Shown here piece after piece: positions 1 through 64,000 of a DNA stretch of 64,000 nt (positions are counted from its first letter, which is position 1; each line of letters begins with the position of its first letter). Made by a program: the position numbers and the translations under genes. The stretch comes from Haliscomenobacter hydrossis DSM 1100. Its GTDB lineage: Bacteria > Bacteroidota > Bacteroidia > Chitinophagales > Saprospiraceae. Below the pieces are notes generated by a model that saw only the letters and a list, made by a program, of their open reading frames with translations, did no database searches and had not been told where the DNA came from. The stretch spans positions 3,684,315 through 3,748,314 of the forward strand of contig NC_015510.1 of assembly GCF_000212735.1 (NCBI RefSeq), read 5' to 3'.

Positions 1-1101
1 TTATTGACAGGAGTGACAGGGCAAGATGGTGCCTATTTGTCAGAACTTCTCCTGGAAAAGGGTTATGAAGTACACGGCATCAAGCGCCGCTCTTCCTTGT
101 TCAATACCGCTCGAATCGACCATTTGTACCAGGATCCGCACGATGAAGACCAACGCTTCATCTTACACTATGGCGATTTGACCGACAGCTCTAGCATCAT
201 CCGGGTGTTGCAGGAAGTGCAGCCGGATGAGATTTACAACCTCGGTGCACAGTCGCACGTCCAGGTCAGCTTTGAAGCACCGGAATACACCGCCAACTCG
301 GATGCGGTAGGCGCTTTGCGCATTTTGGAAGCCATTCGATTGTTGGGACTCAAAGATAAAACGCGTTTTTATCAGGCTTCTACCTCGGAGCTTTACGGCA
401 AGGTGCAAGCCATTCCCCAAACGGAAACCACCCCTTTTTATCCGCGTTCACCTTATGCCGTAGCCAAGTTATACGGGTACTGGATTACGGTGAATTACCG
501 CGAGTCGTATGGCATGTATGCCTGCAATGGCATCTTGTTCAACCACGAATCGCCGTTGCGGGGAGAAACCTTCGTGACCCGCAAAATCACCCGTGCCGTG
601 GCCAAAATTGGGCTGGGTTTACAAGAAAAATTATGGCTGGGCAACCTGGATGCCCAACGCGACTGGGGGCATGCCAAAGACTATTGTGAGGCCATGTGGC
701 TCATGTTGCAGCAGCCCAGTCCCGAGGATTATGTGGTGGCCACCGGGGTTACCACCCCTGTGCGGGAATTTGTGCGCCTGGCATTTGCCGAAATTGGCAT
801 CAGTTTGGCCTTTCAGGGCGAGGGTATTGCCGAAACCGGGGTGGTGGTAGCGTGTAATCATCCGGCATATCAGGTGCCTATCGGGAAGACCGTGATTGCC
901 GTAGATCCCCGTTATTTTCGGCCTGCCGAAGTAGATTTGCTGGTGGGTGATCCGCGTAAAGCCAAAGAAAAACTGGGCTGGGTACCAACCTACGACCTGC
1001 CGGCGCTGGTGCAGGAAATGGTGCAGGCGGATGTACATTTGTTTCAACGCGATGCGGTACTGCTGCGTAGTGGATTTGAGGTTAAACGCGAATTTGAATA
1101 A
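1..1101 (+). CDS. gmd: GDP-mannose 4,6-dehydratase (5'-truncated by window edge)
   Basis: Converts GDP-D-mannose to GDP-4-dehydro-6-deoxy-D-mannose, the first step to GDP-L-fucose, in the cytoplasm. The frame is open from base 1 and already inside the N-terminal dinucleotide-binding loop (TGVTGQDG), so only a few N-terminal residues are missing. The short-chain dehydrogenase/reductase catalytic set is visible: STS around residue 127 (counted from base 4) and Tyr151/Lys155 in YAVAK. The C-terminal [18 protein letters not shown] block is typical of Gmd. The next gene, 5 bp downstream, is the second enzyme of the pathway, so the two form an operon. The TTG at base 4 is not the true start. Confidence 0.96.
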
Positions 1102-1106
1102 GGACA

Positions 1107-2039
1107 ATGGAAACCAACGCCAAAATATTTATAGCTGGCCATCGGGGAATGGTAGGCTCGGCCATCCAGCGCAAATTGAGCGCGGAGGGATTTCAGCACC
1201 TGCTTTTGCGCAATTCGCGCGAGCTGGATCTGCGCAATCAGGCGGAAGTCGAGCAGTTCTTCCGGCTTGAGCAACCCGAGTACGTGTTTTTGGCTGCGGC
1301 CAAAGTAGGGGGCATCATGGCCAACAATACCTATCGCGCCGATTTTTTGTACGAAAACCTGATGATCCAGAACAATGTCATCCATTGTGCCTGGAAATAT
1401 GGGGTGAAAAAGTTGTTGTTCCTCGGTTCCTCTTGCATTTACCCCAAAATGGCCCCTCAACCCCTGCGGGAAGAATACCTGTTGACAGGGTTGCTGGAAC
1501 CCACTAACGAACCTTATGCCATTGCCAAGATCGCGGGCATTAAGCTGTGTGATGCCTACCGCGCACAATATGGTTGCAATTTTATCTCGGTGATGCCCAC
1601 TAATTTGTACGGCCCCAACGACAATTACGACCTCGAAAAATCACATGTTTTGCCAGCCTTATTGCGCAAGTTTCACGAGGCCAAACGCCATGCAGCTCCC
1701 AACGTTACGCTATGGGGTTCCGGAACGCCAAAGCGTGAGTTTTTACACGTAGATGACCTGGCTGATGCGTGTTTGTTTTTAATGTACCATTACCATGAAC
1801 CCGGCCTGATTAATATTGGCGTCGGCACCGATTTGAGCATCAAAGACCTGGCACTGCTGATCCGCGATATTGTTGGTTACCAGGGGGACATCATCCACGA
1901 TTTGTCCAAACCCGATGGTACACCACGCAAACTCATGGACGTAAGCAAAATACAGGCAGCGGGCTGGAAAGCCAAAATCGGACTGGAAGAAGGGATCAGG
2001 GCGGTGTATGCAGCTTTGGGAGGAGAGGAGTGGTATTAA
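1107..2039 (+). CDS. fcl: GDP-L-fucose synthase
   Basis: NADPH-dependent 3,5-epimerase/4-reductase that turns the Gmd product into GDP-L-fucose for surface glycans. The 310-aa length is normal for the family. Visible elements are the Rossmann motif GHRGMVG (residues 11-17), SSC near 108-110 and the catalytic Tyr137-x3-Lys141 in EPYAIAK. It starts with ATG 5 bp after gmd and is surely cotranscribed with it. The stop codon abuts the left arm of a palindromic repeat whose loop now carries an insertion sequence, so the natural 3' end of this operon may be altered. Confidence 0.96.
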   Translation: METNAKIFIAGHRGMVGSAIQRKLSAEGFQHLLLRNSRELDLRNQAEVEQFFRLEQPEYVFLAAAKVGGIMANNTYRADFLYENLMIQNNVIHCAWKYGVKKLLFLGSSCIYPKMAPQPLREEYLLTGLLEPTNEPYAIAKIAGIKLCDAYRAQYGCNFISVMPTNLYGPNDNYDLEKSHVLPALLRKFHEAKRHAAPNVTLWGSGTPKREFLHVDDLADACLFLMYHYHEPGLINIGVGTDLSIKDLALLIRDIVGYQGDIIHDLSKPDGTPRKLMDVSKIQAAGWKAKIGLEEGIRAVYAALGGEEWY

Positions 2040-2041
2040 TA

Positions 2042-2074
2042 TGAGTGATGAGTGATAAGTGATGAGTGATGAGT
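2042..2074 (+). repeat. Left arm of GAGTGAT-type hairpin split by the IS3-family element
   Basis: 33 bases made of stuttering 7-base units (gagtgat). They match the reverse complement of 3699-3731 at 31 of 33 positions. The arm starts 2 bp after the fcl stop codon. Without the insertion the two arms would enclose a loop of about 24 bases, so this was probably a hairpin after fcl, perhaps its terminator. Confidence 0.8.
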
Positions 2075-2094
2075 TATTTTGTTTCGATTGTCTC

Positions 2095-2174
2095 GTCCTA
2101 AAATTACTTTACACGTAAAAGGCTTGTCCTAAAATAGGTTTACATTCACAAATACGTCCTAAAATAGCATTACA
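2095..2174 (+). repeat. Three subterminal direct repeats inside the left end of the IS
   Basis: GTCCTAAAATnnnnTTACA (with a variable core) occurs at 2095-2113, 2126-2144 and 2156-2174, spaced 31 and 30 bp apart, about three helical turns. The outermost copy is part of the terminal inverted repeat. The right end carries only the terminal copy. They are probably transposase binding sites or a remnant of IS-end evolution. Confidence 0.75.
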
Positions 2175-2321
2175 CGTTAAAGTCACCGTACAAATGTAGT
2201 TGGTTAAGTTCAGGGCACCAATCGGTTTTCCACATTTCAATACCCAGCAGCAAAAAAAAACCATTTAATTTTTTTTGTTGCTAAGGGTGTTGGAATTGTG
2301 GGAAAGCAACTTTTGCACCAT

Positions 2322-3257
2322 TTAGCTACTCGGCTCACTCCCCAATTCTTCGGCCATTACCGAGGCTTTTTTGTAGTAAGTCTTCCATCTGCGCTTGAGC
2401 GCTCCTGTACCTTGATGGGCCTCATTGGGAGTCATCATATCACAAGAGCTATGAGGCCGAACATTATTGTAGGAGTACACCATTTTGGCGATTGCTTCTT
2501 GGGCCTCGATCAGAGATTCAAACCGTTGATCCATATTGTAGGTGTTCTTGAAAATACCGTTGACCCTTTCGGCCAGCGCATTTTCCAAGGGGTCACCATT
2601 TTGGGTCATACTGATCTGAATGTTGGGTTGATTCAGGAGCCCTTGGACATAGCCTTTGGAACAATACTGAACCCCTCGATCCGAGTGATGAATCAAAGTC
2701 TGCTCCCGCTTAGTTCGAGCGGCTAAAGCCATGTCCAAGGCTTGGACACACATGTCTGTTTTCATGTTGTCATCAACCCTAAAACCCATCATTTTGTGCG
2801 AGTAGGCGTCGGTGATAAAGATGACATAATTCCACTCCTCTTGTACCCGAATATAGGTTAAATCACTGACCCACAACTGCTCTGGTCTATTGATTTCCAG
2901 TTCTTTAATCAAGTTAGGGTATTTGTAAAAATGATGCCGACTATTGGTCGTTTGAGTGTATTTGCGCTTGGGATAAATCAACATTTCGGCTTGCCGAAGG
3001 ATTTCAATAAGTCGATCTCGTCCGCATTTAATCCCTTGTTTTTCCCATTGCTGTTGCAGCATAAAGTGCAAGGCACGTGACCCAATTCGAGGGATGTCCT
3101 GCCGAATATGGCGCACCAAATCAATAATAATAGCCTGCTCCAGAGCGTCTTCTTGTTCCCGATTTCCCCATTCATAGTAGGCTTGGCGACTATGGCCAAA
3201 CAATGAACACAAGTCTTTTAAACTCGCCCGATTTTTCAATTCGCGTAGTTCTTTCAC
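2322..3257 (-). CDS. IS3-family transposase OrfB (DDE integrase domain)
   Basis: Catalytic half of the transposase. An HTH_21-type helical region (residues about 40-100) is followed by an rve integrase core. The DDE triad can be placed at Asp in WVSDLTY, Asp in HHSDRGVQY and Glu in ENALAERVNG, with the usual spacing of about 35 residues between the last two. In its own frame it begins with GTG at 3257, inside the orfA stop (gtga overlap). Family practice is that the active enzyme is an OrfAB fusion made by -1 frameshifting. Full length, no internal stop. Confidence 0.93.
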   Translation of the reverse strand: MKELRELKNRASLKDLCSLFGHSRQAYYEWGNREQEDALEQAIIIDLVRHIRQDIPRIGSRALHFMLQQQWEKQGIKCGRDRLIEILRQAEMLIYPKRKYTQTTNSRHHFYKYPNLIKELEINRPEQLWVSDLTYIRVQEEWNYVIFITDAYSHKMMGFRVDDNMKTDMCVQALDMALAARTKREQTLIHHSDRGVQYCSKGYVQGLLNQPNIQISMTQNGDPLENALAERVNGIFKNTYNMDQRFESLIEAQEAIAKMVYSYNNVRPHSSCDMMTPNEAHQGTGALKRRWKTYYKKASVMAEELGSEPSS

Positions 3258-3637
3258 TGTTTGGCCCCATACTTTTTTCGAACATCAATCCCCAAGTCAC
3301 GCTTCGCTATATCTAGCATCGTTTCCAAGGCTTCCCCTTTGAGTTCGGACATATACAAGGCTCGCTCCAACTCTTTGATTCGTGCTAGTGCTTCATCCAG
3401 ATTGCCAGCTGTGGATTCTACTTTCCCTTCGCTTGAGGACTCCGCATCTTGACCATTCTTGTTCTCTTTTTCTAGTTGCATCCGATACCACTTAACGAAT
3501 TCTTTCGCCACCGTTTTGTCTTTCAGCCCATACTCTTCAGCAGCCACTGCATAACTGAATTCTTCTCGAAGGTAACGACGACCTACTTCTCTTTTTAGGC
3601 TGTCGCTGTACTTTTTTTGGCTTTTTACTTTTTTCAC
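3254..3637 (-). CDS. IS3-family transposase OrfA (HTH/leucine-zipper)
   Basis: 127-aa DNA-binding subunit. The N-terminal basic helix-turn-helix region (KKYSDSLKREVGRRYL, then EEYGLKDKTVAKEFVKWY) is typical of HTH_8/IS3 OrfA. The segment from about residue 75 to 105 has heptad-like leucines as in the family's oligomerisation zipper. The start is GTG at 3637, preceded by a purine-rich AAGGGGAC. It overlaps orfB by 4 bp and carries a slippery A-AAA-AAG eight codons before its stop. Confidence 0.9.
   Translation of the reverse strand: MKKVKSQKKYSDSLKREVGRRYLREEFSYAVAAEEYGLKDKTVAKEFVKWYRMQLEKENKNGQDAESSSEGKVESTAGNLDEALARIKELERALYMSELKGEALETMLDIAKRDLGIDVRKKYGAKQ
3272..3278 (-). promoter_or_regulatory. 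Programmed -1 frameshift heptamer A-AAA-AAG
   Basis: On the minus strand the orfA frame reads cga-aaa-aag, a canonical -1 slippery heptamer. After slippage the orfB frame is open (gta-tgg-ggc-caa-aca-gtg) straight into OrfB, giving an OrfAB fusion. This is the known expression mode of IS3-family elements; here the site and the open downstream frame are seen directly. Confidence 0.85.
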
Positions 3638-3698
3638 AATTTGTCCCCTTTTGTCCCTTACTTTTGTAAAGCTATTTCAGGACGAGACAGATAGAGGA

Positions 3699-3731
3699 AC
3701 TCATCACTCATAACTTATAACTCATCACTCA
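3699..3731 (+). repeat. Right arm of GAGTGAT-type hairpin split by the IS3-family element
   Basis: 33 bases complementary to 2042-2074 with two mismatches. The arm ends just before a -7 promoter box at 3740. The arm pair brackets the whole insertion sequence. Confidence 0.8.
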
Positions 3732-3739
3732 AATTTGCC

Positions 3740-3747
3740 TATCTTTG
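3740..3747 (+). promoter_or_regulatory. Candidate Bacteroidota -7 box (TATCTTTG)
   Basis: TATCTTTG is an exact match to TAnnTTTG, 36 bp before the GTG start at 3784. No clear TTG lies at the -33 position, because that stretch is the hairpin arm. Confidence 0.5.
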
Positions 3748-3783
3748 CCAAATTACTCGTAGATTGAACCAAAATTTTTAACA

Positions 3784-4365
3784 GTGGCGAGCTTACAATT
3801 AAAAGTCCAGTTGGAGGGAATCAATCCGCTCATCTGGCGTACTTTTCAGATAGATCAAACCGAGACTTTTTTTGATCTGCACGAGATTCTTCAAATCGTC
3901 ATGGGTTGGGAAAATGCCCATTTATTTGAATTTCAAATCAAAGAGCGCAAAATCGGTTTGTTGCCTGATGAAGAAGAAATGTGGGATACGGATGCCAATT
4001 TGGAAGATAGTGAATCGATTATGCTGATCGATTTGAATTTGCAAGTGGGCGATACCCTACGGTACATTTACGATTTTGGTGACCATTGGGGGCATTTGTT
4101 GACGGTGGAAAAAATCACGACGGAAGAAACAGATTGCCCCATTTGCCTGGGTGGTGCCCGCAATTGCCCACCCGAAGATTGTGGTGGCGCACCTGGATAT
4201 GCAGATTTTCTGGATGCCCTTAAAAACCCCAACCACCCCCAACACGAAGAAATTATCGACTGGATTGAGGAGTTTGACCCTGAAGATTTTGACATGGGGG
4301 AAACCAATGAAATCTTGCAGGAATTCAACGATTGGCGGCAAGATCTCTTCCTGGAGGAAGAATAG
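3784..4365 (+). CDS. Plasmid pRiA4b ORF-3-like family protein
   Basis: 193 aa. The opening pattern (LKVQLEGINPLIWRTFQI, then FFDLHEILQIVMGWENAHLFEF) and the later YIYDFGDHWGHLLTVEK, CLGGARNCPPEDCGG and FDPEDFD are hallmarks of the pRiA4b ORF-3-like domain. The molecular role of that family is unknown; it recurs near mobile DNA, in line with the IS next door. The C-terminal half is strongly acidic. The start is GTG at 3784, the only plausible start before the conserved N-terminus. A terminator-like hairpin follows. Confidence 0.88.
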   Translation: MASLQLKVQLEGINPLIWRTFQIDQTETFFDLHEILQIVMGWENAHLFEFQIKERKIGLLPDEEEMWDTDANLEDSESIMLIDLNLQVGDTLRYIYDFGDHWGHLLTVEKITTEETDCPICLGGARNCPPEDCGGAPGYADFLDALKNPNHPQHEEIIDWIEEFDPEDFDMGETNEILQEFNDWRQDLFLEEE

Positions 4366-4395
4366 AATAAGCTTATACTTTTGTTCACATATGAT

Positions 4396-4436
4396 GCCGG
4401 TGGAGATTGCTATTTCATCGGCTTTTTTATTTTTTC
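4396..4436 (+). terminator. Rho-independent terminator after the pRiA4b-like gene
   Basis: A GC-rich stem with G-U pairs (GCCGGTGGA near 4396, TTTCATCGGC ending 4422) is followed by a T-rich tract. Confidence 0.7.
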
Positions 4437-4457
4437 CAAAAAAAATGCGGTCAGGAC

Positions 4458-4488
4458 TTGCGCAAACTAAAATGTGGGCATATATTTG
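4458..4488 (+). promoter_or_regulatory. Promoter of tRNA-Val (TTG-N20-TATATTTG)
   Basis: TTG at 4458-4460 and TATATTTG at 4481-4488 are separated by exactly 20 bp, a perfect match to the Bacteroidota housekeeping promoter (TTG / TAnnTTTG). Transcription would begin about 35 bp upstream of the tRNA. Confidence 0.8.
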
Positions 4489-4529
4489 CGCACGCTTTTG
4501 AGCAAATGTGTTCAGGGCAAATAAAAAGA

Positions 4530-4604
4530 GGGTGATTAGCTCAGCTGGTTTAGAGCATCTGCCTTACAAGCAGAGGGTCGGCGGTTCGAATCCGTCATTA
4601 CCCA
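4530..4604 (+). tRNA. tRNA-Val (anticodon TAC)
   Basis: Complete cloverleaf. The acceptor stem GGGTGAT pairs with ATTACCC. The D-arm begins GCTCAGCTGG, the anticodon stem TCTGC/GCAGA encloses the loop CTTACAA (anticodon TAC), and the T-arm has GGTTCGAATCC. The discriminator is A at 4604. CCA is not encoded, so it must be added by nucleotidyltransferase. Confidence 0.97.
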
Positions 4605-4607
4605 CCC

Positions 4608-4638
4608 AAGCCTTTCGGTTCTCCGGAAGGCTTTTTTT
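4608..4638 (+). terminator. Rho-independent terminator of tRNA-Val
   Basis: AAGCCTTTCGG / CCGGAAGGCTT stem with a short loop, then seven T. It sits directly after the tRNA. Confidence 0.9.
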
Positions 4639-4767
4639 ATGTATATACCTTTACTAAACTATATTTTTATCATATTTGTAACATATTTATACTTCTTATC
4701 ATTTTTTCTTTTCCTAAAAAAACATGACCTTTCCTATGTTTTTTCGTCACAAGAAAAAAAAATTGGG

Positions 4768-5085
4768 ATGGAGCTAGGAGAAATCTACATTTTGACTGAA
4801 GAAAGAACTGCTGTACTAGATGTGAAAAGTGACAAACCACAAAGAGTGAGCTTAATCGTGCAAGATAAACTGGGAACACCCTGTTTTGAGCAACAAATCA
4901 ATTTGGAAAAAGGCAGTCAAACCTTACAATTTCCGGTTGAGGGCCTAAAGCCTGGCAGTTATTTTGTGTGGTTGCATTATGGTAACCTTACTAAAATGGT
5001 ATCCTTTAAAGTGAACACGTCTAAACCCCTTAAACCTGAGCCTAAGAAAAACTTCTTGCTCAATGTCAAATTTTTTTCGTGGTAA
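4768..5085 (+). CDS. Hypothetical small beta-rich protein
   Basis: About 105 aa from the ATG at 4768. I recognise no family. Alternating hydrophobic/polar strands end in the pattern LKPGSYFVWLHYGN...VSFKV, which resembles the last strands of type IX C-terminal-domain-like or immunoglobulin-like sandwiches (compare 'LPAGMYFVRL' in the secreted protein ending at 14140). The frame is open back to an ATG at 4639, which would add a hydrophobic N-terminal anchor. That ATG, however, touches the tRNA terminator T-tract and the added DNA is promoter-like AT-rich sequence, so I prefer 4768. The C-terminus is lysine-rich. Confidence 0.55.
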   Translation: MELGEIYILTEERTAVLDVKSDKPQRVSLIVQDKLGTPCFEQQINLEKGSQTLQFPVEGLKPGSYFVWLHYGNLTKMVSFKVNTSKPLKPEPKKNFLLNVKFFSW

Positions 5086-5090
5086 TTTTT

Positions 5091-6116
5091 TTACCCTCCC
5101 TCGTTTTGTATACAATGTTCAAGGATCCTATTTGCGGGATCAAACCCTTCAAGTTCCCTCAATCCTAAATGTACAATAGCGATTTCAATCAAACGATCGA
5201 GCCCGGATTCGTTAGGGGCGAAGTAATGCCCGGCCTCCAGGAATACCCGGAGCGGGGCCAGTCCAATCAACTCTGATCCGGTAACTTCCACGCCCAAGTG
5301 TTGGGCTTCCTGCTGGCAAGCTACGAATGCCTCGTGGACTGGCGTAAGGTCTAGGTCGGTAATGTTCATCGATACTTGGGCTTTGCCATAGCTGGGCATG
5401 TACCAGCCAATGGCTTTTAAGCCGGGGCAACGCCCTGGTATCCGCTGGATGTTTCCCCGTTCGTCTTTAACCTTATGGCCACTGGCGCGTATTTTTTCAG
5501 CGATGCGCCTGGCCAGACTAACGTCGGTGGTATTCAAATTGACATTGTAGGCAATGAGGAACTTACGGGCACCAATGACCGTGGCCCCGGCAGGAAAAGC
5601 ACCCTGGTCCGGGCCGTAGTCAGGTGTCCATTCCGGCTGACGGATTTTTTGGGCCAAACCTTCGTATTCTCCCTGGCGGATCGTGGCCAAGTTGCGCCGT
5701 TGGGGGTCTTGGGCGGCATACTCGTACAAGTACACCGGAATATTCAGTTCAGTACCGACCCTTTGTCCTAACGTACGGGCCAGCACTACGGCCTCGTCGA
5801 TGGACATTCCGGCGATGGGCACCAGGGGGCAGACATCGGTAGCCCCCATGCGGGGATGGGCACCCAGTTGTTGGCGCATATCGATCAGTTGACTGGCGGT
5901 TTTGATGCTTTGAAACGCGGCTTCTACCACGGCCAAAGGCGCACCCACGAAGGTCATGACCGTTCGGTTGGCGTCGTAACCGGGATCTACGTGCAACAAT
6001 TTGACGCCGACAATTTGGCGAATTGCCGCCGCAATGGACTCGATGACGACCGGATTGCGTCCCTCACTAAAATTTGGTACGCACTCCAACAAGACTTGGT
6101 TATCGGTGGTGTTCAT
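5091..6116 (-). CDS. ftcD: Glutamate formimidoyltransferase
   Basis: Transfers the formimino group of N-formimino-L-glutamate to tetrahydrofolate, the last step of one histidine degradation route, in the cytoplasm. The family signature is clear: ECVPNFSEGR at the N-terminus, LHVDPGYDANRTVMTFVG, LGAHPRMGATDVCPLVP and NVNLNTTD. At about 341 aa it carries the formiminotransferase N and C subdomains only, without the cyclodeaminase domain of the bifunctional animal enzyme. The ATG at 6116 begins MNTTDNQ; an upstream TTG at 6152 is less likely. It is divergent from deoC across about 150 bp. Confidence 0.93.
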   Translation of the reverse strand: MNTTDNQVLLECVPNFSEGRNPVVIESIAAAIRQIVGVKLLHVDPGYDANRTVMTFVGAPLAVVEAAFQSIKTASQLIDMRQQLGAHPRMGATDVCPLVPIAGMSIDEAVVLARTLGQRVGTELNIPVYLYEYAAQDPQRRNLATIRQGEYEGLAQKIRQPEWTPDYGPDQGAFPAGATVIGARKFLIAYNVNLNTTDVSLARRIAEKIRASGHKVKDERGNIQRIPGRCPGLKAIGWYMPSYGKAQVSMNITDLDLTPVHEAFVACQQEAQHLGVEVTGSELIGLAPLRVFLEAGHYFAPNESGLDRLIEIAIVHLGLRELEGFDPANRILEHCIQNEGG

Positions 6117-6265
6117 AAAAAAGAGACTTTCAGTAGATTTTGCGTTCCACAAATTAAATGTTAATTATCTATTTCGCTAGGTTAATTTACCCTATCTTTC
6201 GGGCAACTTAATATTGCATGTTGCATTGATTTTAACAAATTAAGTTACAAATTATACATCCTGAA

Positions 6266-6943
6266 ATGAACGTTGCTGAATACATTGACCATACGCTACT
6301 TAAGCCCGATTCCACTTTGGAAAACATCCGCCAACTTTGTGGCGAGGCGCAGGAATACGGTTTTGCTGCGGTGTGTATTCCACCTTACTATGTACACGAT
6401 GCCTTTCGCTGGTTGGAATCCGCCCCGAAAAAAGTACAAGTAGCTACCGTAGTGGGGTTCCCTTTGGGGTATTCCAGTACTGCCGCAAAAGTGGAAGAAA
6501 TCAAAAGAGCCATCGAAGATGGAGCAGATGAAATTGACGCCGTAATCAACCTCTGTGCCGTGAAAAGCCAGTTGTGGTCGCATGTACGCAGCGACCTCGA
6601 TAGCCTGGTCACCGCTACACGTATGAAGGGCAAAAAAATCAAAATCATTTTAGAAACTGCTTTGCTCACACCAGATGAATTGGAAAAGGCTTGTGTAATC
6701 CTGTCCGATTTGGAGCCAGATTTTGCCAAAACTTCTACTGGTTTCAATGGTGGAGGAGCTACTTTGGAGGCCGTACAGCGGATGGGGACTTTACTCCAAC
6801 ACAAAATAGCCATCAAGGCCTCGGGAGGCATCCGCAATTTTGCCGATGCCAAGGCCATGATCGAGGCGGGTGCCAGTCGCATTGGCACCTCATCTGGCGT
6901 AGCCATCGTCAAGGGAGAAAGTGGGGATAGTGCCGCGTATTAA
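6266..6943 (+). CDS. deoC: Deoxyribose-phosphate aldolase
   Basis: Cleaves 2-deoxyribose 5-phosphate to glyceraldehyde 3-phosphate and acetaldehyde. A 225-aa TIM barrel of normal length. Visible landmarks are DHTLLKPD, VVGFPLGYSS, the DGADEIDAVIN block, KIILETALLT, the Schiff-base lysine in DFAKTSTGF and KASGGIRN near the C-terminus. A SPOR-domain gene follows after about 40 bp on the same strand; functional linkage is not evident. Confidence 0.96.
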   Translation: MNVAEYIDHTLLKPDSTLENIRQLCGEAQEYGFAAVCIPPYYVHDAFRWLESAPKKVQVATVVGFPLGYSSTAAKVEEIKRAIEDGADEIDAVINLCAVKSQLWSHVRSDLDSLVTATRMKGKKIKIILETALLTPDELEKACVILSDLEPDFAKTSTGFNGGGATLEAVQRMGTLLQHKIAIKASGGIRNFADAKAMIEAGASRIGTSSGVAIVKGESGDSAAY

Positions 6944-6986
6944 GCATCATGTTTCAGCAATTTTTCGTATTTTCGCAAAAAAAAAC

Positions 6987-7394
6987 ATGCAGCGCGCCTT
7001 TGGGGTTTTGTTCCTCGTCTTTTGGGCTTGCTGCGCTGTTCGGGCGCAGGGGCTTCAGCACATTCAAATCAAGGAAGATCCAGCAATCAGCACTTTGCTG
7101 AGTCAATACACCGAAAACAACAAACAAAAGCCCTACATCCGTGGGTGGCGCCTGCAAATATTGGCGACTACCGACCGACCCAAGCTGGATGAAGTCCTGA
7201 GCAATTTCAAAGCACAATATCCGTTTGTTCCGATAACCTGGCTACACGAGCGTCCGTATTACCTGTTGCGGGTGGGCGCTTATCATACCAAACTGGAAGC
7301 CATGCGTTTGCAGGAACTTGTACGCGGTGCCTATCCAGGGTCGTATATGGTGCAGGACAATCAAATTAGTCCGAGTGATTTCATTGGTTATTAG
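6987..7394 (+). CDS. Exported SPOR-domain protein
   Basis: About 135 aa. Signal peptide MQRAFGVLFLVFWACCAVRA with predicted cleavage before Gln. The rest is a single SPOR (sporulation-related repeat) domain: an RGWRLQILAT strand, helix KLDEVLSNFKAQYP, then YYLLRVGAYHTKLEAMRLQELV. SPOR domains bind peptidoglycan stripped of stem peptides, mostly at division or elongation sites. The neighbour 20 bp downstream is rodA, in keeping with a cell-wall role. The ATG at 6987 is chosen because it starts the signal peptide; upstream codons overlap deoC. Confidence 0.88.
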   Translation: MQRAFGVLFLVFWACCAVRAQGLQHIQIKEDPAISTLLSQYTENNKQKPYIRGWRLQILATTDRPKLDEVLSNFKAQYPFVPITWLHERPYYLLRVGAYHTKLEAMRLQELVRGAYPGSYMVQDNQISPSDFIGY

Positions 7395-7415
7395 ACCCAG
7401 GTTGAACTCAACATT

Positions 7416-8813
7416 ATGCTAGGTAAATTCACTGGTACAAAAACAATCGACTGGGTTGTTTTTTCCGTTTATTTGACGCTTGTTGTCTTTGGGGTATTGA
7501 TGATTTATGCCTCAACTTACATCGAATACGAGAAATACGGATTCATGCGCTCCTCGGTGGGTCGGCAGTTGATTTGGATGGCCATTTCGGCTGTGGCGTT
7601 CGGGGTTATCCTGACACTTGACTGGAAAGTATGGCAACTCTTGGCCTATCCCCTTTATACCATCACGCTGATTTTGCTACTTGGGGTGCCCTTTTTTGGT
7701 ACGGAGATTCACGGTAACCGCTCCTGGTATATCATTGGGGGGATGTCGCTCCAGCCTTCTGAGTTTGCAAAGGTAGGCACGGCCATGGCCATGGCCGCTT
7801 TTCTCAGTACACCGAGTACCAATTTAAAAAGTTTCAGGAGCCAATTTATCGCCTTTGGCATGTTGCTCATGCCCATGGCGCTGATCTTGGTGCAAGGGGA
7901 TTTGGGATCTGCCATCGTATTTGTATCATTTTTTATTGCGATGTACCGCGAAGGACTATCCCCCAATTACTACCTCGCGGCATTTACCATTCTGACCATT
8001 TTGTTGCTGGGTCTTATTTTTGATCCAGTGATTGTATCTATCCTGATTTTGAGCATCGGCTTGTGGTACCTCACCAGCTTGTATAAAGAATCCACCCAGC
8101 TGAAACGAATGGTTGCAGTATTGGGCCTGGCAGCAGTAGTTGCTTGGTACTTTGAGCTCGGGCTGTACAGCCTGGCGACTTTGGGCGGAGTTTATTTGTT
8201 GTGGGGCCTGATTTATGCCAGCCGCAAAGGGGTGCGGGAAGTAGGTACGGCAGCAATTGCCATTGCGCTGGGTGTAGGGATGTGTTTTTCGGCCAACTAT
8301 GCGGTGTTCAAGGTGCTTAAACCACACCAGGCCGACCGCATTTTGGTGTGGCTCAAACCCGAATCCTGCGCCGATTGTAAATCGATGTACAACTTCATGC
8401 AGTCCAAAACCGCTATTACCTCGGGGGGCTTTCTGGGCAAAGGATTTTTGCAAGGAAGTATGACGCGGTACAGCTATGTGCCCGAACAACCTACTGATTT
8501 CATTTTTTGTACCGTAGGTGAAGAGCAAGGCTTTATTGGTGCGCTGGGCATTGTGGCGCTGTTTTTGGTGCTGATGTTGCGGCTGACCATCATTGCCGAG
8601 CGACAACGGTCAAATTTTGCGCGGGTCTATACGTATTGTTTCGTCGGGATTTTATTCATCCACTTTTTCATCAACATTGGCATGACCATCGGGGTAACCC
8701 CCATGATTGGAATTCCCCTGCCGTTTATTAGTCGAGGTGGTTCCTCCCTCCTGGCCTTCTCGGCCATGATGGGCATTGTGCTGAAAATGGACCGCGATCG
8801 ATACCGCCTGTAG
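7416..8813 (+). CDS. rodA: Peptidoglycan glycosyltransferase RodA (SEDS family)
   Basis: Polytopic inner-membrane enzyme that polymerises lipid II during cell elongation with a partner transpeptidase. SEDS landmarks: GNRSWYIIGG and LQPSEFAK in the first half, QGDLGSA, the putative catalytic Asp361 in PEQPTDFIF followed by GEEQGFIG, and GVTPMIGIPLPFISRGGSS near the C-terminus. At 465 aa it is longer than typical E. coli-type RodA (about 370). The extra length lies around residues 185-300 as additional hydrophobic segments. No mreBCD or PBP2 gene is in view. A hairpin repeat of the GGGCGAC/GGGCAACC type follows the stop. Confidence 0.94.
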   Translation: MLGKFTGTKTIDWVVFSVYLTLVVFGVLMIYASTYIEYEKYGFMRSSVGRQLIWMAISAVAFGVILTLDWKVWQLLAYPLYTITLILLLGVPFFGTEIHGNRSWYIIGGMSLQPSEFAKVGTAMAMAAFLSTPSTNLKSFRSQFIAFGMLLMPMALILVQGDLGSAIVFVSFFIAMYREGLSPNYYLAAFTILTILLLGLIFDPVIVSILILSIGLWYLTSLYKESTQLKRMVAVLGLAAVVAWYFELGLYSLATLGGVYLLWGLIYASRKGVREVGTAAIAIALGVGMCFSANYAVFKVLKPHQADRILVWLKPESCADCKSMYNFMQSKTAITSGGFLGKGFLQGSMTRYSYVPEQPTDFIFCTVGEEQGFIGALGIVALFLVLMLRLTIIAERQRSNFARVYTYCFVGILFIHFFINIGMTIGVTPMIGIPLPFISRGGSSLLAFSAMMGIVLKMDRDRYRL

Positions 8814-8878
8814 GGGCGATCCCTATGTGGTCGCCCAAAAAAGGTCGCCCCTATTGGGCAACCACACAGGGTTGCCCC
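8811..8878 (+). repeat. Compound hairpin repeat (GGGGCGA.. / GGGCAACC.. type)
   Basis: Two nested palindromes: GGGGCGA with TCGCCCC around an A6 loop, and GGGCAACC with GGTTGCCC. The same sequence family recurs at 35972-36064. It lies between rodA and tgt and may end the rodA transcript. Confidence 0.75.
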
Positions 8879-8897
8879 AACCAAACCATTAACGATT

Positions 8898-10031
8898 ATG
8901 TTTTCGTTCAACATCGACCATAAAGACCCTCAATCCTCGGCTCGGGCCGGGGTCATTCAAACTGCTCACGGGGAGATCCAAACTCCTATTTTTATGCCCG
9001 TGGGTACAGCGGGTACCGTCAAAGCGGTGCATCAGCATGAATTGGAAACGGAGATCAAAGCGCAAATTATTTTGGGGAATACCTACCATTTATACTTGCG
9101 TCCAGGCATTGAAATTTTACAGCAGGTTGGTGGTTTGCACAAATTCAATGGTTGGAATCATCCCATTTTAACCGATAGCGGGGGCTATCAGGTGTATTCA
9201 CTGGGCAATACCCGCAAAATCAAAGAAGAAGGGGTTACTTTTAATTCCCACATCGATGGTTCTCCCCACTTTTTTTCGCCTGAACGCGCCATCGACATCC
9301 AGCGCATCATTGGTGCCGACATCATCATGGCTTTTGACGAGTGTACCCCGTACCCGTGTGAATATGGCTACGCCAAAAAATCGATGGAAATGACCCATCG
9401 TTGGTTGGCGCGTTGCTGCGAGCGTTTTGACAATACCCAGGGGCTTTATGGGTACGAACAGACCTTGTTTCCGATCGTACAAGGGAGTACTTATACGGAT
9501 TTGCGGATTCAGTCGGCAGAGGCCATTGCGGCTTTCAACCGTCCGGCCAATGCCATTGGAGGCCTTTCAGTAGGCGAACCCGCCGAAGACATGTACGCCA
9601 TGACTGAGCTGGTTTGTGGCGTTTTACCCGCCGATAAGCCACGCTACCTCATGGGAGTGGGTACTCCAGTGAACATCCTGGAAAGTATTGCCCTGGGCAT
9701 CGATATGTTTGATTGTGTATTGCCCACCCGCAATGCCCGTCATGGACTATTGTATACGGCGGAGGGCATCCTGAACATGCGCAACGCCAAGTGGAAGGAC
9801 GATTTTTCACCCATTGATGCCAATAGCCCTTGCCATAGTAGCCGGTTCTACTCTAAGGCTTACCTGCGGCACCTGATCCACAGCAGTGAAATTTTGGGGA
9901 TGCAGATTGCTACCTTGCAGAATTTGTCTTTTTTCTTGTGGTTGGTAACTGAAGCGCGGGCACACATTCAGGCGGGGGATTTCCGGGCCTGGAAGGAGAT
10001 GATGGTGCCCAAGTTGGAAACACGGCTTTGA
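8898..10031 (+). CDS. tgt: Queuine/preQ1 tRNA-ribosyltransferase (Zn ligands substituted)
   Basis: Exchanges guanine-34 of tRNA(Asp/Asn/His/Tyr) for preQ1. A 377-aa TIM barrel of standard size. Catalytic residues are present: Asp93 in LTDSGGYQ and the nucleophile Asp272 in FDCVLPTRNARHG; VQGS and GGLSVGE are intact. The usual C-terminal zinc site (CxCxxC plus His) is not: by alignment to the conserved AYLRHL context the ligand positions read Ser310, Cys312, Ser315 and Gln341. The fold here is probably metal-free; whether this is general in Bacteroidota should be compared. It is convergent with the MerR gene. Confidence 0.94.
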   Translation: MFSFNIDHKDPQSSARAGVIQTAHGEIQTPIFMPVGTAGTVKAVHQHELETEIKAQIILGNTYHLYLRPGIEILQQVGGLHKFNGWNHPILTDSGGYQVYSLGNTRKIKEEGVTFNSHIDGSPHFFSPERAIDIQRIIGADIIMAFDECTPYPCEYGYAKKSMEMTHRWLARCCERFDNTQGLYGYEQTLFPIVQGSTYTDLRIQSAEAIAAFNRPANAIGGLSVGEPAEDMYAMTELVCGVLPADKPRYLMGVGTPVNILESIALGIDMFDCVLPTRNARHGLLYTAEGILNMRNAKWKDDFSPIDANSPCHSSRFYSKAYLRHLIHSSEILGMQIATLQNLSFFLWLVTEARAHIQAGDFRAWKEMMVPKLETRL

Positions 10032-10074
10032 TAACCAAATGAAATTGATTTAGGACTCCCATCGAGATGACCAT

Positions 10075-11019
10075 TCATGATTGCGGACTGGCCATGGAAG
10101 CTTGAGCAACGCCACCACTTCGCCGCGGCTCTGGCTGGTTCAAAAACTCTAAAAATTCCAAGGTGTGGTCTAAACTGCGCAGTACCCGTACATTGTGTGA
10201 GGCCGATACTTTTTGTGCTACCACCTGATAACCCGATAACAAGATCTGAACATCGGGGAAGGTTTCGGACAGTTTGTCAACGTAGCGTTGCACTGGTTCT
10301 TTGGAGAAAGTTTCGCTGATCATGGTAAAAATGAAATCAGGCTTGTGCACTTTGCAGGCATCGCGCAGATCGGACAATGAAATGTCCTGTCCCAGATAAA
10401 GCACCTGGTTGCGGCGTGACTTGAGGATGTAGTGCATGAAAAGTAAGCTCAATTCCTGTTTCTCCCCCTCAGGCAAATAAATGATGAATTTTTTGACGTG
10501 GTTTCCTTGAGGAATGGGTTCATTGTTGATGGCAACAATGATTTTTTGGCGGATGAGGTAACTGATGAAGTTTTCCTGAACCGGATTGATCGACCCTGTC
10601 AGCCAAAGTACCCCCAATTTATCGAGGAAAGGGTAAATGACTTCGAGCATGGTGCGCTCAAAGCCCAATTGATGGATATTGGTAGAAATGATGCGGTCAA
10701 ACTTTTGCTCATCCATTTCAATCATCGAAATGGTCAGGGCATCCAGTTGGGTGCTGTATTCAAAATTGATTTCGGAAATGGCCGCCACCTTTTCGGCCAC
10801 AGCCTGCCGGGTCATGAGGGCAATTTTGGAAATTTTGATGCCATTCTTATTGAGCAAGGCCACATTGAGCAGGAACTTGAGGTCGTCGTCCTGATAGTAA
10901 CGAATATTGGTCTTGGTACGCTTAGGAGCAATGACTCCATAACGTTGCTCCCAGATGCGGATCGTGTGTGCTTTGATCCCTGAAAGTTTTTCCAAGTCCC
11001 GAATAGAGTATACTGCCAC
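10075..11019 (-). CDS. MerR-family regulator with B12-binding-like domain (CarA/CarH type)
   Basis: 314 aa. The N-terminal MerR winged helix (MAVYSIRDLEKLSGIKAHTI, IWEQRYG) is followed by a helical cap and a Rossmann-like cobalamin-binding fold, the architecture of the light/B12-dependent repressors CarH and LitR. The W-x9-EH motif reads W139-x9-EN here. The base-off ligand motif ExHxxG reads E-K-Q188-E-L-S191, so the histidine that would bind cobalt is missing. I infer a cobalamin-independent, CarA-like repressor. It is divergent from the secreted protein gene at 11306 and may control that region. The C-terminal tail (QPEPRRSGGVA...) is low-complexity. Confidence 0.85.
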   Translation of the reverse strand: MAVYSIRDLEKLSGIKAHTIRIWEQRYGVIAPKRTKTNIRYYQDDDLKFLLNVALLNKNGIKISKIALMTRQAVAEKVAAISEINFEYSTQLDALTISMIEMDEQKFDRIISTNIHQLGFERTMLEVIYPFLDKLGVLWLTGSINPVQENFISYLIRQKIIVAINNEPIPQGNHVKKFIIYLPEGEKQELSLLFMHYILKSRRNQVLYLGQDISLSDLRDACKVHKPDFIFTMISETFSKEPVQRYVDKLSETFPDVQILLSGYQVVAQKVSASHNVRVLRSLDHTLEFLEFLNQPEPRRSGGVAQASMASPQS

Positions 11020-11305
11020 TTGCTAAGGCGTTTTTTTTCAGTGATTTAGAATCTTGACTTTAACGTGAGTTGCTCTTTTAAATTCACCAATAGCTAACAT
11101 CAGACCCGTCAAAAGGTTTATTTTTACGGAAAAATAGTGTCGTCTGTTTTCACTCCCGACGTTAAAGAAAGTGCAATATGGATTAAATTACTAACTTTAG
11201 CAGGTCGCTAGAGCTTGTCCAAATTTAGCCATATCGCGCTCAAAGATAAAATTGGAACAGCCTCGAAGATACGCTCAATGCTTAAATTTCTACAAAACAA
11301 TTACT

Positions 11306-14140
11306 ATGAAGTGGATTAAGGCTCTACTTTTTCTCTTTTCCCTTACTTGCCTTGCCCAGCAGGTTTACGCCCAAGCTAACCCCTGTGTCTACACGCTAGA
11401 TTTGAATGATCAACTTGGCGATGGTTGGAATGGTGCCCAATTGGAAGTACGCATCAATACTACGGCCACGGTGTATACCCTTACCAATGGGGCCCAGGCG
11501 CGGCATTATCTGACCTTGAACAATGGTGACAGCCTGCGGCTCAGCTACAAACCCGGTCCTTTTGATCAGGAAGTTTCTTACTCCTTGTTGGACCAGGAAG
11601 GTAAAGTGGTGTATACCACGGGCAGCATTAAACCTGCTACAGGCGTGGTGTTGCGCAGTAGAATCATTTGCCCGACTTGTGCACCTCCTCCAGGGCCCAG
11701 CGTCACTTTTGAAGATGTACGTGCTTTTACCGCTCAACTGAGTTGGGTGGGCAATGTACCCGGGGGAACTTATCTGCTCGAATACGGCAACAAAGGCTTC
11801 CTTCCCAATAAAGGTACAGGTACCATAGTACGCAGCACCGTGACCCGTACTATTTTGCGTGGCCTGACCCAAAATACCAGCTACGAGCTTTATTTGAGTG
11901 TCATCTGTAGCAATCCCGCCGACACCAGTTTGGTCTTGGGCCCCTTTGCTTTTAACACCCGCTTTGCCATTGATTTGGGCATTTCGAGTGTACTAAGCCC
12001 GGCTACCGGATGTGGCTTGGAAGGTGGCGATACCGTACAGGTATTGATCAGCAACTATGGCGGGGAACCTCAATCGCTGGTTCCGTTTAAATATGCTGTA
12101 AATGGCATGCCCGTACCCATTCAAATGCCACAAGATGGCGTTTATACCGGAGTGGTTGGGCGCGATAGTGCCGATGTGGCCGAATTTGACAACCAATATG
12201 CTTTTCCTCCGGGAGATTATGTGATTGATGCCTGGACGGAGATGAAGGGGGACAGTGTACCTGAAAATGATACCCTGCGTTATACTTTTACCAGCTTGCC
12301 CACCATTGTGTCTTACCCGCACGTAAACCTGCTCGAAGATCGTTTCACGGGCTGGACCGTAGACCAAAGTAGTGTCAACCCCAGCTGGCAATTGGGCAAC
12401 CCCAATAAACGGCTGCTCAATCAGGCTTTCAGTGGCTCGCAGGTTTGGGCCACCAGCTTGAGCGGAAGCTACAACAGCAGTGAGGTCTCTTATCTGGCCT
12501 CGCCTTGTTTCGATTTTTCCAACCTGAGTGCTGATCCTGTCCTGACTTTTGCACTCCAGTTGGACATGGAAGGTTGCTGTGATGGCCTGTGGGTAGAACT
12601 GAGTACCGATGGAGGCGTTTCCTGGGCAAAACTAGGCGACAATACCAGCGGCATCAACTGGTACAACGACGTTACCCGCCAAATCTGGAATGGCAATGGT
12701 GGCGTGCGGGGTTGGTTTACCGCTTCGCATCCACTGCCCGGTACCGCTACTGCGCCGAATGTGCGCATTCGTTTTGCCTTTTTGTCCGATTTTGCCAATA
12801 ACCTGGAAGGTGCGCTGATCGACAACATTCAAGTACACGTGCCTACCCGCGATTTGTTGGCCTTGAGCGTACGCAACACCAGCGCCGATCCCTGCGGCAA
12901 TGCCAATGATCAATTGGCGTTTTCGATTGGCAACCTCAGTCGGAACAACTCCACTGGTTTTAATGTGGCTTACCGCATCAACAATGGCCCGGTGGTTACA
13001 GAAAACGTAGGTGGATTCACCTTGCAGCCAAACGCCAAAAATGCCTACACCTTCCGCGGAACCTTCAACACGGCTACACCCGGCACCTACAACATCAAAG
13101 CCTGGATCGTAGGTGATGTGCAGGCCTCCAACGATACCGCATATTTTACCTTCAATTCGGCTTATCCAGTTCCGTTTGGCGAAGACTTCGAAAGAGGAGG
13201 GATTCCCCGCGACTGGGTGATCGACACCGACGCCGTGGTGGTAAAAGACCGGGGCAACAGCAGTTTTACCCTTTCCGATAATTTGTTCAGCGGCGACGCC
13301 AGCTTAAGGGCCACCAGCCCTACCTTTGGCCCCATTGCCGCCAACGATAGCCTTACTTTTGAATACCGTTATGTCAACGTGTCGGGCAACAATGTGACGG
13401 CTACCCAGCTTACGGCGAATGACCGCCTCGATGTGTTTGTTTCGATTGACTGCGGGCGTAACTTTGTCTTGTTGCAATCCATCACCTCGACCAATCACGT
13501 AGCTTCGACTCAGCTGCGCCGGGTTACAGTAAAATTGGGCGCTTACGCGACCCGGTTCATCCAGATTCGTTTGGTGGCTACCCGTGGCGGCGGTGATTAT
13601 TGGATCGATATCGACAACATCAATCTGAACCGTTGTCCGGCCAAATTGGATCTGGCCAGTACCATTCGCAATGCCACTGGCGCAACCCTGCGCAATGGCT
13701 CGATCAGCGTACGCGGTGCCGCCAATGGGGCACCGTACAAATACCGCTGGACAACCGGGGCTACTTCGGCCAACGTTGCCCAGTTGCAGGCAGGGTTGTA
13801 CAGCGTTACGGTAACGGATCGTTTTGGCTGTTCTTCGGTACTGGATTTGGAAGTGAAATTCACGGTTTCGGCACGGGATCAGGATTTACCAGTAGACAAA
13901 CTGAGCATCGCACCGAATCCAACCAATGATCAGGCCTTGTTGCGGGTAGCGCTCCGTGAAAGAAGTAATTTGTTGGTACAGCTGATCAGTCCGATCGGAC
14001 AAGTACTGAATCAGGTGCAATTGACGGGAGTGCAGCAAGCAGATATTCCGATCAACTTGGCGCAATTGCCGGCGGGCATGTACTTTGTACGTTTGCAGGC
14101 CAATGGGCGGCAGCGGATCGAGCGCGTGGTGAAGTTCTAA
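11306..14140 (+). CDS. Large secreted protein with type IX (type A) sorting tail
   Basis: About 944 aa from the ATG at 11306, which begins the signal peptide MKWIKALLFLFSLTCLAQQVYA with cleavage before Gln. An upstream in-frame codon at 11252 lacks a signal peptide. A fibronectin-III-like module (VTFEDVRAFTAQLSW ... YELYLSVIC) is followed by two jelly-roll/MAM-like modules with the DN-IQVHV and DIDNINLN ends. Then comes one SprB-like repeat (GLYSVTVTDRFGC) and a C-terminal domain (IAPNPTNDQALL ... LPAGMYFVRLQANG ... RVVKF) of the Por secretion type A kind. I infer a cell-surface or released adhesin-like protein; no catalytic motif seen. Confidence 0.87.
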   Translation: MKWIKALLFLFSLTCLAQQVYAQANPCVYTLDLNDQLGDGWNGAQLEVRINTTATVYTLTNGAQARHYLTLNNGDSLRLSYKPGPFDQEVSYSLLDQEGKVVYTTGSIKPATGVVLRSRIICPTCAPPPGPSVTFEDVRAFTAQLSWVGNVPGGTYLLEYGNKGFLPNKGTGTIVRSTVTRTILRGLTQNTSYELYLSVICSNPADTSLVLGPFAFNTRFAIDLGISSVLSPATGCGLEGGDTVQVLISNYGGEPQSLVPFKYAVNGMPVPIQMPQDGVYTGVVGRDSADVAEFDNQYAFPPGDYVIDAWTEMKGDSVPENDTLRYTFTSLPTIVSYPHVNLLEDRFTGWTVDQSSVNPSWQLGNPNKRLLNQAFSGSQVWATSLSGSYNSSEVSYLASPCFDFSNLSADPVLTFALQLDMEGCCDGLWVELSTDGGVSWAKLGDNTSGINWYNDVTRQIWNGNGGVRGWFTASHPLPGTATAPNVRIRFAFLSDFANNLEGALIDNIQVHVPTRDLLALSVRNTSADPCGNANDQLAFSIGNLSRNNSTGFNVAYRINNGPVVTENVGGFTLQPNAKNAYTFRGTFNTATPGTYNIKAWIVGDVQASNDTAYFTFNSAYPVPFGEDFERGGIPRDWVIDTDAVVVKDRGNSSFTLSDNLFSGDASLRATSPTFGPIAANDSLTFEYRYVNVSGNNVTATQLTANDRLDVFVSIDCGRNFVLLQSITSTNHVASTQLRRVTVKLGAYATRFIQIRLVATRGGGDYWIDIDNINLNRCPAKLDLASTIRNATGATLRNGSISVRGAANGAPYKYRWTTGATSANVAQLQAGLYSVTVTDRFGCSSVLDLEVKFTVSARDQDLPVDKLSIAPNPTNDQALLRVALRERSNLLVQLISPIGQVLNQVQLTGVQQADIPINLAQLPAGMYFVRLQANGRQRIERVVKF

Positions 14141-14162
14141 ATATAATACCGCCTACTGCGGC

Positions 14163-14235
14163 TTTTTTCACCAGAGATGGCCACAGATTTCTCATTTTAA
14201 TCTGTGCAAATCTGTGGCCATCTGTGGTGAAAAAA
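14163..14235 (+). repeat. CACAGATT-type hairpin between convergent genes
   Basis: A 28-bp arm at 14163-14190 and its reverse complement at 14208-14235 differ at one base (TTTTTTCACC..AGATGGCCACAGATTT). The loop is 17 bp. With T/A tracts at both outer ends it could terminate transcription in both directions. It is related to the element at 22860-22917. Confidence 0.85.
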
Positions 14236-14240
14236 TATAC

Positions 14241-15542
14241 TCACTCCGAAATCATCACCGACATCAATTCCTCTATCTCCTCCGCTTCAACGGGGATGCT
14301 GGCCATCAAATCCAGGGGGCCATTCTCGGTGACCAAAATATCGTTTTCAATGCGGATACCGAGGTTTTCATTGCGGATGTAAATACCCGGTTCACAAGTA
14401 AAGACCATGCCTTCCTGAATGGGTACATAACGATCGGCCAGATCGTGCACATCCATCCCCAAATGGTGGGAAGTGCCGTGCATGAAGTATTGTTTGTAGA
14501 GCGGTAATTCCGGGTTTTGCTGATCGATGTCTTTGCGGGTGAGCAATTTCAGGTCAATCAGTGCACTCTCCATCATTTTTACCACCTCTTTGCTGTATTC
14601 TTCCAGGGTGGTGCCGGGTACCAACAACTGTTGCGCATCGCGCATGATGCGCAACACGGACTCGTATACACTGCGTTGACGGGTAGTAAATTGACCACTG
14701 ACCGGAATGGTTCGCGTGAGGTCGGAAGCATAGTGGGCATATTCAGCTCCGAAATCCATCAACAACATATCGCCAGCCTTACACTGTTGGTTGTTGCGGG
14801 TATAGTGCAACACACAACTGTTGGAACCGGAAGCAATGATGGGATCGTAGGAATGTCCACTGGCGCGGTTGCGCAAAAACTCATGGGCAATTTCGGCTTC
14901 CACTTCGTATTCCATTACGCCTGGGCGTACAAATTCGAGCACCCTGCGGAAGGCTTTCCCGGTAATGCCAATGGCCTGCTGGATGAGTTCAATTTCCACC
15001 GGCTGCTTGTTCATCATCAGTTTTTTGAGGATGGGCTGCGAGCGGTGGTATTTGTGCCCGGGGTAACGCTCCATGACGTCGCGGGCCATGCGCATGTTGC
15101 GGGTGGGCAACTCAGGGATGAAACGATCGTGTTCTTCGGTATTGATATAGACCCGCTTGGCCAGCAAAATGAGTTCGTGTAAAATGGCGGGCATTTCATC
15201 CAGCCAATAAATTTTTTGGATGCCCGATACCGCTCGAGCTTGCTCTTTGCTGTACTTTTCACCCTCCCAAATGGCGATGTAATCGCTGGTGCGTTTGACA
15301 AAAGCCAATTCTTGAAATCCTTCCTTGATGCAATCCGGGAACAACACCACTACGGTCTCTTCCTGATCCAAACCACTGAGGTAAAACAAACCCGAATTCT
15401 GTCGGAAAGGAAAAAAGGTATCACCACTGCGGGGCATTAAGTCATTGGCGTAAAAAATTGCCAGTGAATCGGGCTGCATTTTGCGCATGAAGCGCCTGCG
15501 GTTGGTGGTAAAAAATTCCGGGTTGATCGGATCGTATTTCAT
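14241..15542 (-). CDS. pepP: Xaa-Pro aminopeptidase (M24B, aminopeptidase P)
   Basis: Removes N-terminal residues preceding proline. 433 aa with the N-terminal AMP_N domain (residues about 1-135) and a pita-bread M24 domain. The five metal ligands can be placed: Asp in LLMDFGAEY, Asp in YASDLTRT, His in GTSHHLGMDVHD, Glu in TCEPGIYI and Glu in RIENDILV. No signal peptide, so cytoplasmic. The ATG at 15542 matches the family N-terminus. Its 3' end lies 5 bp from a strong bidirectional hairpin. Confidence 0.95.
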   Translation of the reverse strand: MKYDPINPEFFTTNRRRFMRKMQPDSLAIFYANDLMPRSGDTFFPFRQNSGLFYLSGLDQEETVVVLFPDCIKEGFQELAFVKRTSDYIAIWEGEKYSKEQARAVSGIQKIYWLDEMPAILHELILLAKRVYINTEEHDRFIPELPTRNMRMARDVMERYPGHKYHRSQPILKKLMMNKQPVEIELIQQAIGITGKAFRRVLEFVRPGVMEYEVEAEIAHEFLRNRASGHSYDPIIASGSNSCVLHYTRNNQQCKAGDMLLMDFGAEYAHYASDLTRTIPVSGQFTTRQRSVYESVLRIMRDAQQLLVPGTTLEEYSKEVVKMMESALIDLKLLTRKDIDQQNPELPLYKQYFMHGTSHHLGMDVHDLADRYVPIQEGMVFTCEPGIYIRNENLGIRIENDILVTENGPLDLMASIPVEAEEIEELMSVMISE

Positions 15543-15580
15543 GGTCGCTCTCCTTTGGGCCTTAAGTTATAAAAGATATT

Positions 15581-15701
15581 GGTAAAAGTTGAAAAGTTGC
15601 TGCGTCGAAAAGTTGAAATGTTAGATAATGCACAATTTCTACTGCCGTTATAACGCCTTGCAACGCCCCAACTTTTTAGCCCTTCAACCCTTCAACTGAA
15701 G
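15581..15701 (+). repeat. GTTGAAAAG-type imperfect hairpin
   Basis: The left side repeats AAAGTTGAAAAGTTG; the right side carries CCAACTTTTTAG, CCTTCAACCC and TTCAACTG. Pairing is imperfect, but the word set is the same as at 54541-54674. It fills most of the 159-bp spacer between the aminopeptidase and bestrophin genes. Confidence 0.6.
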
Positions 15702-16628
15702 TCACAATACCTCTTCCACCTGGCTTTTGATGCCCTGTACAATCCGCAGGAGGGGTAAGTCATTGTCATCTCCGCCAAAAGGGTCTTCAATTTCCTCCGC
15801 AATCAGCTCCAAACTGGCCAGTACATAAAACACAAAAGCCACGATGGGAATGATGAAATAACCCAGGTTGAATACGTACCCAAAAGGCAAGGTCATGATG
15901 TAAATGAAAATGAATTTTTTGAGGAAACTGCTGTACGAGCGCGGGATGGGTGTGTAGCGGATGCGCTCACAACTGGCACAAATTTCGGTAAATGCCTGCA
16001 ATTCGGGGTTGACGAACAGTACTTGACCCCATTGCAAGCGCCCTTCGCGAAACATGTTCTGCAAATATTGGTGCATCAAACCAACGTACTGATTAGGGAT
16101 GTGTTTTTCATAATCCAGTTGGACTTGTAAATCACCCGGCAAGGATTCCATTTCATTGCCCTGATCGGGCACTTTTTTGTTGAGGTGTCGCAATAACGCA
16201 CTCGCATAGGCGGGAATCAAAATCCGAAAATACCCGCGCTCTTTGGCATCGTCGGGCAGCATAGCAGCCAGCTTAATGGCGAGGTTGCGGCTGTGTTGCA
16301 CTTGCTGGCTCCACAATCGGCGTCCATCCCACCAACGTTCGTAAGCCGTGTTGGTGCGAAAAACCAGCAAAAAGGAAATGACAAACCCCAACAGGGAATG
16401 CATCACCGAGATGTTGCGCACGTAGCTCTTTTCATTGAGTTGCCAAACCTCCATCTCCAGATAAGCCACCAAACCCGAATAAACACAGATCAAAATGATC
16501 ATCGGATAGAGCTTGCGGATGGTATCGGTTTGATTGAAGCGGAACAAAAAGCTAAACCAGTGTTGGGGGCTGTAGGTAGGCAGTTGCGCCGGAAAGGCGT
16601 AGCCGCTTTTGATGGTGGTGTTCTCCAT
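15702..16628 (-). CDS. Bestrophin-family membrane channel
   Basis: 308-aa inner-membrane protein of the bestrophin/UPF0187 family, which forms pentameric anion or cation channels. Seen: two hydrophobic segments near residues 40-58 and 75-92 with the conserved FRTNTAYERWWDGRRLW after the second, IPRSYSSFLKKFIFIY, then two more hydrophobic segments and the acidic EEIEDPFGGDDNDLP. Length and motif order match bacterial homologues such as the Klebsiella channel. It is transcribed downstream of mnmE across 144 bp. Confidence 0.92.
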   Translation of the reverse strand: MENTTIKSGYAFPAQLPTYSPQHWFSFLFRFNQTDTIRKLYPMIILICVYSGLVAYLEMEVWQLNEKSYVRNISVMHSLLGFVISFLLVFRTNTAYERWWDGRRLWSQQVQHSRNLAIKLAAMLPDDAKERGYFRILIPAYASALLRHLNKKVPDQGNEMESLPGDLQVQLDYEKHIPNQYVGLMHQYLQNMFREGRLQWGQVLFVNPELQAFTEICASCERIRYTPIPRSYSSFLKKFIFIYIMTLPFGYVFNLGYFIIPIVAFVFYVLASLELIAEEIEDPFGGDDNDLPLLRIVQGIKSQVEEVL

Positions 16629-16772
16629 AGTATGGTCCGGTTACAGGTGTAAATAAGTAGTGCACTTAATACGCACGGTGTAAATGGCTTATACGGAGAA
16701 GTGGTACCGCAGGTTTCAAGATTAAAACATAATATTTTTTGGAATTCGATAAAAGTAATTATGTCGATATGT

Positions 16773-18149
16773 TTATTTCCCAATACAGAACCTCGAAAAA
16801 ATATTGTCCAGCAAATCTTCCGTCGAAATCTCCCCGGTAATTTCGCCCAAATAGGCCAGCGAATGCCGGATGTCCATGGCAATAAAATCGGTGGTCACCG
16901 CGCTGCTCAAGCCTTGAATCACCGCCTCCAGGCTTTCTTTCGCCTTTTGCAAGGCCTCGTAATGCCGGACGTTGCTCACAATAGCCGCATCCATGCTCAC
17001 TTCATTGCTCACCACGGTTTGGTAGAGGCGTTCTTTGAGGTATTCGATGTTCATTTCATTGGCTGCCGAAATGGGAATCCATTGTTCGGCGCTGAAGTGG
17101 GGGTTGGCGTAGTGCTGGTATTCGGTGTAGGGGTTGAGGTCCATTTTGTTGGCCACCACCAGGAGTTGGGTATTGGGATGCAGCAGTTGGGCGAGGTCGG
17201 CTTCCAACTGGGCAGGCTGGGTCTTGATCACGTCAAAAATATAGAGGAGTACCGCGGATTGCCGCACTTTTTCCAGGGTTTTTTGGATTCCAATCGCCTC
17301 AATGGTATCCGAAGCTTCACGGATGCCCGCCGTGTCGATGATCCGAAACTGAATGCCCTGAATGTTGAGCGACTCCTCGATGGTATCCCGTGTAGTGCCC
17401 GCAATTTCGCTGACAATGGCGCGCTCTTCGTTGAGCAGGGCGTTGAGCAACGTTGATTTTCCAGCGTTGGGCCGCCCGGCGATAACCGTATTGACGCCCT
17501 CTTTGATGGCATTACCCAATTGGAAAGAGTCGAGCAATTTGTGCATCAGGCGGATCAGTTTTTCCACCAGATCCCGCAATTGATCACGATTGGCAAACTC
17601 CACGTCCTCCTCGCCAAAGTCCAGCTCCAATTCAATCAAACTGGCAAAATCGATCAGCTCCTGGCGCAGTTTTTTGATCTCGCTCGAAATCCCGCCCCGC
17701 AGTTGTTTGATGGCCACTTGTTGCGCAGCTTCGGAACTGGAGGCAATGAGGTCGGCCACCGCCTCGGCTTGCGAGAGGTCCATCTGCCCGTTGAGGAAGG
17801 CCCGCAAAGTGAATTCGCCTGGCTGCGCCAAACGGGCACCCTTCCGAATGAACAATCGAATCAACTCCTGGATGATGTAATTGGAGCCGTGGCAGGAGAT
17901 TTCTACTACATTTTCTCCCGTATAAGAGCGGGGTTCCACAAAAAGTGAAGCGAGAACTTCGTCCAAAATGTGATCTTGCTCATCCCGAATGGTGCCAAAA
18001 TGAATGGTATGGCTGGCTTGTTTGTCGAGTTTTTTGCCATAAAAAACGGCATCAACAATCTGAATGGCCTGTGGCCCAGACAAACGGATCACCCCAATGG
18101 CACCGATTCCGGGTGGGGTGGCGAGGGCAACGATGGTATCAGTGGGCAT
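16773..18149 (-). CDS. mnmE: tRNA modification GTPase MnmE
   Basis: With MnmG it installs the xm5U34 modification on wobble uridines. 458 aa from the ATG at 18149 (MPTDTIVALATPPG), close to the usual 454. The N-terminal folate-binding domain includes SCHGSNYI. The G domain has GRPNAGKST, the GTTRDTIEE switch, DTAGIRE and NKMD. The protein ends in the catalytic CxGK (FCIGK). The frame stays open upstream through a repeat and would add a low-complexity NPRTTNPRT segment; I reject that extension. The repeat starts directly at the base before the ATG. Confidence 0.96.
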   Translation of the reverse strand: MPTDTIVALATPPGIGAIGVIRLSGPQAIQIVDAVFYGKKLDKQASHTIHFGTIRDEQDHILDEVLASLFVEPRSYTGENVVEISCHGSNYIIQELIRLFIRKGARLAQPGEFTLRAFLNGQMDLSQAEAVADLIASSSEAAQQVAIKQLRGGISSEIKKLRQELIDFASLIELELDFGEEDVEFANRDQLRDLVEKLIRLMHKLLDSFQLGNAIKEGVNTVIAGRPNAGKSTLLNALLNEERAIVSEIAGTTRDTIEESLNIQGIQFRIIDTAGIREASDTIEAIGIQKTLEKVRQSAVLLYIFDVIKTQPAQLEADLAQLLHPNTQLLVVANKMDLNPYTEYQHYANPHFSAEQWIPISAANEMNIEYLKERLYQTVVSNEVSMDAAIVSNVRHYEALQKAKESLEAVIQGLSSAVTTDFIAMDIRHSLAYLGEITGEISTEDLLDNIFSRFCIGK

Positions 18150-18372
18150 GGTTCGAGGGTTTGAGGGTTCGAAGTTCGGGGGTTCGAGGGTTCGGGGGTT
18201 CGTCGTTCGGGGGTTCGTCGTTCGAGGGTTCGTCGTTCGAGGGTTCGGGGGTTCGTCGTTCGGGGGTTTGGGGTTCGAGGGTTCGTGGACCCTGAAGCGC
18301 AACGCTCCCAACCCTCGAACCTTCGAACTCACGAACCCCCGAACCCCCGAACCCCCGAACCCCCGAACCCTA
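18150..18372 (+). repeat. 223-bp G-rich stuttering hairpin (GGGGGTTCG units)
   Basis: The left side (18150-18285) is a run of GAGGGTTCG, GGGGGTTCG and GTCGTTC words. The right side (18300-18372) is the complementary series of CCCTCGAAC and CCCCCGAAC. It occupies the entire spacer between the HDAC-like gene stop and the mnmE start codon. Related smaller copies lie at 30946-31038, 32917-32992 and 50355-50443. Confidence 0.9.
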
Positions 18373-19335
18373 TTAGATTCTCCAATGACTTTTTAATTTC
18401 CCCAATGCGCCGTGCAAGTACATTTCGTACGTTTCCCACACGCGCATACCGGAGGTCGTACGTACTTCTTCACAAGGAGGAGGCAAATTCAGGCCGTTGA
18501 TGCCTGCTTCAAAAGCATAAACACATTTTTGCAGCTCAGGGATGTTGTACCCCCCTTCCAAGACGGCAAAAACATGGGCAAAATTTTCGCTGAGCAACTG
18601 GCCAATGCGGTAATAGGTATTGGTGGTTACCTTTAAATCCAGCAACAAGTCGTATTGGTGCGCGTCAAAACCAGCGGACACTGCAACAATATCGGGTTGA
18701 AACTGCTCGGCGATGGGCATAAAGTGTCCTACTGCATCCAAAAAAATATCGTCGGCACTACCGGGTGGCAAGGGCATATTGAGGGTATACCCCAAGCCTT
18801 CACCTGCACCCAGTTCATTGACAAAACCGTGTCCAGGAAATGCCGGATATTGATGCATTGACCAGTACATCACCTGATTGGAGCCGTAAAATATATCCGA
18901 CGTGCCATCGCCCAAATGGCCATCAAAATCAAAAATGAGCACTTTTTTCCCTTCATTCACCGCGAGTTGGGCGGCGATGGCCACATTGTTGAACAAACAA
19001 AAACCACTGGCCCGATCGCGGTAAGCATGGTGACCGGGTGGCCGCACCAGCGCAAAATCCTGGTTGCGCATGGCCTGGATGGTCGCGCCTACGGCATGAC
19101 AGGCGGCCATAAAACTTCCTTCCGAAACGACGGTGTCTTCGTCCAAATGCCCACCAAGGTGTGAGGTTTCACGTACTTGTTGGATGTATGTTGGATCGTG
19201 TATCAACTCCAGATAGGGTTCCCCATCTAAAAAAACGGTTTCCGGAATGTCGGAAAACACCTCCAGTCGCTTCTTATTTTCTGGATGCATTCCCGTATCG
19301 TGGCGTTGGCAAACGCTGTTGTACAATAGTTTCAT
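18373..19335 (-). CDS. Histone deacetylase-family (class II-like) amidohydrolase
   Basis: 320-aa Zn-dependent deacetylase of the arginase/HDAC fold; bacterial members act on acetylpolyamines, acetoin-type or acylated small molecules, so the substrate here is unknown. Conserved positions: MHPENKKRL near the N-terminus, paired His in RPPGHHA, metal ligands in FDFDGHLGDGT and SAGFDAH, and Tyr in LEGGYN. The second His of the usual HHGDG is Leu, as in several bacterial members. ATG at 19335. Its stop touches the large GTTCG hairpin. Confidence 0.92.
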   Translation of the reverse strand: MKLLYNSVCQRHDTGMHPENKKRLEVFSDIPETVFLDGEPYLELIHDPTYIQQVRETSHLGGHLDEDTVVSEGSFMAACHAVGATIQAMRNQDFALVRPPGHHAYRDRASGFCLFNNVAIAAQLAVNEGKKVLIFDFDGHLGDGTSDIFYGSNQVMYWSMHQYPAFPGHGFVNELGAGEGLGYTLNMPLPPGSADDIFLDAVGHFMPIAEQFQPDIVAVSAGFDAHQYDLLLDLKVTTNTYYRIGQLLSENFAHVFAVLEGGYNIPELQKCVYAFEAGINGLNLPPPCEEVRTTSGMRVWETYEMYLHGALGKLKSHWRI

Positions 19336-19376
19336 GGCTTAAAGATATTAGTAGTCTTCCTACAGAACAAGCCAAT

Positions 19377-20228
19377 TCACGATTTAATCACTAGTAACGG
19401 AATCCGGGTGGTAAAAGCCAGATCACGGGTTTGACTGTGGTGAAACAAACGTTCGATCCAGGAACGATGCGGGGAATACATCATCAATAAATCTACGCCA
19501 TAATTGTCTACAAAGGTTTCTATGCCTGCGGTAATGGAATCGTGTTTTTCCTGGTGAAAAGAAATTTGTACAGCGGGGGTATTGTTGCTGAAAATCTTTT
19601 TCAGCTCATCGATGGCTACTTCATCGTGTGCTTCCCCTTTGTGGATATTGACTACATGTACCAAGGGATGAAAAGGAGTTAAAATATCTGCTGCTTTCCA
19701 AAAATGGTAGGGATCAGATTCAGATAAATCGCTGGCATAAGCTACGATATGGGTAGGTTTCCAGTGAGCGAACTCAGGTATGACCATCACCGGGCAAATG
19801 GCGTGTTCGAGTACCCCGGTGCTTACACTGCCAAAGGCTCTTTCCATGGTATTGTGTTCCCCTTTGGTTCCCATCATAATTAGATCGATGTGCCTTTCAT
19901 CGGCCAGTTTTAAGATGGTGCCGATGGGAACACCAATTTCCACCATTTGCTCAACTGTGGGTAGATTTTTAAAGGTGTAAAATTCCTGGGTTTGGGTCAT
20001 CCCCAATTCTACAAAAGAACCAAGGACAGCCCGGGCTGCTTCGGCTTTTTCGCGGGTTGTTGTCATCGATACCACGGGCATGTCCAGCGCGGCGTATTCA
20101 GGAAAAACCGCATGGACAACTTCGACCTTCGCCTCGTAGTAGTCGGCCAAAATCAAACAGTGTTTGAAAGCATTTTGCGCAGTTGGCGAAAAATCGGTCG
20201 GAAACAGGATCTTTTTTATTTGGCTCAT
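19377..20228 (-). CDS. Tandem universal stress protein (UspA)
   Basis: About 283 aa with two Usp folds. The first ends with the ATP-binding signature G-2x-G-9x-G-S (MGTKGEHNTMERAFGS), the second lacks it, so one active nucleotide site per chain is expected. The start is the ATG at 20228 (MSQIKKILFPTDFS); an upstream extension is unlike the family. Cytoplasmic. It is transcribed toward the HDAC-like gene with a 41-bp gap. Confidence 0.92.
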   Translation of the reverse strand: MSQIKKILFPTDFSPTAQNAFKHCLILADYYEAKVEVVHAVFPEYAALDMPVVSMTTTREKAEAARAVLGSFVELGMTQTQEFYTFKNLPTVEQMVEIGVPIGTILKLADERHIDLIMMGTKGEHNTMERAFGSVSTGVLEHAICPVMVIPEFAHWKPTHIVAYASDLSESDPYHFWKAADILTPFHPLVHVVNIHKGEAHDEVAIDELKKIFSNNTPAVQISFHQEKHDSITAGIETFVDNYGVDLLMMYSPHRSWIERLFHHSQTRDLAFTTRIPLLVIKS

Positions 20229-20267
20229 GATCGTAAGTTGAAGTTGAACTTCTTGCAAAAAAGCCAA

Positions 20268-20655
20268 AAACCTGCCCGGAAGACAATGAGTAAAGTCAAA
20301 GTAAAGGGGTGACTTTCAGGAATTGACATAAAAAAGTTGCAGCACTACACCCCACCCTACGTGGGGTATATCTCGGGCATGATGAAAATCAAAAGGTATT
20401 CATGATAAATGTCATCTAAAGCCCTGCTCAAAACCTGTTTATTTGTAACAGTTAATCGCTATTATTGATTAATAATTCGGGTGATTTTAGGGAATCTTGG
20501 AGCATCCTCTTGGAGGATGCTCTTTTTTTGTTTCCAAGGTTCATACCCACGCCAATCCTTCCTTCGTCGACCAATTCCCTGCACACGGCAGTTTTTGGTT
20601 TCCAGCGTGCTTAATGCTTATTATTTCTCTTAACTTTCCCAAAATTGTCAGGCAT
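20268..20655. other. Intergenic region with an orphan terminator
   Basis: About 390 bp between the divergent Usp and DPP IV genes. It holds a small CCCCAC..GTGGGG hairpin near 20350-20367 and a strong plus-strand terminator at 20500-20528. Nothing protein-coding is convincing; a frame open from 20497 has no family similarity and ends in the DPP IV signal peptide. Confidence 0.7.
20500..20528 (+). terminator. Rho-independent terminator with no plus-strand gene upstream
   Basis: Perfect GAGCATCCTC / GAGGATGCTC stem with a 3-base loop, then seven T. No plus-strand gene lies upstream for many kilobases, so it may end a small RNA or attenuate the leader of the DPP IV gene. Confidence 0.85.
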
Positions 20656-22848
20656 ATGAATAAGTTTACCCTACTCATTTCCGCTGTGTCTCAGCGCGTG
20701 TGTATCATTGTGGTGCTGTTGGCTTTAGTCAACACCAACTTAGTTGCCCAAGGGGGCGGAAACCAATGGACCAAGGATGGCAATGCCTATTGGACCAATG
20801 AAAGAGGCGAGATTGTACAATACACCCTGCCCGAACAAACCCGCAGTGTCATTGTCGATGCGGCCATGCTTACACCTGCGGGTAAAAACCAGGCCCTGCG
20901 GGTACGCTCTTTCCAACTTTCGAAAGACAACCGCAAAGTATTGATTTATACCAATTCCGTCCGGGTTTGGCGGATGGATACCCGGGGGGATTATTGGGTA
21001 CTGGATCTGGATAAAAAAACACTCAAACAATTGGGCGCAAACCTTCCGGTTTCTTCGCTGATGTTCGCCAAATTTTCACCCGATGGCAGCAAAGTGGCTT
21101 ATGTCAGCAAACACAACCTGTATGTAGAAAATCTGGCTGACAGCAAAACCACCCAATTGACCAAAGACGGCACCGACAAAATCATCAATGGTACCTTTGA
21201 TTGGGCCTATGAAGAAGAATTCTTCTGCCGCGATGGCTTCCGCTGGAGCCCCGATGGGAACAACATTGCCTACTGGCAAATCGACGCCACTGCGGTGAAG
21301 TACTTCCTGATGATGAATACCACCGACTCGATTTATTCCTACACGATTCCCGTAGAATACCCCAAAGTCGGCGAGACGCCTTCGGCTTGTCGCGTTGGCA
21401 TTGTGCCCGTCAAAGGGGGCGCTACCCGCTGGATGAACGTGCCTGGCGACAACCGGCAACACTACATCCCCCGCATGAGCTGGGCAGCGAATGCCACTGA
21501 AATCGTCCTCCAACAACTGGACCGTAAGCAACAAGTGAGCAAAATTTTCTTGTGCAACATCACCAATGGAACCGCCAAGGTTATTTTGGAAGAAAAAGAT
21601 GAAGCCTGGGTGGATGTACACCTGGATCCCAACCAGGATTGGGATTGGATCAACGGCGGTAAGGAATTTCTGTGGCTGACCGAAAAAGATGGCTGGCGCC
21701 ACTATTACCGCGTTAGCCGCGATGGTAAACAGGAAAAACTGATCACCGCGGGCAATTACGATGTGATTGATCCGGGTATGATTGATGAAAAAAACAATGT
21801 GGTGTACTTCATTGCTTCGCCAGACAATGCCACCGAAAAATACCTCTACAAAACAAACCTGGATGGCAGTGGCAAAGCGGAACGCCTCTCTCCCGCTAAT
21901 ACGCAGGGAACTTATGGCTACCAGTTTGCACCTAGCGGCCGTTTTGCACAGCAGCGCTTTTCCAATGTCAATACCCGTCCGCAAAGCGATTGGGTCTCTA
22001 TTTCCGATTGTAAACCCCTGAAAGCGAAAACAGAAGGGGTGAAAACGGAAAGTGTTGGTCCTAAGGTCGAATTTTTCCAGGTAACCACCGCCGACAACGT
22101 AACCATGGATGGCTGGGTGGTCAAACCCACCAATTTTGATCCACAAAAAAAATACCCGGTGGTGTTTTATGTCTATACCGAACCTGCGGGACAAACCGTA
22201 AACAATTCCTGGGGCACCGGGAATGCCAATATGTACCAGGGCAGCATGGCCGATGATGGGTACGTCTACATCTCGCTGGACAATCGTGGAACTCCTGCAC
22301 CGAAGGGCAGAGCCTGGCGCAAATCCATTTACCGCAAAATTGGCCTGGTCAACATCCACGATCAGGCGATGGGCGCCAAAGAAGTTTTTAAATGGGGATA
22401 CATCGATACCTCCAGGGTAGCGGTATGGGGCTGGAGCGGCGGTGGCAGCGCCACGCTCAACCTCTTGTTCCAACATCCCGAAATTTACAAAGCAGGCTTC
22501 TCCGTAGCCGCAGTAGCGAATCAGCTCTGCTACGACAACATTTACCAGGAGCGCTACATGGGTTTGCCACAGGAAAACATGGAAGATTTTGTGAAGGGTT
22601 CACCGATCACTTACGCCAAAAACCTCAAAGGTAAATTGCTCTACGTGCACGGCACCGGAGACGACAACGTGCATTACCAAAATGCGGAATTATTGATCAA
22701 CGAGCTGATCAAACACAACAAACAGTTCCAGATGATGGCTTATCCCAACCGTTCACACGGCATCAGTGAAGGCGAGGGAACCTCCACGCATTTGGGGACG
22801 ATGTTTACGAAGTTTTTGCGGGAGAATTGCCCTCCGGGCGGGAAGTAA
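20656..22848 (+). CDS. Dipeptidyl peptidase IV (S9B family), exported
   Basis: About 730 aa from the ATG at 20656, which opens a signal peptide (MNKFTLLISAVSQRV...) ending NLVA before Gln. The N-terminal beta-propeller contains the substrate-anchoring DWAYEEEFF loop. The alpha/beta-hydrolase domain has nucleophile Ser in GWSGGGSA, Asp in GTGDDNVHY and His in NRSHGISEG. Such enzymes remove X-Pro dipeptides from peptides in the periplasm or at the surface. A hairpin of the CACAGAT family follows the stop by about 10 bp. Confidence 0.95.
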   Translation: MNKFTLLISAVSQRVCIIVVLLALVNTNLVAQGGGNQWTKDGNAYWTNERGEIVQYTLPEQTRSVIVDAAMLTPAGKNQALRVRSFQLSKDNRKVLIYTNSVRVWRMDTRGDYWVLDLDKKTLKQLGANLPVSSLMFAKFSPDGSKVAYVSKHNLYVENLADSKTTQLTKDGTDKIINGTFDWAYEEEFFCRDGFRWSPDGNNIAYWQIDATAVKYFLMMNTTDSIYSYTIPVEYPKVGETPSACRVGIVPVKGGATRWMNVPGDNRQHYIPRMSWAANATEIVLQQLDRKQQVSKIFLCNITNGTAKVILEEKDEAWVDVHLDPNQDWDWINGGKEFLWLTEKDGWRHYYRVSRDGKQEKLITAGNYDVIDPGMIDEKNNVVYFIASPDNATEKYLYKTNLDGSGKAERLSPANTQGTYGYQFAPSGRFAQQRFSNVNTRPQSDWVSISDCKPLKAKTEGVKTESVGPKVEFFQVTTADNVTMDGWVVKPTNFDPQKKYPVVFYVYTEPAGQTVNNSWGTGNANMYQGSMADDGYVYISLDNRGTPAPKGRAWRKSIYRKIGLVNIHDQAMGAKEVFKWGYIDTSRVAVWGWSGGGSATLNLLFQHPEIYKAGFSVAAVANQLCYDNIYQERYMGLPQENMEDFVKGSPITYAKNLKGKLLYVHGTGDDNVHYQNAELLINELIKHNKQFQMMAYPNRSHGISEGEGTSTHLGTMFTKFLRENCPPGGK

Positions 22849-22859
22849 TAATTTCACCA

Positions 22860-22917
22860 CGGATTGCACAGATGAACGCAGATTATGGATAAAACCTGTC
22901 TTCATCTGTGCAATCCG
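22860..22917 (+). repeat. CACAGAT-type hairpin after the DPP IV gene
   Basis: CGGATTGCACAGATGAA at 22860-22876 has an exact reverse complement at 22901-22917; the loop is 24 bp. It shares the CACAGAT word with the element at 14163-14235. Confidence 0.85.
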
Positions 22918-23033
22918 GGCGGAACAAAATTCACTTATTCACTCACATTACGCAGGCCTTTTCTGAGTCCTCATTTGGTGTAAGTAAAAGCGAGTATTGT
23001 TGCTGTACACAGTGATTTCAATGTAACTGTAGT

Positions 23034-23285
23034 TTTTTTCACCGCAGAGTGAAGGAGTACACGCAGAGTTCCGCTGAGTTTTTTAGGGGCACCCGCGGTG
23101 CACAGAGGCAACGGAGGTCGCTTTTGCTGAACGTTGTTTCGTTACCCTCATGTCCCATTATTCTTGACTTGATCCTAAGCAAAATCTTCCAGGAGCCCGA
23201 ACTCCAGCCACCGCAGGTGGCAAACTCCTTGAAACTAAAACTCAGCGCAACTCCGCGTGTACTCCTTCACTCTGCGGTGAAAAAA
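23034..23285. repeat. 252-bp element with 49-bp terminal inverted repeats (MITE-like)
   Basis: The arms 23034-23082 and 23237-23285 match at 47 of 49 positions (start TTTTTTCACCGCAGAGTGAA). The 154-bp interior has two small perfect hairpins (GCACCCGCGGTGC; GCCACCGCAGGTGGC) and no coding potential I can defend. No convincing target duplication is visible. It fills the gap between the convergent DPP IV and thiL genes. Confidence 0.85.
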
Positions 23286-23344
23286 TGCATAATGGGGGTT
23301 AATCACTATTGGTCACCACAAAGTTCGGGATGACGCGACTTTCC

Positions 23345-24388
23345 CTACCCCTCAAAATGCCGCCATCCCTGCGCCTTCAGCGCATGAATATTCCCACCTT
23401 TTGTGTGCAAATTGATGCCATCTTTGGCCTCCACAATTTCCCCCGCAATGTAGATATCCGGTAAAAAGCGGATTTTGTCCACATCCTTCGGATTGATGGT
23501 GAAGAGCAGTTCATAATCTTCCCCGCCATTGAGCGCACAGGTCGCCGGATCCAGGCCGAATTTGATGGCCTGCAATTCAGTGTCGGGATGAATCGGAATG
23601 CCCGATTCCTCCAAAAAAGCCCCTACACCCGACTGGGTGCAAATGTGAAACAACTCCGAAGCCAGCCCGTCCGAAATATCGATCATCGAAGTTGGCACCA
23701 GTTGGTTTTTTTCAAACATCTCGATGATGTCCATGCGCGCTTCCGGTTTCAATTGGCGGCCAATGATGTAGTTTTGGGCTTCCAGGTCGGGTTGAATGCC
23801 CGGGTTGGACAGGAACAACTGTTTTTCCCGCTCCAGAATCTGCAAGCCCAGGTAAGCGGCACCGAGGTCGCCGCTGATACAAATCAGGTCACCAATTTTG
23901 GCGGTATTGCGGTAGACCATTTTTTCGGCAGTGCCCTGGCCAATGGCGGTAATCGACAAAATCAGGCCGCGGTTGGAAGAACTGGTATCGCCCCCCACTA
24001 AATCAACACCATAATGCTTACATGCCAGGCGAATACCTTCGTACAATTCATCCAGAGCCTCTAATGAAAAGCGGTTGGAAAGCGCGATGCTCACCGTGAT
24101 CTGTTTGGGCTGTGCATTCATGGCGTAGATGTCCGATACATTGACCGCCACGGACTTGTAGCCCAGGTGTTTGAGCGGCGAATACATCAGGTCAAAGTGG
24201 ATGCCTTCCACCAGCATATCGGTAGATACCACGGTCAAAAAGCCGGTATTGTCGATCACCGCCGCATCATCGCCTACCCCTTTGATGGATGCGCTGTTTT
24301 CCAGGGGAAATTGGCGGGTCAGGTGTTCGATGAGTCCAAACTCGCCGAGGGTATTGATGTCAGTGCGTTGTTCTGCTTGGTCTTGCAT
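23345..24388 (-). CDS. thiL: Thiamine-monophosphate kinase
   Basis: Phosphorylates thiamine monophosphate to the active diphosphate with ATP. 347 aa with the PurM-like fold. Seen: GVGDDAAVID near the N-terminus, VVSTDMLVEGIHF, AVNVSDIYAMNA, LVGGDTSSS, SMIDISDGL and NGGEDYELLF. All Mg/ATP-binding aspartates appear present. No other thiamine gene lies in the window. Starts at ATG 24388, after a 59-bp gap from the thioredoxin-like gene. Confidence 0.95.
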   Translation of the reverse strand: MQDQAEQRTDINTLGEFGLIEHLTRQFPLENSASIKGVGDDAAVIDNTGFLTVVSTDMLVEGIHFDLMYSPLKHLGYKSVAVNVSDIYAMNAQPKQITVSIALSNRFSLEALDELYEGIRLACKHYGVDLVGGDTSSSNRGLILSITAIGQGTAEKMVYRNTAKIGDLICISGDLGAAYLGLQILEREKQLFLSNPGIQPDLEAQNYIIGRQLKPEARMDIIEMFEKNQLVPTSMIDISDGLASELFHICTQSGVGAFLEESGIPIHPDTELQAIKFGLDPATCALNGGEDYELLFTINPKDVDKIRFLPDIYIAGEIVEAKDGINLHTKGGNIHALKAQGWRHFEG

Positions 24389-24447
24389 GAAGTGTGGTTG
24401 TGCTATGAGTAGTGGGGCAAAATCAATACTTATTTTTTTATCGCCCC

Positions 24448-25623
24448 TTACGGCTGCATCAATTTGTCCAAATACCCTTTAGCCCGGAGCAGGTTGTCTT
24501 CGCCTTCTTTTTCAGAGAGCTTGACCGCTTTTTCAGCCGCCGCTTTTGCTTCGGCAACTTTTCCTTTGCTGAGCAGCAGGTCGGCATAGCTAAGGGCGTA
24601 AATGGATTGATCACTTTTTTCCGAAGCCACCTTCATCAGTTCAATGGCCGCATCAAGGGCATCCGGGGCATCGGCGCTGCGTTTTTTAAGTTCAAAAGCA
24701 ACGGTGCGCAGGTCGGTTACGGGCTCACTGGCGGCGGCTTTGGCGTAGGCTTTGGCGGCTTTCAGGTAATCCTTGGCATTGTCTTGTTTGTCGGCCATAT
24801 CCATGTCCATGCGGGCCGCAAAGGCTTGTGCACGGTCTGGCAGGTGGGTTTGAACTTTCTTTTTGGCCTCTTTGAGCAAGTCCTCGTTTTGCATGGTGAT
24901 GCCCTTTTGGGCAGTCGCTTTGCAAGCCGCGATAATTTTATTTTTAACTGCTTCCTCACCACCGACCACAGGAGCAATGGCACTGCGGTGCTGCACCAAC
25001 AGTTCGAAAGCGCGGCTATCGGCTTCACTGGTGCCTTCAAAAATTATTTTGCGGCTGAAATCGGAATCAAAGTCTTTTTGCGTGCGCAAAAAATCGTTGA
25101 CAATGCGCGGATTGGGTTTGCCAGAACGGTTCAGCGCCCGTACGTATTTGTACACCAGTTCGGGTTTGCGGTCGCCCCCTTCATAAGCCTTTACATAATC
25201 TTCGATGTTGTCGGCCCGCCCCAGGGTGCTTTTGGCGACCTGGATGAATTCCTCGGCTTGCTTGGCGCCCACCACTCTTTTGATCACTTTGCCGTCATTG
25301 CCAATAAAATACAAGGTAGGATAAGCCGATACGGGGTAGGTTTTTTGAAAACTCAGTCCTTCGGGCTTCTCCATGTCAATTTTTAGGCTGATGAAGTTTT
25401 CGTTGAAAAAAGTGCCCACTTCTTCAGCGGTGAATACGCTGCGGGACATCATTTTACAGGGTCCACACCAGGTGGTAAAGGCATCCACAAAAATGGGCTT
25501 TTCCTGCTTTTTGGCCTCGGCCAGCGCCTCTTCCCAGCTGCCGTGAAAAAATTCAATGCCCTGGCCAATTACGGCACTGAGCAAGAGTAGCGATACTGCA
25601 AGCGTTGAGACTATTTTTTTCAT
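24448..25623 (-). CDS. Exported thioredoxin-fold protein
   Basis: 391 aa. Signal peptide MKKIVSTLAVSLLLLSAVIG with cleavage before Gln. A thioredoxin domain follows (FVDAFTTWCGPCKMM; cis-Pro in SAYPTLYF), then a long alanine/lysine-rich helical tail of about 240 residues resembling degenerate TPR repeats (KDYLKAAKAYAKAAAS ... AKAAAEKAVKLSEKEG). Probably a periplasmic thiol-disulfide protein with a scaffold domain; the partner is unknown. It lies 51 bp downstream of a TPR lipoprotein on the same strand. Confidence 0.87.
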   Translation of the reverse strand: MKKIVSTLAVSLLLLSAVIGQGIEFFHGSWEEALAEAKKQEKPIFVDAFTTWCGPCKMMSRSVFTAEEVGTFFNENFISLKIDMEKPEGLSFQKTYPVSAYPTLYFIGNDGKVIKRVVGAKQAEEFIQVAKSTLGRADNIEDYVKAYEGGDRKPELVYKYVRALNRSGKPNPRIVNDFLRTQKDFDSDFSRKIIFEGTSEADSRAFELLVQHRSAIAPVVGGEEAVKNKIIAACKATAQKGITMQNEDLLKEAKKKVQTHLPDRAQAFAARMDMDMADKQDNAKDYLKAAKAYAKAAASEPVTDLRTVAFELKKRSADAPDALDAAIELMKVASEKSDQSIYALSYADLLLSKGKVAEAKAAAEKAVKLSEKEGEDNLLRAKGYLDKLMQP

Positions 25624-25673
25624 TGGAATTATTTTTAAAAAGCCGTGCGATCTGTTGCCGTGCTTTATGTAAA

Positions 25674-26225
25674 CTATTGTTGTTGTTCAAATTGTTCAAT
25701 GAGTTCCCGATCCGAGATGCCTTTTTTTAGGTTGTCCATCAGTACTTGGGCGTCTTTCGCCATGGGGTGTTCGGGGTATTGGGTCAAAAAAGCCTGATAA
25801 AAATTAATCGCTTTGTCTTTGTCCTTTAGGTCGTTTTCAGCCACAAAACCTTGCATAAAAGCGGCTTCAGGGCTGCGGTTGTATTTGTTGAAACCGCTGT
25901 GAATTTTACCCCACAAATCGATGGCTGCATCCACTTGTCCAGTCGCATAACTCAGTTCGGCGGCCCGAAACAAATACAGTGGTGCCAGTGAGTCCTGCGG
26001 AAAACGCTCAGCCAATGCCTGCGCATAATCCACAAAAGTAGTCACTTTTGCGGTATCCAGGTCTTGTTCAGGCGCTTGGCGCAGTTGGGTTTCCAATTGC
26101 CCCAAAGTACTGACCAGTTGTGCTTGTGTTGCGGTGCTCACTCCTTTTTCTTGGACGGTACATGCGCTAAACAGCAACAAAATACTCAATCCCATCCATA
26201 AAACAGCCCGTAGTGATCCTTGCAT
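25674..26225 (-). CDS. TPR-like lipoprotein
   Basis: 183 aa. Signal peptide with lipobox LFSAC (Cys at about residue 22). The mature part is helical with TPR-type pairs: APLYLFRAAELSYATGQVDAAIDLW and KDKAINFYQAFLTQYPEHPMAKDA, a pattern seen in YbgF/BamD-like proteins. Cell-envelope scaffold is the best guess. A candidate promoter lies at 26250-26276. The second insertion sequence begins about 95 bp upstream of its start. Confidence 0.82.
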   Translation of the reverse strand: MQGSLRAVLWMGLSILLLFSACTVQEKGVSTATQAQLVSTLGQLETQLRQAPEQDLDTAKVTTFVDYAQALAERFPQDSLAPLYLFRAAELSYATGQVDAAIDLWGKIHSGFNKYNRSPEAAFMQGFVAENDLKDKDKAINFYQAFLTQYPEHPMAKDAQVLMDNLKKGISDRELIEQFEQQQ

Positions 26226-26249
26226 AGGTTTTAAGTTTTAATGCCGCTA

Positions 26250-26276
26250 CAAAATTACGCTCCATTTTGTAAGCAA
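26250..26276 (-). promoter_or_regulatory. Candidate promoter of the TPR lipoprotein gene
   Basis: On the minus strand TAATTTTG (exact TAnnTTTG) is preceded by TTG with a 16-bp spacer, somewhat shorter than the best cases here. It lies 25 bp before the start codon. Confidence 0.5.
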
Positions 26277-26314
26277 GACTGAATTTTTTCGCTGAGCCTT
26301 TTTTTTAACATCAT

Positions 26315-26319
26315 CTTAA
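26315..26319 (+). repeat. Target-site duplication, left copy (CTTAA)
   Basis: CTTAA directly precedes the IS terminal repeat and recurs at 27782-27786. Confidence 0.85.
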
Positions 26320-27781
26320 CTGGACTTTATCCCTTTAGAAAAGAAAAGAACTGGGTGAAAAAGCATTATTTTGAAGGTTCTCAAGCTATCAAGATATATG
26401 CAATTACCACCCGAGTTCCAGGACTCAATATCCGTTTTTTCTTGTGGATTTAGCAAGCGCACGTGGGAAAAAATAAAATTACTATTGCTAGGAGCCTTGC
26501 TATGTCCAGGTAGTCGAACTGTATGCAATATCCTGCGTACACTTGGACTTGAACACGAAAGTAGTTTTCATAAATATCATCGAGTATTGAGTTGTGCCAA
26601 ATGGTCAGCTTTGAAGTTGTCCAGCATACTCCTAAAATTGCTAGTGGATGCTTTTATCCCTGCACATGAACCGCTAGTTTTTGCTATCGATGAAACAATC
26701 GAGCGGCGTTGGGGTGCCAAGATTAAAAAGCGAGGGATTTACCGTGATCCAGTACGATCCTCCAAGAGCCACTTTGTCAAGTGTAGTGGACTGCGTTGGA
26801 TGGTATTGGCCTTGCTTACTCCTTTACCTTGGCTTGACCGAACTTGTTGGGCATTACCTGTACTGAGCGCTTTATGCCCTTCTGAACGGTATTATCAAAA
26901 CCGACCACAAGTTCGCTCCGCTAAAAAACTGACACATTGGGCTTGGCAACTCATCCAATGGTTACATCGTTATGCACTTCCTTTGAAACGTGCTGTTTAT
27001 CTGGTCGGGGATGGCTCGTATGCCACCTACGAACTACTCGATCAAGGTATCCGACAAAACATCAACCTCATCGTGCGCATGCGCCTTGACGCTCGGCTCT
27101 TCCATTTTCCTACCCCCAATCCGCCTCACAAAAGAGGCCCCAAACCCATCATTGGCAAGCGAATCATGGATATGGAACAACGACTCAACGACGGGCGCAT
27201 CAAGTGGACTAAAGTTCATTTTAGTCAATGGTATGATCGAACTAACCAAACCATGCTCATTACCTCCGGTAAAGCGCTCTGGTATAAGGCTTCTTCGCCC
27301 ATTGTTCCCATTCAATGGGTACTCATCAAAGACCCTTTGAATGAAATGGAGCCCGCGCTGCTCGCTACTACTGATCTCAAACTCGATCCGGTGCAAATCA
27401 TCAACTTCTTTGTTCGCCGTTGGCGCATTGAAGTTACTTTTGCTGAAGTGCGCAGACATCTGGGGGTCGAAACCCAACGACAATGGTCTGACTTGGCGAT
27501 TGAACGTTCAACTCCTCTGCTCTTTTCCGTTTTTTCCATCACAACCTTATTGGCGCATTCCCTTCATCAAAGCAGCCCTATCAAACCATTTACCACCGCT
27601 TGGTATCCTAAGCATATCGTCTCTTTTTCCGATGTCCTCCGTGCTGTAAAAACGGCTATCTGGAGGCATAATCAATTTTTAACCTCCTCCAAAAATACCC
27701 TTGTTGATAATTATATTCATAACATCAGGTATCTTTGGAATGTCCTTATTGGCGCTTCTGCCTAAAAGGGATAAAGTCCAG
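26320..27781 (+). mobile_element. Insertion sequence with DDE transposase, 1462 bp
   Basis: Terminal inverted repeats begin CTGGACTTTATCCCTTT on both ends (the right end read on the minus strand). They are flanked by 5-bp direct repeats CTTAA, and one full-length transposase fills the interior. The ends and gene look intact, suggesting recent insertion. The transposase is of the IS4/IS701 (DDE_5-like) kind; I cannot fix the family name without a search. Confidence 0.9.
26398..27765 (+). CDS. Transposase, IS4/IS701-like DDE family
   Basis: About 455 aa from the ATG at 26398 (MQLPPEFQDS); a TTG at 26371 could add nine residues. Candidate DDE residues: Asp in FAIDETIERRWG, Asp in VYLVGDGSYA and Glu in RRWRIEVTFAEVRRHLG. 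The block RGIYRDPVRSSKSHFVK is characteristic of this transposase group. No frameshift or internal stop. It reads to within 16 bp of the IS right end. Confidence 0.88.
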   Translation: MQLPPEFQDSISVFSCGFSKRTWEKIKLLLLGALLCPGSRTVCNILRTLGLEHESSFHKYHRVLSCAKWSALKLSSILLKLLVDAFIPAHEPLVFAIDETIERRWGAKIKKRGIYRDPVRSSKSHFVKCSGLRWMVLALLTPLPWLDRTCWALPVLSALCPSERYYQNRPQVRSAKKLTHWAWQLIQWLHRYALPLKRAVYLVGDGSYATYELLDQGIRQNINLIVRMRLDARLFHFPTPNPPHKRGPKPIIGKRIMDMEQRLNDGRIKWTKVHFSQWYDRTNQTMLITSGKALWYKASSPIVPIQWVLIKDPLNEMEPALLATTDLKLDPVQIINFFVRRWRIEVTFAEVRRHLGVETQRQWSDLAIERSTPLLFSVFSITTLLAHSLHQSSPIKPFTTAWYPKHIVSFSDVLRAVKTAIWRHNQFLTSSKNTLVDNYIHNIRYLWNVLIGASA

Positions 27782-27786
27782 CTTAA
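27782..27786 (+). repeat. Target-site duplication, right copy (CTTAA)
   Basis: Direct copy of 26315-26319, touching the right terminal repeat. Confidence 0.85.
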
Positions 27787-27851
27787 GAATGTTGCATTAA
27801 ACTCCTTACATTTCCTACAGTCTAAGCTTTCACAAACACAAATCGCTGGAC

Positions 27852-29234
27852 ATGGAGAAGATCAAACACCTCTACTGGCGCGCAGGTTTTGGCCTGAGCC
27901 CAACAGAGTGGCAACAAAAGCGTGAATGGCCCATCAGCAAGGCCATTGATGAGCTGTTTACCCAAGCGCGGCAGGCACAAGTTGCGCTCCCGATGGCCGA
28001 AATGGGTTTGCCGGAAGACATGGAAAAAAAACGCGAAAACCGCGAACTATTTGAGCAGGTTTTGCGCGAAGAAAAACGCCGCATCTTTGAATACAACGTC
28101 AATTGGGTGAACCGCATGGCCAACCCCAAAGAGAGCGCCTTGCTGGAGCGTATGACCTTTTTCTGGCATGGCCACTTTGCCTGTAAGCCGGACTTTGGCA
28201 AGCTCAGCATGCAGTACCTCAACACCTTACGCAAACACGCCCTGGGCAATTTTAAAGACATGATGCTGGCTGTGGCCCAAGACCCGGCCATGATTCGTTA
28301 CCTGAATAACCAACAAAACCGCAAGGAAAAGCCAAATGAAAACTTTGCCCGGGAATTGATGGAATTGTTTACCCTGGGTCGGGGTAACTACAGCGAAAAA
28401 GACATCAAAGAGGCGGCCCGGGCCTTTACGGGTTGGTCGAGCGATCTCCGGGGCGATTACATTTTTCGGCCCTTCTGGCACGACTACGGCAGCAAAACTT
28501 TTTTTGGAAAAACGGGCAATTTTGATGGAGCTGACATCATCAACATCATTTTGGAAAAACCCGAAACAGCGCAATTCATCGTGCGCAAGGTGTACAAACA
28601 CTTTGTGAATGAGCAAGTGGATGAAACGGTGGTCGCAACGTTAAGCAAGCAGTTTTACCAATCGGGTTACGACATCGGTAAGCTGATGCGCAGTATTTTT
28701 TCCAGCGAATGGTTTTATGCCCCCCAAAATATGGGCAACCGCATCAAATCGCCCATTGAATTTACGGCGGGGTTGATGCGTACGGTCGACATGAAATTTG
28801 ACCAACCGATGGGCATGTTGTTCATTCAGCGAGCTTTGGGGCAAATTTTATTTAACCCGCCCAATGTAGCGGGGTGGCCGGGTGGCAAAACCTGGATCGA
28901 CAACTCGACCTTGATGCTCCGCCTGAACCTGCCGGGGTATTTGTTCAATGCCACCGAATTCAGCCTGCGCACCAAAGGGGAATTTGAAGACGAAACGCGC
29001 GAAAAAGGCGGGCGTCGCCTGAGCAATACCCTCAATATGGCCCCCCTCAGCGGCAGCATCAAAGGATCGACCGCCAATGACATTGCCGCCGAGTTGGCAA
29101 AATACCTGCTGTCCACTCAACCCGCGCTGCCCATTGAGTCCTACACCAAAGAATTGGCCGCAACCGATCGGGAATCAATCATCCGGCAAATGACTTTGCG
29201 TTTGATGACTTTACCGGAATACCAATTGTGCTAA
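27852..29234 (+). CDS. DUF1800 family protein
   Basis: 460 aa. DUF1800 hallmarks: LYWRAGFGLSPTEW at the N-terminus, MTFFWHGHFACK, NENFARELMELFTLGRGNY, ARAFTGW and PPNVAGWPGGKTWI. The biochemical role is unknown; the family is almost always paired with DUF1501, as here, and is thought to be an envelope or exported system. No signal peptide is visible. The insertion sequence ends only 70 bp upstream of the ATG, so the native promoter may have been displaced or replaced. Confidence 0.92.
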   Translation: MEKIKHLYWRAGFGLSPTEWQQKREWPISKAIDELFTQARQAQVALPMAEMGLPEDMEKKRENRELFEQVLREEKRRIFEYNVNWVNRMANPKESALLERMTFFWHGHFACKPDFGKLSMQYLNTLRKHALGNFKDMMLAVAQDPAMIRYLNNQQNRKEKPNENFARELMELFTLGRGNYSEKDIKEAARAFTGWSSDLRGDYIFRPFWHDYGSKTFFGKTGNFDGADIINIILEKPETAQFIVRKVYKHFVNEQVDETVVATLSKQFYQSGYDIGKLMRSIFSSEWFYAPQNMGNRIKSPIEFTAGLMRTVDMKFDQPMGMLFIQRALGQILFNPPNVAGWPGGKTWIDNSTLMLRLNLPGYLFNATEFSLRTKGEFEDETREKGGRRLSNTLNMAPLSGSIKGSTANDIAAELAKYLLSTQPALPIESYTKELAATDRESIIRQMTLRLMTLPEYQLC

Positions 29235-29245
29235 TTTTATATAAA

Positions 29246-29340
29246 GGTTGAGAAGGTTGAGAAGTTGAGGCTACCGCAGCGACTTAGACAAAAGTTACTG
29301 CGGCAGCCTCAACCTTCTCAACTTTTCAACCTCCTCAACT
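29246..29340 (+). repeat. GTTGAGAAG-type hairpin between DUF1800 and DUF1501
   Basis: The left arm GGTTGAGAAG...GAGGCTACCGCAG and right arm CTGCGGCAGCCTCAACC...CTCCTCAACT are complementary. It occupies nearly the whole 114-bp spacer within an operon. Same core (GAGGCTrCCGCA) as 36341-36504 and 41548-41665. Confidence 0.85.
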
Positions 29341-29348
29341 TAAAAAAG

Positions 29349-30545
29349 ATGAAAAGAAGAAATTTTTTGAAGCAGTCGGCACTGGTCAGCACCGCCATGA
29401 TGATTCCGGCCTTCCTCAACGATATCGCCTTCGGCCAATTGATGGCGCGCCGGAGCGGAAAAGTACTGGTAGTTGTGCAGTTTTCGGGGGGCAACGATGG
29501 ACTCAATACCATTGTGCCTTACCAAAATGATTTGTACTACCAAAACCGGCCAAGTCTGGCCATCCCCAAAACGGAAGTGCTGAAGGTGAGCAGCGAGTTG
29601 GGGTTCAACCCTGCTTTGCAAGCACTACAAGGGCTGTACGATGATGGAGTAATGAGCATTGTCAACAGTGTGGGATACCCCAACCCCGACCGCTCGCATT
29701 TCCGCTCGATGGACATTTGGCATACCGCCAGCGAGAGTACCGAATACCTCAACTCGGGCTGGCTGGGTCGTTACCTGGACAGCAATTGCCAGGGTTGTGC
29801 CTCGCCCTACCACGCCATTGAATTGGACGACACCTTGAGCCTGGCCCTCAAAGGCAATCAACGCCGGGGTTTTGCCATGAGTGATCCAGCGCAGCTCAAA
29901 CGCACCACCGACAACAAAATCCTGCAAGCGGTGGGCAAAACGCCTAGCTCGGCTCACCACGAGGAAAATGTGGCCTACCTATACAAAACCCTGGTGGACA
30001 CGCAATCTTCAGCGGATTATTTGTTCGAAAAATCGAAGGTGTACCGCACAACGGTGGCCTATCCACAAAGTGAGTTTGCCAAGGATTTGAAGATGATCTC
30101 GCAGTTGATCACTGCGGATACGGATACGCGCATTTATTACGCGTCCTTGACCGGCTTTGACACCCACGCCAACCAACGCAACCGCCAGGAGCGCCTGTTG
30201 CAGCAATACGCCGAGGGCATGAAAGCTTTTGTGCAAGACCTCAAGCAGAACAACCTGCTGAACGACGTCCTGATCATGACTTTTTCGGAATTCGGTCGGC
30301 GGGTAAAACAAAACGCCAGCGTAGGCACCGACCACGGTACGGCCAACAACCTCTTTCTGATGGGCGGAAACCTCAAAAAAGCGGGCTTCTTCAACGGCCC
30401 ACCCAATTTGAGTGACCTGGATGACGGAGACCTCAAGTACCAGGTCGACTTCCGCGACATTTACACCACGCTGCTCAACCGCTGGCTGGATGCTCCGGCA
30501 CCCCAGATTTTGGGTCAGTCTTTCAAGGGTTTAGAACTTGTTTAA
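29349..30545 (+). CDS. DUF1501 family exported protein
   Basis: About 398 aa from ATG 29349 (MKRRNFLKQSA...). The twin-arginine-like start and FGQ end fit export through Tat, with cleavage near Gln. The fold is sulfatase/alkaline phosphatase-like in the family: VVVQFSGGNDGLNTIVPY, NPDRSHFRSMDIWHT, TGFDTHANQ, MTFSEFGRRVKQN and GTDHGTANN are visible. An upstream in-frame extension would be translated from the hairpin and is rejected. TatA is encoded 5.5 kb downstream. Partner of the DUF1800 gene. Confidence 0.92.
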   Translation: MKRRNFLKQSALVSTAMMIPAFLNDIAFGQLMARRSGKVLVVVQFSGGNDGLNTIVPYQNDLYYQNRPSLAIPKTEVLKVSSELGFNPALQALQGLYDDGVMSIVNSVGYPNPDRSHFRSMDIWHTASESTEYLNSGWLGRYLDSNCQGCASPYHAIELDDTLSLALKGNQRRGFAMSDPAQLKRTTDNKILQAVGKTPSSAHHEENVAYLYKTLVDTQSSADYLFEKSKVYRTTVAYPQSEFAKDLKMISQLITADTDTRIYYASLTGFDTHANQRNRQERLLQQYAEGMKAFVQDLKQNNLLNDVLIMTFSEFGRRVKQNASVGTDHGTANNLFLMGGNLKKAGFFNGPPNLSDLDDGDLKYQVDFRDIYTTLLNRWLDAPAPQILGQSFKGLELV

Positions 30546-30569
30546 TTTTCATTGTATAAAAACCGTTCC

Positions 30570-30941
30570 ATGAAACTGTTAAAAATCAGCTTTGTCTTTG
30601 CATTTTTTCTGTTGATTTCACTGAATTTGAGCGCACAACGACCAGGTGGTCGAGGCGGGGCAATGCCCAACCTTGACTCCATGCGGATCAAATTGAATTT
30701 GAGCGCGGATCAGGAAACCAAGATCAAAGGAATAGTGAGCAATTACCGCCCCAAACTGAAAGCGGCCCGCGACAACAATACGGAGCAAACGGCACGTCGC
30801 GAGGCCATGGCCCCGCTCATGCAGGCCATGCAGGAAGAAATTCGCGCCGCGCTGAACGAGGAGCAAAAAGTGAAACTGGATGCGATGAAGGCGAACCGGC
30901 CGAAGAAAGGGAAAGGGGCCGGACAACCTAAGCAGAAGTAA
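30570..30941 (+). CDS. Spy/CpxP-like small periplasmic protein
   Basis: About 123 aa. Signal peptide MKLLKISFVFAFFLLISLNLSA, cleavage before Gln. The mature part is a charged helix bundle with the LTxxQ-like features of Spy/CpxP proteins: LNLSADQETKIKGIVSNY and LNEEQKVKLDAMKANR, ending in a Lys/Gly-rich tail. Such proteins act as periplasmic chaperones or metal/stress sensors. It lies 24 bp after the DUF1501 gene and is probably in its operon. Start ATG 30570. Confidence 0.8.
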   Translation: MKLLKISFVFAFFLLISLNLSAQRPGGRGGAMPNLDSMRIKLNLSADQETKIKGIVSNYRPKLKAARDNNTEQTARREAMAPLMQAMQEEIRAALNEEQKVKLDAMKANRPKKGKGAGQPKQK

Positions 30942-30945
30942 AAAA

Positions 30946-31038
30946 GTTCGGGGGTTCGGGAGTTAATCGGTCGCCGAGCGATGGTTACTGAGCGTAGCCG
31001 AAGTAAGCCGAGGTGCTGATTAGCTCCCGAACCTTCGA
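30946..31038 (+). repeat. GTTCG-type hairpin with CACTGAGCG-like inner sequence
   Basis: The outer arms GTTCGGGAG-TTAATC and GATTAGCTCCCGAAC pair. The inner stretch GGTTACTGAGCGTAGCCGAAGTAAGCC resembles the loop of the hairpin at 33734-33800, so two hairpin families are combined here. Confidence 0.75.
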
Positions 31039-31084
31039 CAACCACAAAACACAAAATTGTAGGGCTTAAAAAGAATTCAAACAA

Positions 31085-31114
31085 TTGCACTACAAGCCTT
31101 GCTTTTTAGGCTTG
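31085..31114 (+). promoter_or_regulatory. Candidate promoter of the 31154-32905 gene group
   Basis: TTG at 31085, 19-bp spacer, TAGGCTTG at 31107 (one mismatch to TAnnTTTG). It overlaps a small AAGCCT/AGGCTT dyad (31096-31113) that might bind a regulator. Confidence 0.5.
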
Positions 31115-31153
31115 AAAATTTTATGTTTAAATTCCTTTTAAACTCTACAAAAA

Positions 31154-31696
31154 ATGACCATCAGAACACTGTCGCCCCCACCCCTTGAGCCTAAAAAAGA
31201 GATATTGGAATCACCTGCTCCAAAACCCCGCCGAGGGCTATGGTGGTTAGTCGTTCTGGCGATAGCCGTGGTTTATGCAGCTTTTAACGTAGAGGATTTT
31301 GATTTTTTGATAGAAAAGGATGGGGGGTATGATTTATCACCACAGCGAAAGGAAAAGTTGCAGAAGGAATTGGGCGAATACGATGAAGCGGAGCAGTACG
31401 TAATATTTGCAGCGGAAGCAGGCTATTATCCTTGCTACAATTGTGGAAAACAAACACTGATCTACTTAAATGTAGGTGAAGTATGGAAATATGGTTCAAC
31501 GCGGATTGGCAAAAATCGTAGATACGGTAATGTCGGAATTCCTCTAGGCTTAACCTACTTAACAGAATATGTTGGAGATTATACAATTTGCCAAAAGCTC
31601 GAAAAAATCAAAATTTACAACTATGCACTATTACCTGAAAATTTGAAAAGATCAACTCCTTTAATTCGGCCTCCAGGTAATAAGGTTGATTTTTAA
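31154..31696 (+). CDS. Putative toxin-like membrane-anchored protein
   Basis: 180 aa. A proline-rich N-terminus (SPPPLEPKKEILESPAPKP), one transmembrane helix (residues about 29-45, WWLVVLAIAVVYAAF), a charged linker, then a compact C-terminal domain with YYPCYNCGK, VGEVWKYGST, a conserved Glu in CQKLEKIKIYNY and a terminal RPPGNKVDF. The GEVWKYG...RYG pattern followed by a Glu helix recalls GIY-YIG-like nuclease toxins found as polymorphic toxin tips. I infer this from pattern only. DNA is AT-richer than its neighbours. The two following genes look like immunity proteins. Confidence 0.55.
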   Translation: MTIRTLSPPPLEPKKEILESPAPKPRRGLWWLVVLAIAVVYAAFNVEDFDFLIEKDGGYDLSPQRKEKLQKELGEYDEAEQYVIFAAEAGYYPCYNCGKQTLIYLNVGEVWKYGSTRIGKNRRYGNVGIPLGLTYLTEYVGDYTICQKLEKIKIYNYALLPENLKRSTPLIRPPGNKVDF

Positions 31697-31719
31697 TGAA
31701 AAACACTTAAATTGCAGTA

Positions 31720-32169
31720 ATGAACAATCAAGCAGTCATACAAAGACCTATTTACACTTCCAGTGCGTGTTGGCATGAAGTGCCTTTCGAAAAGGTGCAA
31801 CTAACTTACGAGCTAGGAAGGTTTTTGGACGAAAGAATCAGTGTCGAAGCTTTTGGCTCGGGATTGAAAGGTATCTGGTTTGTTGCGTTGATTATGCTTC
31901 CAGAGCAGAAAAGACATACCAATGAAATTATTTTTCACCGAAAGACTAAACTGTTGGAGATTTTCTGGCGGATGGACTATGAAAAAGTGATGGCTGCTTC
32001 ACTGCCAGAGTTTAAAGATTACTTAGCCAACTTTTTTATTGAGGTGCTCTATGTTGCAAGTGAGCAGAAAAAAATCAAAGAATTCGACATGGTTGGATTT
32101 ATTGAGACATCGGCAAAAACAATTACTGCCTGGTCGTCGATTGAAAAAAGTATACCCCAAGCGCAGTAA
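31720..32169 (+). CDS. Putative immunity protein (Imm44-like)
   Basis: 149-aa cytoplasmic, acidic protein without signal peptide. The pattern IFHRKTKLLEIFWRMDYEKV, then a helix and EVLYVASEQKKIKEFD, resembles Imm44-type immunity proteins of polymorphic toxin systems; this assignment is from memory of the pattern and uncertain. It lies 23 bp after the putative toxin gene and is surely cotranscribed. Low G+C like its neighbours. Confidence 0.5.
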   Translation: MNNQAVIQRPIYTSSACWHEVPFEKVQLTYELGRFLDERISVEAFGSGLKGIWFVALIMLPEQKRHTNEIIFHRKTKLLEIFWRMDYEKVMAASLPEFKDYLANFFIEVLYVASEQKKIKEFDMVGFIETSAKTITAWSSIEKSIPQAQ

Positions 32170-32239
32170 AAAATACTAACCCAATAATCTTTTAGGGATG
32201 AGAAAAAATAATGGCATCAGCAAATCCAATGACTGAAGT

Positions 32240-32905
32240 ATGCTAAACTTTTTAAAAAAATTATTCGGTACAGCCCACCAACAAACGGCAAAAGATTTTA
32301 CTGAAAAAGAATATGAAACGGATTATGAACTCAAAGTACAAGGACTTGAAAATGTTTTGGGTAAAATGCACGACTTAGTTGGGCATGCAATCATTTCTTT
32401 TGCAGTTGGAGGCGCAGTTGACATGTATTATTTCCCCAATCATATCAAGGGCACAGGTTTTGCGACGATGGAACTTTTAGAACCAGATGGAACTGGCCCT
32501 TTGCCAAACAGGCATGGGACGTATGAACTTGTGGCTTTTACCAAGCACAATTACGAACACAACAGTGATACGCAGACTCCTTTTAATTTTATTGAACGAA
32601 AAGTTTGTGGTTTTTTTACAACAATTGCAGATTATTCAAGGCAAGCTATTATAAACCCCAATGAAACTTGCGAAATCCCCAACGATGAAGGCAAAGAAAA
32701 TACTTGTTTAATCTTTGACTTGTATGAACCTGAAAACAAGAAATTTATAATTGGCGACAGACACCATCATTTACTGCTGTGCATTCAAGTTTTTAGAAGC
32801 GAAATGGAATATGCTAGAGAAAATGGCGCTGATCAGTTATTTGAAAAATTGAAGCAAGTAGGGTACTACCCTTATAGCGACTTAGATAGAACCCCTGTCG
32901 TTTGA
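32240..32905 (+). CDS. SUFU-like domain protein, putative immunity factor
   Basis: 221 aa, soluble. Pattern GGAVDMYYFPNHIKGTGFATME, YELVAFTKH, then HHHLLLCIQVFRSEMEYARENG and a terminal GYYPYSDLDRTPVV fits bacterial suppressor-of-fused-like proteins, which serve as immunity factors in polymorphic toxin loci. It starts with ATG 32240, 70 bp after the preceding gene. Alternative: an unrelated conserved hypothetical. The three genes 31154-32905 share low G+C, suggesting joint acquisition. Confidence 0.6.
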   Translation: MLNFLKKLFGTAHQQTAKDFTEKEYETDYELKVQGLENVLGKMHDLVGHAIISFAVGGAVDMYYFPNHIKGTGFATMELLEPDGTGPLPNRHGTYELVAFTKHNYEHNSDTQTPFNFIERKVCGFFTTIADYSRQAIINPNETCEIPNDEGKENTCLIFDLYEPENKKFIIGDRHHHLLLCIQVFRSEMEYARENGADQLFEKLKQVGYYPYSDLDRTPVV

Positions 32906-32916
32906 TAAAAAGTAAC

Positions 32917-32992
32917 ATCGCTCGTGGATTCGAGACTCAAAGGATTAGACCTCCCCCAACTCCCGAACCCACGAACCTTCGAACCCTAAAAA
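32917..32992 (+). repeat. Degenerate GTTCG-type hairpin
   Basis: The right side CTCCCGAACCCACGAACCTTCGAACCC is clear. The left arm (CTCGTGGATTCGAGACTC) pairs poorly with it. It lies between the putative immunity gene and the convergent barrel gene. Confidence 0.5.
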
Positions 32993-33711
32993 ATAATCCC
33001 CAGCTTAATCACAATCGCGCTCCCCGTTGCCTTGGAGTTCTCGCGTTTGTTGCCAGCAGGGTCAAAAATGGTGCCTTTGTCTTCCGTAAGATCCGTAAAG
33101 CCAGATTGGAAGCCCAGGCCTGCGACGAGGGAGGTGGTTTCCGCCAGGCTGTACTCAATCCCGCCGTTCAATCCCCAAAGCATACTGATGCCATTGATGT
33201 CTTTGCGGATGTTGATTTTTTCGGCATCGGAGCCGATCCCGCGCCCCTCAATACTTCCGGTGGATTTGGATTTAAAGTTCAAGAACACCCCTGGTTCCAG
33301 GAAGTAGCGTACCCGACCGAATTCGCGGGTCCGCATTTTTACGAGGAGGGGAATTTCAATGAACTGCAAGCCGTATTTGAGTTTGACCCCATCCGGCAGG
33401 GTATCCAGGTTGGGTCCCAAATCCGATTGTACCCAATATTTGCCGCCGTATTCATAAGTCAGGGATCCGCCGTGGTTGAACGCGAACCCAATTCCGCTGG
33501 AAATGGCGTAGTTTTGGCGGAAATACAACTCGGTCATCATCCCCAGTTTTAGCCCGAGGTTGGTACCATTGCGGTTGATGCGGTTGTTGTCGGTTCCAAT
33601 GCCCGTAAAAGCAGGGCTTAACTGAAATCCAAACCTTACATCTTCAAACTGGGCAGATAACTGCGTTAGCGCAATGCATAAAAATGCTGCTACTGCAATA
33701 ATTTTTTTCAT
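32986..33711 (-). CDS. PorT-like outer-membrane beta-barrel protein
   Basis: 241 aa. Signal peptide MKKIIAVAAFLCIALTQLSA with cleavage before Gln. The mature protein alternates amphipathic strands (FGFQLSPAFTGIG, LGLKLGMMTELYF, FIEIPLLVKMRT, FLEPGVFLNFK) ending in an aromatic C-terminus (IVIKLGIIF) typical for barrels recognised by the Bam complex. The FIEIPLLVK block is common in the PorT/OMP_b-brl_2 group. A type IX role cannot be assumed from this alone. Confidence 0.85.
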   Translation of the reverse strand: MKKIIAVAAFLCIALTQLSAQFEDVRFGFQLSPAFTGIGTDNNRINRNGTNLGLKLGMMTELYFRQNYAISSGIGFAFNHGGSLTYEYGGKYWVQSDLGPNLDTLPDGVKLKYGLQFIEIPLLVKMRTREFGRVRYFLEPGVFLNFKSKSTGSIEGRGIGSDAEKINIRKDINGISMLWGLNGGIEYSLAETTSLVAGLGFQSGFTDLTEDKGTIFDPAGNKRENSKATGSAIVIKLGIIF

Positions 33712-33733
33712 TTTTCGATTGTTTTGGTGGTGG

Positions 33734-33800
33734 TTGAGGTTGAAACAACAAAACGGTCACTGAGCGAAGCCGAAGTGCAGTTTTGTTGTTTCAACCTCAA
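33734..33800 (+). repeat. Perfect 21-bp hairpin with CACTGAGCG loop
   Basis: TTGAGGTTGAAACAACAAAAC at 33734-33754 has an exact reverse complement at 33780-33800. The 25-base loop (GGTCACTGAGCGAAGCCGAAGTGC.) can itself fold through CACT/AGTG. It lies in the divergent spacer between the barrel gene and gldB, where a terminator would not be expected. Confidence 0.88.
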
Positions 33801-33844
33801 TACAAAAATACGTGCTCACAAATAAAAAAAAAGTCTGATCCGGT

Positions 33845-34891
33845 ATGAGTTGGCATAACGCATTTGTTTTACTAGTTGTATTAACGTTTTTTGCAGGCTG
33901 TAAGTCTGAAAAACGTGACGATTTACCAGATGTGTCGGGCATTTCGCCGATAAAACTGAAAATTCGCCGCTTCGAGCAAGATTTATTCAAACTGGATACG
34001 CTTAAAATCGCCAGCGAACTGCCTTTTTTGAAGTCCAAATACGGGGAATTCGCCAATATTTTTTTTGACCAAATCCTGAATTCTACTTCTGCTGAGGTGG
34101 CACCACAAGGTGAGGCCACCTATGTAAAAGGTTTTATTACCCACCCCGCAGTGCGCAAATTGTACGACACCTGCCAGATCCTTTATCCACAATTGCCAAA
34201 AACGACAATCAGCCAACTGGAAGAGGCCATGCGTTACTACAAGTATTACTTTCCGCAGCGCAGAATCCCAACCCTGACCACTTTTATTTCCGAATATACT
34301 GTAGGCAATTTTGTGTACAAGAACGATGACCTGGCCATCGGACTGGACTTCTTTTTAGGAGAAAACTACCCCTACCTCAACTACAGCCCCGATAATCCCA
34401 ATTTCTCACAATACCTGACCCGGAGTTTCAACAAAGAGCACCTTGCAGTAAAAACTTTACTGCCCTTGGTCAATGACCTGGTTGGTGAAGCCCCTCCGGG
34501 CAAAAATTTGTTGGACTACATGATCCACAACGGCAAAAGGATGTACCTGCTCGACCACTTGTTGCCCTACGCCGCAGATACCGCAAAAATGGAAGTATCC
34601 GCTACACAATGGAAATGGCTGACCGAAAACGAAAACAACATCTGGGCCTTTTTTTTACAACAAAACCTGCTTTACAATACCGATTGGCAAAAGATTCGCA
34701 AATTTGTAGAGTATAGCCCCAATTCGCCCGGAATGCCTGCGGAAGCTCCCGGAAGGACTGGCGATTGGCTAGGTTGGCAAATCATCAAGGCTTACATGGA
34801 GCAAAACCCCAGTACCCAGATGAAAGACCTGCTACGCTTGACCGATAGCCAGACGGTGCTTAAAGGGGCCCGGTACAAACCCAAATTATAA
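33845..34891 (+). CDS. gldB: GldB-family gliding motility lipoprotein
   Basis: 348 aa. Lipoprotein signal with lipobox FFAGC (Cys at about residue 19). The mature protein follows the GldB layout: IRRFEQDLFKLDT, FLKSKYGEFANIFF, YKYYFPQRRIPTLTTFIS, VYKNDDLAIGLDFFLG and GRTGDWLGWQIIKAYM near the end. GldB is required for Bacteroidota gliding and for type IX secretion through GldBDFGHIJKLMN assembly; the exact action is unclear. ATG 33845. A 2OG-oxygenase gene follows by 34 bp. Confidence 0.88.
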   Translation: MSWHNAFVLLVVLTFFAGCKSEKRDDLPDVSGISPIKLKIRRFEQDLFKLDTLKIASELPFLKSKYGEFANIFFDQILNSTSAEVAPQGEATYVKGFITHPAVRKLYDTCQILYPQLPKTTISQLEEAMRYYKYYFPQRRIPTLTTFISEYTVGNFVYKNDDLAIGLDFFLGENYPYLNYSPDNPNFSQYLTRSFNKEHLAVKTLLPLVNDLVGEAPPGKNLLDYMIHNGKRMYLLDHLLPYAADTAKMEVSATQWKWLTENENNIWAFFLQQNLLYNTDWQKIRKFVEYSPNSPGMPAEAPGRTGDWLGWQIIKAYMEQNPSTQMKDLLRLTDSQTVLKGARYKPKL

Positions 34892-34925
34892 TCATATCCT
34901 CAATACACGCTTAATCAACATCAGC

Positions 34926-35876
34926 ATGAAACGTGCAATTCCATTAGTTGATCTTTCCAAATTTGTAAGTGGCAGTGCTGCCGAGCGCATGGCATTTGTA
35001 CAAGAGCTAGGCGATGCCTTTCACAATATTGGCTTTGTTGGGGTGATCAATCACGGCATTCCGAAAGCATTGATTGAAGACTTCTATGCCGCTTCCAAAC
35101 GATTTTTTGCCCTACCCGTCGACATTAAGAAAAAATACGAAGTGGCGGGTATGGCTGGACAAAGAGGTTATACCTCCTTTGGAAAGGAACACGCCAAACA
35201 ATCACAAGTTGCTGATTTGAAAGAGTTTTTTCAAATTGGACAAGAAGTACCCGCTGGGCATCCATTCAAGGCTAAATACCCAGATAATGTACAAGTCACC
35301 GAGGAACCGGAATACGCCGACTTGGGATTTCAGCTTTACCGCGCTTTTGAGGGTGCTGGTGCGCAATTGCTGAAAGCCATTTCCATTCACCTGGGTTTGG
35401 GGGAAACATACTTTGATTCTAAGATTACTTATGGAAACAGCATCCTGCGGTCGATCTTTTATCCGCCCATCACCCAGGAGCCTGCTTCGGCCATTCGGGC
35501 TGAACAACACGAAGACATCAACCTCATCACCTTATTGGTTGGTGCTTCGGCAGGTGGCCTGGAATTGTTGAACAAGGAAAACCAATGGATGGCCATTGTG
35601 CCAGAAGAAGACGAGATCGTGATCAATGTAGGGGATATGCTGCAAAGATTGACGAACAACTACCTCAAGTCAACCACGCACCGGGTCGTTAATCCGCCGC
35701 GTGAAGATTGGCACTTGCCACGTTTGTCCATTCCATTCTTCCTGCACCCGGTTAGCGACATGGATTTGAGCTGTTTGCCTTCGTGTATAACGGCCGACAA
35801 CCCGCTGCATTACGAACCAATCACCGCAGGGGAATATCTGGATGAACGCTTGCGTGAAATTGGTCTAAAAAAATAA
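34926..35876 (+). CDS. Isopenicillin N synthase-like 2-oxoglutarate/Fe(II) oxygenase
   Basis: 316 aa. N-terminal DIOX_N part (IPLVDLSKF, GFVGVINHGIP, FFALPVDIKKKYE, GQRGYTSFGKEHA), then a double-stranded beta-helix with the metal triad His-x-Asp in EQHEDINLITLL and His in TTHRVVNPP, plus Arg-x-Ser in RLSIPFF for the cosubstrate carboxylate. The substrate is unknown; relatives include flavonol, gibberellin and ethylene-forming enzymes. Cytoplasmic. It is 34 bp downstream of gldB on the same strand, but no functional tie is evident. Confidence 0.92.
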   Translation: MKRAIPLVDLSKFVSGSAAERMAFVQELGDAFHNIGFVGVINHGIPKALIEDFYAASKRFFALPVDIKKKYEVAGMAGQRGYTSFGKEHAKQSQVADLKEFFQIGQEVPAGHPFKAKYPDNVQVTEEPEYADLGFQLYRAFEGAGAQLLKAISIHLGLGETYFDSKITYGNSILRSIFYPPITQEPASAIRAEQHEDINLITLLVGASAGGLELLNKENQWMAIVPEEDEIVINVGDMLQRLTNNYLKSTTHRVVNPPREDWHLPRLSIPFFLHPVSDMDLSCLPSCITADNPLHYEPITAGEYLDERLREIGLKK

Positions 35877-35971
35877 GCAACTGCAAAAATGCCCGCTCTA
35901 AGGCAAAATTCTGCCCGTTTCGGCAGTTTTTTTCTGACACGGCTGTTTAAACCTTTGTATCTTGCGGGCTG

Positions 35972-36064
35972 TCTACATAGGGGTGACTCTATGTAGTCGC
36001 GTAAGGGCGACTTTATGTAGTCGCTCAACAAAGTAACTATGGGCAACCACTTAGGCTTGCCCTA
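35972..36064 (+). repeat. Compound hairpin repeat (GGGCGAC / GGGCAACC type)
   Basis: TACATAGGGGTGACTCTATGTAG, AGGGCGACTTTATGTAGTCGC and GGGCAACCACTTAGGCTTGCCC form consecutive hairpins. Related to 8811-8878. It fills the 207-bp spacer before tatA. Confidence 0.75.
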
Positions 36065-36083
36065 AACAATAAAAAAGATCGTC

Positions 36084-36338
36084 ATGAAAACAATGATGTT
36101 GTTTGCTCTGGGCGGATCGGAAGTCTTACTGATTTTCTTTGCGATCCTGCTTTTGTTTGGTGGTAGAAAAATTCCAGAACTGATGCGTGGCATTGGTAAG
36201 GGTATTCGGGAGTTCAACGCTGCAAAATCAACGATTGAATCTGAATTGAAGGAAGGTATCCGCGAGGCTGACAACAAAGCTCAGCAACAACAGCCTTCTG
36301 CTTCTGCTCAGTCTAATATCGACGCACCACACTCTTAA
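36084..36338 (+). CDS. tatA: Twin-arginine translocase subunit TatA
   Basis: 84-aa pore-forming component of the Tat pathway for folded proteins. It has a short N-terminal transmembrane helix (SEVLLIFFAILLLFG), the conserved FGGRKIPELMRGIGKGIREF amphipathic hinge, and a polar Gln/Ser-rich tail. No tatC is adjacent. The DUF1501 protein at 29349 has an RR-containing signal and could be a client. Confidence 0.93.
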   Translation: MKTMMLFALGGSEVLLIFFAILLLFGGRKIPELMRGIGKGIREFNAAKSTIESELKEGIREADNKAQQQQPSASAQSNIDAPHS

Positions 36339-36340
36339 AG

Positions 36341-36504
36341 AGTTGAGAAAGTTGAGAAGTTGAGAAGGTTGAGGCTGCCGCAAGCAATTTTGACCATCAT
36401 CAATATTCTCAACTTTCTAAGCCCTGACTTGATTGTTAAATCTTTAAGCGGTACAAGTCACTCGCGGTAGCCTCAACCTCCTCAACTTCTCAACCTCCTC
36501 AACT
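36341..36504 (+). repeat. GTTGAGAAG-type hairpin between convergent tatA and DUF6029 genes
   Basis: The left arm 36341-36384 (GTTGAGAAAGTTGAGAAG...GGCTGCCGCAAG) pairs with the right arm 36463-36504 (GCGGTAGCCTCAACCTCC...CCTCAACT). The loop is about 80 bp. Same core as 29246-29340 and 41548-41665. Confidence 0.85.
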
Positions 36505-38200
36505 AGAACGTGCTCGTGACCGCAAAGCGAAATCCGCTAAAAGCAGGTTCCAACCTGCATATCCCTCCGGTGCAAACCACCCCCTCCACTTGTTTGATAT
36601 AGCTCAATGAAAATCGATTGGATTTTATGGTGTAAAACACGTCAAAGCGTGGGTAGTACAAGGCTTTGCGTTGCCCATTTTCGACTGGACTGGCTACACC
36701 CGGTACGGCGTTGAACATATTCGCTGCCGCAAAAGTCCAGTGCGGAGCCAATGTATACTCGGCCTGAATCCAGGCCCAAGAGCCAAAATCAGCACCCGTG
36801 TTGGCCGCTACATCCTCTTCCATGTGCATGTATTGTACTTCTACCCGCAACAACTTGCGGGGTGTAAACTTGTATTGGTACTCAAAAAAGGGCGTGATGG
36901 TGCGCACCAAAGGTACATTGGGCTTCACTTCAAATCGCTCCTGGTTGTATTCCTGCCGCTGCACACCGGCAATAATGGTGGTGTTTCTTTTGACTTTTAA
37001 GGTCATTTCCGCATAAATCTCGCGATAGAGCAATTCATTGTCCAGATTTTGGATGTTTGACGCGTTGAGGTTAAAACTCAATTTCTTACTGGGCGCATAA
37101 CGCAAATCCACCTGGAACGACAATTCCCCCAATTCCTGGGTAGCCGCATTGTAACGCGAAGTCAAGCGGTAGGTATTGGAACGCGCCATGGGGGGAATAA
37201 AATTGAGGGTTCCCCGATTGGCCTGCTCTTGCGGACGGGTGCGCCAGGAGAAGTTTTCGGTGCGTTTACCCTCTATACTGATCCCAAACTGGTCTCCGGC
37301 ATAGCTGAGGTTGCTGTACAACACCGATCCCGCTTTTTGGAAAAAACGATCCCCGGTAATGGTATCCTGATTGATGATGGTTTCGGCAAAAGGATCATTT
37401 TGGGCATCGGGCGTTTTATAAGCGCCTTCCAAATACCAAGACCAGGCACCTTTACTCAGCGTATTGTAGGCACTGAACGCATAGGTATTGAATTTGGGGA
37501 TAAAAACGTAGTCCTCGCCGTAGGTATTCAGTACCGATACCAGGGAATTCATCGCCTGGTCGTCGAGGGTACGGTTTACGATTCCGAGACCGGGGGCCAA
37601 AGTCCAGGCATTTTCTTCCTCCGTGCTGATGAATCCTTCTACATTGACCCCTTTGATGATGGGGCGGTAACTGCTGAACTGCTGTTTTTGCCGCCCAGTG
37701 AAGCCTTTGATTTTCCAGTTTTCACCCAGGCTGTAATCCAGACGCAGGCCAATCAGCGCGTTGTCGATCAGCAGGGGACGTTCCTCAAAAGCCCGAAAAA
37801 TGATGCCACTGCCAATCTGGTCATAAATATACCCGGCGGTAATGCCCAGTTTGTCCACCTGTTTTTTGATGAACCACATTCCGATGCCCTGGTCAGAATA
37901 AGAATCGGTGGGATTGAGCAAATTGGAGTTGTTGAACGCGTCAAAACGCAAACCAAAATCAAAGCCCCAGTTGTTGTAATTGAGGTTGAGCCAGGCTTCC
38001 GCACCGTACAGTTGCCGATCGTACTGTGGCGTATTGGCTGCTCCGATCAAGGAATCGCGGATGAAGAAGTTGGCATTGGTTTGTAAACTTCCGGAAACTT
38101 GGCCGCCAGAAGGCGTAACTTGTTCCTGGGCTTTAGTTTGTAGCGGACAAAACAGCAACAGCAGCAATATTATCCCGAGCGGAATACTTAAACGGTTCAT
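36503..38200 (-). CDS. DUF6029-like outer-membrane protein
   Basis: 565 aa. Signal peptide MNRLSIPLGIILLLLLFCPLQTKA before Gln. The body is rich in amphipathic strands (LYGAEAWLNLNYNNWGFDFGLRF and many YxLxx strands) and ends in an aromatic strand (GFRFAVTSTF), as expected of a large outer-membrane barrel. Near the end VCTGGICRLEPAFSG holds two Cys that could form a disulfide; this motif occurs in Bacteroidota DUF6029 proteins. The function is unknown. It is divergent from a TlpA-like thioredoxin, a common arrangement for this family, suggesting redox maturation. Confidence 0.78.
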   Translation of the reverse strand: MNRLSIPLGIILLLLLFCPLQTKAQEQVTPSGGQVSGSLQTNANFFIRDSLIGAANTPQYDRQLYGAEAWLNLNYNNWGFDFGLRFDAFNNSNLLNPTDSYSDQGIGMWFIKKQVDKLGITAGYIYDQIGSGIIFRAFEERPLLIDNALIGLRLDYSLGENWKIKGFTGRQKQQFSSYRPIIKGVNVEGFISTEEENAWTLAPGLGIVNRTLDDQAMNSLVSVLNTYGEDYVFIPKFNTYAFSAYNTLSKGAWSWYLEGAYKTPDAQNDPFAETIINQDTITGDRFFQKAGSVLYSNLSYAGDQFGISIEGKRTENFSWRTRPQEQANRGTLNFIPPMARSNTYRLTSRYNAATQELGELSFQVDLRYAPSKKLSFNLNASNIQNLDNELLYREIYAEMTLKVKRNTTIIAGVQRQEYNQERFEVKPNVPLVRTITPFFEYQYKFTPRKLLRVEVQYMHMEEDVAANTGADFGSWAWIQAEYTLAPHWTFAAANMFNAVPGVASPVENGQRKALYYPRFDVFYTIKSNRFSLSYIKQVEGVVCTGGICRLEPAFSGFRFAVTSTF

Positions 38201-38238
38201 TTGGAATTGTCTTGATGGTGACTTAATCAGGGGTACAC

Positions 38239-38271
38239 TTGGCGGCGTTGTGGAAAAAGCCGCTACTTTTG
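38239..38271 (+). promoter_or_regulatory. Promoter of the TlpA-like gene (TTG-N22-TACTTTTG)
   Basis: TTG at 38239-38241 and an exact TAnnTTTG box at 38264-38271, 25 bp before the start codon. Confidence 0.65.
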
Positions 38272-38296
38272 TGCATCAAACTTAACAAAAACAGAA

Positions 38297-38803
38297 ATGA
38301 TGAAAATAATGAAATACGGGATGTTCGCCGCCGCGACGCTTTTGACGATTGTATTGTCTGCCCAAAATAGTAAAACCCTCCCCGATGCCACGGTCAAAAC
38401 CCTGGATGGAAAGAGTGTGCAGATCAAAAATTATGTGGGCAAAGGGAAAATCACGATCCTGAGTTTTTGGGCTACCTGGTGCGCCCCTTGTAAGCGGGAG
38501 ATGGACGCAATTGCCGAAGTTTACGGCGATTGGAAAGACAACTACGACGTACAATACCTGGCCGTGACCATCGATACCCAACGGGATCTGCCCAAAGTTA
38601 AACCCATGGTGGCCACCAAAGGCTGGGAATACACCATCTTGAGTGACGCAGCCAATCAGTTGAAAAATGCCCTGAATTTTCAGACCATTCCTCAAACCTA
38701 CTTGATCGATCAGAAAGGAAACATCGTGTACGAACACACGGGATACAACCCTGGAGATGAGCTGGATCTGGAGGAGAAGATCAAGATGTTGGCAAAGAAG
38801 TAA
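38297..38803 (+). CDS. TlpA-like exported thiol-disulfide oxidoreductase
   Basis: 168 aa. Signal peptide ending TIVLSA before Gln. Thioredoxin/AhpC-TSA fold with the active site WCAPC in LSFWATWCAPCKREMD and cis-Pro in QTIPQTYLID. Periplasmic reductase, probably for cytochrome c or outer-membrane protein cysteines. The divergent DUF6029 gene may encode a client. The start could also be the second ATG at 38300. Confidence 0.9.
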   Translation: MMKIMKYGMFAAATLLTIVLSAQNSKTLPDATVKTLDGKSVQIKNYVGKGKITILSFWATWCAPCKREMDAIAEVYGDWKDNYDVQYLAVTIDTQRDLPKVKPMVATKGWEYTILSDAANQLKNALNFQTIPQTYLIDQKGNIVYEHTGYNPGDELDLEEKIKMLAKK

Positions 38804-38810
38804 AATAAAA

Positions 38811-38846
38811 AAAGGTGTTACTCCAAACTATTGAAGTAACACCTTT
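38811..38846. terminator. Bidirectional terminator between convergent genes
   Basis: The 16-base arms AAAGGTGTTACTcCAA and TTGaAGTAACACCTTT pair with one mismatch and a 4-base loop. A/T tracts lie on both sides; the minus-strand tract (TTTTTTTATTTTA) is the stronger. Confidence 0.88.
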
Positions 38847-38852
38847 CCGTTT

Positions 38853-40121
38853 TTACGCTTTGCCCTTCAACATCAAATTCCAATACATAAAGGGCAAGCC
38901 ATATTTTTTCAAAATCCACATGGCAAAAAGCTCTTTCGAGGTATCAAATAAACGGGAGATCATCGGATCACTCGCCCGTTTGTTGTCGTAATCAAATTCC
39001 GCCAAGACCATTTTGCCGTAACCCGTCACGATTGGGCAAGAAGAGTAGCCGTGGTAATCGGGTTGCAGTGCGCCGTCGTGTTTGATCACGTGCAGTAAGT
39101 TTTCCACAACTATCGGAGCCTGCTTGCGTACCGCCGCGCCCGTTTTACCCGTAGGAAGCCCCGCCGCGTCGCCCAGTGCAAATACATTGGCATAAACGTT
39201 GTGTTGCAGGGTGTATAGATTCACGTTGATCCAGCCCTTCTGTGGCCCTTCCTGCGCAGCAATTTTTGAACGCATAATGAAGTCCGGTGCCGATTGAGGC
39301 GGAGCCAGGTGCAGCATATCAAACGCTACTTCTACTTCGGTTTCGGAGACCATCTTTTCTTGCAATGGCCGGTGGTGGTAGAACAACTTGTTGGGGTCAT
39401 CCTGATTGGCCGTGATTTTGAAATAGGCCTTGTGATTCGGCCCGTCAATTCTGGTCAAGGCATGGAAGAACCTCAGTTGAATGTCCTTGCGGTCAACCAC
39501 CTTCATGATGGTACTTTTAAAAGGCTCAACGCCAAAAATCACTCCACCGGGCAGGATGTAAGTCACATCAATTTTATCCCGTTTACGGGTTCTGCGAAAA
39601 TAATCGTCGGCCAGGTACATGATTTTTTGGGGTGCGCCGCCACATTTGATGGTGGTAGGGGCAAGGGTAAACAGGGCAGTACCCTTTTCTATTTTCTGCA
39701 ATACCTCCCAAGTGTAATTGGGGTTGATGTAATTGCTACAAACGTTATTTTTGTTGATGGTTTCGGCCAGGCCCTCAATCGCATTAAGGTTGTACTGAAT
39801 GCCGGGGCAAGCCACGAGATAGTCGTAAGTCACCACATCACCACCTTGTAGCGTAACTTTATTGGCATCCGGGTCTAGATCTTGTACCGCTTCCTGAATC
39901 CAGGTTGCCCCCTTGGGGATCAGCGAGGCCATCTCTCGCTCAGTCGCTTTGTAATTGAAAGTGCCTGCTCCCACGAGGGTCCAGGCCGCTTGATAATAGT
40001 GCTTTTTGGCCGGATCGATGATGGCTATATCAAGTTTTCGATCTTTGCGCAAGAGTTGGGCAGCAACGGTAATCCCCGCCGTTCCTGCTCCGATGATGAC
40101 GATTTGATGGTGCTTTTCCAT
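38853..40121 (-). CDS. sqr: Sulfide:quinone oxidoreductase-like flavoprotein
   Basis: 422 aa. FAD-binding GAGTAGITVAAQL at the N-terminus, ATD-like ALGDAAGLPTGKTGAAVRKQAP near residue 330, and a second dinucleotide fold. Two cysteines sit where SQR carries its redox pair: TIKCGGAPQK and YSSCPIVTGYGK. It resembles type II SQR (bacterial/mitochondrial), which oxidises sulfide to sulfane sulfur and feeds quinone. A membrane-associated C-terminal amphipathic end (MWILKKYGLPFMYW) is visible. Detoxification or lithoheterotrophy are both possible; no persulfide dioxygenase is adjacent. Confidence 0.88.
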   Translation of the reverse strand: MEKHHQIVIIGAGTAGITVAAQLLRKDRKLDIAIIDPAKKHYYQAAWTLVGAGTFNYKATEREMASLIPKGATWIQEAVQDLDPDANKVTLQGGDVVTYDYLVACPGIQYNLNAIEGLAETINKNNVCSNYINPNYTWEVLQKIEKGTALFTLAPTTIKCGGAPQKIMYLADDYFRRTRKRDKIDVTYILPGGVIFGVEPFKSTIMKVVDRKDIQLRFFHALTRIDGPNHKAYFKITANQDDPNKLFYHHRPLQEKMVSETEVEVAFDMLHLAPPQSAPDFIMRSKIAAQEGPQKGWINVNLYTLQHNVYANVFALGDAAGLPTGKTGAAVRKQAPIVVENLLHVIKHDGALQPDYHGYSSCPIVTGYGKMVLAEFDYDNKRASDPMISRLFDTSKELFAMWILKKYGLPFMYWNLMLKGKA

Positions 40122-40243
40122 AAAGCCTTTACATTGTGTGCGTGAATGAAGAACTTTGTGGAAAGTTACGGGGATTGGGGCGGTAAAAAAGTGACATCGG
40201 TCACATAGCTGAGTGAATTTTACGGTGTCAGGTTCAGTGGGTA

Positions 40244-41542
40244 CTAATAATCGTCGTCGTCGTCATCATCCATACCTCCCGAAAATCCAGCCATGGCAGC
40301 AGCACCCGGGATTGCTTTGTAGTACAACTTGCTGCAATTTTCCTCGCGGAATAAGGTTTTAGCTACCCGGTGCATGTCTTCTGCCGTAATTTGGGCATAC
40401 AGATCAGGCTCACGATTGATGAGATCAGCATCGCCCAATAATTCAAAAAAGGCCAGATTCATGGCTTTGCCCAGGGCACTCAATTCTGAAAAAATCAGGG
40501 CACTCTCGGCGCGGTTTTTACATTTTTGTAGTTCCTCCTCCCCGATGGGTTCATCGAGCAGCAATTGCAGTTCTTCCCACACGGCCGCCTCGGCTGCTTC
40601 CAGGGTGACACCTTCGGATGGCCGACCTTCAATGATGAACAGCCCCGGGTCCAAAGTCCCCGTGATGTAGGCATCGATTTGGGTAAACAGCTGTTTTTCC
40701 TTTAACAAACGTCGGTATAACCGTGAAGAAGGACCGTTGCTCAGCACATCCGACAACAAATCGGTCAGGTAAAAATCTGGGTGGGCACGATCGCAACAGT
40801 GGAAGGCAATGTACAAGGCATCCACCGGAACATTGGTTTCCTGTATTTTTTGTTGCAAACGCCGTTGGGGTGCTTCTCTGGTGATGTTGCGTTCGGGAAT
40901 GTCCCCCGCAGGAATGTCGGCAAACCATTTTTTGGCCAGCCTTTTTACCTGGCTTAATTTGACATTGCCACAAACGGCGAGGACGGCATTGTTGGGGCGG
41001 TAGTGCTTGAAATAAAAATCCTGCACATCGTCCATGGTAGCACTCTCCACATGCTCCGGCACTTGCCCGATGACCGGCCAACGGTAGGGGTGGGTTTGGT
41101 AGGCCATCTCGGAGAGGTGGTGCCACATGTCGCCATAAGGTTGGTTGAGACAAGTTTCTTTAAACTCCTCCACCACGACCTTGCGTTGGACTTCCAATAC
41201 CTGGGGGTCAAAATTGAGGCTGAGCATACGGTCTGATTCCAGCCAAAAAGCCACTTCCAGGTTCTGGGCTGGCAGTACTTCGTAAAAGTTGGTAAAATCG
41301 TTATTGGTAAAGGCGTTGTTGTCTCCTCCGGCCAATTGCAAAGGATCGTCAAAATCTGGAATGTTCGCCGAACCCCCAAACATCAGGTGTTCAAAAAGGT
41401 GGGCAAATCCAGTCTTGGCAGGATGCTCGTCGCGCGAGCCTACATTGTACAGTACATTGACTGCCGCCATTGGTGTGCTTGGATCTTCATGTACCAACAC
41501 CCGCAAACCATTGTCGAGCACAAAACGGTGGTATGTAATCAC
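40244..41542 (-). CDS. M16 family zinc peptidase
   Basis: About 432 aa. Inverted zinc motif HxxEH in FAHLFEHLMFGG with the downstream Glu in VVVEEFKE, as in processing peptidase/PqqL-like M16 enzymes. Two M16 halves; the C-terminal half carries SNGPSSRLYRRL. It ends in a run of aspartates (residues about 425-431). The start is taken as GTG at 41542 (then ITYHRFVLDNGLRV). A longer reading frame continues into the adjacent hairpin and is rejected. No signal peptide from this start. Confidence 0.9.
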   Translation of the reverse strand: MITYHRFVLDNGLRVLVHEDPSTPMAAVNVLYNVGSRDEHPAKTGFAHLFEHLMFGGSANIPDFDDPLQLAGGDNNAFTNNDFTNFYEVLPAQNLEVAFWLESDRMLSLNFDPQVLEVQRKVVVEEFKETCLNQPYGDMWHHLSEMAYQTHPYRWPVIGQVPEHVESATMDDVQDFYFKHYRPNNAVLAVCGNVKLSQVKRLAKKWFADIPAGDIPERNITREAPQRRLQQKIQETNVPVDALYIAFHCCDRAHPDFYLTDLLSDVLSNGPSSRLYRRLLKEKQLFTQIDAYITGTLDPGLFIIEGRPSEGVTLEAAEAAVWEELQLLLDEPIGEEELQKCKNRAESALIFSELSALGKAMNLAFFELLGDADLINREPDLYAQITAEDMHRVAKTLFREENCSKLYYKAIPGAAAMAGFSGGMDDDDDDDY

Positions 41543-41547
41543 TAGGT

Positions 41548-41665
41548 AAAAGTTGAGGGGTTGAGGAGGTTGAGAAGTTGAGAAGGTTGAGGCTACCGCA
41601 AGCGACATAGTCACTAAGGCGTAAAATCCACTCAACCTTCTCAACTTCTCAACCTCCTCAACTAA
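41548..41665 (+). repeat. GTTGAGAAG-type hairpin upstream of the M16 gene
   Basis: The left arm AGTTGAGGGGTTGAGGAGG...GGCTACCGCAAGCGA and right arm CTCAACCTTCTCAAC...CTCCTCAACT are complementary. It fills the 124-bp spacer up to a few bases from the M16 start codon and the upstream gene's stop. Confidence 0.88.
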
Positions 41666-41666
41666 A

Positions 41667-41939
41667 TTAAAACCAATCCTTAAAACGCTCTTTCAAGGCA
41701 TTCATGCCGTTGATGGCTTTCTCTTTCAGTTCGCCGAACTCTTCGCTGGCTTCAGCGCCCAATTCTTCGAGTTTTTCGCCGAGGTTTGTGGTGGCACCTT
41801 TCAAAAATTCAATTTGCTCCTGAATTTCTTCTTTGGCTTCGGCGGCACCTTCTTTGGCCATTTCGGTCAGTTGGGCCAGTTTTTCCTGGGCTTTTTCTTT
41901 GGCTGCGACCAGTTGTTCTTTCAATTGTTCCTTGTCCAT
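41667..41939 (-). CDS. Small coiled-coil protein
   Basis: About 90 aa, nearly all Glu/Lys/Ala: an amphipathic helix with heptads (QLVAAKEKAQEKLAQLTEMAK, then LGEKLEELGAEASEEFGELKEKA). No signal peptide or membrane segment from the ATG at 41939, which sits in AAGGAACAATTG-type context. It resembles LEA-like or YtxH-type stress proteins, but there is no diagnostic motif. An upstream extension to 42044 is AT-rich and unlike it. Confidence 0.7.
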   Translation of the reverse strand: MDKEQLKEQLVAAKEKAQEKLAQLTEMAKEGAAEAKEEIQEQIEFLKGATTNLGEKLEELGAEASEEFGELKEKAINGMNALKERFKDWF

Positions 41940-42149
41940 GTCGATTTTTTTGAGGTAAAATAAAAGCAGATAGGGCAGTTTTGGTAAAAACCACGCTAAG
42001 TTACTTTTTTTCAAAGTTTTGATGAAAACAGAATTTGAGTCCAAAAAGTTGGCGAGGGTTTATGCACAAAAAAAGGAGGATGCTTTATACACAAATGCGC
42101 AATAAATTACTACTTTCCGGGGCTTTTTCAAGATTTAAAAAACAGATTC

Positions 42150-43511
42150 ATGCAAAATCGCAAAACTTTATTGACCGAACAGGAAATTCCAGACAAGTGG
42201 TACAATATCGTGGCCGACATGCCCAATAAACCATTGCCACCTTTACATCCTGGCACCCGGGAGCCGATTGGCCCGGAAGCATTGGCCCCTCTATTTCCCA
42301 TGGAACTCATCAAACAGGAAGTAAGTACCGACAAATGGATACCCATTCCGGATGCAGTACGTGATATTTACACGATGTGGCGGCCTACGCCGCTTTACCG
42401 TGCCTACGCCCTGGAAAAAGCGCTGGATACTCCGGCAAAAATCTACTACAAATACGAAGGCGTAAGCCCGGCTGGTTCACACAAACCGAATACTGCCGTT
42501 CCCCAGGCCTATTACAACAAAATGGAAGGGGTGAAACGCATCACTACCGAAACCGGGGCCGGACAATGGGGCAGCGCCTTGTCCTTTGCCTGCCAACATT
42601 TCGGCATCGAGTGTGAGGTGTACATGGTTAAGGTCAGCTACGATGGCAAACCCTACCGCAAAATGATGATGAATACTTGGGGGGCTAAGGTTTACTCTTC
42701 ACCTACCGATCATACCCAATCTGGACGGCAAATTTTGGCTCAGGATCCCAACTCTCCCGGTAGTTTGGGAATCGCCATCTCCGAAGCGGTAGAACGCGCC
42801 GCCACGGACGAAAATACCAAGTACGCCCTCGGCAGTGTGCTCAATCACGTACTGATGCACCAAACCATCATCGGCTTAGAGGCCGTGGAACAAATGAAAA
42901 AAGTGGGCGACATGCCCGATGTGGTGGTGGCACCTTTTGGGGGAGGATCCAATTTTGCGGGTATTTCTTTCCCTTTTTTGCGCCTCAATTTTGATGAAGG
43001 CCGCAACATCCGTTTTGTGGCCAGCGAACCCGCGTCTTGTCCAAAACTGACGCGTGGGGTTTTCCGCTATGATTTCGGCGACACGGTGGGGATGACGCCA
43101 CTGCTGCCAATGTATACACTGGGGCACAACTTCGTACCAGCGCCCATTCACGCGGGTGGCTTGCGCTACCACGGTGCCGGGGTCATCGTGAGCCAGTTGC
43201 TCAAAGACCAATTGATCGAAGCGCGGGCGCATCACCAGCTGGAGTGCTTTGAAGCAGGTGTGCTTTTTGCCAAAACCGAAGGCATCATCCCGGCTCCGGA
43301 AGCAAGTCATGCACTAGCCACCGTATTTGCGGAGGCGCAAGCAGCCAAAGAAGAAGGCAAATCGCGCACGATCTTGTTCAACCTCTGCGGTCATGGGCAT
43401 TTTGACTTGCAAGCATATGATGATTATTTCAACAATCGCCTGGTGAAGCACGAGGTGACGAATGAGGATATCGCGAATTCGTTGGCGACTTTGGATACGC
43501 CGGTGATTTAG
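42150..43511 (+). CDS. trpB2: Tryptophan synthase beta chain-like protein TrpB2
   Basis: 453 aa PLP enzyme. The length, about 50 longer than TrpB1, and the N-terminal extension ([12 protein letters not shown] ... [12 protein letters not shown]) mark the TrpB2 class. The Schiff-base lysine is in AGSHKPNTA, the phosphate-binding loop in [10 protein letters not shown], and TETGAGQWG is conserved. TrpB2 makes tryptophan from indole and serine without a tight TrpA partner, probably salvaging indole. No trp operon is nearby. Confidence 0.93.
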
Positions 43512-43520
43512 TCATCATTG

Positions 43521-43579
43521 TTTCTGACTACATTCTGCTCAATAATATGCATGCAAATCGAGCGGAATGTGGTCAGAAA
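43521..43579 (+). repeat. 20-bp imperfect hairpin downstream of trpB2
   Basis: TTTCTGACtACATTCtGCTC and GAGCgGAATGTgGTCAGAAA pair with a few mismatches around a 19-base loop. It may terminate trpB2 transcription, although it has no T-tract. Confidence 0.7.
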
Positions 43580-43729
43580 CACAGATTTAACTCAATGATT
43601 ATATGTCCACCCAAAAACTTTTTACTTTTCACTTTTAGTTTTTCACTTTTCACTCCCCTCCCCAAGCAGCATTCCCCACACTCCATACGTTTCCCAATTG
43701 TCGAATTAAAGACCAATTAGAGCTGGCTA

Positions 43730-43760
43730 TTGGCAGTCTGAAAAAATCTTCGTAGCTTGG
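43730..43760 (+). promoter_or_regulatory. Promoter of the ECF sigma operon (TTG-N20-TAGCTTGG)
   Basis: TTG at 43730-43732 and TAGCTTGG at 43753-43760 (one mismatch to TAnnTTTG), 17 bp before the ATG. It resembles the housekeeping class rather than a GAAC/TC ECF promoter. Confidence 0.55.
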
Positions 43761-43777
43761 GTAAATTTTTATGGTCT

Positions 43778-44353
43778 ATGGAGATAGCATGGCCTGCCCA
43801 CTATGGAGAAGATGACTTGATACAAGCCTGCGTTCGTCGCGAACGCTGGGCCCAACAAGCGCTCTATGAGGAGTACTATGGCAAAATGATGGGTGTCTGT
43901 TTGCGTTACTCAAACGGAGAAGAAGATGCCCTGGATATTTTGCACGAAGGCTTCATCAAGGTCTTTAAAAATGTGAATAAATTTCAACCTGGCACGTCAA
44001 TTACGGCCTGGATGCGACGGATCATGGTCAATACTGCGATCGATTTTTATCGAAAAAGCATTCGCCGCCGTACAGAAGACATTGACCAGGCTATCCAATT
44101 AAGCACAGACGATGCCGATGCCGTGAGCATGTGCAGCCAAAAGGAAATCCTGGAGGCCATCCAAAAACTCACACCTGCATACCGAACCGTTTTCAACCTG
44201 TACATTCTGGAAGGTTATTCCCACAAGGAAATTGCCGACCTGTTGAACATTACCGAGAGCACCTCCCGGTCTAACCTGGTGAAGGCGCGCCTTAAACTGA
44301 AGGAGATATTGATGTCCCGCAACTACGACGAAAATGGAGCAGCCGCAATTTGA
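43778..44353 (+). CDS. ECF-type RNA polymerase sigma factor
   Basis: About 191 aa. Region 2 (LYEEYYGKMMGVCLRYSNG, EDALDILHEGFIKVFKN, ITAWMRRIMVNTAIDFYRK) and region 4 (LTPAYRTVFNLYILEGYSHK, EIADLLNITESTSRSNLVKA). The ATG at 43778 is chosen over an upstream TTG. Its last 20 bp overlap the next gene, which starts inside it, an arrangement usual for a sigma/anti-sigma pair with coupled translation. Confidence 0.92.
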   Translation: MEIAWPAHYGEDDLIQACVRRERWAQQALYEEYYGKMMGVCLRYSNGEEDALDILHEGFIKVFKNVNKFQPGTSITAWMRRIMVNTAIDFYRKSIRRRTEDIDQAIQLSTDDADAVSMCSQKEILEAIQKLTPAYRTVFNLYILEGYSHKEIADLLNITESTSRSNLVKARLKLKEILMSRNYDENGAAAI

Positions 44354-45782
44354 CCGACTCATTCGAGAAAAACTGGAGAACCTGAATCCGGAGTTCCGCG
44401 CCGACCATTGGCAGCGGATGCAAGAGGCAATGGCTTCTGATGAAGAACTGGAACCACTAAACGCAAACGAAACGGCTTTTGACCGGGAAGTGTTCCTGCA
44501 AATGCGCCATTTTAACGTAGGCGCAGTACCTCGCCATTGGGCCCGTTTGCGTCGACGCATGGAAGAAGCCATTTACCTGCGCAACCTCATTTTGGGGTCT
44601 AAAGTGAGTGAAATTCTGGTTTTTACCCTGGTATTGCTGCTCTTTATCCAGTTGCCCTTGTCCAATCCTGAAAACAAGGCTACTTTCCCAATGCCTTTTT
44701 CTAGTCCTGCACATAAGGCCGTTGCCGGACAACAGCCGAATAAATCAAGTATTCCTGCATCATCTGGACCAAGTTCATCCGCGAGCAATCACCGTAAGCA
44801 GACCAGCTCTAATGATGGCTTCAACGCGCATGAAACGTACTTGTCTTCTGATGCTCCTGAAATAGAAATTGTATCTCATCCCAATATGTCCCTGGCTACC
44901 CTTGAGTCTGCCAATCGGCAAATCCAGGGCAAAACGCCCGAATTGGAGGCACAAAACCCGATGGTGGAAGACGAAAAGCACGCCGAGGCGATGTCCAATT
45001 ATTATGTTTTTGGCAATCAATTGACCCCTTTGGCTCAACAACGTTCTAACGCAGTACTGGAACGCCGCTTGAGCATTTTTGAAGCCAATACGCTCAAACC
45101 CTTCCGCAAAAAAACCATCTTGAGTGCCGCCATGTTTGGGGGCCCGGATTACAACCGCATCATCACTCCACCTAATCAAGAAACCCGGACCGACGCTTTT
45201 GAGCGTTACGCCATGGGTTACGGAGGTGGTATCCTATTTTCGGCTGAACGTGGTCGTTGGGAATTGGGTACTGGTTTAATTTATGCTGCAAAACCCTACA
45301 ATCCACGTCAAATTGTGAAATATCAGGGCAACTCAGCTCAAGGTTATACGGCGGCTTACTTCAATCAGGTCGCTCTTGACATCATCAACATTCCTTTCCA
45401 CGCGCGGTACAATTTTTACCTCCACAAACGTACCCGATTGTATGCAGTGATGGGTGCATCACTACAGGTTGCTGCTTCAACTTCGTATTTCATTACCACT
45501 GCGTCTTCCGCCACGGGGCCGCTGAAACCAGAAATGCGAAATGTGCCTTTCGACAATACCTCTGGAGGTGTTTTAGAAGGGGGATCGATCAAAGAAAATG
45601 GCTACATCACGGGCAACCTTGGCCTGGGCGTAGAGCATTTTATGTCCGATCGCTGGAGCCTTTTTGTACAACCCACCTATCAACATTCGATGGGGCATTT
45701 TTCGGATGGTTTTGGTCCTAGCCGTGATCGCATCAGTACCATGTCACTCTGGACGGGAATCCGGGTCAGGATTCTTGAATAA
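44334..45782 (+). CDS. Membrane protein with cytoplasmic repeats and barrel-like C-terminus; putative anti-sigma factor
   Basis: 482 aa. Residues 6-32 and 49-78 are two copies of one helical unit (FDRLIREKLENLNPEFRADH / FDREVFLQMRHF...VPRHW, each ending in W-x-R-M/L...). A single transmembrane helix follows at about 91-109 (VSEILVFTLVLLLFIQLPLS). Then come a Ser/Pro-rich linker of about 120 residues and a C-terminal region with the strand pattern of small outer-membrane barrels (GGGILFSAERGRWELGTGLI, YNFYLHKRTRLYAVMG, LFVQPTYQHSMG, TGIRVRILE). The first part probably holds the ECF sigma factor at the membrane. Overlap with the sigma gene supports this. A barrel-like domain behind an inner-membrane anchor is odd. 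Confidence 0.72.
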   Translation: MEQPQFDRLIREKLENLNPEFRADHWQRMQEAMASDEELEPLNANETAFDREVFLQMRHFNVGAVPRHWARLRRRMEEAIYLRNLILGSKVSEILVFTLVLLLFIQLPLSNPENKATFPMPFSSPAHKAVAGQQPNKSSIPASSGPSSSASNHRKQTSSNDGFNAHETYLSSDAPEIEIVSHPNMSLATLESANRQIQGKTPELEAQNPMVEDEKHAEAMSNYYVFGNQLTPLAQQRSNAVLERRLSIFEANTLKPFRKKTILSAAMFGGPDYNRIITPPNQETRTDAFERYAMGYGGGILFSAERGRWELGTGLIYAAKPYNPRQIVKYQGNSAQGYTAAYFNQVALDIINIPFHARYNFYLHKRTRLYAVMGASLQVAASTSYFITTASSATGPLKPEMRNVPFDNTSGGVLEGGSIKENGYITGNLGLGVEHFMSDRWSLFVQPTYQHSMGHFSDGFGPSRDRISTMSLWTGIRVRILE

Positions 45783-46578
45783 TGTTTCCCCATTGGGTCA
45801 ATACCGCAGCGCTGAGCAGGTCGTGATCAGCACGGGCAAGCTTTGTCCACTGTAGCTGAGGAATGAGTTGAGCCAAATGGGCAAAAGCAGTTTGGGGAAT
45901 GACCGAATCTTCATTTCCTGTGACCAACTGCACCGGCAAGTGTGGAGTAGCCGCTACCTGTTGACAGGATTTGCGCAAGGCAGGAAAGGCCGCTGCCGAA
46001 ATCCAGATCCCAGCCAGGCGTTTGCAACTGGATTCAGACTGCAAATGCAAACGCAAAAAGCGATAGCTGAGCCCATCCAATAATTTCCAATTGTACAGCG
46101 TGCTGGCCAATCTCAACAGTACTTGAGCGTGAGCGAATAACCTGACTACCTGTTTTTTAAAGCCCAACGGTGCTTGATCCACGAATTGATACCAGCCGCC
46201 TCGGGGCAACCCATCAGGTGCCAGCAAAATCAGGCGCTCCCAGCGCTGTGCTTCAGCTTTGGCCAAAGCCAAACAAAGCCTAGCACCAAAACTAAAACCC
46301 AAGGCCGTGTAATGGGTCTGTTGCTTGAGGCGCAACAATTGATCGATGCCCTGAGCGATATCCGCAAGCGAAAAACTTGTTTCGCGCCACTCCGAACTAC
46401 CATGCCAGGGCAAATCCAGGGCAATCAAACACGTATTTTCAGGTAAAAAATGAGCCAAAGAGGCAAAACTACGACCTTCCCGCGCAAAGCCGTGGAAGGC
46501 AATCCACAATCGGGAACCTGTTCCGTACTGGTGGTAGTGTAGTTGCCCGCCGGAAAGCTGAAGTACATTTTTTTGCAT
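45766..46578 (-). CDS. Alpha/beta hydrolase
   Basis: 270 aa. Oxyanion HG in IAFHGFAREG, nucleophile Ser in GFSFGARL, acid Asp in TGNEDSVIP and His in RADHDLLS, in the right order for an alpha/beta-hydrolase. A helical cap sits between residues about 125-190. Substrate unknown. Cytoplasmic. Its 3' end overlaps the convergent membrane protein gene by 17 bp. Confidence 0.88.
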   Translation of the reverse strand: MQKNVLQLSGGQLHYHQYGTGSRLWIAFHGFAREGRSFASLAHFLPENTCLIALDLPWHGSSEWRETSFSLADIAQGIDQLLRLKQQTHYTALGFSFGARLCLALAKAEAQRWERLILLAPDGLPRGGWYQFVDQAPLGFKKQVVRLFAHAQVLLRLASTLYNWKLLDGLSYRFLRLHLQSESSCKRLAGIWISAAAFPALRKSCQQVAATPHLPVQLVTGNEDSVIPQTAFAHLAQLIPQLQWTKLARADHDLLSAAVLTQWGNIIQES

Positions 46579-46618
46579 TCCCGAAAAATAGCATACTTTT
46601 TCCGATTCTTGTCAAAAG

Positions 46619-46656
46619 AACAGCCCCCAAAGGCCAGATGCACTTTGAGGGCTGTT
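46619..46656 (-). terminator. Terminator-like hairpin after the DUF4377 lipoprotein gene
   Basis: AACAGCCCcCAAAG and CTTTGaGGGCTGTT pair with one mismatch around a 10-base loop. On the minus strand a short T-containing tract (TTCTTTTG) follows. Confidence 0.7.
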
Positions 46657-46677
46657 GATCCTATTGGTCAGTAGTGG

Positions 46678-47202
46678 TCATTTTACACTCACCAAACGCA
46701 AAATGTTCGATTTTCCAGCTTGTTGCTCAAATACGCCCGTGCTGGACTTTTTGATCAAAGAATCGAGAGACGCTGATGAAACCACCTCAATGGTGTTGAA
46801 ATAAGACCAACTTTGTCCCTTTTGGGTCAGCATTGGCGCACCTTCTACGGTTAAAGGCAGTTCAAAAGTTGTCCCTTCGGCAACCTTCTCTTTTTTCAAT
46901 ACTTTTTCAACCTTGGTCGCAATGGAAGATCCATCTTGGGGCGGATTTGTGATGGTTTCGGTGGATACTTCAAGTGTATATACGTATCCCCACTCGTAAT
47001 CCAGGCCCTGGATTTCGTCATAAAAATACTCCCAGTCGGCCTGGTCTTGTTTTTTCACCAAGTAGCACATCATGGTAGATTCACCCTGGCAAGGAACCTT
47101 GTAGTGCTGCACGGTGAGTGTTTCGGTTTTGGCTGAGCCGGTGCAACCCAGGGAGGCACCCGCCATCAATGCCAACACTAAACAATGAGCCATCTTTATC
47201 AT
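46678..47202 (-). CDS. DUF4377-like lipoprotein
   Basis: 174 aa. Signal peptide with lipobox ASLGC (Cys20). The start of the mature domain fits DUF4377: a strand with VPCQGESTMMCYLVK, then DWEYFYDEIQGLDYEWGYVYTLEV. The function of this domain is unknown; some members are linked to heat-shock protein HslJ-like folds. It overlaps the upstream astacin gene by 4 bp (ATGA), so the two are translationally coupled and may act together, for example as an inhibitor or partner of the protease (inference). Confidence 0.78.
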   Translation of the reverse strand: MIKMAHCLVLALMAGASLGCTGSAKTETLTVQHYKVPCQGESTMMCYLVKKQDQADWEYFYDEIQGLDYEWGYVYTLEVSTETITNPPQDGSSIATKVEKVLKKEKVAEGTTFELPLTVEGAPMLTQKGQSWSYFNTIEVVSSASLDSLIKKSSTGVFEQQAGKSNILRLVSVK

Positions 47203-48494
47203 TTGCGCATGTATTGGAATGAGGGATCGGGGCGGCCTACGTAGCAGGTTTTGGTAAATTTGTACTTTTTGATCAAACAGAGTGCCAATTGTGCTTCAGC
47301 CATTGAGGTGCCAAAATCAAAAAGGATGCTGTTTCCATCCGTGATTTTGATACGCCCGCTAATGGTTTGAATTTTCAGGTTGGCCGGGTTAAAGCTGATA
47401 CAATCTTCGCCCGCCAGCATAGGCGCATTGGAAGCAGCCGCGTTGACCAAACTGTACTGGAAGGAAGGTCCGGGGCGACCCACATAACAGTTGCGGGTGA
47501 AACCCAGGTGCTTAAGCAATTGTACAATACGGTCGGCTTCGGTTTTGTTTGGGGCTGCAAACATGGCACTATTGCCGCTAATCACTTGCCAAATATTGCC
47601 GTTTTGTTTGACCATAAGGCCTCCTGGATTAAAAGTTAAACAATCTTCGGTGCCACAATCGGTCGACTTACAAGGACCAGGTGCATACAGATTGTTGATT
47701 GCAGCTTTATCCTTTGGACTCATGGCATTGCGTTGGCCAATTGTAGTCGCATTGGTACCCGGAGGTTTGCGAATCGAAATGGTAGGCTGTCCGTTTTTGG
47801 AAAAACCATGCGTTCCATAATGCATGATCGAACCATAGTCATAAGTACCAATGTCTGTACCGTCGGCCACGTGTTTGTTGAAATTGTGCTCTTTGCCAGC
47901 AGTGATGTTGGCCCAATTGACGGTAATGAAGTTGTCGCGATCGGCGCGGGAATGTTCGTGCCAAAGTCCGGCGGCATGACAAATTTCGTGGGCAATGCTG
48001 CCTTGAGAACAGCTGCCGATCACGATGTCCTGCATTCCTCCTTGTCTGCCCACGTAAGAAGCGCAACCAGAACCGGAGATGAATCGAACAAAATCCGCCT
48101 GGTTGGTACGGGGAACCAAACAGATGTTGGTATTGCTGTTCACATGGTTGATGGCCCATTGAATGGCGGCCATTTGTGGGTGGCCCGGAGTAATGGTGTA
48201 AGGAATGACCGAACCAGGCCAGCGGTACTGTGCGCCATCAATAGCGACGGCATTATCGCCTTCAAAACTCACGAGTGGTCCCAGGATGATGTCCCCTTCG
48301 ACAATAACGAGGTTGTTGATGACCTCAACGTTCAGGTTTTGGGCTACTCTGGCAAAAGGTAGTTTGATCGACAATTGGCGTTGGGTAGCCTGAAGGTTGG
48401 GGGCATACGTTTCTTGAGCGGTAAGTTGTAAGCTGCTGCAAACAAGAGCGAACATCGTTAGGTAGGCAGAAAATGCAGGTAGGTTTTTCAACAT
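47199..48494 (-). CDS. Secreted astacin-family (M12A) metalloprotease with duplicated C-terminal module
   Basis: About 431 aa from ATG 48494, which starts a good signal peptide (MLKNLPAFSAYLTMFALVCS, ending LTA before Gln); an in-frame ATG at 48554 would add 20 residues. The catalytic domain has HExxHxxGxxHE in HEICHAAGLWHEHSR and the Met-turn SIMHYG. After CKSTDCGTEDC come two copies of a module of about 65 residues, each beginning EDC(L/I)(T/S)FNP and ending CYVGRP(G/D)PSFQY. No type IX tail is evident, so periplasmic or another release route. Coupled to the DUF4377 lipoprotein. Confidence 0.9.
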   Translation of the reverse strand: MLKNLPAFSAYLTMFALVCSSLQLTAQETYAPNLQATQRQLSIKLPFARVAQNLNVEVINNLVIVEGDIILGPLVSFEGDNAVAIDGAQYRWPGSVIPYTITPGHPQMAAIQWAINHVNSNTNICLVPRTNQADFVRFISGSGCASYVGRQGGMQDIVIGSCSQGSIAHEICHAAGLWHEHSRADRDNFITVNWANITAGKEHNFNKHVADGTDIGTYDYGSIMHYGTHGFSKNGQPTISIRKPPGTNATTIGQRNAMSPKDKAAINNLYAPGPCKSTDCGTEDCLTFNPGGLMVKQNGNIWQVISGNSAMFAAPNKTEADRIVQLLKHLGFTRNCYVGRPGPSFQYSLVNAAASNAPMLAGEDCISFNPANLKIQTISGRIKITDGNSILFDFGTSMAEAQLALCLIKKYKFTKTCYVGRPDPSFQYMRK

Positions 48495-48657
48495 CGGTTT
48501 TTGGGTCAATAGAGTCTGTGCCAGACTCCAAAGGCCTGCTAAAGGTGTTTTCATAAAGGAAGAGGTTTTAGCACAGGTAGCAATATTGCTACATCACGTT
48601 GATGTGTTTGCACAAAGTTCTTCCGTTCCGTGGTTTGATGCTTTTTTAAACTAACAA

Positions 48658-49665
48658 TTACAGTTCACCATTGAATTCCCGATAGATTACAGCTAATAAC
48701 ACCTGACCGACGGCACGCAGCGTATAACGGTCAATTTTATCAATGGTATCTTCATCGGTATGCCAGTGTGACACAAAACCCGTTTCACTGCCCTCCGGTT
48801 TGTTGATGATGTCGATCATTTTTATGCCTGCAATGTAGTTGACATACACGTGATCATCGGTAATCTGGCCAGTTGCTACTTCAACAAAATACTGTCCATA
48901 CCCCATTTCCTTGGCCAAGCCCCATACTTTTTGAAGCACATCGCCAGCCCGTTCGTAGGATATATCATCAAAGCCAAATCGAGCACCGGGTGCCCCTACC
49001 ATATCGAGCAAGATGCCGTATTCAGGGCGAATATTATTTTTGTAGTGCAAGTTTCTAGACCAGTGTTGCGCACCCAGGCACCAACTATCCGCTTTGGGGT
49101 TGTCACTGCCATCACCGTAATCTTCTGCATCAAAAAACACGATGTCCACGCCAATATCCACTGGATTGGCCTGCAGCTGTCGAGCAATTTCCAGCAGTAC
49201 ACCTACTCCACTTCCCCCATCGTCAGCACCCATAACGGGTTTGGTTTTATCTCCTTTAAATAGGGGTGAGTCGGCAAAAGGACGCGAATCCCAGTGTGCA
49301 GCCAACAAAATGCGGCGGCTGAGTTGGGGTTTGTACTGCCCAATGATGTTGGTACCATTGAGCGTGGTACCTGTATAGGCTTTAGCTTGAAAATTTTGTT
49401 CAATCACCTCCATGCCGAAGGTTTTGAGTTGACTGGAGATCCAGGCTTTACAAGCCTGATGGGCGGCGGTATTGGGTACACGCGGACCAAATTCAGTTTG
49501 TTTAACCACGTATTGAAAAGCGGAATCGCGGTTGAAGGCAGGAACTTTTACGGCCTGTGCTGGTTTTTCATCAACAACAGGCTCTTTTGCCGGGTTTTTG
49601 CAAAAAGTGAATACCAAAGCCAAAGTGCACAAAAGCCCACCTAAAATGGCCAATTTATTTTTCAT
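48658..49665 (-). CDS. M28-family protein, probable glutaminyl-peptide cyclotransferase
   Basis: About 335 aa. Lipoprotein-like signal (LALVFTFC) anchors it to the envelope. Zn-binding and active-site blocks: ILLAAHWDSRPFADS, MGADDGGSGVGVLLE, VDIVFFDAEDYGDG, ADSWCLGAQHWS, LLDMVGAPGA, DDHVYVN and SHWHTDEDTIDKIDR. This set is typical of bacterial type II glutaminyl cyclases of Bacteroidota rather than aminopeptidases. It would convert N-terminal Gln of exported proteins to pyroglutamate. The ATG at 49665 overlaps the rsmI end by 11 bp; ATGs at 49674 and 49683 are also possible. Confidence 0.82.
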   Translation of the reverse strand: MKNKLAILGGLLCTLALVFTFCKNPAKEPVVDEKPAQAVKVPAFNRDSAFQYVVKQTEFGPRVPNTAAHQACKAWISSQLKTFGMEVIEQNFQAKAYTGTTLNGTNIIGQYKPQLSRRILLAAHWDSRPFADSPLFKGDKTKPVMGADDGGSGVGVLLEIARQLQANPVDIGVDIVFFDAEDYGDGSDNPKADSWCLGAQHWSRNLHYKNNIRPEYGILLDMVGAPGARFGFDDISYERAGDVLQKVWGLAKEMGYGQYFVEVATGQITDDHVYVNYIAGIKMIDIINKPEGSETGFVSHWHTDEDTIDKIDRYTLRAVGQVLLAVIYREFNGEL

Positions 49666-50353
49666 CTTTTTCATTTTTCTCATCTTTACCAGCTACAACA
49701 ATGACAATTTCCCCTTTGACTTTTTCGGGATGTTGTTTAAAAAACGCTGCCAGCGATTCCAAAGTACCACGATGGGCTTCTTCGTGTAATTTGCTGAGTT
49801 CGCGTACCACACAGGCGCTGCGTTCAGCACCACAAAAAGGGATCAGTTGCTCCAAACATTTGACCAGGCGGTGTGGTGATTCGTACAAGGCAAAAGTATT
49901 GGGTAAAACTGACAAGTATTGAACGCGGGTTTGTCGCCCTTTCTTGTGGGGTAAAAAACCCTCGAAATGGAAACGATCACAAGGTAAACCCGATACAACC
50001 AGGGCGGGAACCAGCGCGGTTGCCCCAGGCAAACATTCCACTTTGATGCCGTTGCGCACACATTCCCGTACCAACAAAAAACCGGGGTCCGATATACCCG
50101 GGGTTCCAGCATCTGAAATCAAGGCGATGTTTTTCCCTCCTTGCATTTCACGCAGAATACTACTGATGGCAGTATGCTCATTGTGCGCGTGATGGGCCCA
50201 AAGGGGAGTTCCTATCCCGTAATGGTCCAACAACTTGCGCGAAGTGCGGGTGTCTTCAGCAAGAATGAGGTCCACCTCTTTGAGCACCCGGATGGCGCGG
50301 AGGGTGATGTCTTCAAGATTGCCGATGGGGGTTGGAACGAGGTAGAGGGTCAT
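49655..50353 (-). CDS. rsmI: 16S rRNA (cytidine-2'-O)-methyltransferase RsmI
   Basis: Methylates C1402 of 16S rRNA with SAM. 232 aa from ATG 50353 (MTLYLVPTPIGNLEDITLRA). Tetrapyrrole-methylase fold: LILAEDTRTSRKLL, ALISDAGTPGISDPG and GLPCDRFHFEGFLPHKKG are conserved. It ends in a Lys/Glu tail that overlaps the next gene. The reading frame continues upstream through a GTTCG hairpin (NPRTLKPSNPRTLL), a false extension. Confidence 0.95.
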   Translation of the reverse strand: MTLYLVPTPIGNLEDITLRAIRVLKEVDLILAEDTRTSRKLLDHYGIGTPLWAHHAHNEHTAISSILREMQGGKNIALISDAGTPGISDPGFLLVRECVRNGIKVECLPGATALVPALVVSGLPCDRFHFEGFLPHKKGRQTRVQYLSVLPNTFALYESPHRLVKCLEQLIPFCGAERSACVVRELSKLHEEAHRGTLESLAAFFKQHPEKVKGEIVIVVAGKDEKNEKDEK

Positions 50354-50354
50354 G

Positions 50355-50443
50355 TGGAGGAGGGTTCGGGGGTTTGAGGGTTTGAGGGTTCGGGGGTTCG
50401 GGGCCATAAACCCTCGAACCCCGAACCCTCGAACCTTCAAACC
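50355..50443 (+). repeat. GTTCG-type hairpin between purS and rsmI
   Basis: The left side GGGTTCGGGGGTTTGAGGG..GGGTTCGGGG and right side CCCTCGAACCCCGAACCCTCGAACC pair around a short loop. It fills the 90-bp spacer exactly between the two minus-strand genes. Confidence 0.88.
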
Positions 50444-50698
50444 CTATTCCTGAGCGCTTAATTCAAACGTAAAGGTTTCCATAATCAGGTTGGCCAATAG
50501 TTTGCGGCAGGCATTGTCTACGATTTCGCGGGCAGCTTCTTCCGTTTCGGCTTCCAGGGTAAGGGTGATGTGTTTGCCGATGCGCACATCGGATACTTCC
50601 TGGATGTTGATGTTTTTGAGGTTATGGGAAACTGCTTTGCCCTGGGGGTCAAGCAATTCTTTATGGGGCATAATGTCAATTTCTGCAACAAATTTCAT
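50444..50698 (-). CDS. purS: Phosphoribosylformylglycinamidine synthase subunit PurS
   Basis: 84-aa small subunit of the three-part FGAM synthase (PurS-PurL-PurQ) of purine biosynthesis. Signature: IDIMPHKELLDPQGKAVSHN near the start, VSDVRIGKHITLTLEAE in the middle and ACRKLLANLIMETFTFEL near the end. It overlaps pssA by 4 bp (ATGA). purL and purQ are not in the window, so PurS is isolated from its partners. Confidence 0.94.
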   Translation of the reverse strand: MKFVAEIDIMPHKELLDPQGKAVSHNLKNINIQEVSDVRIGKHITLTLEAETEEAAREIVDNACRKLLANLIMETFTFELSAQE

Positions 50699-51426
50699 GG
50701 CAATGGTTTACGCTTAAAGAAATGAATGAAACAAGAAGATATGATGTACAACAGCACGACAGCGGATAAGCCAGCTACTTGCCAGCAAACTATAAGTGCT
50801 ACTGAAATCGCCGCAAAGATAATCCTTATCTCATTGCCTGTCCATTGTAAGGTTTTGAATTTAAAGCTGAACATGGGAATTTCTACCACCATCAGGACAG
50901 AAAAAAGCAAAGTGACCCCATAAAGCACCCCAACATTAAAAAGAAAATCCAAACCAGGCTCGGGAGAAAGGGATAAACCCAGCAATCCGATCATGAACAG
51001 GGTACATCCCGGAGTAGGCAAACCCAGGAAACCTTCGGTTTGGCGTTCATCCAGGTTGAATTTGCCCAAACGCAGGGCAGCAAAGAGCGTAAGTAAAAAA
51101 GCCGGAAGTGCACGCAGTTCGAGATCCTGGGGCCAATGTCCCTGCCATGCCGCAGCAATGAGTCCATATAAAATTAATCCCGGCACCAAACCAAAAGAAA
51201 CCATGTCGGCCAGTGAATCCAATTGTTTGCCCAATTCGGAGTGCACATTTAACCATCGAGCCACCATTCCGTCCAATAAATCGAACAATGCCCCGAGTGC
51301 TACCAACCCGATGGCCCATTCTAAACGTCCGTAAATAAGGCAAAGGCTTGCGCAAGCGCCACAAAAAAGGTTCAATAAAGTAATGGCATTGGGCAAGTGA
51401 TGGAGCATTTGGCTTTTTTTTGTCAT
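50695..51426 (-). CDS. pssA: CDP-diacylglycerol--serine O-phosphatidyltransferase
   Basis: Makes phosphatidylserine, precursor of phosphatidylethanolamine, in the inner membrane. 243 aa, seven to eight hydrophobic segments. The CDP-alcohol phosphotransferase motif D-x2-D-G-x2-A-R-x8-G-x3-D-x3-D is complete (DLLDGMVARWLN ... GKQLDSLADM). It ends in a basic tail and overlaps purS by 4 bp. Divergent from the large adhesin gene at 51543. Confidence 0.94.
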   Translation of the reverse strand: MTKKSQMLHHLPNAITLLNLFCGACASLCLIYGRLEWAIGLVALGALFDLLDGMVARWLNVHSELGKQLDSLADMVSFGLVPGLILYGLIAAAWQGHWPQDLELRALPAFLLTLFAALRLGKFNLDERQTEGFLGLPTPGCTLFMIGLLGLSLSPEPGLDFLFNVGVLYGVTLLFSVLMVVEIPMFSFKFKTLQWTGNEIRIIFAAISVALIVCWQVAGLSAVVLLYIISSCFIHFFKRKPLP

Positions 51427-51542
51427 TCAATGCACAAAAATATCATCCTCTTTGCAATTCGAGTGATATAAATATCGGGTAATGGCGTTATTTGTAAGAG
51501 CTTCGGTAAAATTTTTAAATTGGGAGGCCAAATCGTTAGGCT

Positions 51543-54539
51543 ATGAGAAAAATATTTATGCTGTTCTTTTGTTCTTTTGCGCTGGGTAGTCTTTATGCCC
51601 AGGCTCCTGTGAACGACAATTGTGCCAATGCAATTGAGTTGGATACCTTGGGCGGCTGGTGTTCAAGGGCTGCCCAATTCACCACAATCGGGGCAACAAT
51701 TACTACAGGCTTGGCGACGCCAGGTTGTATGCCTTCGGCTAATGTTCCCAATGACGTATGGTTTGTTTTTGATGCCATTGGTTCTGATTTGAGTGTCAGT
51801 ATCTCTGGTGCTACCCGTATCAACCCAGGAGGGACACTACGCTCGCCTCAATTTGCAATATATACGGGTACTTGTGGTAGTTTGCGGGAAATCAGCGCTT
51901 GTGCTTCTGATGCAAATAGCCGACACACCGTGCAAATCCTTACTTCCAGGATTGTAGTAGGACAGCGGTATTATATTCGGGTTAGTTCTCGTACCAACAA
52001 CAATGGAACATTCCAGCTGTGCATCAACAATTTTAATGCAACCCAGGTGCCAAGCAGCGATTGTCCCACGGGCAATATTTTATGCGATAAGCGCGCCATT
52101 ACGGTTCCTTTAGTCTTAGGAGAAGGCAGAGACCCCAACGAGATCAATGGAGAGTGTGGTAAATTGGGGTGTAATCCAACCGAATCACAGTCCAACTGGT
52201 TCAAATGGACTTGTGATGTGCCCGGCACTTTAGCATTCTCCATCAATCCCCTTAACCCCGACGACGACATCGACTTCATCGTATTTGAACTCCCTCGCGG
52301 AGTGGACAATTGTGCCGGAAAAACGTCCATTCGGTGTATGTCTTCTGGCGAAAACGTTGGTCAACCCCTCAACGACTGGATACGTTGTACCGGACCTACC
52401 GGCCTGCGAATTGGTGAACAAGGTACCATCGAATACTGCGGTTGTGAACCAGCGAACAACAACTTTCTTTCTCCAATCGTGATGGAAAGAGGCAAAGCCT
52501 ATGCCCTGGTCGTCAACAATTACAGCCAATCAGGTGCTGGTTACACGATAAACTTTAGCGGCACCGGTACTTTTGTAGGCCCCAAAGCCGATTTTAATCT
52601 GGATTCTTCCCCAGCCTGTATCGGGCAAGAAGTAACTTTCACCGATGCTTCTACCTTTAATGGCGGACTTACGAAATGGGAATGGTTTTTTGGCCCTACT
52701 GCTGACCAAACTGGTTTGGTGAGTGGAAAGGGACCCCATAAAATAGAATTCAACCGTCCGGGCAAAAAAAATGTCGTGCTTAACGTAACCAGCACAGATG
52801 GTTGCCAGGTAACCCAGATTAAAGAAATTGAGGTAGAATGCTGCAAAGACCACTTTGCGATAAATGGCCAAACCCGGGATGAGAATTGTCCGGGTAGCCT
52901 TACTGGCTCTATTGATGTCGGGGTGAGTAATGATTATGGACCCTATATTTTTGCCTGGAACAACGGAACTGCTACCGAAGACTTGCGAAATCTAGCTGCC
53001 GGAACGTACTCCATTAATATTACCGACCAGGCCACTTGTGATACGACCCTTACCTTTACGGTTAATGGCCCGGCACCATTTGTGCTCACGGCACAAGACA
53101 AAGAAGCCACCTGTAATGGTGGCCGAGATGGCCAACTTTCAGTTCAACTTACTGGCGGCACCGCACCTTATCAATACAGCTGGAACAATGGCCCTTTAAG
53201 CGCTGATCCAATCCTTCGCAATGTCGCCGCAGGGGATTACACCTTGCGTTGGCGCGACCAAAATGGCTGTGAAAAAGATACCACGCTCAAGGTGCGCGAA
53301 ATTACCTTACTCCTGGACCCCTTGGTAGACGCCATTACCCGGCCCACCTGCTTTGGGCTTGATAACGGTTCCATCGTCGTCAACCTGGGTAATGGCCAAG
53401 GTCCTTACCAGTACAACTGGAACGATGGCCTAGGCTTTCGAGGAGATAATTCACTACGCAATATTCGAGCAGGTACGTACCGGGTTGCCGTGCAGGATCA
53501 AAACTTGTGCAAGGGGGAGTTCAATTTTTCGGTGGAAGATTTCCCGCGCCTGGTTTTACAAATGAACAGCAGTGATCCCAGTTGTTTTGGGGCCAAAGAC
53601 GGTGCGGTAGACATTGCAGGTGAAGGTGGAACCGGAACTTACACTTATTTATGGGACAATGGCTCTATTGCACCTTTTCGTTCGGATTTGATCGCAGGTA
53701 CATATCGGGTAACCCTGACCGACGCCAATGGCTGTACCCGAGATACCCTAGCTACCTTGGTGGATCCCCCTCTGCTCCGTATTGGTGACATTCAATCCAT
53801 TGATGTAGTTTGTTTTGGGGATGCATCAGGGATCATTAGTCTGCTCGGTGCCGGGGGGCGGCCTCCTTATAAATATGGCATCAATGGAGGTGCTTTCCAA
53901 AGCGACAATCGGTTTATTGGTTTATTGGCTGGCAATTATACTGTAGCAGTAGAAGATGGAGGAGGCTGCACTGCCACACAGGATGTGGTCATCAACCAAC
54001 CCTTGCCGTTATTGGTTGATGCTGGTTTGGATCTATCCATAAACTTGGGTCAAAAAATCACCCTTTCGGCTTCATCTAACAATACTGCGGTGACTTACCA
54101 ATGGTCTCCAGCTGATTTGGTGACTTGTTCTACTTGTCAAACCACCTTGGCTGGTCCTTTGCGTACCGTTCGTTTTCGGATTGAAGTGACCGATGGGGTT
54201 GGGTGCAAAGCGGAAGATGAATTATTGGTAACAGTGATTAAAAATCGACCTATTTATACCCCTAATGCATTTACACCAGACCAGGATGGGCAAAATGATT
54301 TTTTCACCTTGTACGGCGGCCCGGCGGCTCGAAAAATTCGGCGCCTGCAAATTTTTGACCGTTGGGGCGAACAAATGTTTGACGGCAAGGATCTTCCGAT
54401 GGGACAAGAGCCTCTGGGCTGGAACGGCACCTACCGCGATCAGCTGATGCCCTCGGGGGTGTACGTGTATGTGGCCGAGATTGAGTTCATCGACGACGAA
54501 GTACTGCTTTTTAAAGGGGATGTAACTTTGGTACGATAA
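51543..54539 (+). CDS. Giant SprB-repeat protein with type IX (type B) sorting tail
   Basis: 998 aa. Signal peptide MRKIFMLFFCSFALGSLYA before Gln. Two cysteine-containing N-terminal beta-sandwich modules (VWFVFDAIGSDLSVSISG; NWFKWTCDVPG) and a PKD-like module (KWEWFFGP...GKKNVVLNVTSTDGC) precede about five SprB-type repeats of roughly 75 residues (C.G..G.i.v...G..PY.Y.W..G......L.AG.Y.v...D..GC). The end is the CHU_C domain (PNAFTPDQDGQNDFF, DRWGEQMF, LPSGVYVYVAEI, GDVTLVR). It is secreted by the type IX system and probably attached to the surface, where SprB-like filaments drive gliding or adhesion. Confidence 0.9.
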   Translation: MRKIFMLFFCSFALGSLYAQAPVNDNCANAIELDTLGGWCSRAAQFTTIGATITTGLATPGCMPSANVPNDVWFVFDAIGSDLSVSISGATRINPGGTLRSPQFAIYTGTCGSLREISACASDANSRHTVQILTSRIVVGQRYYIRVSSRTNNNGTFQLCINNFNATQVPSSDCPTGNILCDKRAITVPLVLGEGRDPNEINGECGKLGCNPTESQSNWFKWTCDVPGTLAFSINPLNPDDDIDFIVFELPRGVDNCAGKTSIRCMSSGENVGQPLNDWIRCTGPTGLRIGEQGTIEYCGCEPANNNFLSPIVMERGKAYALVVNNYSQSGAGYTINFSGTGTFVGPKADFNLDSSPACIGQEVTFTDASTFNGGLTKWEWFFGPTADQTGLVSGKGPHKIEFNRPGKKNVVLNVTSTDGCQVTQIKEIEVECCKDHFAINGQTRDENCPGSLTGSIDVGVSNDYGPYIFAWNNGTATEDLRNLAAGTYSINITDQATCDTTLTFTVNGPAPFVLTAQDKEATCNGGRDGQLSVQLTGGTAPYQYSWNNGPLSADPILRNVAAGDYTLRWRDQNGCEKDTTLKVREITLLLDPLVDAITRPTCFGLDNGSIVVNLGNGQGPYQYNWNDGLGFRGDNSLRNIRAGTYRVAVQDQNLCKGEFNFSVEDFPRLVLQMNSSDPSCFGAKDGAVDIAGEGGTGTYTYLWDNGSIAPFRSDLIAGTYRVTLTDANGCTRDTLATLVDPPLLRIGDIQSIDVVCFGDASGIISLLGAGGRPPYKYGINGGAFQSDNRFIGLLAGNYTVAVEDGGGCTATQDVVINQPLPLLVDAGLDLSINLGQKITLSASSNNTAVTYQWSPADLVTCSTCQTTLAGPLRTVRFRIEVTDGVGCKAEDELLVTVIKNRPIYTPNAFTPDQDGQNDFFTLYGGPAARKIRRLQIFDRWGEQMFDGKDLPMGQEPLGWNGTYRDQLMPSGVYVYVAEIEFIDDEVLLFKGDVTLVR

Positions 54540-54540
54540 T

Positions 54541-54674
54541 AAGTTGAAAAGTTGAAGGTTGAAAAGTTGAAAAGTTGTGCGTAGTGCAAGATTTGCGATC
54601 TTTGCAAAAAACTTTCAAACTCACAAACTTTTGAACTTCTTTTCAACTTTTCAACCCTTAACTTTTCAACTTTC
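54541..54674 (+). repeat. GTTGAAAAG-type hairpin between the adhesin gene and lptC
   Basis: The left side repeats AAGTTGAAAAGTTGAAGG; the right side repeats CTTTTCAACTTTTCAACCC. The loop (54578-54611) contains a promoter-like box. It fills the 141-bp spacer. Confidence 0.82.
54575..54604 (+). promoter_or_regulatory. Candidate lptC promoter inside the hairpin loop
   Basis: TTG at 54575, 19-bp spacer, GATCTTTG at 54597 (one mismatch to TAnnTTTG). The ATG is 76 bp further on, after the right hairpin arm. Confidence 0.4.
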
Positions 54675-54680
54675 TTCAAT

Positions 54681-55217
54681 ATGCGGAATATCCTTACGCT
54701 CATTACACTAGCTATTTTGTTTTTGCAAAGTTGTGCAGGTAAAGAAGAACAGGTCGAAACATTTTCGAAGGAAGCAGTATACTTGGAAACCATCAATGAT
54801 GTGGACATGCTGTACAGCGATTCAGCTTTGATCCGGGTACGTATTCGTGGTCCGGTAATGCTGCGGCATTTGGTTAGTGATGACCCCCGTCAGGAATTCA
54901 TCAAAGGCATCAAGGTCGATTTTTTCAACGCCACTGGAGGGCTGGCGGGCACACTTACCGCCAAATATGCCGTGCGTTACGAGTACAAGGGGCTGACCCT
55001 TGTGCGTGATAGCGTAGTATGGAAAAGTGTAGATGGCAAAAAACTGGAATCACCAGAACTCACCTGGAACGAGCGCGACCAGCAGGTATCGACGAACCGC
55101 TTTGTGGTCGTCACGACCCTCAAGGATACCATTCGTAGCCATGGCTTCACGGCCAATCAAGATTTTTCGAATATTCGCTTTAGCGCAGTGGATGGAAGTT
55201 TGGAGGTGAAGCAATAA
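54681..55217 (+). CDS. lptC: LPS export protein LptC-like
   Basis: 178 aa. Lipoprotein-type signal (LFLQSC, Cys18), unlike the transmembrane anchor of E. coli LptC. The mature beta-jellyroll has VYLETINDVDMLYSDSALIRV, EFIKGIKVDFFNATGG, LTAKYAVRYEYKGL, VVWKSVDGKKLESPELTWN and ISTNRFVVV-like strands, as in Bacteroidota LptC. It transfers LPS from LptBFG to LptA in the periplasm. No other lpt gene is nearby; it lies between two adhesin genes. Confidence 0.85.
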   Translation: MRNILTLITLAILFLQSCAGKEEQVETFSKEAVYLETINDVDMLYSDSALIRVRIRGPVMLRHLVSDDPRQEFIKGIKVDFFNATGGLAGTLTAKYAVRYEYKGLTLVRDSVVWKSVDGKKLESPELTWNERDQQVSTNRFVVVTTLKDTIRSHGFTANQDFSNIRFSAVDGSLEVKQ

Positions 55218-55477
55218 GGGGCGGAAAAAATCGCTAAAATTATTTTCTTGTCAACAATTTTCTTGCTTCTAACCTGGGCTATCCAGGTTGAGTTAACCAG
55301 CTCGTTGGTTTTGACTAGGCAGTTTTTTTGAAAAAAAACGACAAACAATAAACTTCCTAATTATATGAAATAAATAAATGTACTTTCTTTGCGTTATAAT
55401 TACTGATGCCTAATAATCTAGTCTTGCTTCCTCTGTTTAATTGTCGCGCCCTTGCGCAACCAAAACCCATATGAATC
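55218..55477. other. AT-rich spacer with structured segment
   Basis: 260 bp without a gene. Two hairpins (AACCTGG-GCTAT-CCAGGTT at 55271-55289; AACCA..TGGTT at 55296-55310) are followed by seven T at 55323-55329. It could be the lptC terminator region or a small RNA. The rest is AT-rich and probably holds the promoter of the next gene. Confidence 0.6.
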
Positions 55478-58400
55478 ATGTCACTGAAGCTAGTTTCAGG
55501 CATTTTGCTCTTGATGTCCATCACTTTTGTTGTAAAAGCTCAAACGGTACAAGTCACCGTGCTGAATGGCACAGAAGTACGCTGTGTTGCCGACAGTGTG
55601 GTTGAGGTGCAAATTACGCCCAACCCGAGCCTGGAGGTAAGATCGATCACCCTCAATTGGGGTGACGGCACTGCTCCAGTAACCATTGCCAAAGGAGATT
55701 CCCTGATCCTCTCCCACAAATACAATACGAGCGATTATTTGAAAGAATGCGCTTACGCCTGTCCATTGGGCGATGTAGGTGGATTTTGTATGCAGGTCAC
55801 CGTACTGGCCAGCTATACCAATAATGATTTAGAAAACGTCAGCAAGTTTTTGACCTACCAGATGCCCCCCCGGCCAGAGATCCGGATCAATGACAACAAT
55901 GTAGTTTGTACGGGAAATGAAGTGCAGTTCAACAACCAGACTTGTCCGAGCAACGATCCCAAAATGGAATACATCTGGGATTTTGGGGATGGAAACACGA
56001 GCGTAGAACGCAGTCCCAAGCACACCTATATGGATTTGGGCAACCGGACGGTGCAACTGACTGCCAAAAACGCTTGCGGAACCGTCTCGACTTCACAACC
56101 CATTCGGGTACTTGGAGAGCCATTGGCCATGGCCAGAGCGGATTCAGGAGTTATTGAAGTGGCTCCCGATCGCTATATCGTCTGTTTGTCGCGCGGGAAC
56201 ATCATTCGCCTGACGGGGGCAGGCAGCTTAAATGCGAGCTTGTACACCTGGACGGTATCAGGACCGGGCAGAACCCAATGGTTAAACAACAGCAATCGCC
56301 AACAAATTAGTCGATTGGATATTTTTGAGGCGGGTGTATATACCGTGACCCTGAGCGTTGACAACGCTTGTATGAACCCCAGCACGAAAACACTGACGAT
56401 TGATGTAAAATCTGCCGAGGGATTACTCCCCTTAAAGGAGCAAGAAGATGGTTGTATTTCGCTCAACTACCGCCCGGATCCACTCAATTTGAATGCCACT
56501 TACACCCTCAACGGCATCAACATTGCCCCCGCCAATTTTCCAACAACCTTGCCATCCCTGCCTTCGCCCTATATCGTAGAAGTACGGCTGAACAATGAAT
56601 GTGGCAATCAAATGCGCGCCGATACCTTTTATGTCCTACAACCTGAAGCGGTAGCCATATCTGCCCCGAGCAAAGATACCACCGTATGCGAACGTACCAC
56701 AGCTATTACCCTTAATGCCGGACCAGAGGGTGGACGCTGGTTGGGCGAAAACGTCAGCAGACAAGGCAATAGGAGTCGTTTTACACCAAGTCGCGCTGGA
56801 GTTTTCCCCCTAATTTATGTGCGTGGCAACGGGACTTGTGAACGACGTGATACCGTAAATGTTACTGTGGAAGCCGATGTTCGCCTTAACATTCGGCCTC
56901 AAGCGGATGAATGTCTCGATTTCGATTACACCACAGTTCCTTTGCTCAACAATGCGCAGTATAGCCTCAATGGCAATCCGATCAGTACTTTTCCAGTCCC
57001 CATTACGGTAAGCACCAACCGAGATGTGTACACAGTTCGGGCTACCTTTGAAAACACTTGTGGCCGGCAGGAGGCCCTGGATACTTTTGTGGTGACTGGT
57101 GCCCTGCCTGTAGGAATTACTCAACCGCTTTTACCGCTTACCCAGGTTTGCGTTGGCGATTCTGCCCGCATGCTGTCTGCATTGCCCACCGGAGGCACTT
57201 TTCAAGGCAACAATGTCATTCAGGTAGGCTCAGGTTTTGCCTTTAATCCTGCAACCGCAGGTACTTTTCCGATTTTCTACGTACGTGGAGACGGCAGCTG
57301 TGAACGCCGGGATACCACTACTTTTGAGGTGCAGGCTAGGGTGGTACTCAGCCTGAACCATCAAGTGGATGAATGCAATCAAATTCGTTATACTCCTTCT
57401 CCCATTGTCCCCAATGCCGTATACAGCATCAATGGTGTGCGGGCAACCACTTTCCCTGTAGATTTAGGCGCCACCTCCGCACCATACGTTGTAGAAGCCA
57501 CCCTGAGTGATGTATGTGGAACGCAGGTATTGACCGACACTTTTTTTGTAAGGACTCCCGACCCCCTAAAAATCACCACCCCAGCACGCGACACCTCGGT
57601 TTGTGAAGGCTCGGGATCTTTCGCATTGGAGGTATCTGCTCTTGGAGGTACCTGGCAAGACGCCCGCTTTATTGGCAGTCAGGCCGGAAGATTTACTTTT
57701 GACCCTCAGGAAGCTGGTTCTTTTAAAATTATCTACAACAATGGAACCGGAACTTGTGCGCAACAAGACTCTGTGACCATAGATGTACAAAGGGTAAACC
57801 TGGAGGCCCAGGCTGGCGACGTTTGTTTCAATGCCGCTACGCCGCTACAGGGTTTGCCATTGGGGGGGAGTTGGAGCTCGGTAGCCTGCCCGGATTGTAT
57901 TGTTGGCAACAACTTTGATGCCAGTAAACTCTCTACTCCACTGGATTCGATAGAAGTAGTTTATACCGTGGTCAACTCCATTGGGTGTATGAATTCGGAT
58001 GCTGCTTTTGTGCGGGTTACCAGGCCCAAGGCCAGTTTTCAACCCCAGGGCAACATTTGTTCCAACCGATTGGTGCAGATAGATTTGAGCGGAACCAATG
58101 CGGAACGTTCGCGCTGGCTTTTGGGAGATATTCCCCTCGATCCTCCTCCTTTCCAGTTCATTCCTGCGGGAGAACAACAAATCACCCAAATCGCCCTCAT
58201 TGGCAATTGTGCGGATACGCTTAGTCAAGTGCTTACCGTTGTAGCTCCTCCCCCTTCGGCGGCCTTCACGCCAAGTGTGACCGAAGGTTGTTCGCCCATA
58301 AACATTTCTTTTAGTCCCAACGAACCCCAAAGGGACGGGTTGACCTACACCTGGAATTTTGGCCGTTCAGCTGGGGATTCCCTGACTACCTATTTGCCCG

Positions 58401-59806
58401 ATTCGACTTTTACATTCACGAACGACAGTACTATTTTTCTGCGCTACACGGTTACACTCAACATCGTGAACCAGTGTGGGAACAGCATCGACCAAAGTGA
58501 GATCTCCGTATTTCCACTCCCCAAAGCACGGATTGGGCTCGATTCTTTGAGCAACCAATGCTCGCCGGTAGAAGCGACAATTACCAATCGGTCAACCGGA
58601 TCTCCGGATGCTTGTGTTTGGGATTTTGGCAATGGCATTACCGACAATACCTGCCGGAATGTATACGTCCAACGTTATGGCGCTGATACGACCACACTCG
58701 AATACCTGATTAGGCTACAAGTGAGCAATGTCTGTGGTATTTCCAGGGACTCTTTTCCCTTGACCGTGACTTCACCAGGGGTTCAGACTTTTTTCAGTTT
58801 AGACGATTACAATATTTGTCCCAATAAACCCATCCAGTTCCGCGACGCTTCCACCCCTTTACCGACCCGGGTGTTCTGGAAATTTGGCGATGGTGGAGCT
58901 TCACAGGAACGCAATCCGACTTATGTTTACCGCGATAGTGATACCACACTTACGGTTACTTTAGTCGCGATTACAGGCTGTGGCTACGACTCTTTGAGTC
59001 GAAAAATAAACATTTACCCCCTCCCGGATGTCAATTTTGCCACCGATCGGTACGCTTGTGCGCAACAGCCTACCACGTTCATCAACCGTTCCAATGAACG
59101 GGCCGCTTTCCGCTGGGATTTTGGCGATGGTCAGATTGATTCGGTTTCGTATTCTCCGCAACACCGGTACCAAAACGGTGGCATGATGGCCAATGTCAGT
59201 TTGACCATCAGGGACTTTCCCAACGGTTGTGAAAATACCATTACCAAATCGCTCTTGGTTCGATCGAGGCCAGAAGCCATGTTCCAAATCAATGGTGATT
59301 CTACGGGCTGTGCTCCACTTTCCGTGATTTTACAAAACCTTTCCCGCAACTCCAATCGCTGGGAATGGGATTTTGGCGACGGCAAGACCTCTACCCTGGA
59401 AAATCCGGGTACGGTATACGATACTGGTGCTTACGACATTACCTTGATCGCTTCCTACGAAGGGGTCTGCCTCGATACTTTCCGCCTGGATGATGCCGTA
59501 AATGCTGATGACTGCGGTGCATTTATCCCCAATGCTTTTTCGCCAAATAACGACGGATTAAACGATTATTTCACCGTTTACGGAGGGCCTTTTAGCGCAA
59601 CCAAAATCCTTACGCTCCGCATTTATACCCGCTGGGGGGAGATGGTTTTTGAAAAAGAAAATTTTGATATGGACAACCTCAGCGGCTGGGATGGCCGCAT
59701 TGATGGACAAACGCCGATCCCAGGCGTATACGTTTATTGGGTTGAAATAGAGCAACTGGGTGGGCGCAGAAAAACATATAAGGGTGATGTCACATTGGTG
59801 AGATAA
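55478..59806 (+). CDS. Giant PKD-repeat adhesin with type IX (type B) sorting tail
   Basis: 1442 aa. Signal peptide MSLKLVSGILLLMSITFVVKA before Gln. PKD modules with the WDFGDG motif family recur (YIWDFGDGNTS near residue 165; FGNGIT, FWKFGDGGA, FRWDFGDGQ and WEWDFGDGK toward the end). Between them are three similar blocks of about 210 residues (DECL/NQI/..., Y.L.G......P, VCE/G...SGTF, FNP..AGTFPI.Y..G.GTCE/ARRDT). The terminal CHU_C domain reads PNAFSPNNDGLNDYF, TRWGEMVFE, PGVYVYWVEI, GDVTLVR, closely like the gene at 51543. Surface adhesin exported by type IX secretion. Confidence 0.9.
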   Translation: MSLKLVSGILLLMSITFVVKAQTVQVTVLNGTEVRCVADSVVEVQITPNPSLEVRSITLNWGDGTAPVTIAKGDSLILSHKYNTSDYLKECAYACPLGDVGGFCMQVTVLASYTNNDLENVSKFLTYQMPPRPEIRINDNNVVCTGNEVQFNNQTCPSNDPKMEYIWDFGDGNTSVERSPKHTYMDLGNRTVQLTAKNACGTVSTSQPIRVLGEPLAMARADSGVIEVAPDRYIVCLSRGNIIRLTGAGSLNASLYTWTVSGPGRTQWLNNSNRQQISRLDIFEAGVYTVTLSVDNACMNPSTKTLTIDVKSAEGLLPLKEQEDGCISLNYRPDPLNLNATYTLNGINIAPANFPTTLPSLPSPYIVEVRLNNECGNQMRADTFYVLQPEAVAISAPSKDTTVCERTTAITLNAGPEGGRWLGENVSRQGNRSRFTPSRAGVFPLIYVRGNGTCERRDTVNVTVEADVRLNIRPQADECLDFDYTTVPLLNNAQYSLNGNPISTFPVPITVSTNRDVYTVRATFENTCGRQEALDTFVVTGALPVGITQPLLPLTQVCVGDSARMLSALPTGGTFQGNNVIQVGSGFAFNPATAGTFPIFYVRGDGSCERRDTTTFEVQARVVLSLNHQVDECNQIRYTPSPIVPNAVYSINGVRATTFPVDLGATSAPYVVEATLSDVCGTQVLTDTFFVRTPDPLKITTPARDTSVCEGSGSFALEVSALGGTWQDARFIGSQAGRFTFDPQEAGSFKIIYNNGTGTCAQQDSVTIDVQRVNLEAQAGDVCFNAATPLQGLPLGGSWSSVACPDCIVGNNFDASKLSTPLDSIEVVYTVVNSIGCMNSDAAFVRVTRPKASFQPQGNICSNRLVQIDLSGTNAERSRWLLGDIPLDPPPFQFIPAGEQQITQIALIGNCADTLSQVLTVVAPPPSAAFTPSVTEGCSPINISFSPNEPQRDGLTYTWNFGRSAGDSLTTYLPDSTFTFTNDSTIFLRYTVTLNIVNQCGNSIDQSEISVFPLPKARIGLDSLSNQCSPVEATITNRSTGSPDACVWDFGNGITDNTCRNVYVQRYGADTTTLEYLIRLQVSNVCGISRDSFPLTVTSPGVQTFFSLDDYNICPNKPIQFRDASTPLPTRVFWKFGDGGASQERNPTYVYRDSDTTLTVTLVAITGCGYDSLSRKINIYPLPDVNFATDRYACAQQPTTFINRSNERAAFRWDFGDGQIDSVSYSPQHRYQNGGMMANVSLTIRDFPNGCENTITKSLLVRSRPEAMFQINGDSTGCAPLSVILQNLSRNSNRWEWDFGDGKTSTLENPGTVYDTGAYDITLIASYEGVCLDTFRLDDAVNADDCGAFIPNAFSPNNDGLNDYFTVYGGPFSATKILTLRIYTRWGEMVFEKENFDMDNLSGWDGRIDGQTPIPGVYVYWVEIEQLGGRRKTYKGDVTLVR

Positions 59807-59944
59807 CTTTTCTACAGTTCCCATTCGGTGGTTTCTGGTCGATAACTACTACCGGATAAGGAATAACTGTGTACCTTTAGCCTCTCGTAACGCTATTTAC
59901 ACTTGTGCTTACGGGTTTCGGTTGCTTTCTAAAACCAAAACTGT

Positions 59945-61486
59945 ATGTCGATATTTGGGGCCCTGATCAAACGAGGAGCACGTTTGGGACAAATTCTGGA
60001 CAGCCGCCGCGGGCAAAGAATCAAACCCATCCAACATCAGATTAGAACCTTGCGCTGGCTGTTGCGCAAAGCACGGAATACCTCGTTTGGACGATATTAC
60101 CATTTCAACGATATCCTCAATAGTGAAAATCCAATTGAGGCCTTCAAACATCATGTTCCAACTTATGATTACAACACCATTTATGACCGTTGGTGGCACA
60201 TGACCCTCAACCAGGTTCCTGACGTCACCTGGCCTGGCCAGGTCAAATTTTTTGCCCTGAGTTCGGGTACCTCTGGCGCACCCAGCAAGCACATTCCCAT
60301 CACCAATGATCTGTTCCGATTCAATAGTCGGGCGGGAATGCGCATGTTTTTTGCGTTGTCGCGATTTAATGTCGATCCAGATATTTTCACCAAAGACATG
60401 ATGATGTTGGGCGGCTCCACGGATCTGGAGCAAGGAAACGGCTATTTCGCGGGGGATTTGAGTGGAATCAACGCCAGTCGACCACCTTTTTGGTTGCGTT
60501 CGTACTACAAGCCGGGTAATAAAATTGCCAGCATTCGGAGCTGGGACGAGCGGATTGCCGAAATTGCCAAAAACGCACCCAATTGGGACGTAGGCTTTAT
60601 TGTAGGCATTCCTTCCTGGTTGCAACTGATGATGGAGAAAATCATTGAGTACCATCAGGTAAAAAATATCCACGACATTTGGCCCAATTTATCGGTATGC
60701 GTACACGGAGGCATTCATTTTGAACCATATCGCAAGGGTTTTGAAAAATTGATGGCCCGACCACTGGTCTACATGGACTCCTATCTCGCTTCGGAGGGCT
60801 TCATTGCCATTCAGGATCGTCCCGAAACGAGTTCGATGCACCTCTTGATGGACAATGGCATCTTTTTTGAGTTTGTTCCTTTTAATGAAAGTAATTTTGA
60901 CGCCGAAGGTAACCTGCGCCCCAGCATCGAAACCCTGACTATTGATCAGGTAGTAGAAGGAGAAGACTATGCCTTGCTCACCAGCACCAGTGGTGGCGCC
61001 TGGCGGTACCTCATTGGTGATACAGTAAGGTTTACGGACAAACGGCGCTCAGAAATCATCATTACGGGCCGCACCAAGCACTACCTGAGCATCTGCGGCG
61101 AGCACCTGTCGGTAGACAACATGAACCGGGGTATCCAACATGTGGAGGAAGAGCTGGACATCAGTATACCTGAGTTTACAGTCGCCGCCGTTGAGGTTGG
61201 CAGTTTTTATGCCCACAAATGGTACATCGGTAGTGACACCAGCAATAATGTGGAAAAAATCAAAGCCTTGCTGGATGCCAAACTCAAAGAGATCAACGAC
61301 GACTATCGGGTAGAACGGGCTTCGGTGCTACGTGAAATTGAGGTAGAAGTGATTCCGGCCAATATTTTTTACAAATGGCACGAGCACCAGGGCAAGATGG
61401 GCGGGCAGCACAAGTTTCCTCGGGTGATGAAAAAAGAGCGGTTTCGGGATTGGGAGGAGTTTGTGCGGAGGAACCTGGTCAGCTAA
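59945..61486 (+). CDS. GH3-family acyl-acid--amine synthetase-like protein
   Basis: 513 aa. The GH3 (auxin-responsive) fold belongs to the adenylate-forming enzymes that join acyl acids to amines or amino acids. The ATP-binding loop is FFALSSGTSGAPSKHIP, followed by GGSTDL, SVCVHGGIHFEPY, MDSYLASEGFIAIQD, GEDYALLTSTSGGAWRYLIG, and ITGRTKHYLSICGEHLS for the AMP site; a lysine in HQGKMGGQHKFPRV ends the C-terminal lid. The bacterial substrates are unknown. It leads a group with two glycosyltransferases. Confidence 0.9.
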   Translation: MSIFGALIKRGARLGQILDSRRGQRIKPIQHQIRTLRWLLRKARNTSFGRYYHFNDILNSENPIEAFKHHVPTYDYNTIYDRWWHMTLNQVPDVTWPGQVKFFALSSGTSGAPSKHIPITNDLFRFNSRAGMRMFFALSRFNVDPDIFTKDMMMLGGSTDLEQGNGYFAGDLSGINASRPPFWLRSYYKPGNKIASIRSWDERIAEIAKNAPNWDVGFIVGIPSWLQLMMEKIIEYHQVKNIHDIWPNLSVCVHGGIHFEPYRKGFEKLMARPLVYMDSYLASEGFIAIQDRPETSSMHLLMDNGIFFEFVPFNESNFDAEGNLRPSIETLTIDQVVEGEDYALLTSTSGGAWRYLIGDTVRFTDKRRSEIIITGRTKHYLSICGEHLSVDNMNRGIQHVEEELDISIPEFTVAAVEVGSFYAHKWYIGSDTSNNVEKIKALLDAKLKEINDDYRVERASVLREIEVEVIPANIFYKWHEHQGKMGGQHKFPRVMKKERFRDWEEFVRRNLVS

Positions 61487-61522
61487 ACATTGAAATATTT
61501 ATTTTTAAATAATTGATTATCA

Positions 61523-62179
61523 ATGAGAATGAATAAGCCGAGCATATCTGTCCTGATGGCTGTATACAACACCGATTTTGTGCTGCTTAAAAGGGCGATT
61601 GATTCTGTGCTCCAGCAGACTTTTCAAGACTTTGAATTGCTTATCATTGACGATGGCAGTACCAATGATGAGCAAAATTTATTGCTTGATTACGTCAAAA
61701 GGCATGAAGACAAGATCACCTACTTTCGCCACAAGAACTGTGGGCAAGCCAGATCGATCAATCTGGGCATCTTCAACAGCAAAGGAGAATACATCACCAT
61801 TCTCGATGGCGATGATGAATACAAACCGAATCACCTCGAGGCATGTATTGCTTCACTGGGAAGCTTCGACTTGATTGCCTCCAACACCCATATGATCGTA
61901 GATACAGAAGATGATTATTATGTACCCGATCGGTTCGACAATACCCAGATGATCCACTTGGATGAGTGTATTATATTTGCTACCCTTTTTGGAAAAAAAG
62001 AGGTTTTTGCAGACATTCAATTTAAGGATGGATACGCTGCCGATGCAGATTTTTATGAGCGTGCCGGGCAAAAATACAGCCAAAACAAGGTAGACTTAAG
62101 AACCTACATTTACTATCGAAACTATGGGGATAGTACTTGTGACAAGCTGAAGAAAGCCGTTTTGTCCACCTTTTCCTAG
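61523..62179 (+). CDS. Family 2 glycosyltransferase
   Basis: 218 aa. GT-A fold: PSISVLMAVYN at the start, RAIDSVLQQTFQDFELLIID, DDGSTND, CGQARSINLGI and the DxD-type motif in ILDGDDEYKPNHLE. No transmembrane tail. It is short for the family (usually 250-300) but the catalytic core is present. It lies 36 bp after the GH3-like gene and 9 bp before the next gene, so it is part of an operon. Confidence 0.9.
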   Translation: MRMNKPSISVLMAVYNTDFVLLKRAIDSVLQQTFQDFELLIIDDGSTNDEQNLLLDYVKRHEDKITYFRHKNCGQARSINLGIFNSKGEYITILDGDDEYKPNHLEACIASLGSFDLIASNTHMIVDTEDDYYVPDRFDNTQMIHLDECIIFATLFGKKEVFADIQFKDGYAADADFYERAGQKYSQNKVDLRTYIYYRNYGDSTCDKLKKAVLSTFS

Positions 62180-62188
62180 CCCCTCGTT

Positions 62189-62944
62189 ATGTTTTCTGTA
62201 TCCGGCCATAAAGACCTGATTCTGGCTTGCCACATTACGGGTATTTACGATGTAAACCGCCGCACCACGCTGGAAGGCAACGATTACGAACTGGTCAGAG
62301 ATTGGGCCGAATCCATTGCCGCCCAAAATTTAAACGGGATCATTTTTCACAACAATTTCACTGAAGAAAGTTGCGTAAAACATCAAAATGAGCATGTTTC
62401 TTTTGTAAAAATTGAGTACAATCCTCAATTCAAGCCCAATGTTTTTCGCTATTTGGTTTACCGCGATTTTTTGCGGGCACATGCAAACGCGATTGAACAT
62501 GTTTTTGTTACCGATGTTGCGGATGTCGTCGTCCTCAACAACCCCTTTGTTCAAGCGCTGTTTGGGGATCACCCTGAGGCCATCTTTTGTGGGGATGAAC
62601 CCAAATGCCTCAACGATGGCTGGATGAACGACCATTCGGAGCATTTGCGCAATAAAATTGCTGATTACGCAGCGTATGAACTGGCTTTCCAGGACGCGCC
62701 ATTGCTCAATTGTGGCATCATTGGTGGACATATCCAGGTCATGCAGGAGTTTATTGAAAAACTAGCCCAGATTCATGAGCAATACAATTACGACAACCAA
62801 ACGGCGTATACGGGAGATATGGGGGCTTTTAATTACCTGATGCGCACCCAATTTAATGAGCGGGTAATTCACGGTGCGCCCTGCAATACGGTGTTTAAGG
62901 AGTACGAGCTGGAGCGGAGAGATTGTTGGTTTAGGCACAAGTGA
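62189..62944 (+). CDS. Putative glycosyltransferase (nucleotide-diphospho-sugar transferase fold)
   Basis: 251 aa. Begins MFSVSGHKDLILACHITG, with a DxD-like TDVADVVVLNNPF at about residue 110, preceded by RYLVYRDFLRAH and followed by LLNCGIIGGHIQVMQEFI and YTGDMGAFNYLM, a pattern of GT-A transferases that act on glycans. The donor and acceptor are unknown. It is 9 bp behind the GT2 gene and likely works with it on the same glycan. Confidence 0.75.
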   Translation: MFSVSGHKDLILACHITGIYDVNRRTTLEGNDYELVRDWAESIAAQNLNGIIFHNNFTEESCVKHQNEHVSFVKIEYNPQFKPNVFRYLVYRDFLRAHANAIEHVFVTDVADVVVLNNPFVQALFGDHPEAIFCGDEPKCLNDGWMNDHSEHLRNKIADYAAYELAFQDAPLLNCGIIGGHIQVMQEFIEKLAQIHEQYNYDNQTAYTGDMGAFNYLMRTQFNERVIHGAPCNTVFKEYELERRDCWFRHK

Positions 62945-63089
62945 GGGGAGGGCAGTCCGGGTATGCATACCATTGACTTGGTGGTACTACCGCTGAAGTT
63001 TATACAATATCTATTTATCTTGAGCGCTTATTTGTTACTGATTGTGTAACGAGACTACAACTCGTTAGCGGAAAAATTTGACAGCGACA

Positions 63090-63731
63090 ATGAACATGCT
63101 CTTTGACGGCATAAAAATAGGACTCATCCTTGGCTTTATGATTGGCCCCATCTTTTTCGCATTGGTTCAAACCAGTGTTGAGGAGGGATTTCGCGCGGGC
63201 GCAATGGTCGCATTAGGCATTTGGCTGAGTGATTTTTTATTTGTACTGGCGGTGTACTTCGGGGTGTCTTACCTTGCCGAGATTGTCAACACCCAAAGTT
63301 TTACGTTGATTCTGGGTATTGGGGGCAGTATTTTATTGGCCGGTTTTGGGCTTGCCTCTCTGCTGACCATTCCCAAAGGGCTATTGACCAATACCGTGCC
63401 CGAGTACAAACGCAGTTCAAGTTATCCATCGCTCTTTGTCAAAGGTTTTTTGATCAATACCATCAATCCTTTCACGGTGTTCTTTTGGACCAGTTTGATG
63501 GGCACGGTAGTGATCAAAGATGGATTTGATGGGAATCAGGCTTCCACCTTTTTTGGAGGAGTACTTGGAACGATTATTTTAACCGACCTGCTCAAGGTGA
63601 TTTTGGCTAAAAAGATCAGGTATTCCCTGCGCCCGGTTCATTTGCTTTGGTTGAGAAGGATCTCGGGGGGAGCCTTGATTGTATTTGGGGTGGTATTATT
63701 GGTGCGGGTCTTACTTTTGGTAGGCTGGTAG
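63090..63731 (+). CDS. LysE/RhtB-family exporter
   Basis: 213 aa, about six transmembrane helices. N-terminal GFMIGPIFFALVQTSVEEGF is the LysE-type motif (G-x-x-x-GP...), followed by AMVALGIWLSDFLF and FLINTINPFTVFFWTSLMG. It would export an amino acid or related solute across the inner membrane. ATG 63090 chosen; a TTG at 63078 would add four residues. It overlaps the convergent right-edge gene by 21 bp. Confidence 0.87.
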   Translation: MNMLFDGIKIGLILGFMIGPIFFALVQTSVEEGFRAGAMVALGIWLSDFLFVLAVYFGVSYLAEIVNTQSFTLILGIGGSILLAGFGLASLLTIPKGLLTNTVPEYKRSSSYPSLFVKGFLINTINPFTVFFWTSLMGTVVIKDGFDGNQASTFFGGVLGTIILTDLLKVILAKKIRYSLRPVHLLWLRRISGGALIVFGVVLLVRVLLLVGW

Positions 63732-64000
63732 TATTTCAAATTCGATGAGCTCTTCCTGTTGGCTAAAAATAAACCAAAGGATGCCAACCCCAGGCTCCAT
63801 CACCTGAACTTCGAGGTATTTTTGGTCGGCAATAACTACCGACTGAACCTGCAAGGAAGGATACAGCTTCTTTAAATCACACAAAGTTGTACCCTTGGTA
63901 AAGGAGATACGTGGAAACTTCACAACCGACAACAATTTACCGATAGAATGCCATGTGCATTCTGTCGAAACAGAGTTAATTGACTGATAACCTACTATGA
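63711..64000 (-). CDS. Unknown protein, 5' end beyond the window
   Basis: At least 96 residues; the frame is open to the window's last base, so the start lies outside. The visible part is a small alpha/beta region (TECTWHSIGKLLSVVKFPRI, TTLCDLKKLYPSLQVQ, YLEVQVMEPGVGILWFIFSQ, FEILPAYQK). I recognise no family. A TTG inside (63935) could give a 74-aa product but the upstream sequence also looks coding. Confidence 0.6.
   Translation of the reverse strand, partial: IVGYQSINSVSTECTWHSIGKLLSVVKFPRISFTKGTTLCDLKKLYPSLQVQSVVIADQKYLEVQVMEPGVGILWFIFSQQEELIEFEILPAYQK

Follow-up and report, generated by a model that had tools for sequence, protein, structure and literature searches.

Haliscomenobacter hydrossis carries, throughout its genome, a class of intergenic hairpins whose arms are tandem arrays of a short word on one side and of its complement on the other, and one of them fills the spacer between an HDAC-domain gene and mnmE. 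We give a probability of about 0.5 to the reading that these are dispersed non-coding hairpins of a REP- or MITE-like kind, whose arms would slip and be re-copied onto each other by template switching. The observations beneath this explanation are the class itself, its location, its presence or absence at given junctions, a whole-unit and concerted change of both arms at one inherited locus, and core flanks that are specific to each copy.

When the window (the whole 64,000-nt stretch of DNA that was analysed) was read, positions 18150-18372 resolved into an array of 16 GTTCG units and one of 7 CGAAC units on either side of a loop (Table 1). The original prediction that a stuttering hairpin fills this spacer from the mnmE ATG to the HDAC-like stop was confirmed by the sequence and by the domains of both genes: mnmE starts at 18149 on the minus strand, and the HDAC-domain gene, also on the minus strand, ends with the stop codon 18375-18373. 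Likewise, the arms proved to be tandem short words on one side and their complements on the other (GTTCG x16, CGAAC x7). The left arm (18150-18288) is written in the words GGGTTCG, GAGGGTTCG and GTCGTTCG, and its 16 units follow each other at a spacing of 7 or 8, plus single steps of 15 and 16. With about 139 nt on the left and about 61 nt on the right the arms are unequal, and full-length pairing is therefore impossible. By eye, the loop (18289-18309) resembles those of other GTTCG elements, e.g. at L074:4937, L090:5044 and L105:281. For the mnmE-sense strand, the predicted RNA energy was -126.8 kcal/mol, compared with -90.3 ± 12.4 in 100 first-order Markov resamples. For mnmE, the insertion would probably mean that the 3-bp spacer found in two relatives is lost and that the leader carries a very stable hairpin which extends to the AUG. 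None of the hairpins in the window matched Rfam at the gathering threshold, the sole match in the 64 kb being a tRNA at 4530-4604, and the HDAC-mnmE element had no match in a set of plasmid records from which those near the H. hydrossis genome may be absent.

The three relatives predicted at 30946, 32917 and 50355 fared differently. A true hairpin was found at 50355 (50364-50442) and by eye a short one at 30946, whereas at 32917 only the C-rich arm is clear. In addition, four hairpins with GTTGA words that had not been listed are present in the window, at 29247-29339, 36342-36503, 41552-41662 and 54541-54679.

Table 1 Features of the window and junctions compared between H. hydrossis (named first) and its relative G101
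Feature	Position	Strand	Basis
mnmE; ATG directly abuts hairpin	16773..18149	-	Pfam TrmE_N + MnmE_helical
G-rich stutter arm, 16 GTTCG units, spacing mostly 7-8	18150..18288	+	sequence and unit count
Loop with GAAGCGCAACGCTCC core	18289..18309	+	sequence
C-rich stutter arm, complementary CGAACCC words, 7 CGAAC units, spacing 8	18310..18370	+	sequence and unit count
HDAC-domain gene; stop TAA directly abuts hairpin	18373..19335	-	PF00850
GTTGAG stutter hairpin, GCTACCGC core, between codirectional genes	29247..29339	+	word finder
Short GTTCG hairpin around REP-like core; below threshold of GTTCG hairpin search	30946..31038	+	by eye
Largely one-armed (C-rich) remnant of GTTCG hairpin, left arm degraded	32917..32987	+	by eye
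GTTGAG stutter hairpin, GCTGCCGC core, between convergent genes	36342..36503	+	word finder
GTTGAG stutter hairpin, 4 bp from stop codon of minus-strand gene ending at 41667	41552..41662	+	word finder
GTTCG stutter hairpin, 90-bp gap between codirectional genes (50353, 50444)	50364..50442	+	word finder
GTTGAA stutter hairpin filling spacer, stop (54539) to next ATG (54681)	54541..54679	+	word finder
Junction: GTTCG vs GTTCCA	L064		
Junction: GTGAAAA vs GTTCCA	L115:7019		
Junction: GTTGAAAA with REP-like core vs GTTGAG	L146:611		
Junction: TTTTAGG hairpin vs GTGAAAA	L150:2586		
Junction: wordless palindrome vs GTGAAAA	L143:3667		
Junction: GTTGAG in both, loops differ	L153:1830		
Junction: GTTCG vs short degraded stretch	L115:10468		
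Junction: GTTGAG vs nothing	L115:13492		
Junction: near-empty site vs GTTGAG	L143:7836		

According to the available text of its description (PMC3156403), the type strain has a genome of 8,771,651 bp, of which the chromosome accounts for 8,371,686 bp. The word GGGTTCGNGGGTTCG occurs 622 times in it (299 + 323), and its reversed control 0 times. In a sample of 100 evenly spaced 20-kb tiles (2.0 Mb, including 7,023 N) together with the window, GGGTTCG/CGAACCC formed 290 clusters, 215 of them single words and 75 with two or more. The multi-word clusters had the strand order +- in 52 cases, - in 10, + in 7, -+ in 5 and -+- in one; as 52 stand in the order +- and 5 in the order -+, the G-rich arm comes first. 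A word-blind finder, which requires a 5-mer recurring every 6-10 bp and then its reverse complement, with at least 6 units in all, returned 138 hairpins in the 2.0 Mb; a single first-order Markov resample of these tiles yielded none. The reversed-sequence control (138 and 138) was uninformative, because a reversed hairpin is still a hairpin.

The word-blind hairpins joined with the GTTCG set from tiles and window gave 152 elements. Their left-arm words were GTTCG (55), GTTGAG (31), GTGAAAA/GCGAAAA (12), GTTGAA (11), CACGACG (11), GTTGAT (7), CGCAGAT (7), CGCGGAT (7), CACAGAT (4), AACGGA (2) and others (5); the hairpins of H. hydrossis thus use at least ten words, many of them not G-rich. In 142 of the 152 elements the outer arms were more than half purine on the left-arm strand. 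Extrapolated from 150 elements in 2.0 Mb, the total for the chromosome would be about 630. BLAST gave at least 122 matches to a GTTCG-type element, all on the chromosome, with 40 of 285 first-look candidates scored, and one match to the 8-nt GTTGAG form lay on contig C2. The suggestion that G-rich structures could form may apply to part of the GTTCG family, in which 23 of 56 elements contain a G4 motif; since the G-rich word is one of at least ten, such structure is not a common feature of the class. Several arrays depart from the symmetric form: a one-armed array of 12 GTTCG at L078:5231-5326 has a single CGAAC in the surrounding 870 bp (5001-5870), a GTTCG hairpin at L125:16021-16249 is very unequal, with 2 units on the left and 24 on the right, and long TCGCTAT arrays of 10 and 14 units at L106:2310-2440 and L111:6355-6525 have a short partner arm.

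With respect to genes, which were called by a simple codon model built for this analysis (74% coding), one of the 152 elements lies inside a called gene, 46 overlap a gene by up to 30 bp and two by more; given such simple calls and these overlaps, single boundaries may be off. The 143 elements with two neighbours were placed between codirectional genes in 110 cases, convergent genes in 20 and divergent genes in 13, compared with 641, 148 and 187 background gaps of at least 20 bp, i.e. a codirectional excess (p 0.008) and a divergent deficit (p 0.002). The stop-side edge was at most 10 bp from the stop codon in 94 of 150 elements, and the start-side edge at most 10 bp from the start in 31 of 136. 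Of the 110 elements at codirectional junctions, 86 lay closer to the stop and 23 closer to the start (Wilcoxon p 7e-9). The check that had been called for, made here with 622 words in the genome and with the intergenic position of the tile and window hairpins near gene ends, therefore bears out a defined element class, which is neither restricted to the window nor scattered at random inside genes. A T-run directly behind the stem was searched for in 110 hairpins; the mean was 3.3 T per 12 nt downstream vs 4.2 on the other side, with 7 or more T in 9 of 110, and an intrinsic terminator was rejected on this ground.

Five genomes of the genus were compared, H. hydrossis and the relatives G100, G101, G102 and G018. 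In four of them HDAC and mnmE are adjacent; G018 has a different neighbour. Between the two genes lies a GTTCG hairpin in H. hydrossis and one of GTTCCA words in G101, and in G100 and G102 a gap of 3 bp, the G100 spacer having been read on L186, apparently the same contig as L179. Further junctions shared with G101 are listed in Table 1; a match between L119 and L139 was set aside as it lies inside nested repeats. When 35 syntenic junctions of H. hydrossis and G101 were scored for palindromes at a score of 18, both species were occupied at 7, H. hydrossis only at 6, G101 only at 3 and neither at 19 (Fisher p 0.02); at a score of 22 the counts were 5/7/4/19 (p 0.22). Word detection alone, at 31 junctions of the same pair, gave 2 with both, 3 with H. 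hydrossis only, 3 with G101 only and 23 with neither. The 4 junctions syntenic with G102 comprised 2 occupied in H. hydrossis only, 1 in G102 only and 1 in neither, and the 7 syntenic with G018 comprised 1 in H. hydrossis only and 6 in neither. A strong co-occupancy of junctions by different words was rejected, as it is weakly above chance and threshold-dependent at the 35 junctions; nor did we press it, because 14 of the 20 G101 stretches had been picked by word matches.

Exact GTTC stutters numbered 573 in H. hydrossis, 106 in G101, 6 in G102 and 0 in both G100 and G018. The 9-nt GTTGAG form was counted 121 times in H. hydrossis, 130 in G100, 145 in G101, 8 in G102 and 0 in G018, and the 8-nt form 48, 234, 60, 197 and 104 times, respectively. 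The reversed sequence used as control for the 8-nt form again spells a stutter of that word, and the non-zero counts it gave therefore do not serve as a null. For the 9-nt and 8-nt forms, the ratios of 145:60 in G101 and 8:197 in G102 differ with a Fisher p of 3e-50, calculated on sites that are not independent, and the difference may partly reflect gain and loss of subfamilies, since both forms coexist in H. hydrossis, G100 and G101.

Loops recur among the elements. Of 56 GTTCG elements judged by eye, about 12 had a REP-like core, about 9 a ATTGTGTG-like and about 8 a GCGTTGCGC-like loop, the HDAC-mnmE element belonging to the last group; under a strict pattern the counts in 55 GTTCG-armed elements were 6, 7 and 5, and 37 matched none. 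The REP-like core was also found in 3 GTTGAA, 1 GTTGAG and 1 other element, and a GCTACCGC core in 29 of the 31 GTTGAG elements. Altogether, tiles and window contained 19 copies of the REP-like core GGTCGCCGAGCGGAGCCGAGGTG (with variants). The flanks of this core are complementary within a copy (mean 11.5 of 14) vs 4.1 between copies; complementarity reached at least 8 in 18 of the 19, and the observed sum was reached in 0 of 5000 permutations. The one failing copy lies in L108 side by side with another copy. Such copy-specific complementary flanks would not be expected from simple insertion of the core into an unpaired loop, and would be expected from copying of one side onto the other.

Permutation of right arms was used to compare the arms themselves. 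In the GTTCG family 2 of 2000 permutations reached the observed sum, a small effect (0.66 vs 0.62), and an element's own partner arm had a median rank of 25.5 among 55 others. The pooled GTTGA elements gave 0 of 2000; by subfamily the result was 4 of 5000 for GTTGAG-core and 92 of 5000 for GTTGAA, and GTTGAT showed no arm match (2144 of 5000). Palindromes are also nested: CGCGGAT hairpins at L122:8249-8463 and L137:15437-15637 have loops with CACAAAG-like words in both orientations, and a GTTCG hairpin at L059:868-1445 encloses a loop of about 500 bp with, by eye, seemingly concentric palindromes of other families.

The sister species G101 and G102 share 90-95% identity over four blocks that total about 10 kb. 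Upstream of HDAC they have in common a GTTGAG element which H. hydrossis is without. Its flanks are identical at 145/150 and 146/150 positions and its core at 74/80, the left arm at 31/41 (8 gap columns) and the right arm at 35/46 (10 gap columns). The unit spacing, left/right, is 8,8,8,8/8,10,8,8 in G102 and 9,10,9/9,9,9 in G101. The left arm scored 64.5 (G102) and 58.0 (G101) against the right arm of its own species, and 54.5 and 46.0 against that of the other species; between species, the scores were 54.5 for left-left and 60.0 for right-right. The G101 right arm breaks the pattern: its match to the G102 counterpart (60.0) slightly exceeds that to the left arm of its own species (58.0). This is the one locus with a concerted unit-length change of both arms, and it suggests that one arm was copied onto the other, since both changed together at one spot. 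Thus, the original idea that arms grow by slippage while keeping complementarity gains support from one inherited element in G101 and G102, from the copy-specific flanks and from the arm permutations, with the small effect in GTTCG.

Other inherited elements are more varied. A CTTAGG element behind mnmE has CTTCGG/CCGAAG in G101 vs CTTCAG/CTGAAG in G102, i.e. one two-sided change, with arm scores of 64.0 and 52.5 within and 58.0 and 52.5 across species. One element (element A, L148) occurs in both G101 and G100, and G102 has a clean gap in its place; G101 and G100 agree at 39/42 positions of its left arm, 38/41 of the core and 47/47 of the right arm, and by eye the bases in which the G101 left arm departs from G100 cost it some pairing, the right arm being unchanged. 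Another (element B) is common to G101 and G102, with 8-nt right-arm units in both and no shift. In G100, by eye, its outer units persist around a different palindrome, which has a REP-like apex and is joined to them by complementary stretches.

Several known systems resemble these hairpins in part. The close precedent is found in Xanthomonas, where inverted heptad pairs are the same kind of structure with one word. As far as the available text of that study extends (PMC4692102), two species have 186 and 183 GGGAATC arrays with 70 and 75 inverted pairs, which are mostly intergenic, nearer the 5' gene (28 vs 160 nt) and rare between divergent genes; array length varies between species, and 83% of sites are also present in the other of the two species. 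GGGGA(C/T)T arrays are given there for Nostoc. The GTTCG family shares with the Xanthomonas arrays the tandem, species-typical G-rich short words, the intergenic position and, in part, the inverted pairs. In contrast to the 7-nt, G4-capable GGGANTN word described there, H. hydrossis has at least ten words with a spacing of 7-10 nt, many of them not G-rich; its apex cores recur, relatives have another word or an empty site at some of the junctions, and at one locus the arms changed in concert. REPINs are likewise extragenic hairpins made of two inverted arms and a spacer, with compensatory changes described in the hairpin (available parts of PMC3116915 and PMC3733652); their arms have one conserved sequence, unlike the variable tandem arrays found here. 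The view that stuttering arms set these elements apart from REP/BIME therefore stands for the arms, conserved in REPs and variable here, and has to give way where inverted G-rich heptad pairs are concerned, since these had already been described in Xanthomonas (PMC4692102). TAACTGA heptamers, known from Beggiatoaceae, Cyanobacteria and Bacteroidetes, are also tandem short words between genes; in contrast to the hairpins, they are repeated directly and lie close to start codons, the main genome having 169 direct sets against a single indirect repeat (available text of PMC4679880). Quasipalindrome template-switch mutation is itself a known process (PMC3820800, available text). Six word strings from these hairpins were not found in the literature searched, a scope outside which many subscription papers fall, and none of the titles and abstract openings examined described a single genome whose hairpins use many words.

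No REP-associated transposase had been visible in the sequence originally inspected; the H. hydrossis genome does contain RAYT-like genes (7 matches to PF01797, one with an internal stop), and none of the 7 loci has a word hairpin within 1.5 kb. A RAYT-borne REPIN was accordingly rejected, the arms moreover not being conserved. Several RAYT-like genes in L031-L036 are flanked, by eye, by other palindromes of the CCTCTCCGAGGTCG, CCCCGAAGGGGTGACATGATTATAG and CCACGACTTCAGTCGTGGG types. Like a MITE, the elements have terminal inverted repeats, which here are the arms themselves. In 56 GTTCG elements, a search for target-site duplication gave a common stretch of 3.38 within vs 3.44 between elements, and 6 or more in 1.8% vs 4.5%; a MITE with target duplication was thus rejected for the GTTCG family.

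Under the reading we favour, a hairpin with an apex core and short arms would settle directly downstream of a gene's stop codon, would be present or absent per junction between species and would often have its apex core in common with other copies. The arms are arrays of 7-9 nt words, in which whole units would be gained and lost through replication slippage. Where the hairpin forms in single-stranded DNA, a strand-switching polymerase may copy one arm onto the other in a quasipalindrome template switch; complementarity would then survive while words drift, so that both arms change together and lineages end with words of their own. The co-change of arms, the copy-specific flanks and the replacement of an inner part with pairing kept fit template switching inside the hairpin. 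Against this reading count the small arm match within GTTCG elements and its absence in GTTGAT, the G101 right arm at the concerted locus, the one-sided loss of pairing in element A, the unshifted element B, the one failing REP-like copy, the coexistence of 8- and 9-nt forms, and a concerted locus and a two-sided CTTAGG change that were each seen once, together with the negative results for target duplication in the GTTCG family and for hairpins at the 7 RAYT-like loci. To our knowledge, quasipalindrome template switching is known as a mutation process and not as the shaper of a dispersed repeat class. A doubtful extension of this scheme, which we would not expect to hold, is that arms form a genome-wide population evolving in concert, words being copied also between dispersed hairpins by conversion or a diffusible template. 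It is prompted by the 145:60 and 8:197 ratios of GTTGAG forms in G101 and G102 together with the element upstream of HDAC, whose arms in each species both show the form commoner in that genome, and its probability is lowered by element B, which shows no shift.

Transposition of whole elements, in which a putative transposase copies complete hairpins, is the next candidate and appears rather unlikely. Arm likeness would then stem from a common parent and species-specific words from bursts of founder subfamilies, which suits the loops common to copies and species, the clean presence or absence at junctions, the nested palindromes and the sharply differing GTTC stutter counts (573, 106, 6, 0 and 0); it sits poorly with the missing target duplication (3.38 vs 3.44), with 0 of 7 RAYT-like loci carrying a hairpin, with REP-core flanks that differ between copies yet are complementary, and with the one inherited element whose arms changed in concert and far more than its core. 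Selection for an RNA structure at gene 3' ends, i.e. a terminator, mRNA stabiliser or ribosome-stalling hairpin whose pairing is restored by compensatory mutation, we consider distinctly less probable still. The elements do hug stop codons and avoid divergent gaps, the CTTAGG element has one two-sided change, and E. coli REPs near stop codons are reported to stall ribosomes; against this, the stem is not followed by a T-run (3.3 vs 4.2 T per 12 nt, n=110), relatives lack a hairpin at some of the junctions, each species may use a word of its own and no hairpin of the window matched Rfam at the gathering threshold. That plain simple-sequence arrays merely lie near each other in opposite orientation by chance is largely refuted and hardly credible: one-armed or very unequal arrays exist (12 GTTCG with one CGAAC at L078, 2 vs 24 units at L125:16021), as do 17 same-strand clusters, but the order +- (52) vs -+ (5), the similar loops in several copies and the 0 word-blind hairpins of the Markov control contradict it.

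The hairpins offer a natural record of arms rewritten in pairs, at many sites per genome and at comparable sites in sister species. If the favoured reading is true, one could measure directly how often templates switch within hairpins and how intergenic repeats turn over next to stop codons. The comparison also suggests that inverted word arrays of the Xanthomonas type are an instance of a broader architecture whose word can be exchanged.

Outside the genus comparison, GGGTTCGNGGGTTCG was present in 1 of 100 genomes of a family sample, that of H. hydrossis itself. Of 298 genomes of the order, 9 contained GTTC stutters; apart from H. hydrossis and G101, these were seven genomes with 1-3 each. 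Named mnmE loci of the best 80 of 579 relatives (1.17 Mb; mostly Saprospiraceae, with Mucilaginibacter and others) contained 9 such hairpins in 6 loci, with other words, and the control 0. In the phylum, CACAGATTNACACAGATT was found in 16 of 395 genomes, 76 times in H. hydrossis and 1-5 times in the others (reversed control 0). The word CACAGATT recurs across several families of the phylum (16 of 395 genomes), a distribution that suggests either transfer of the word or its repeated origin. In G018 (L182), two ACTTACGACTTACGA words follow the HDAC-like gene, perhaps representing another word family in this most distant congener.
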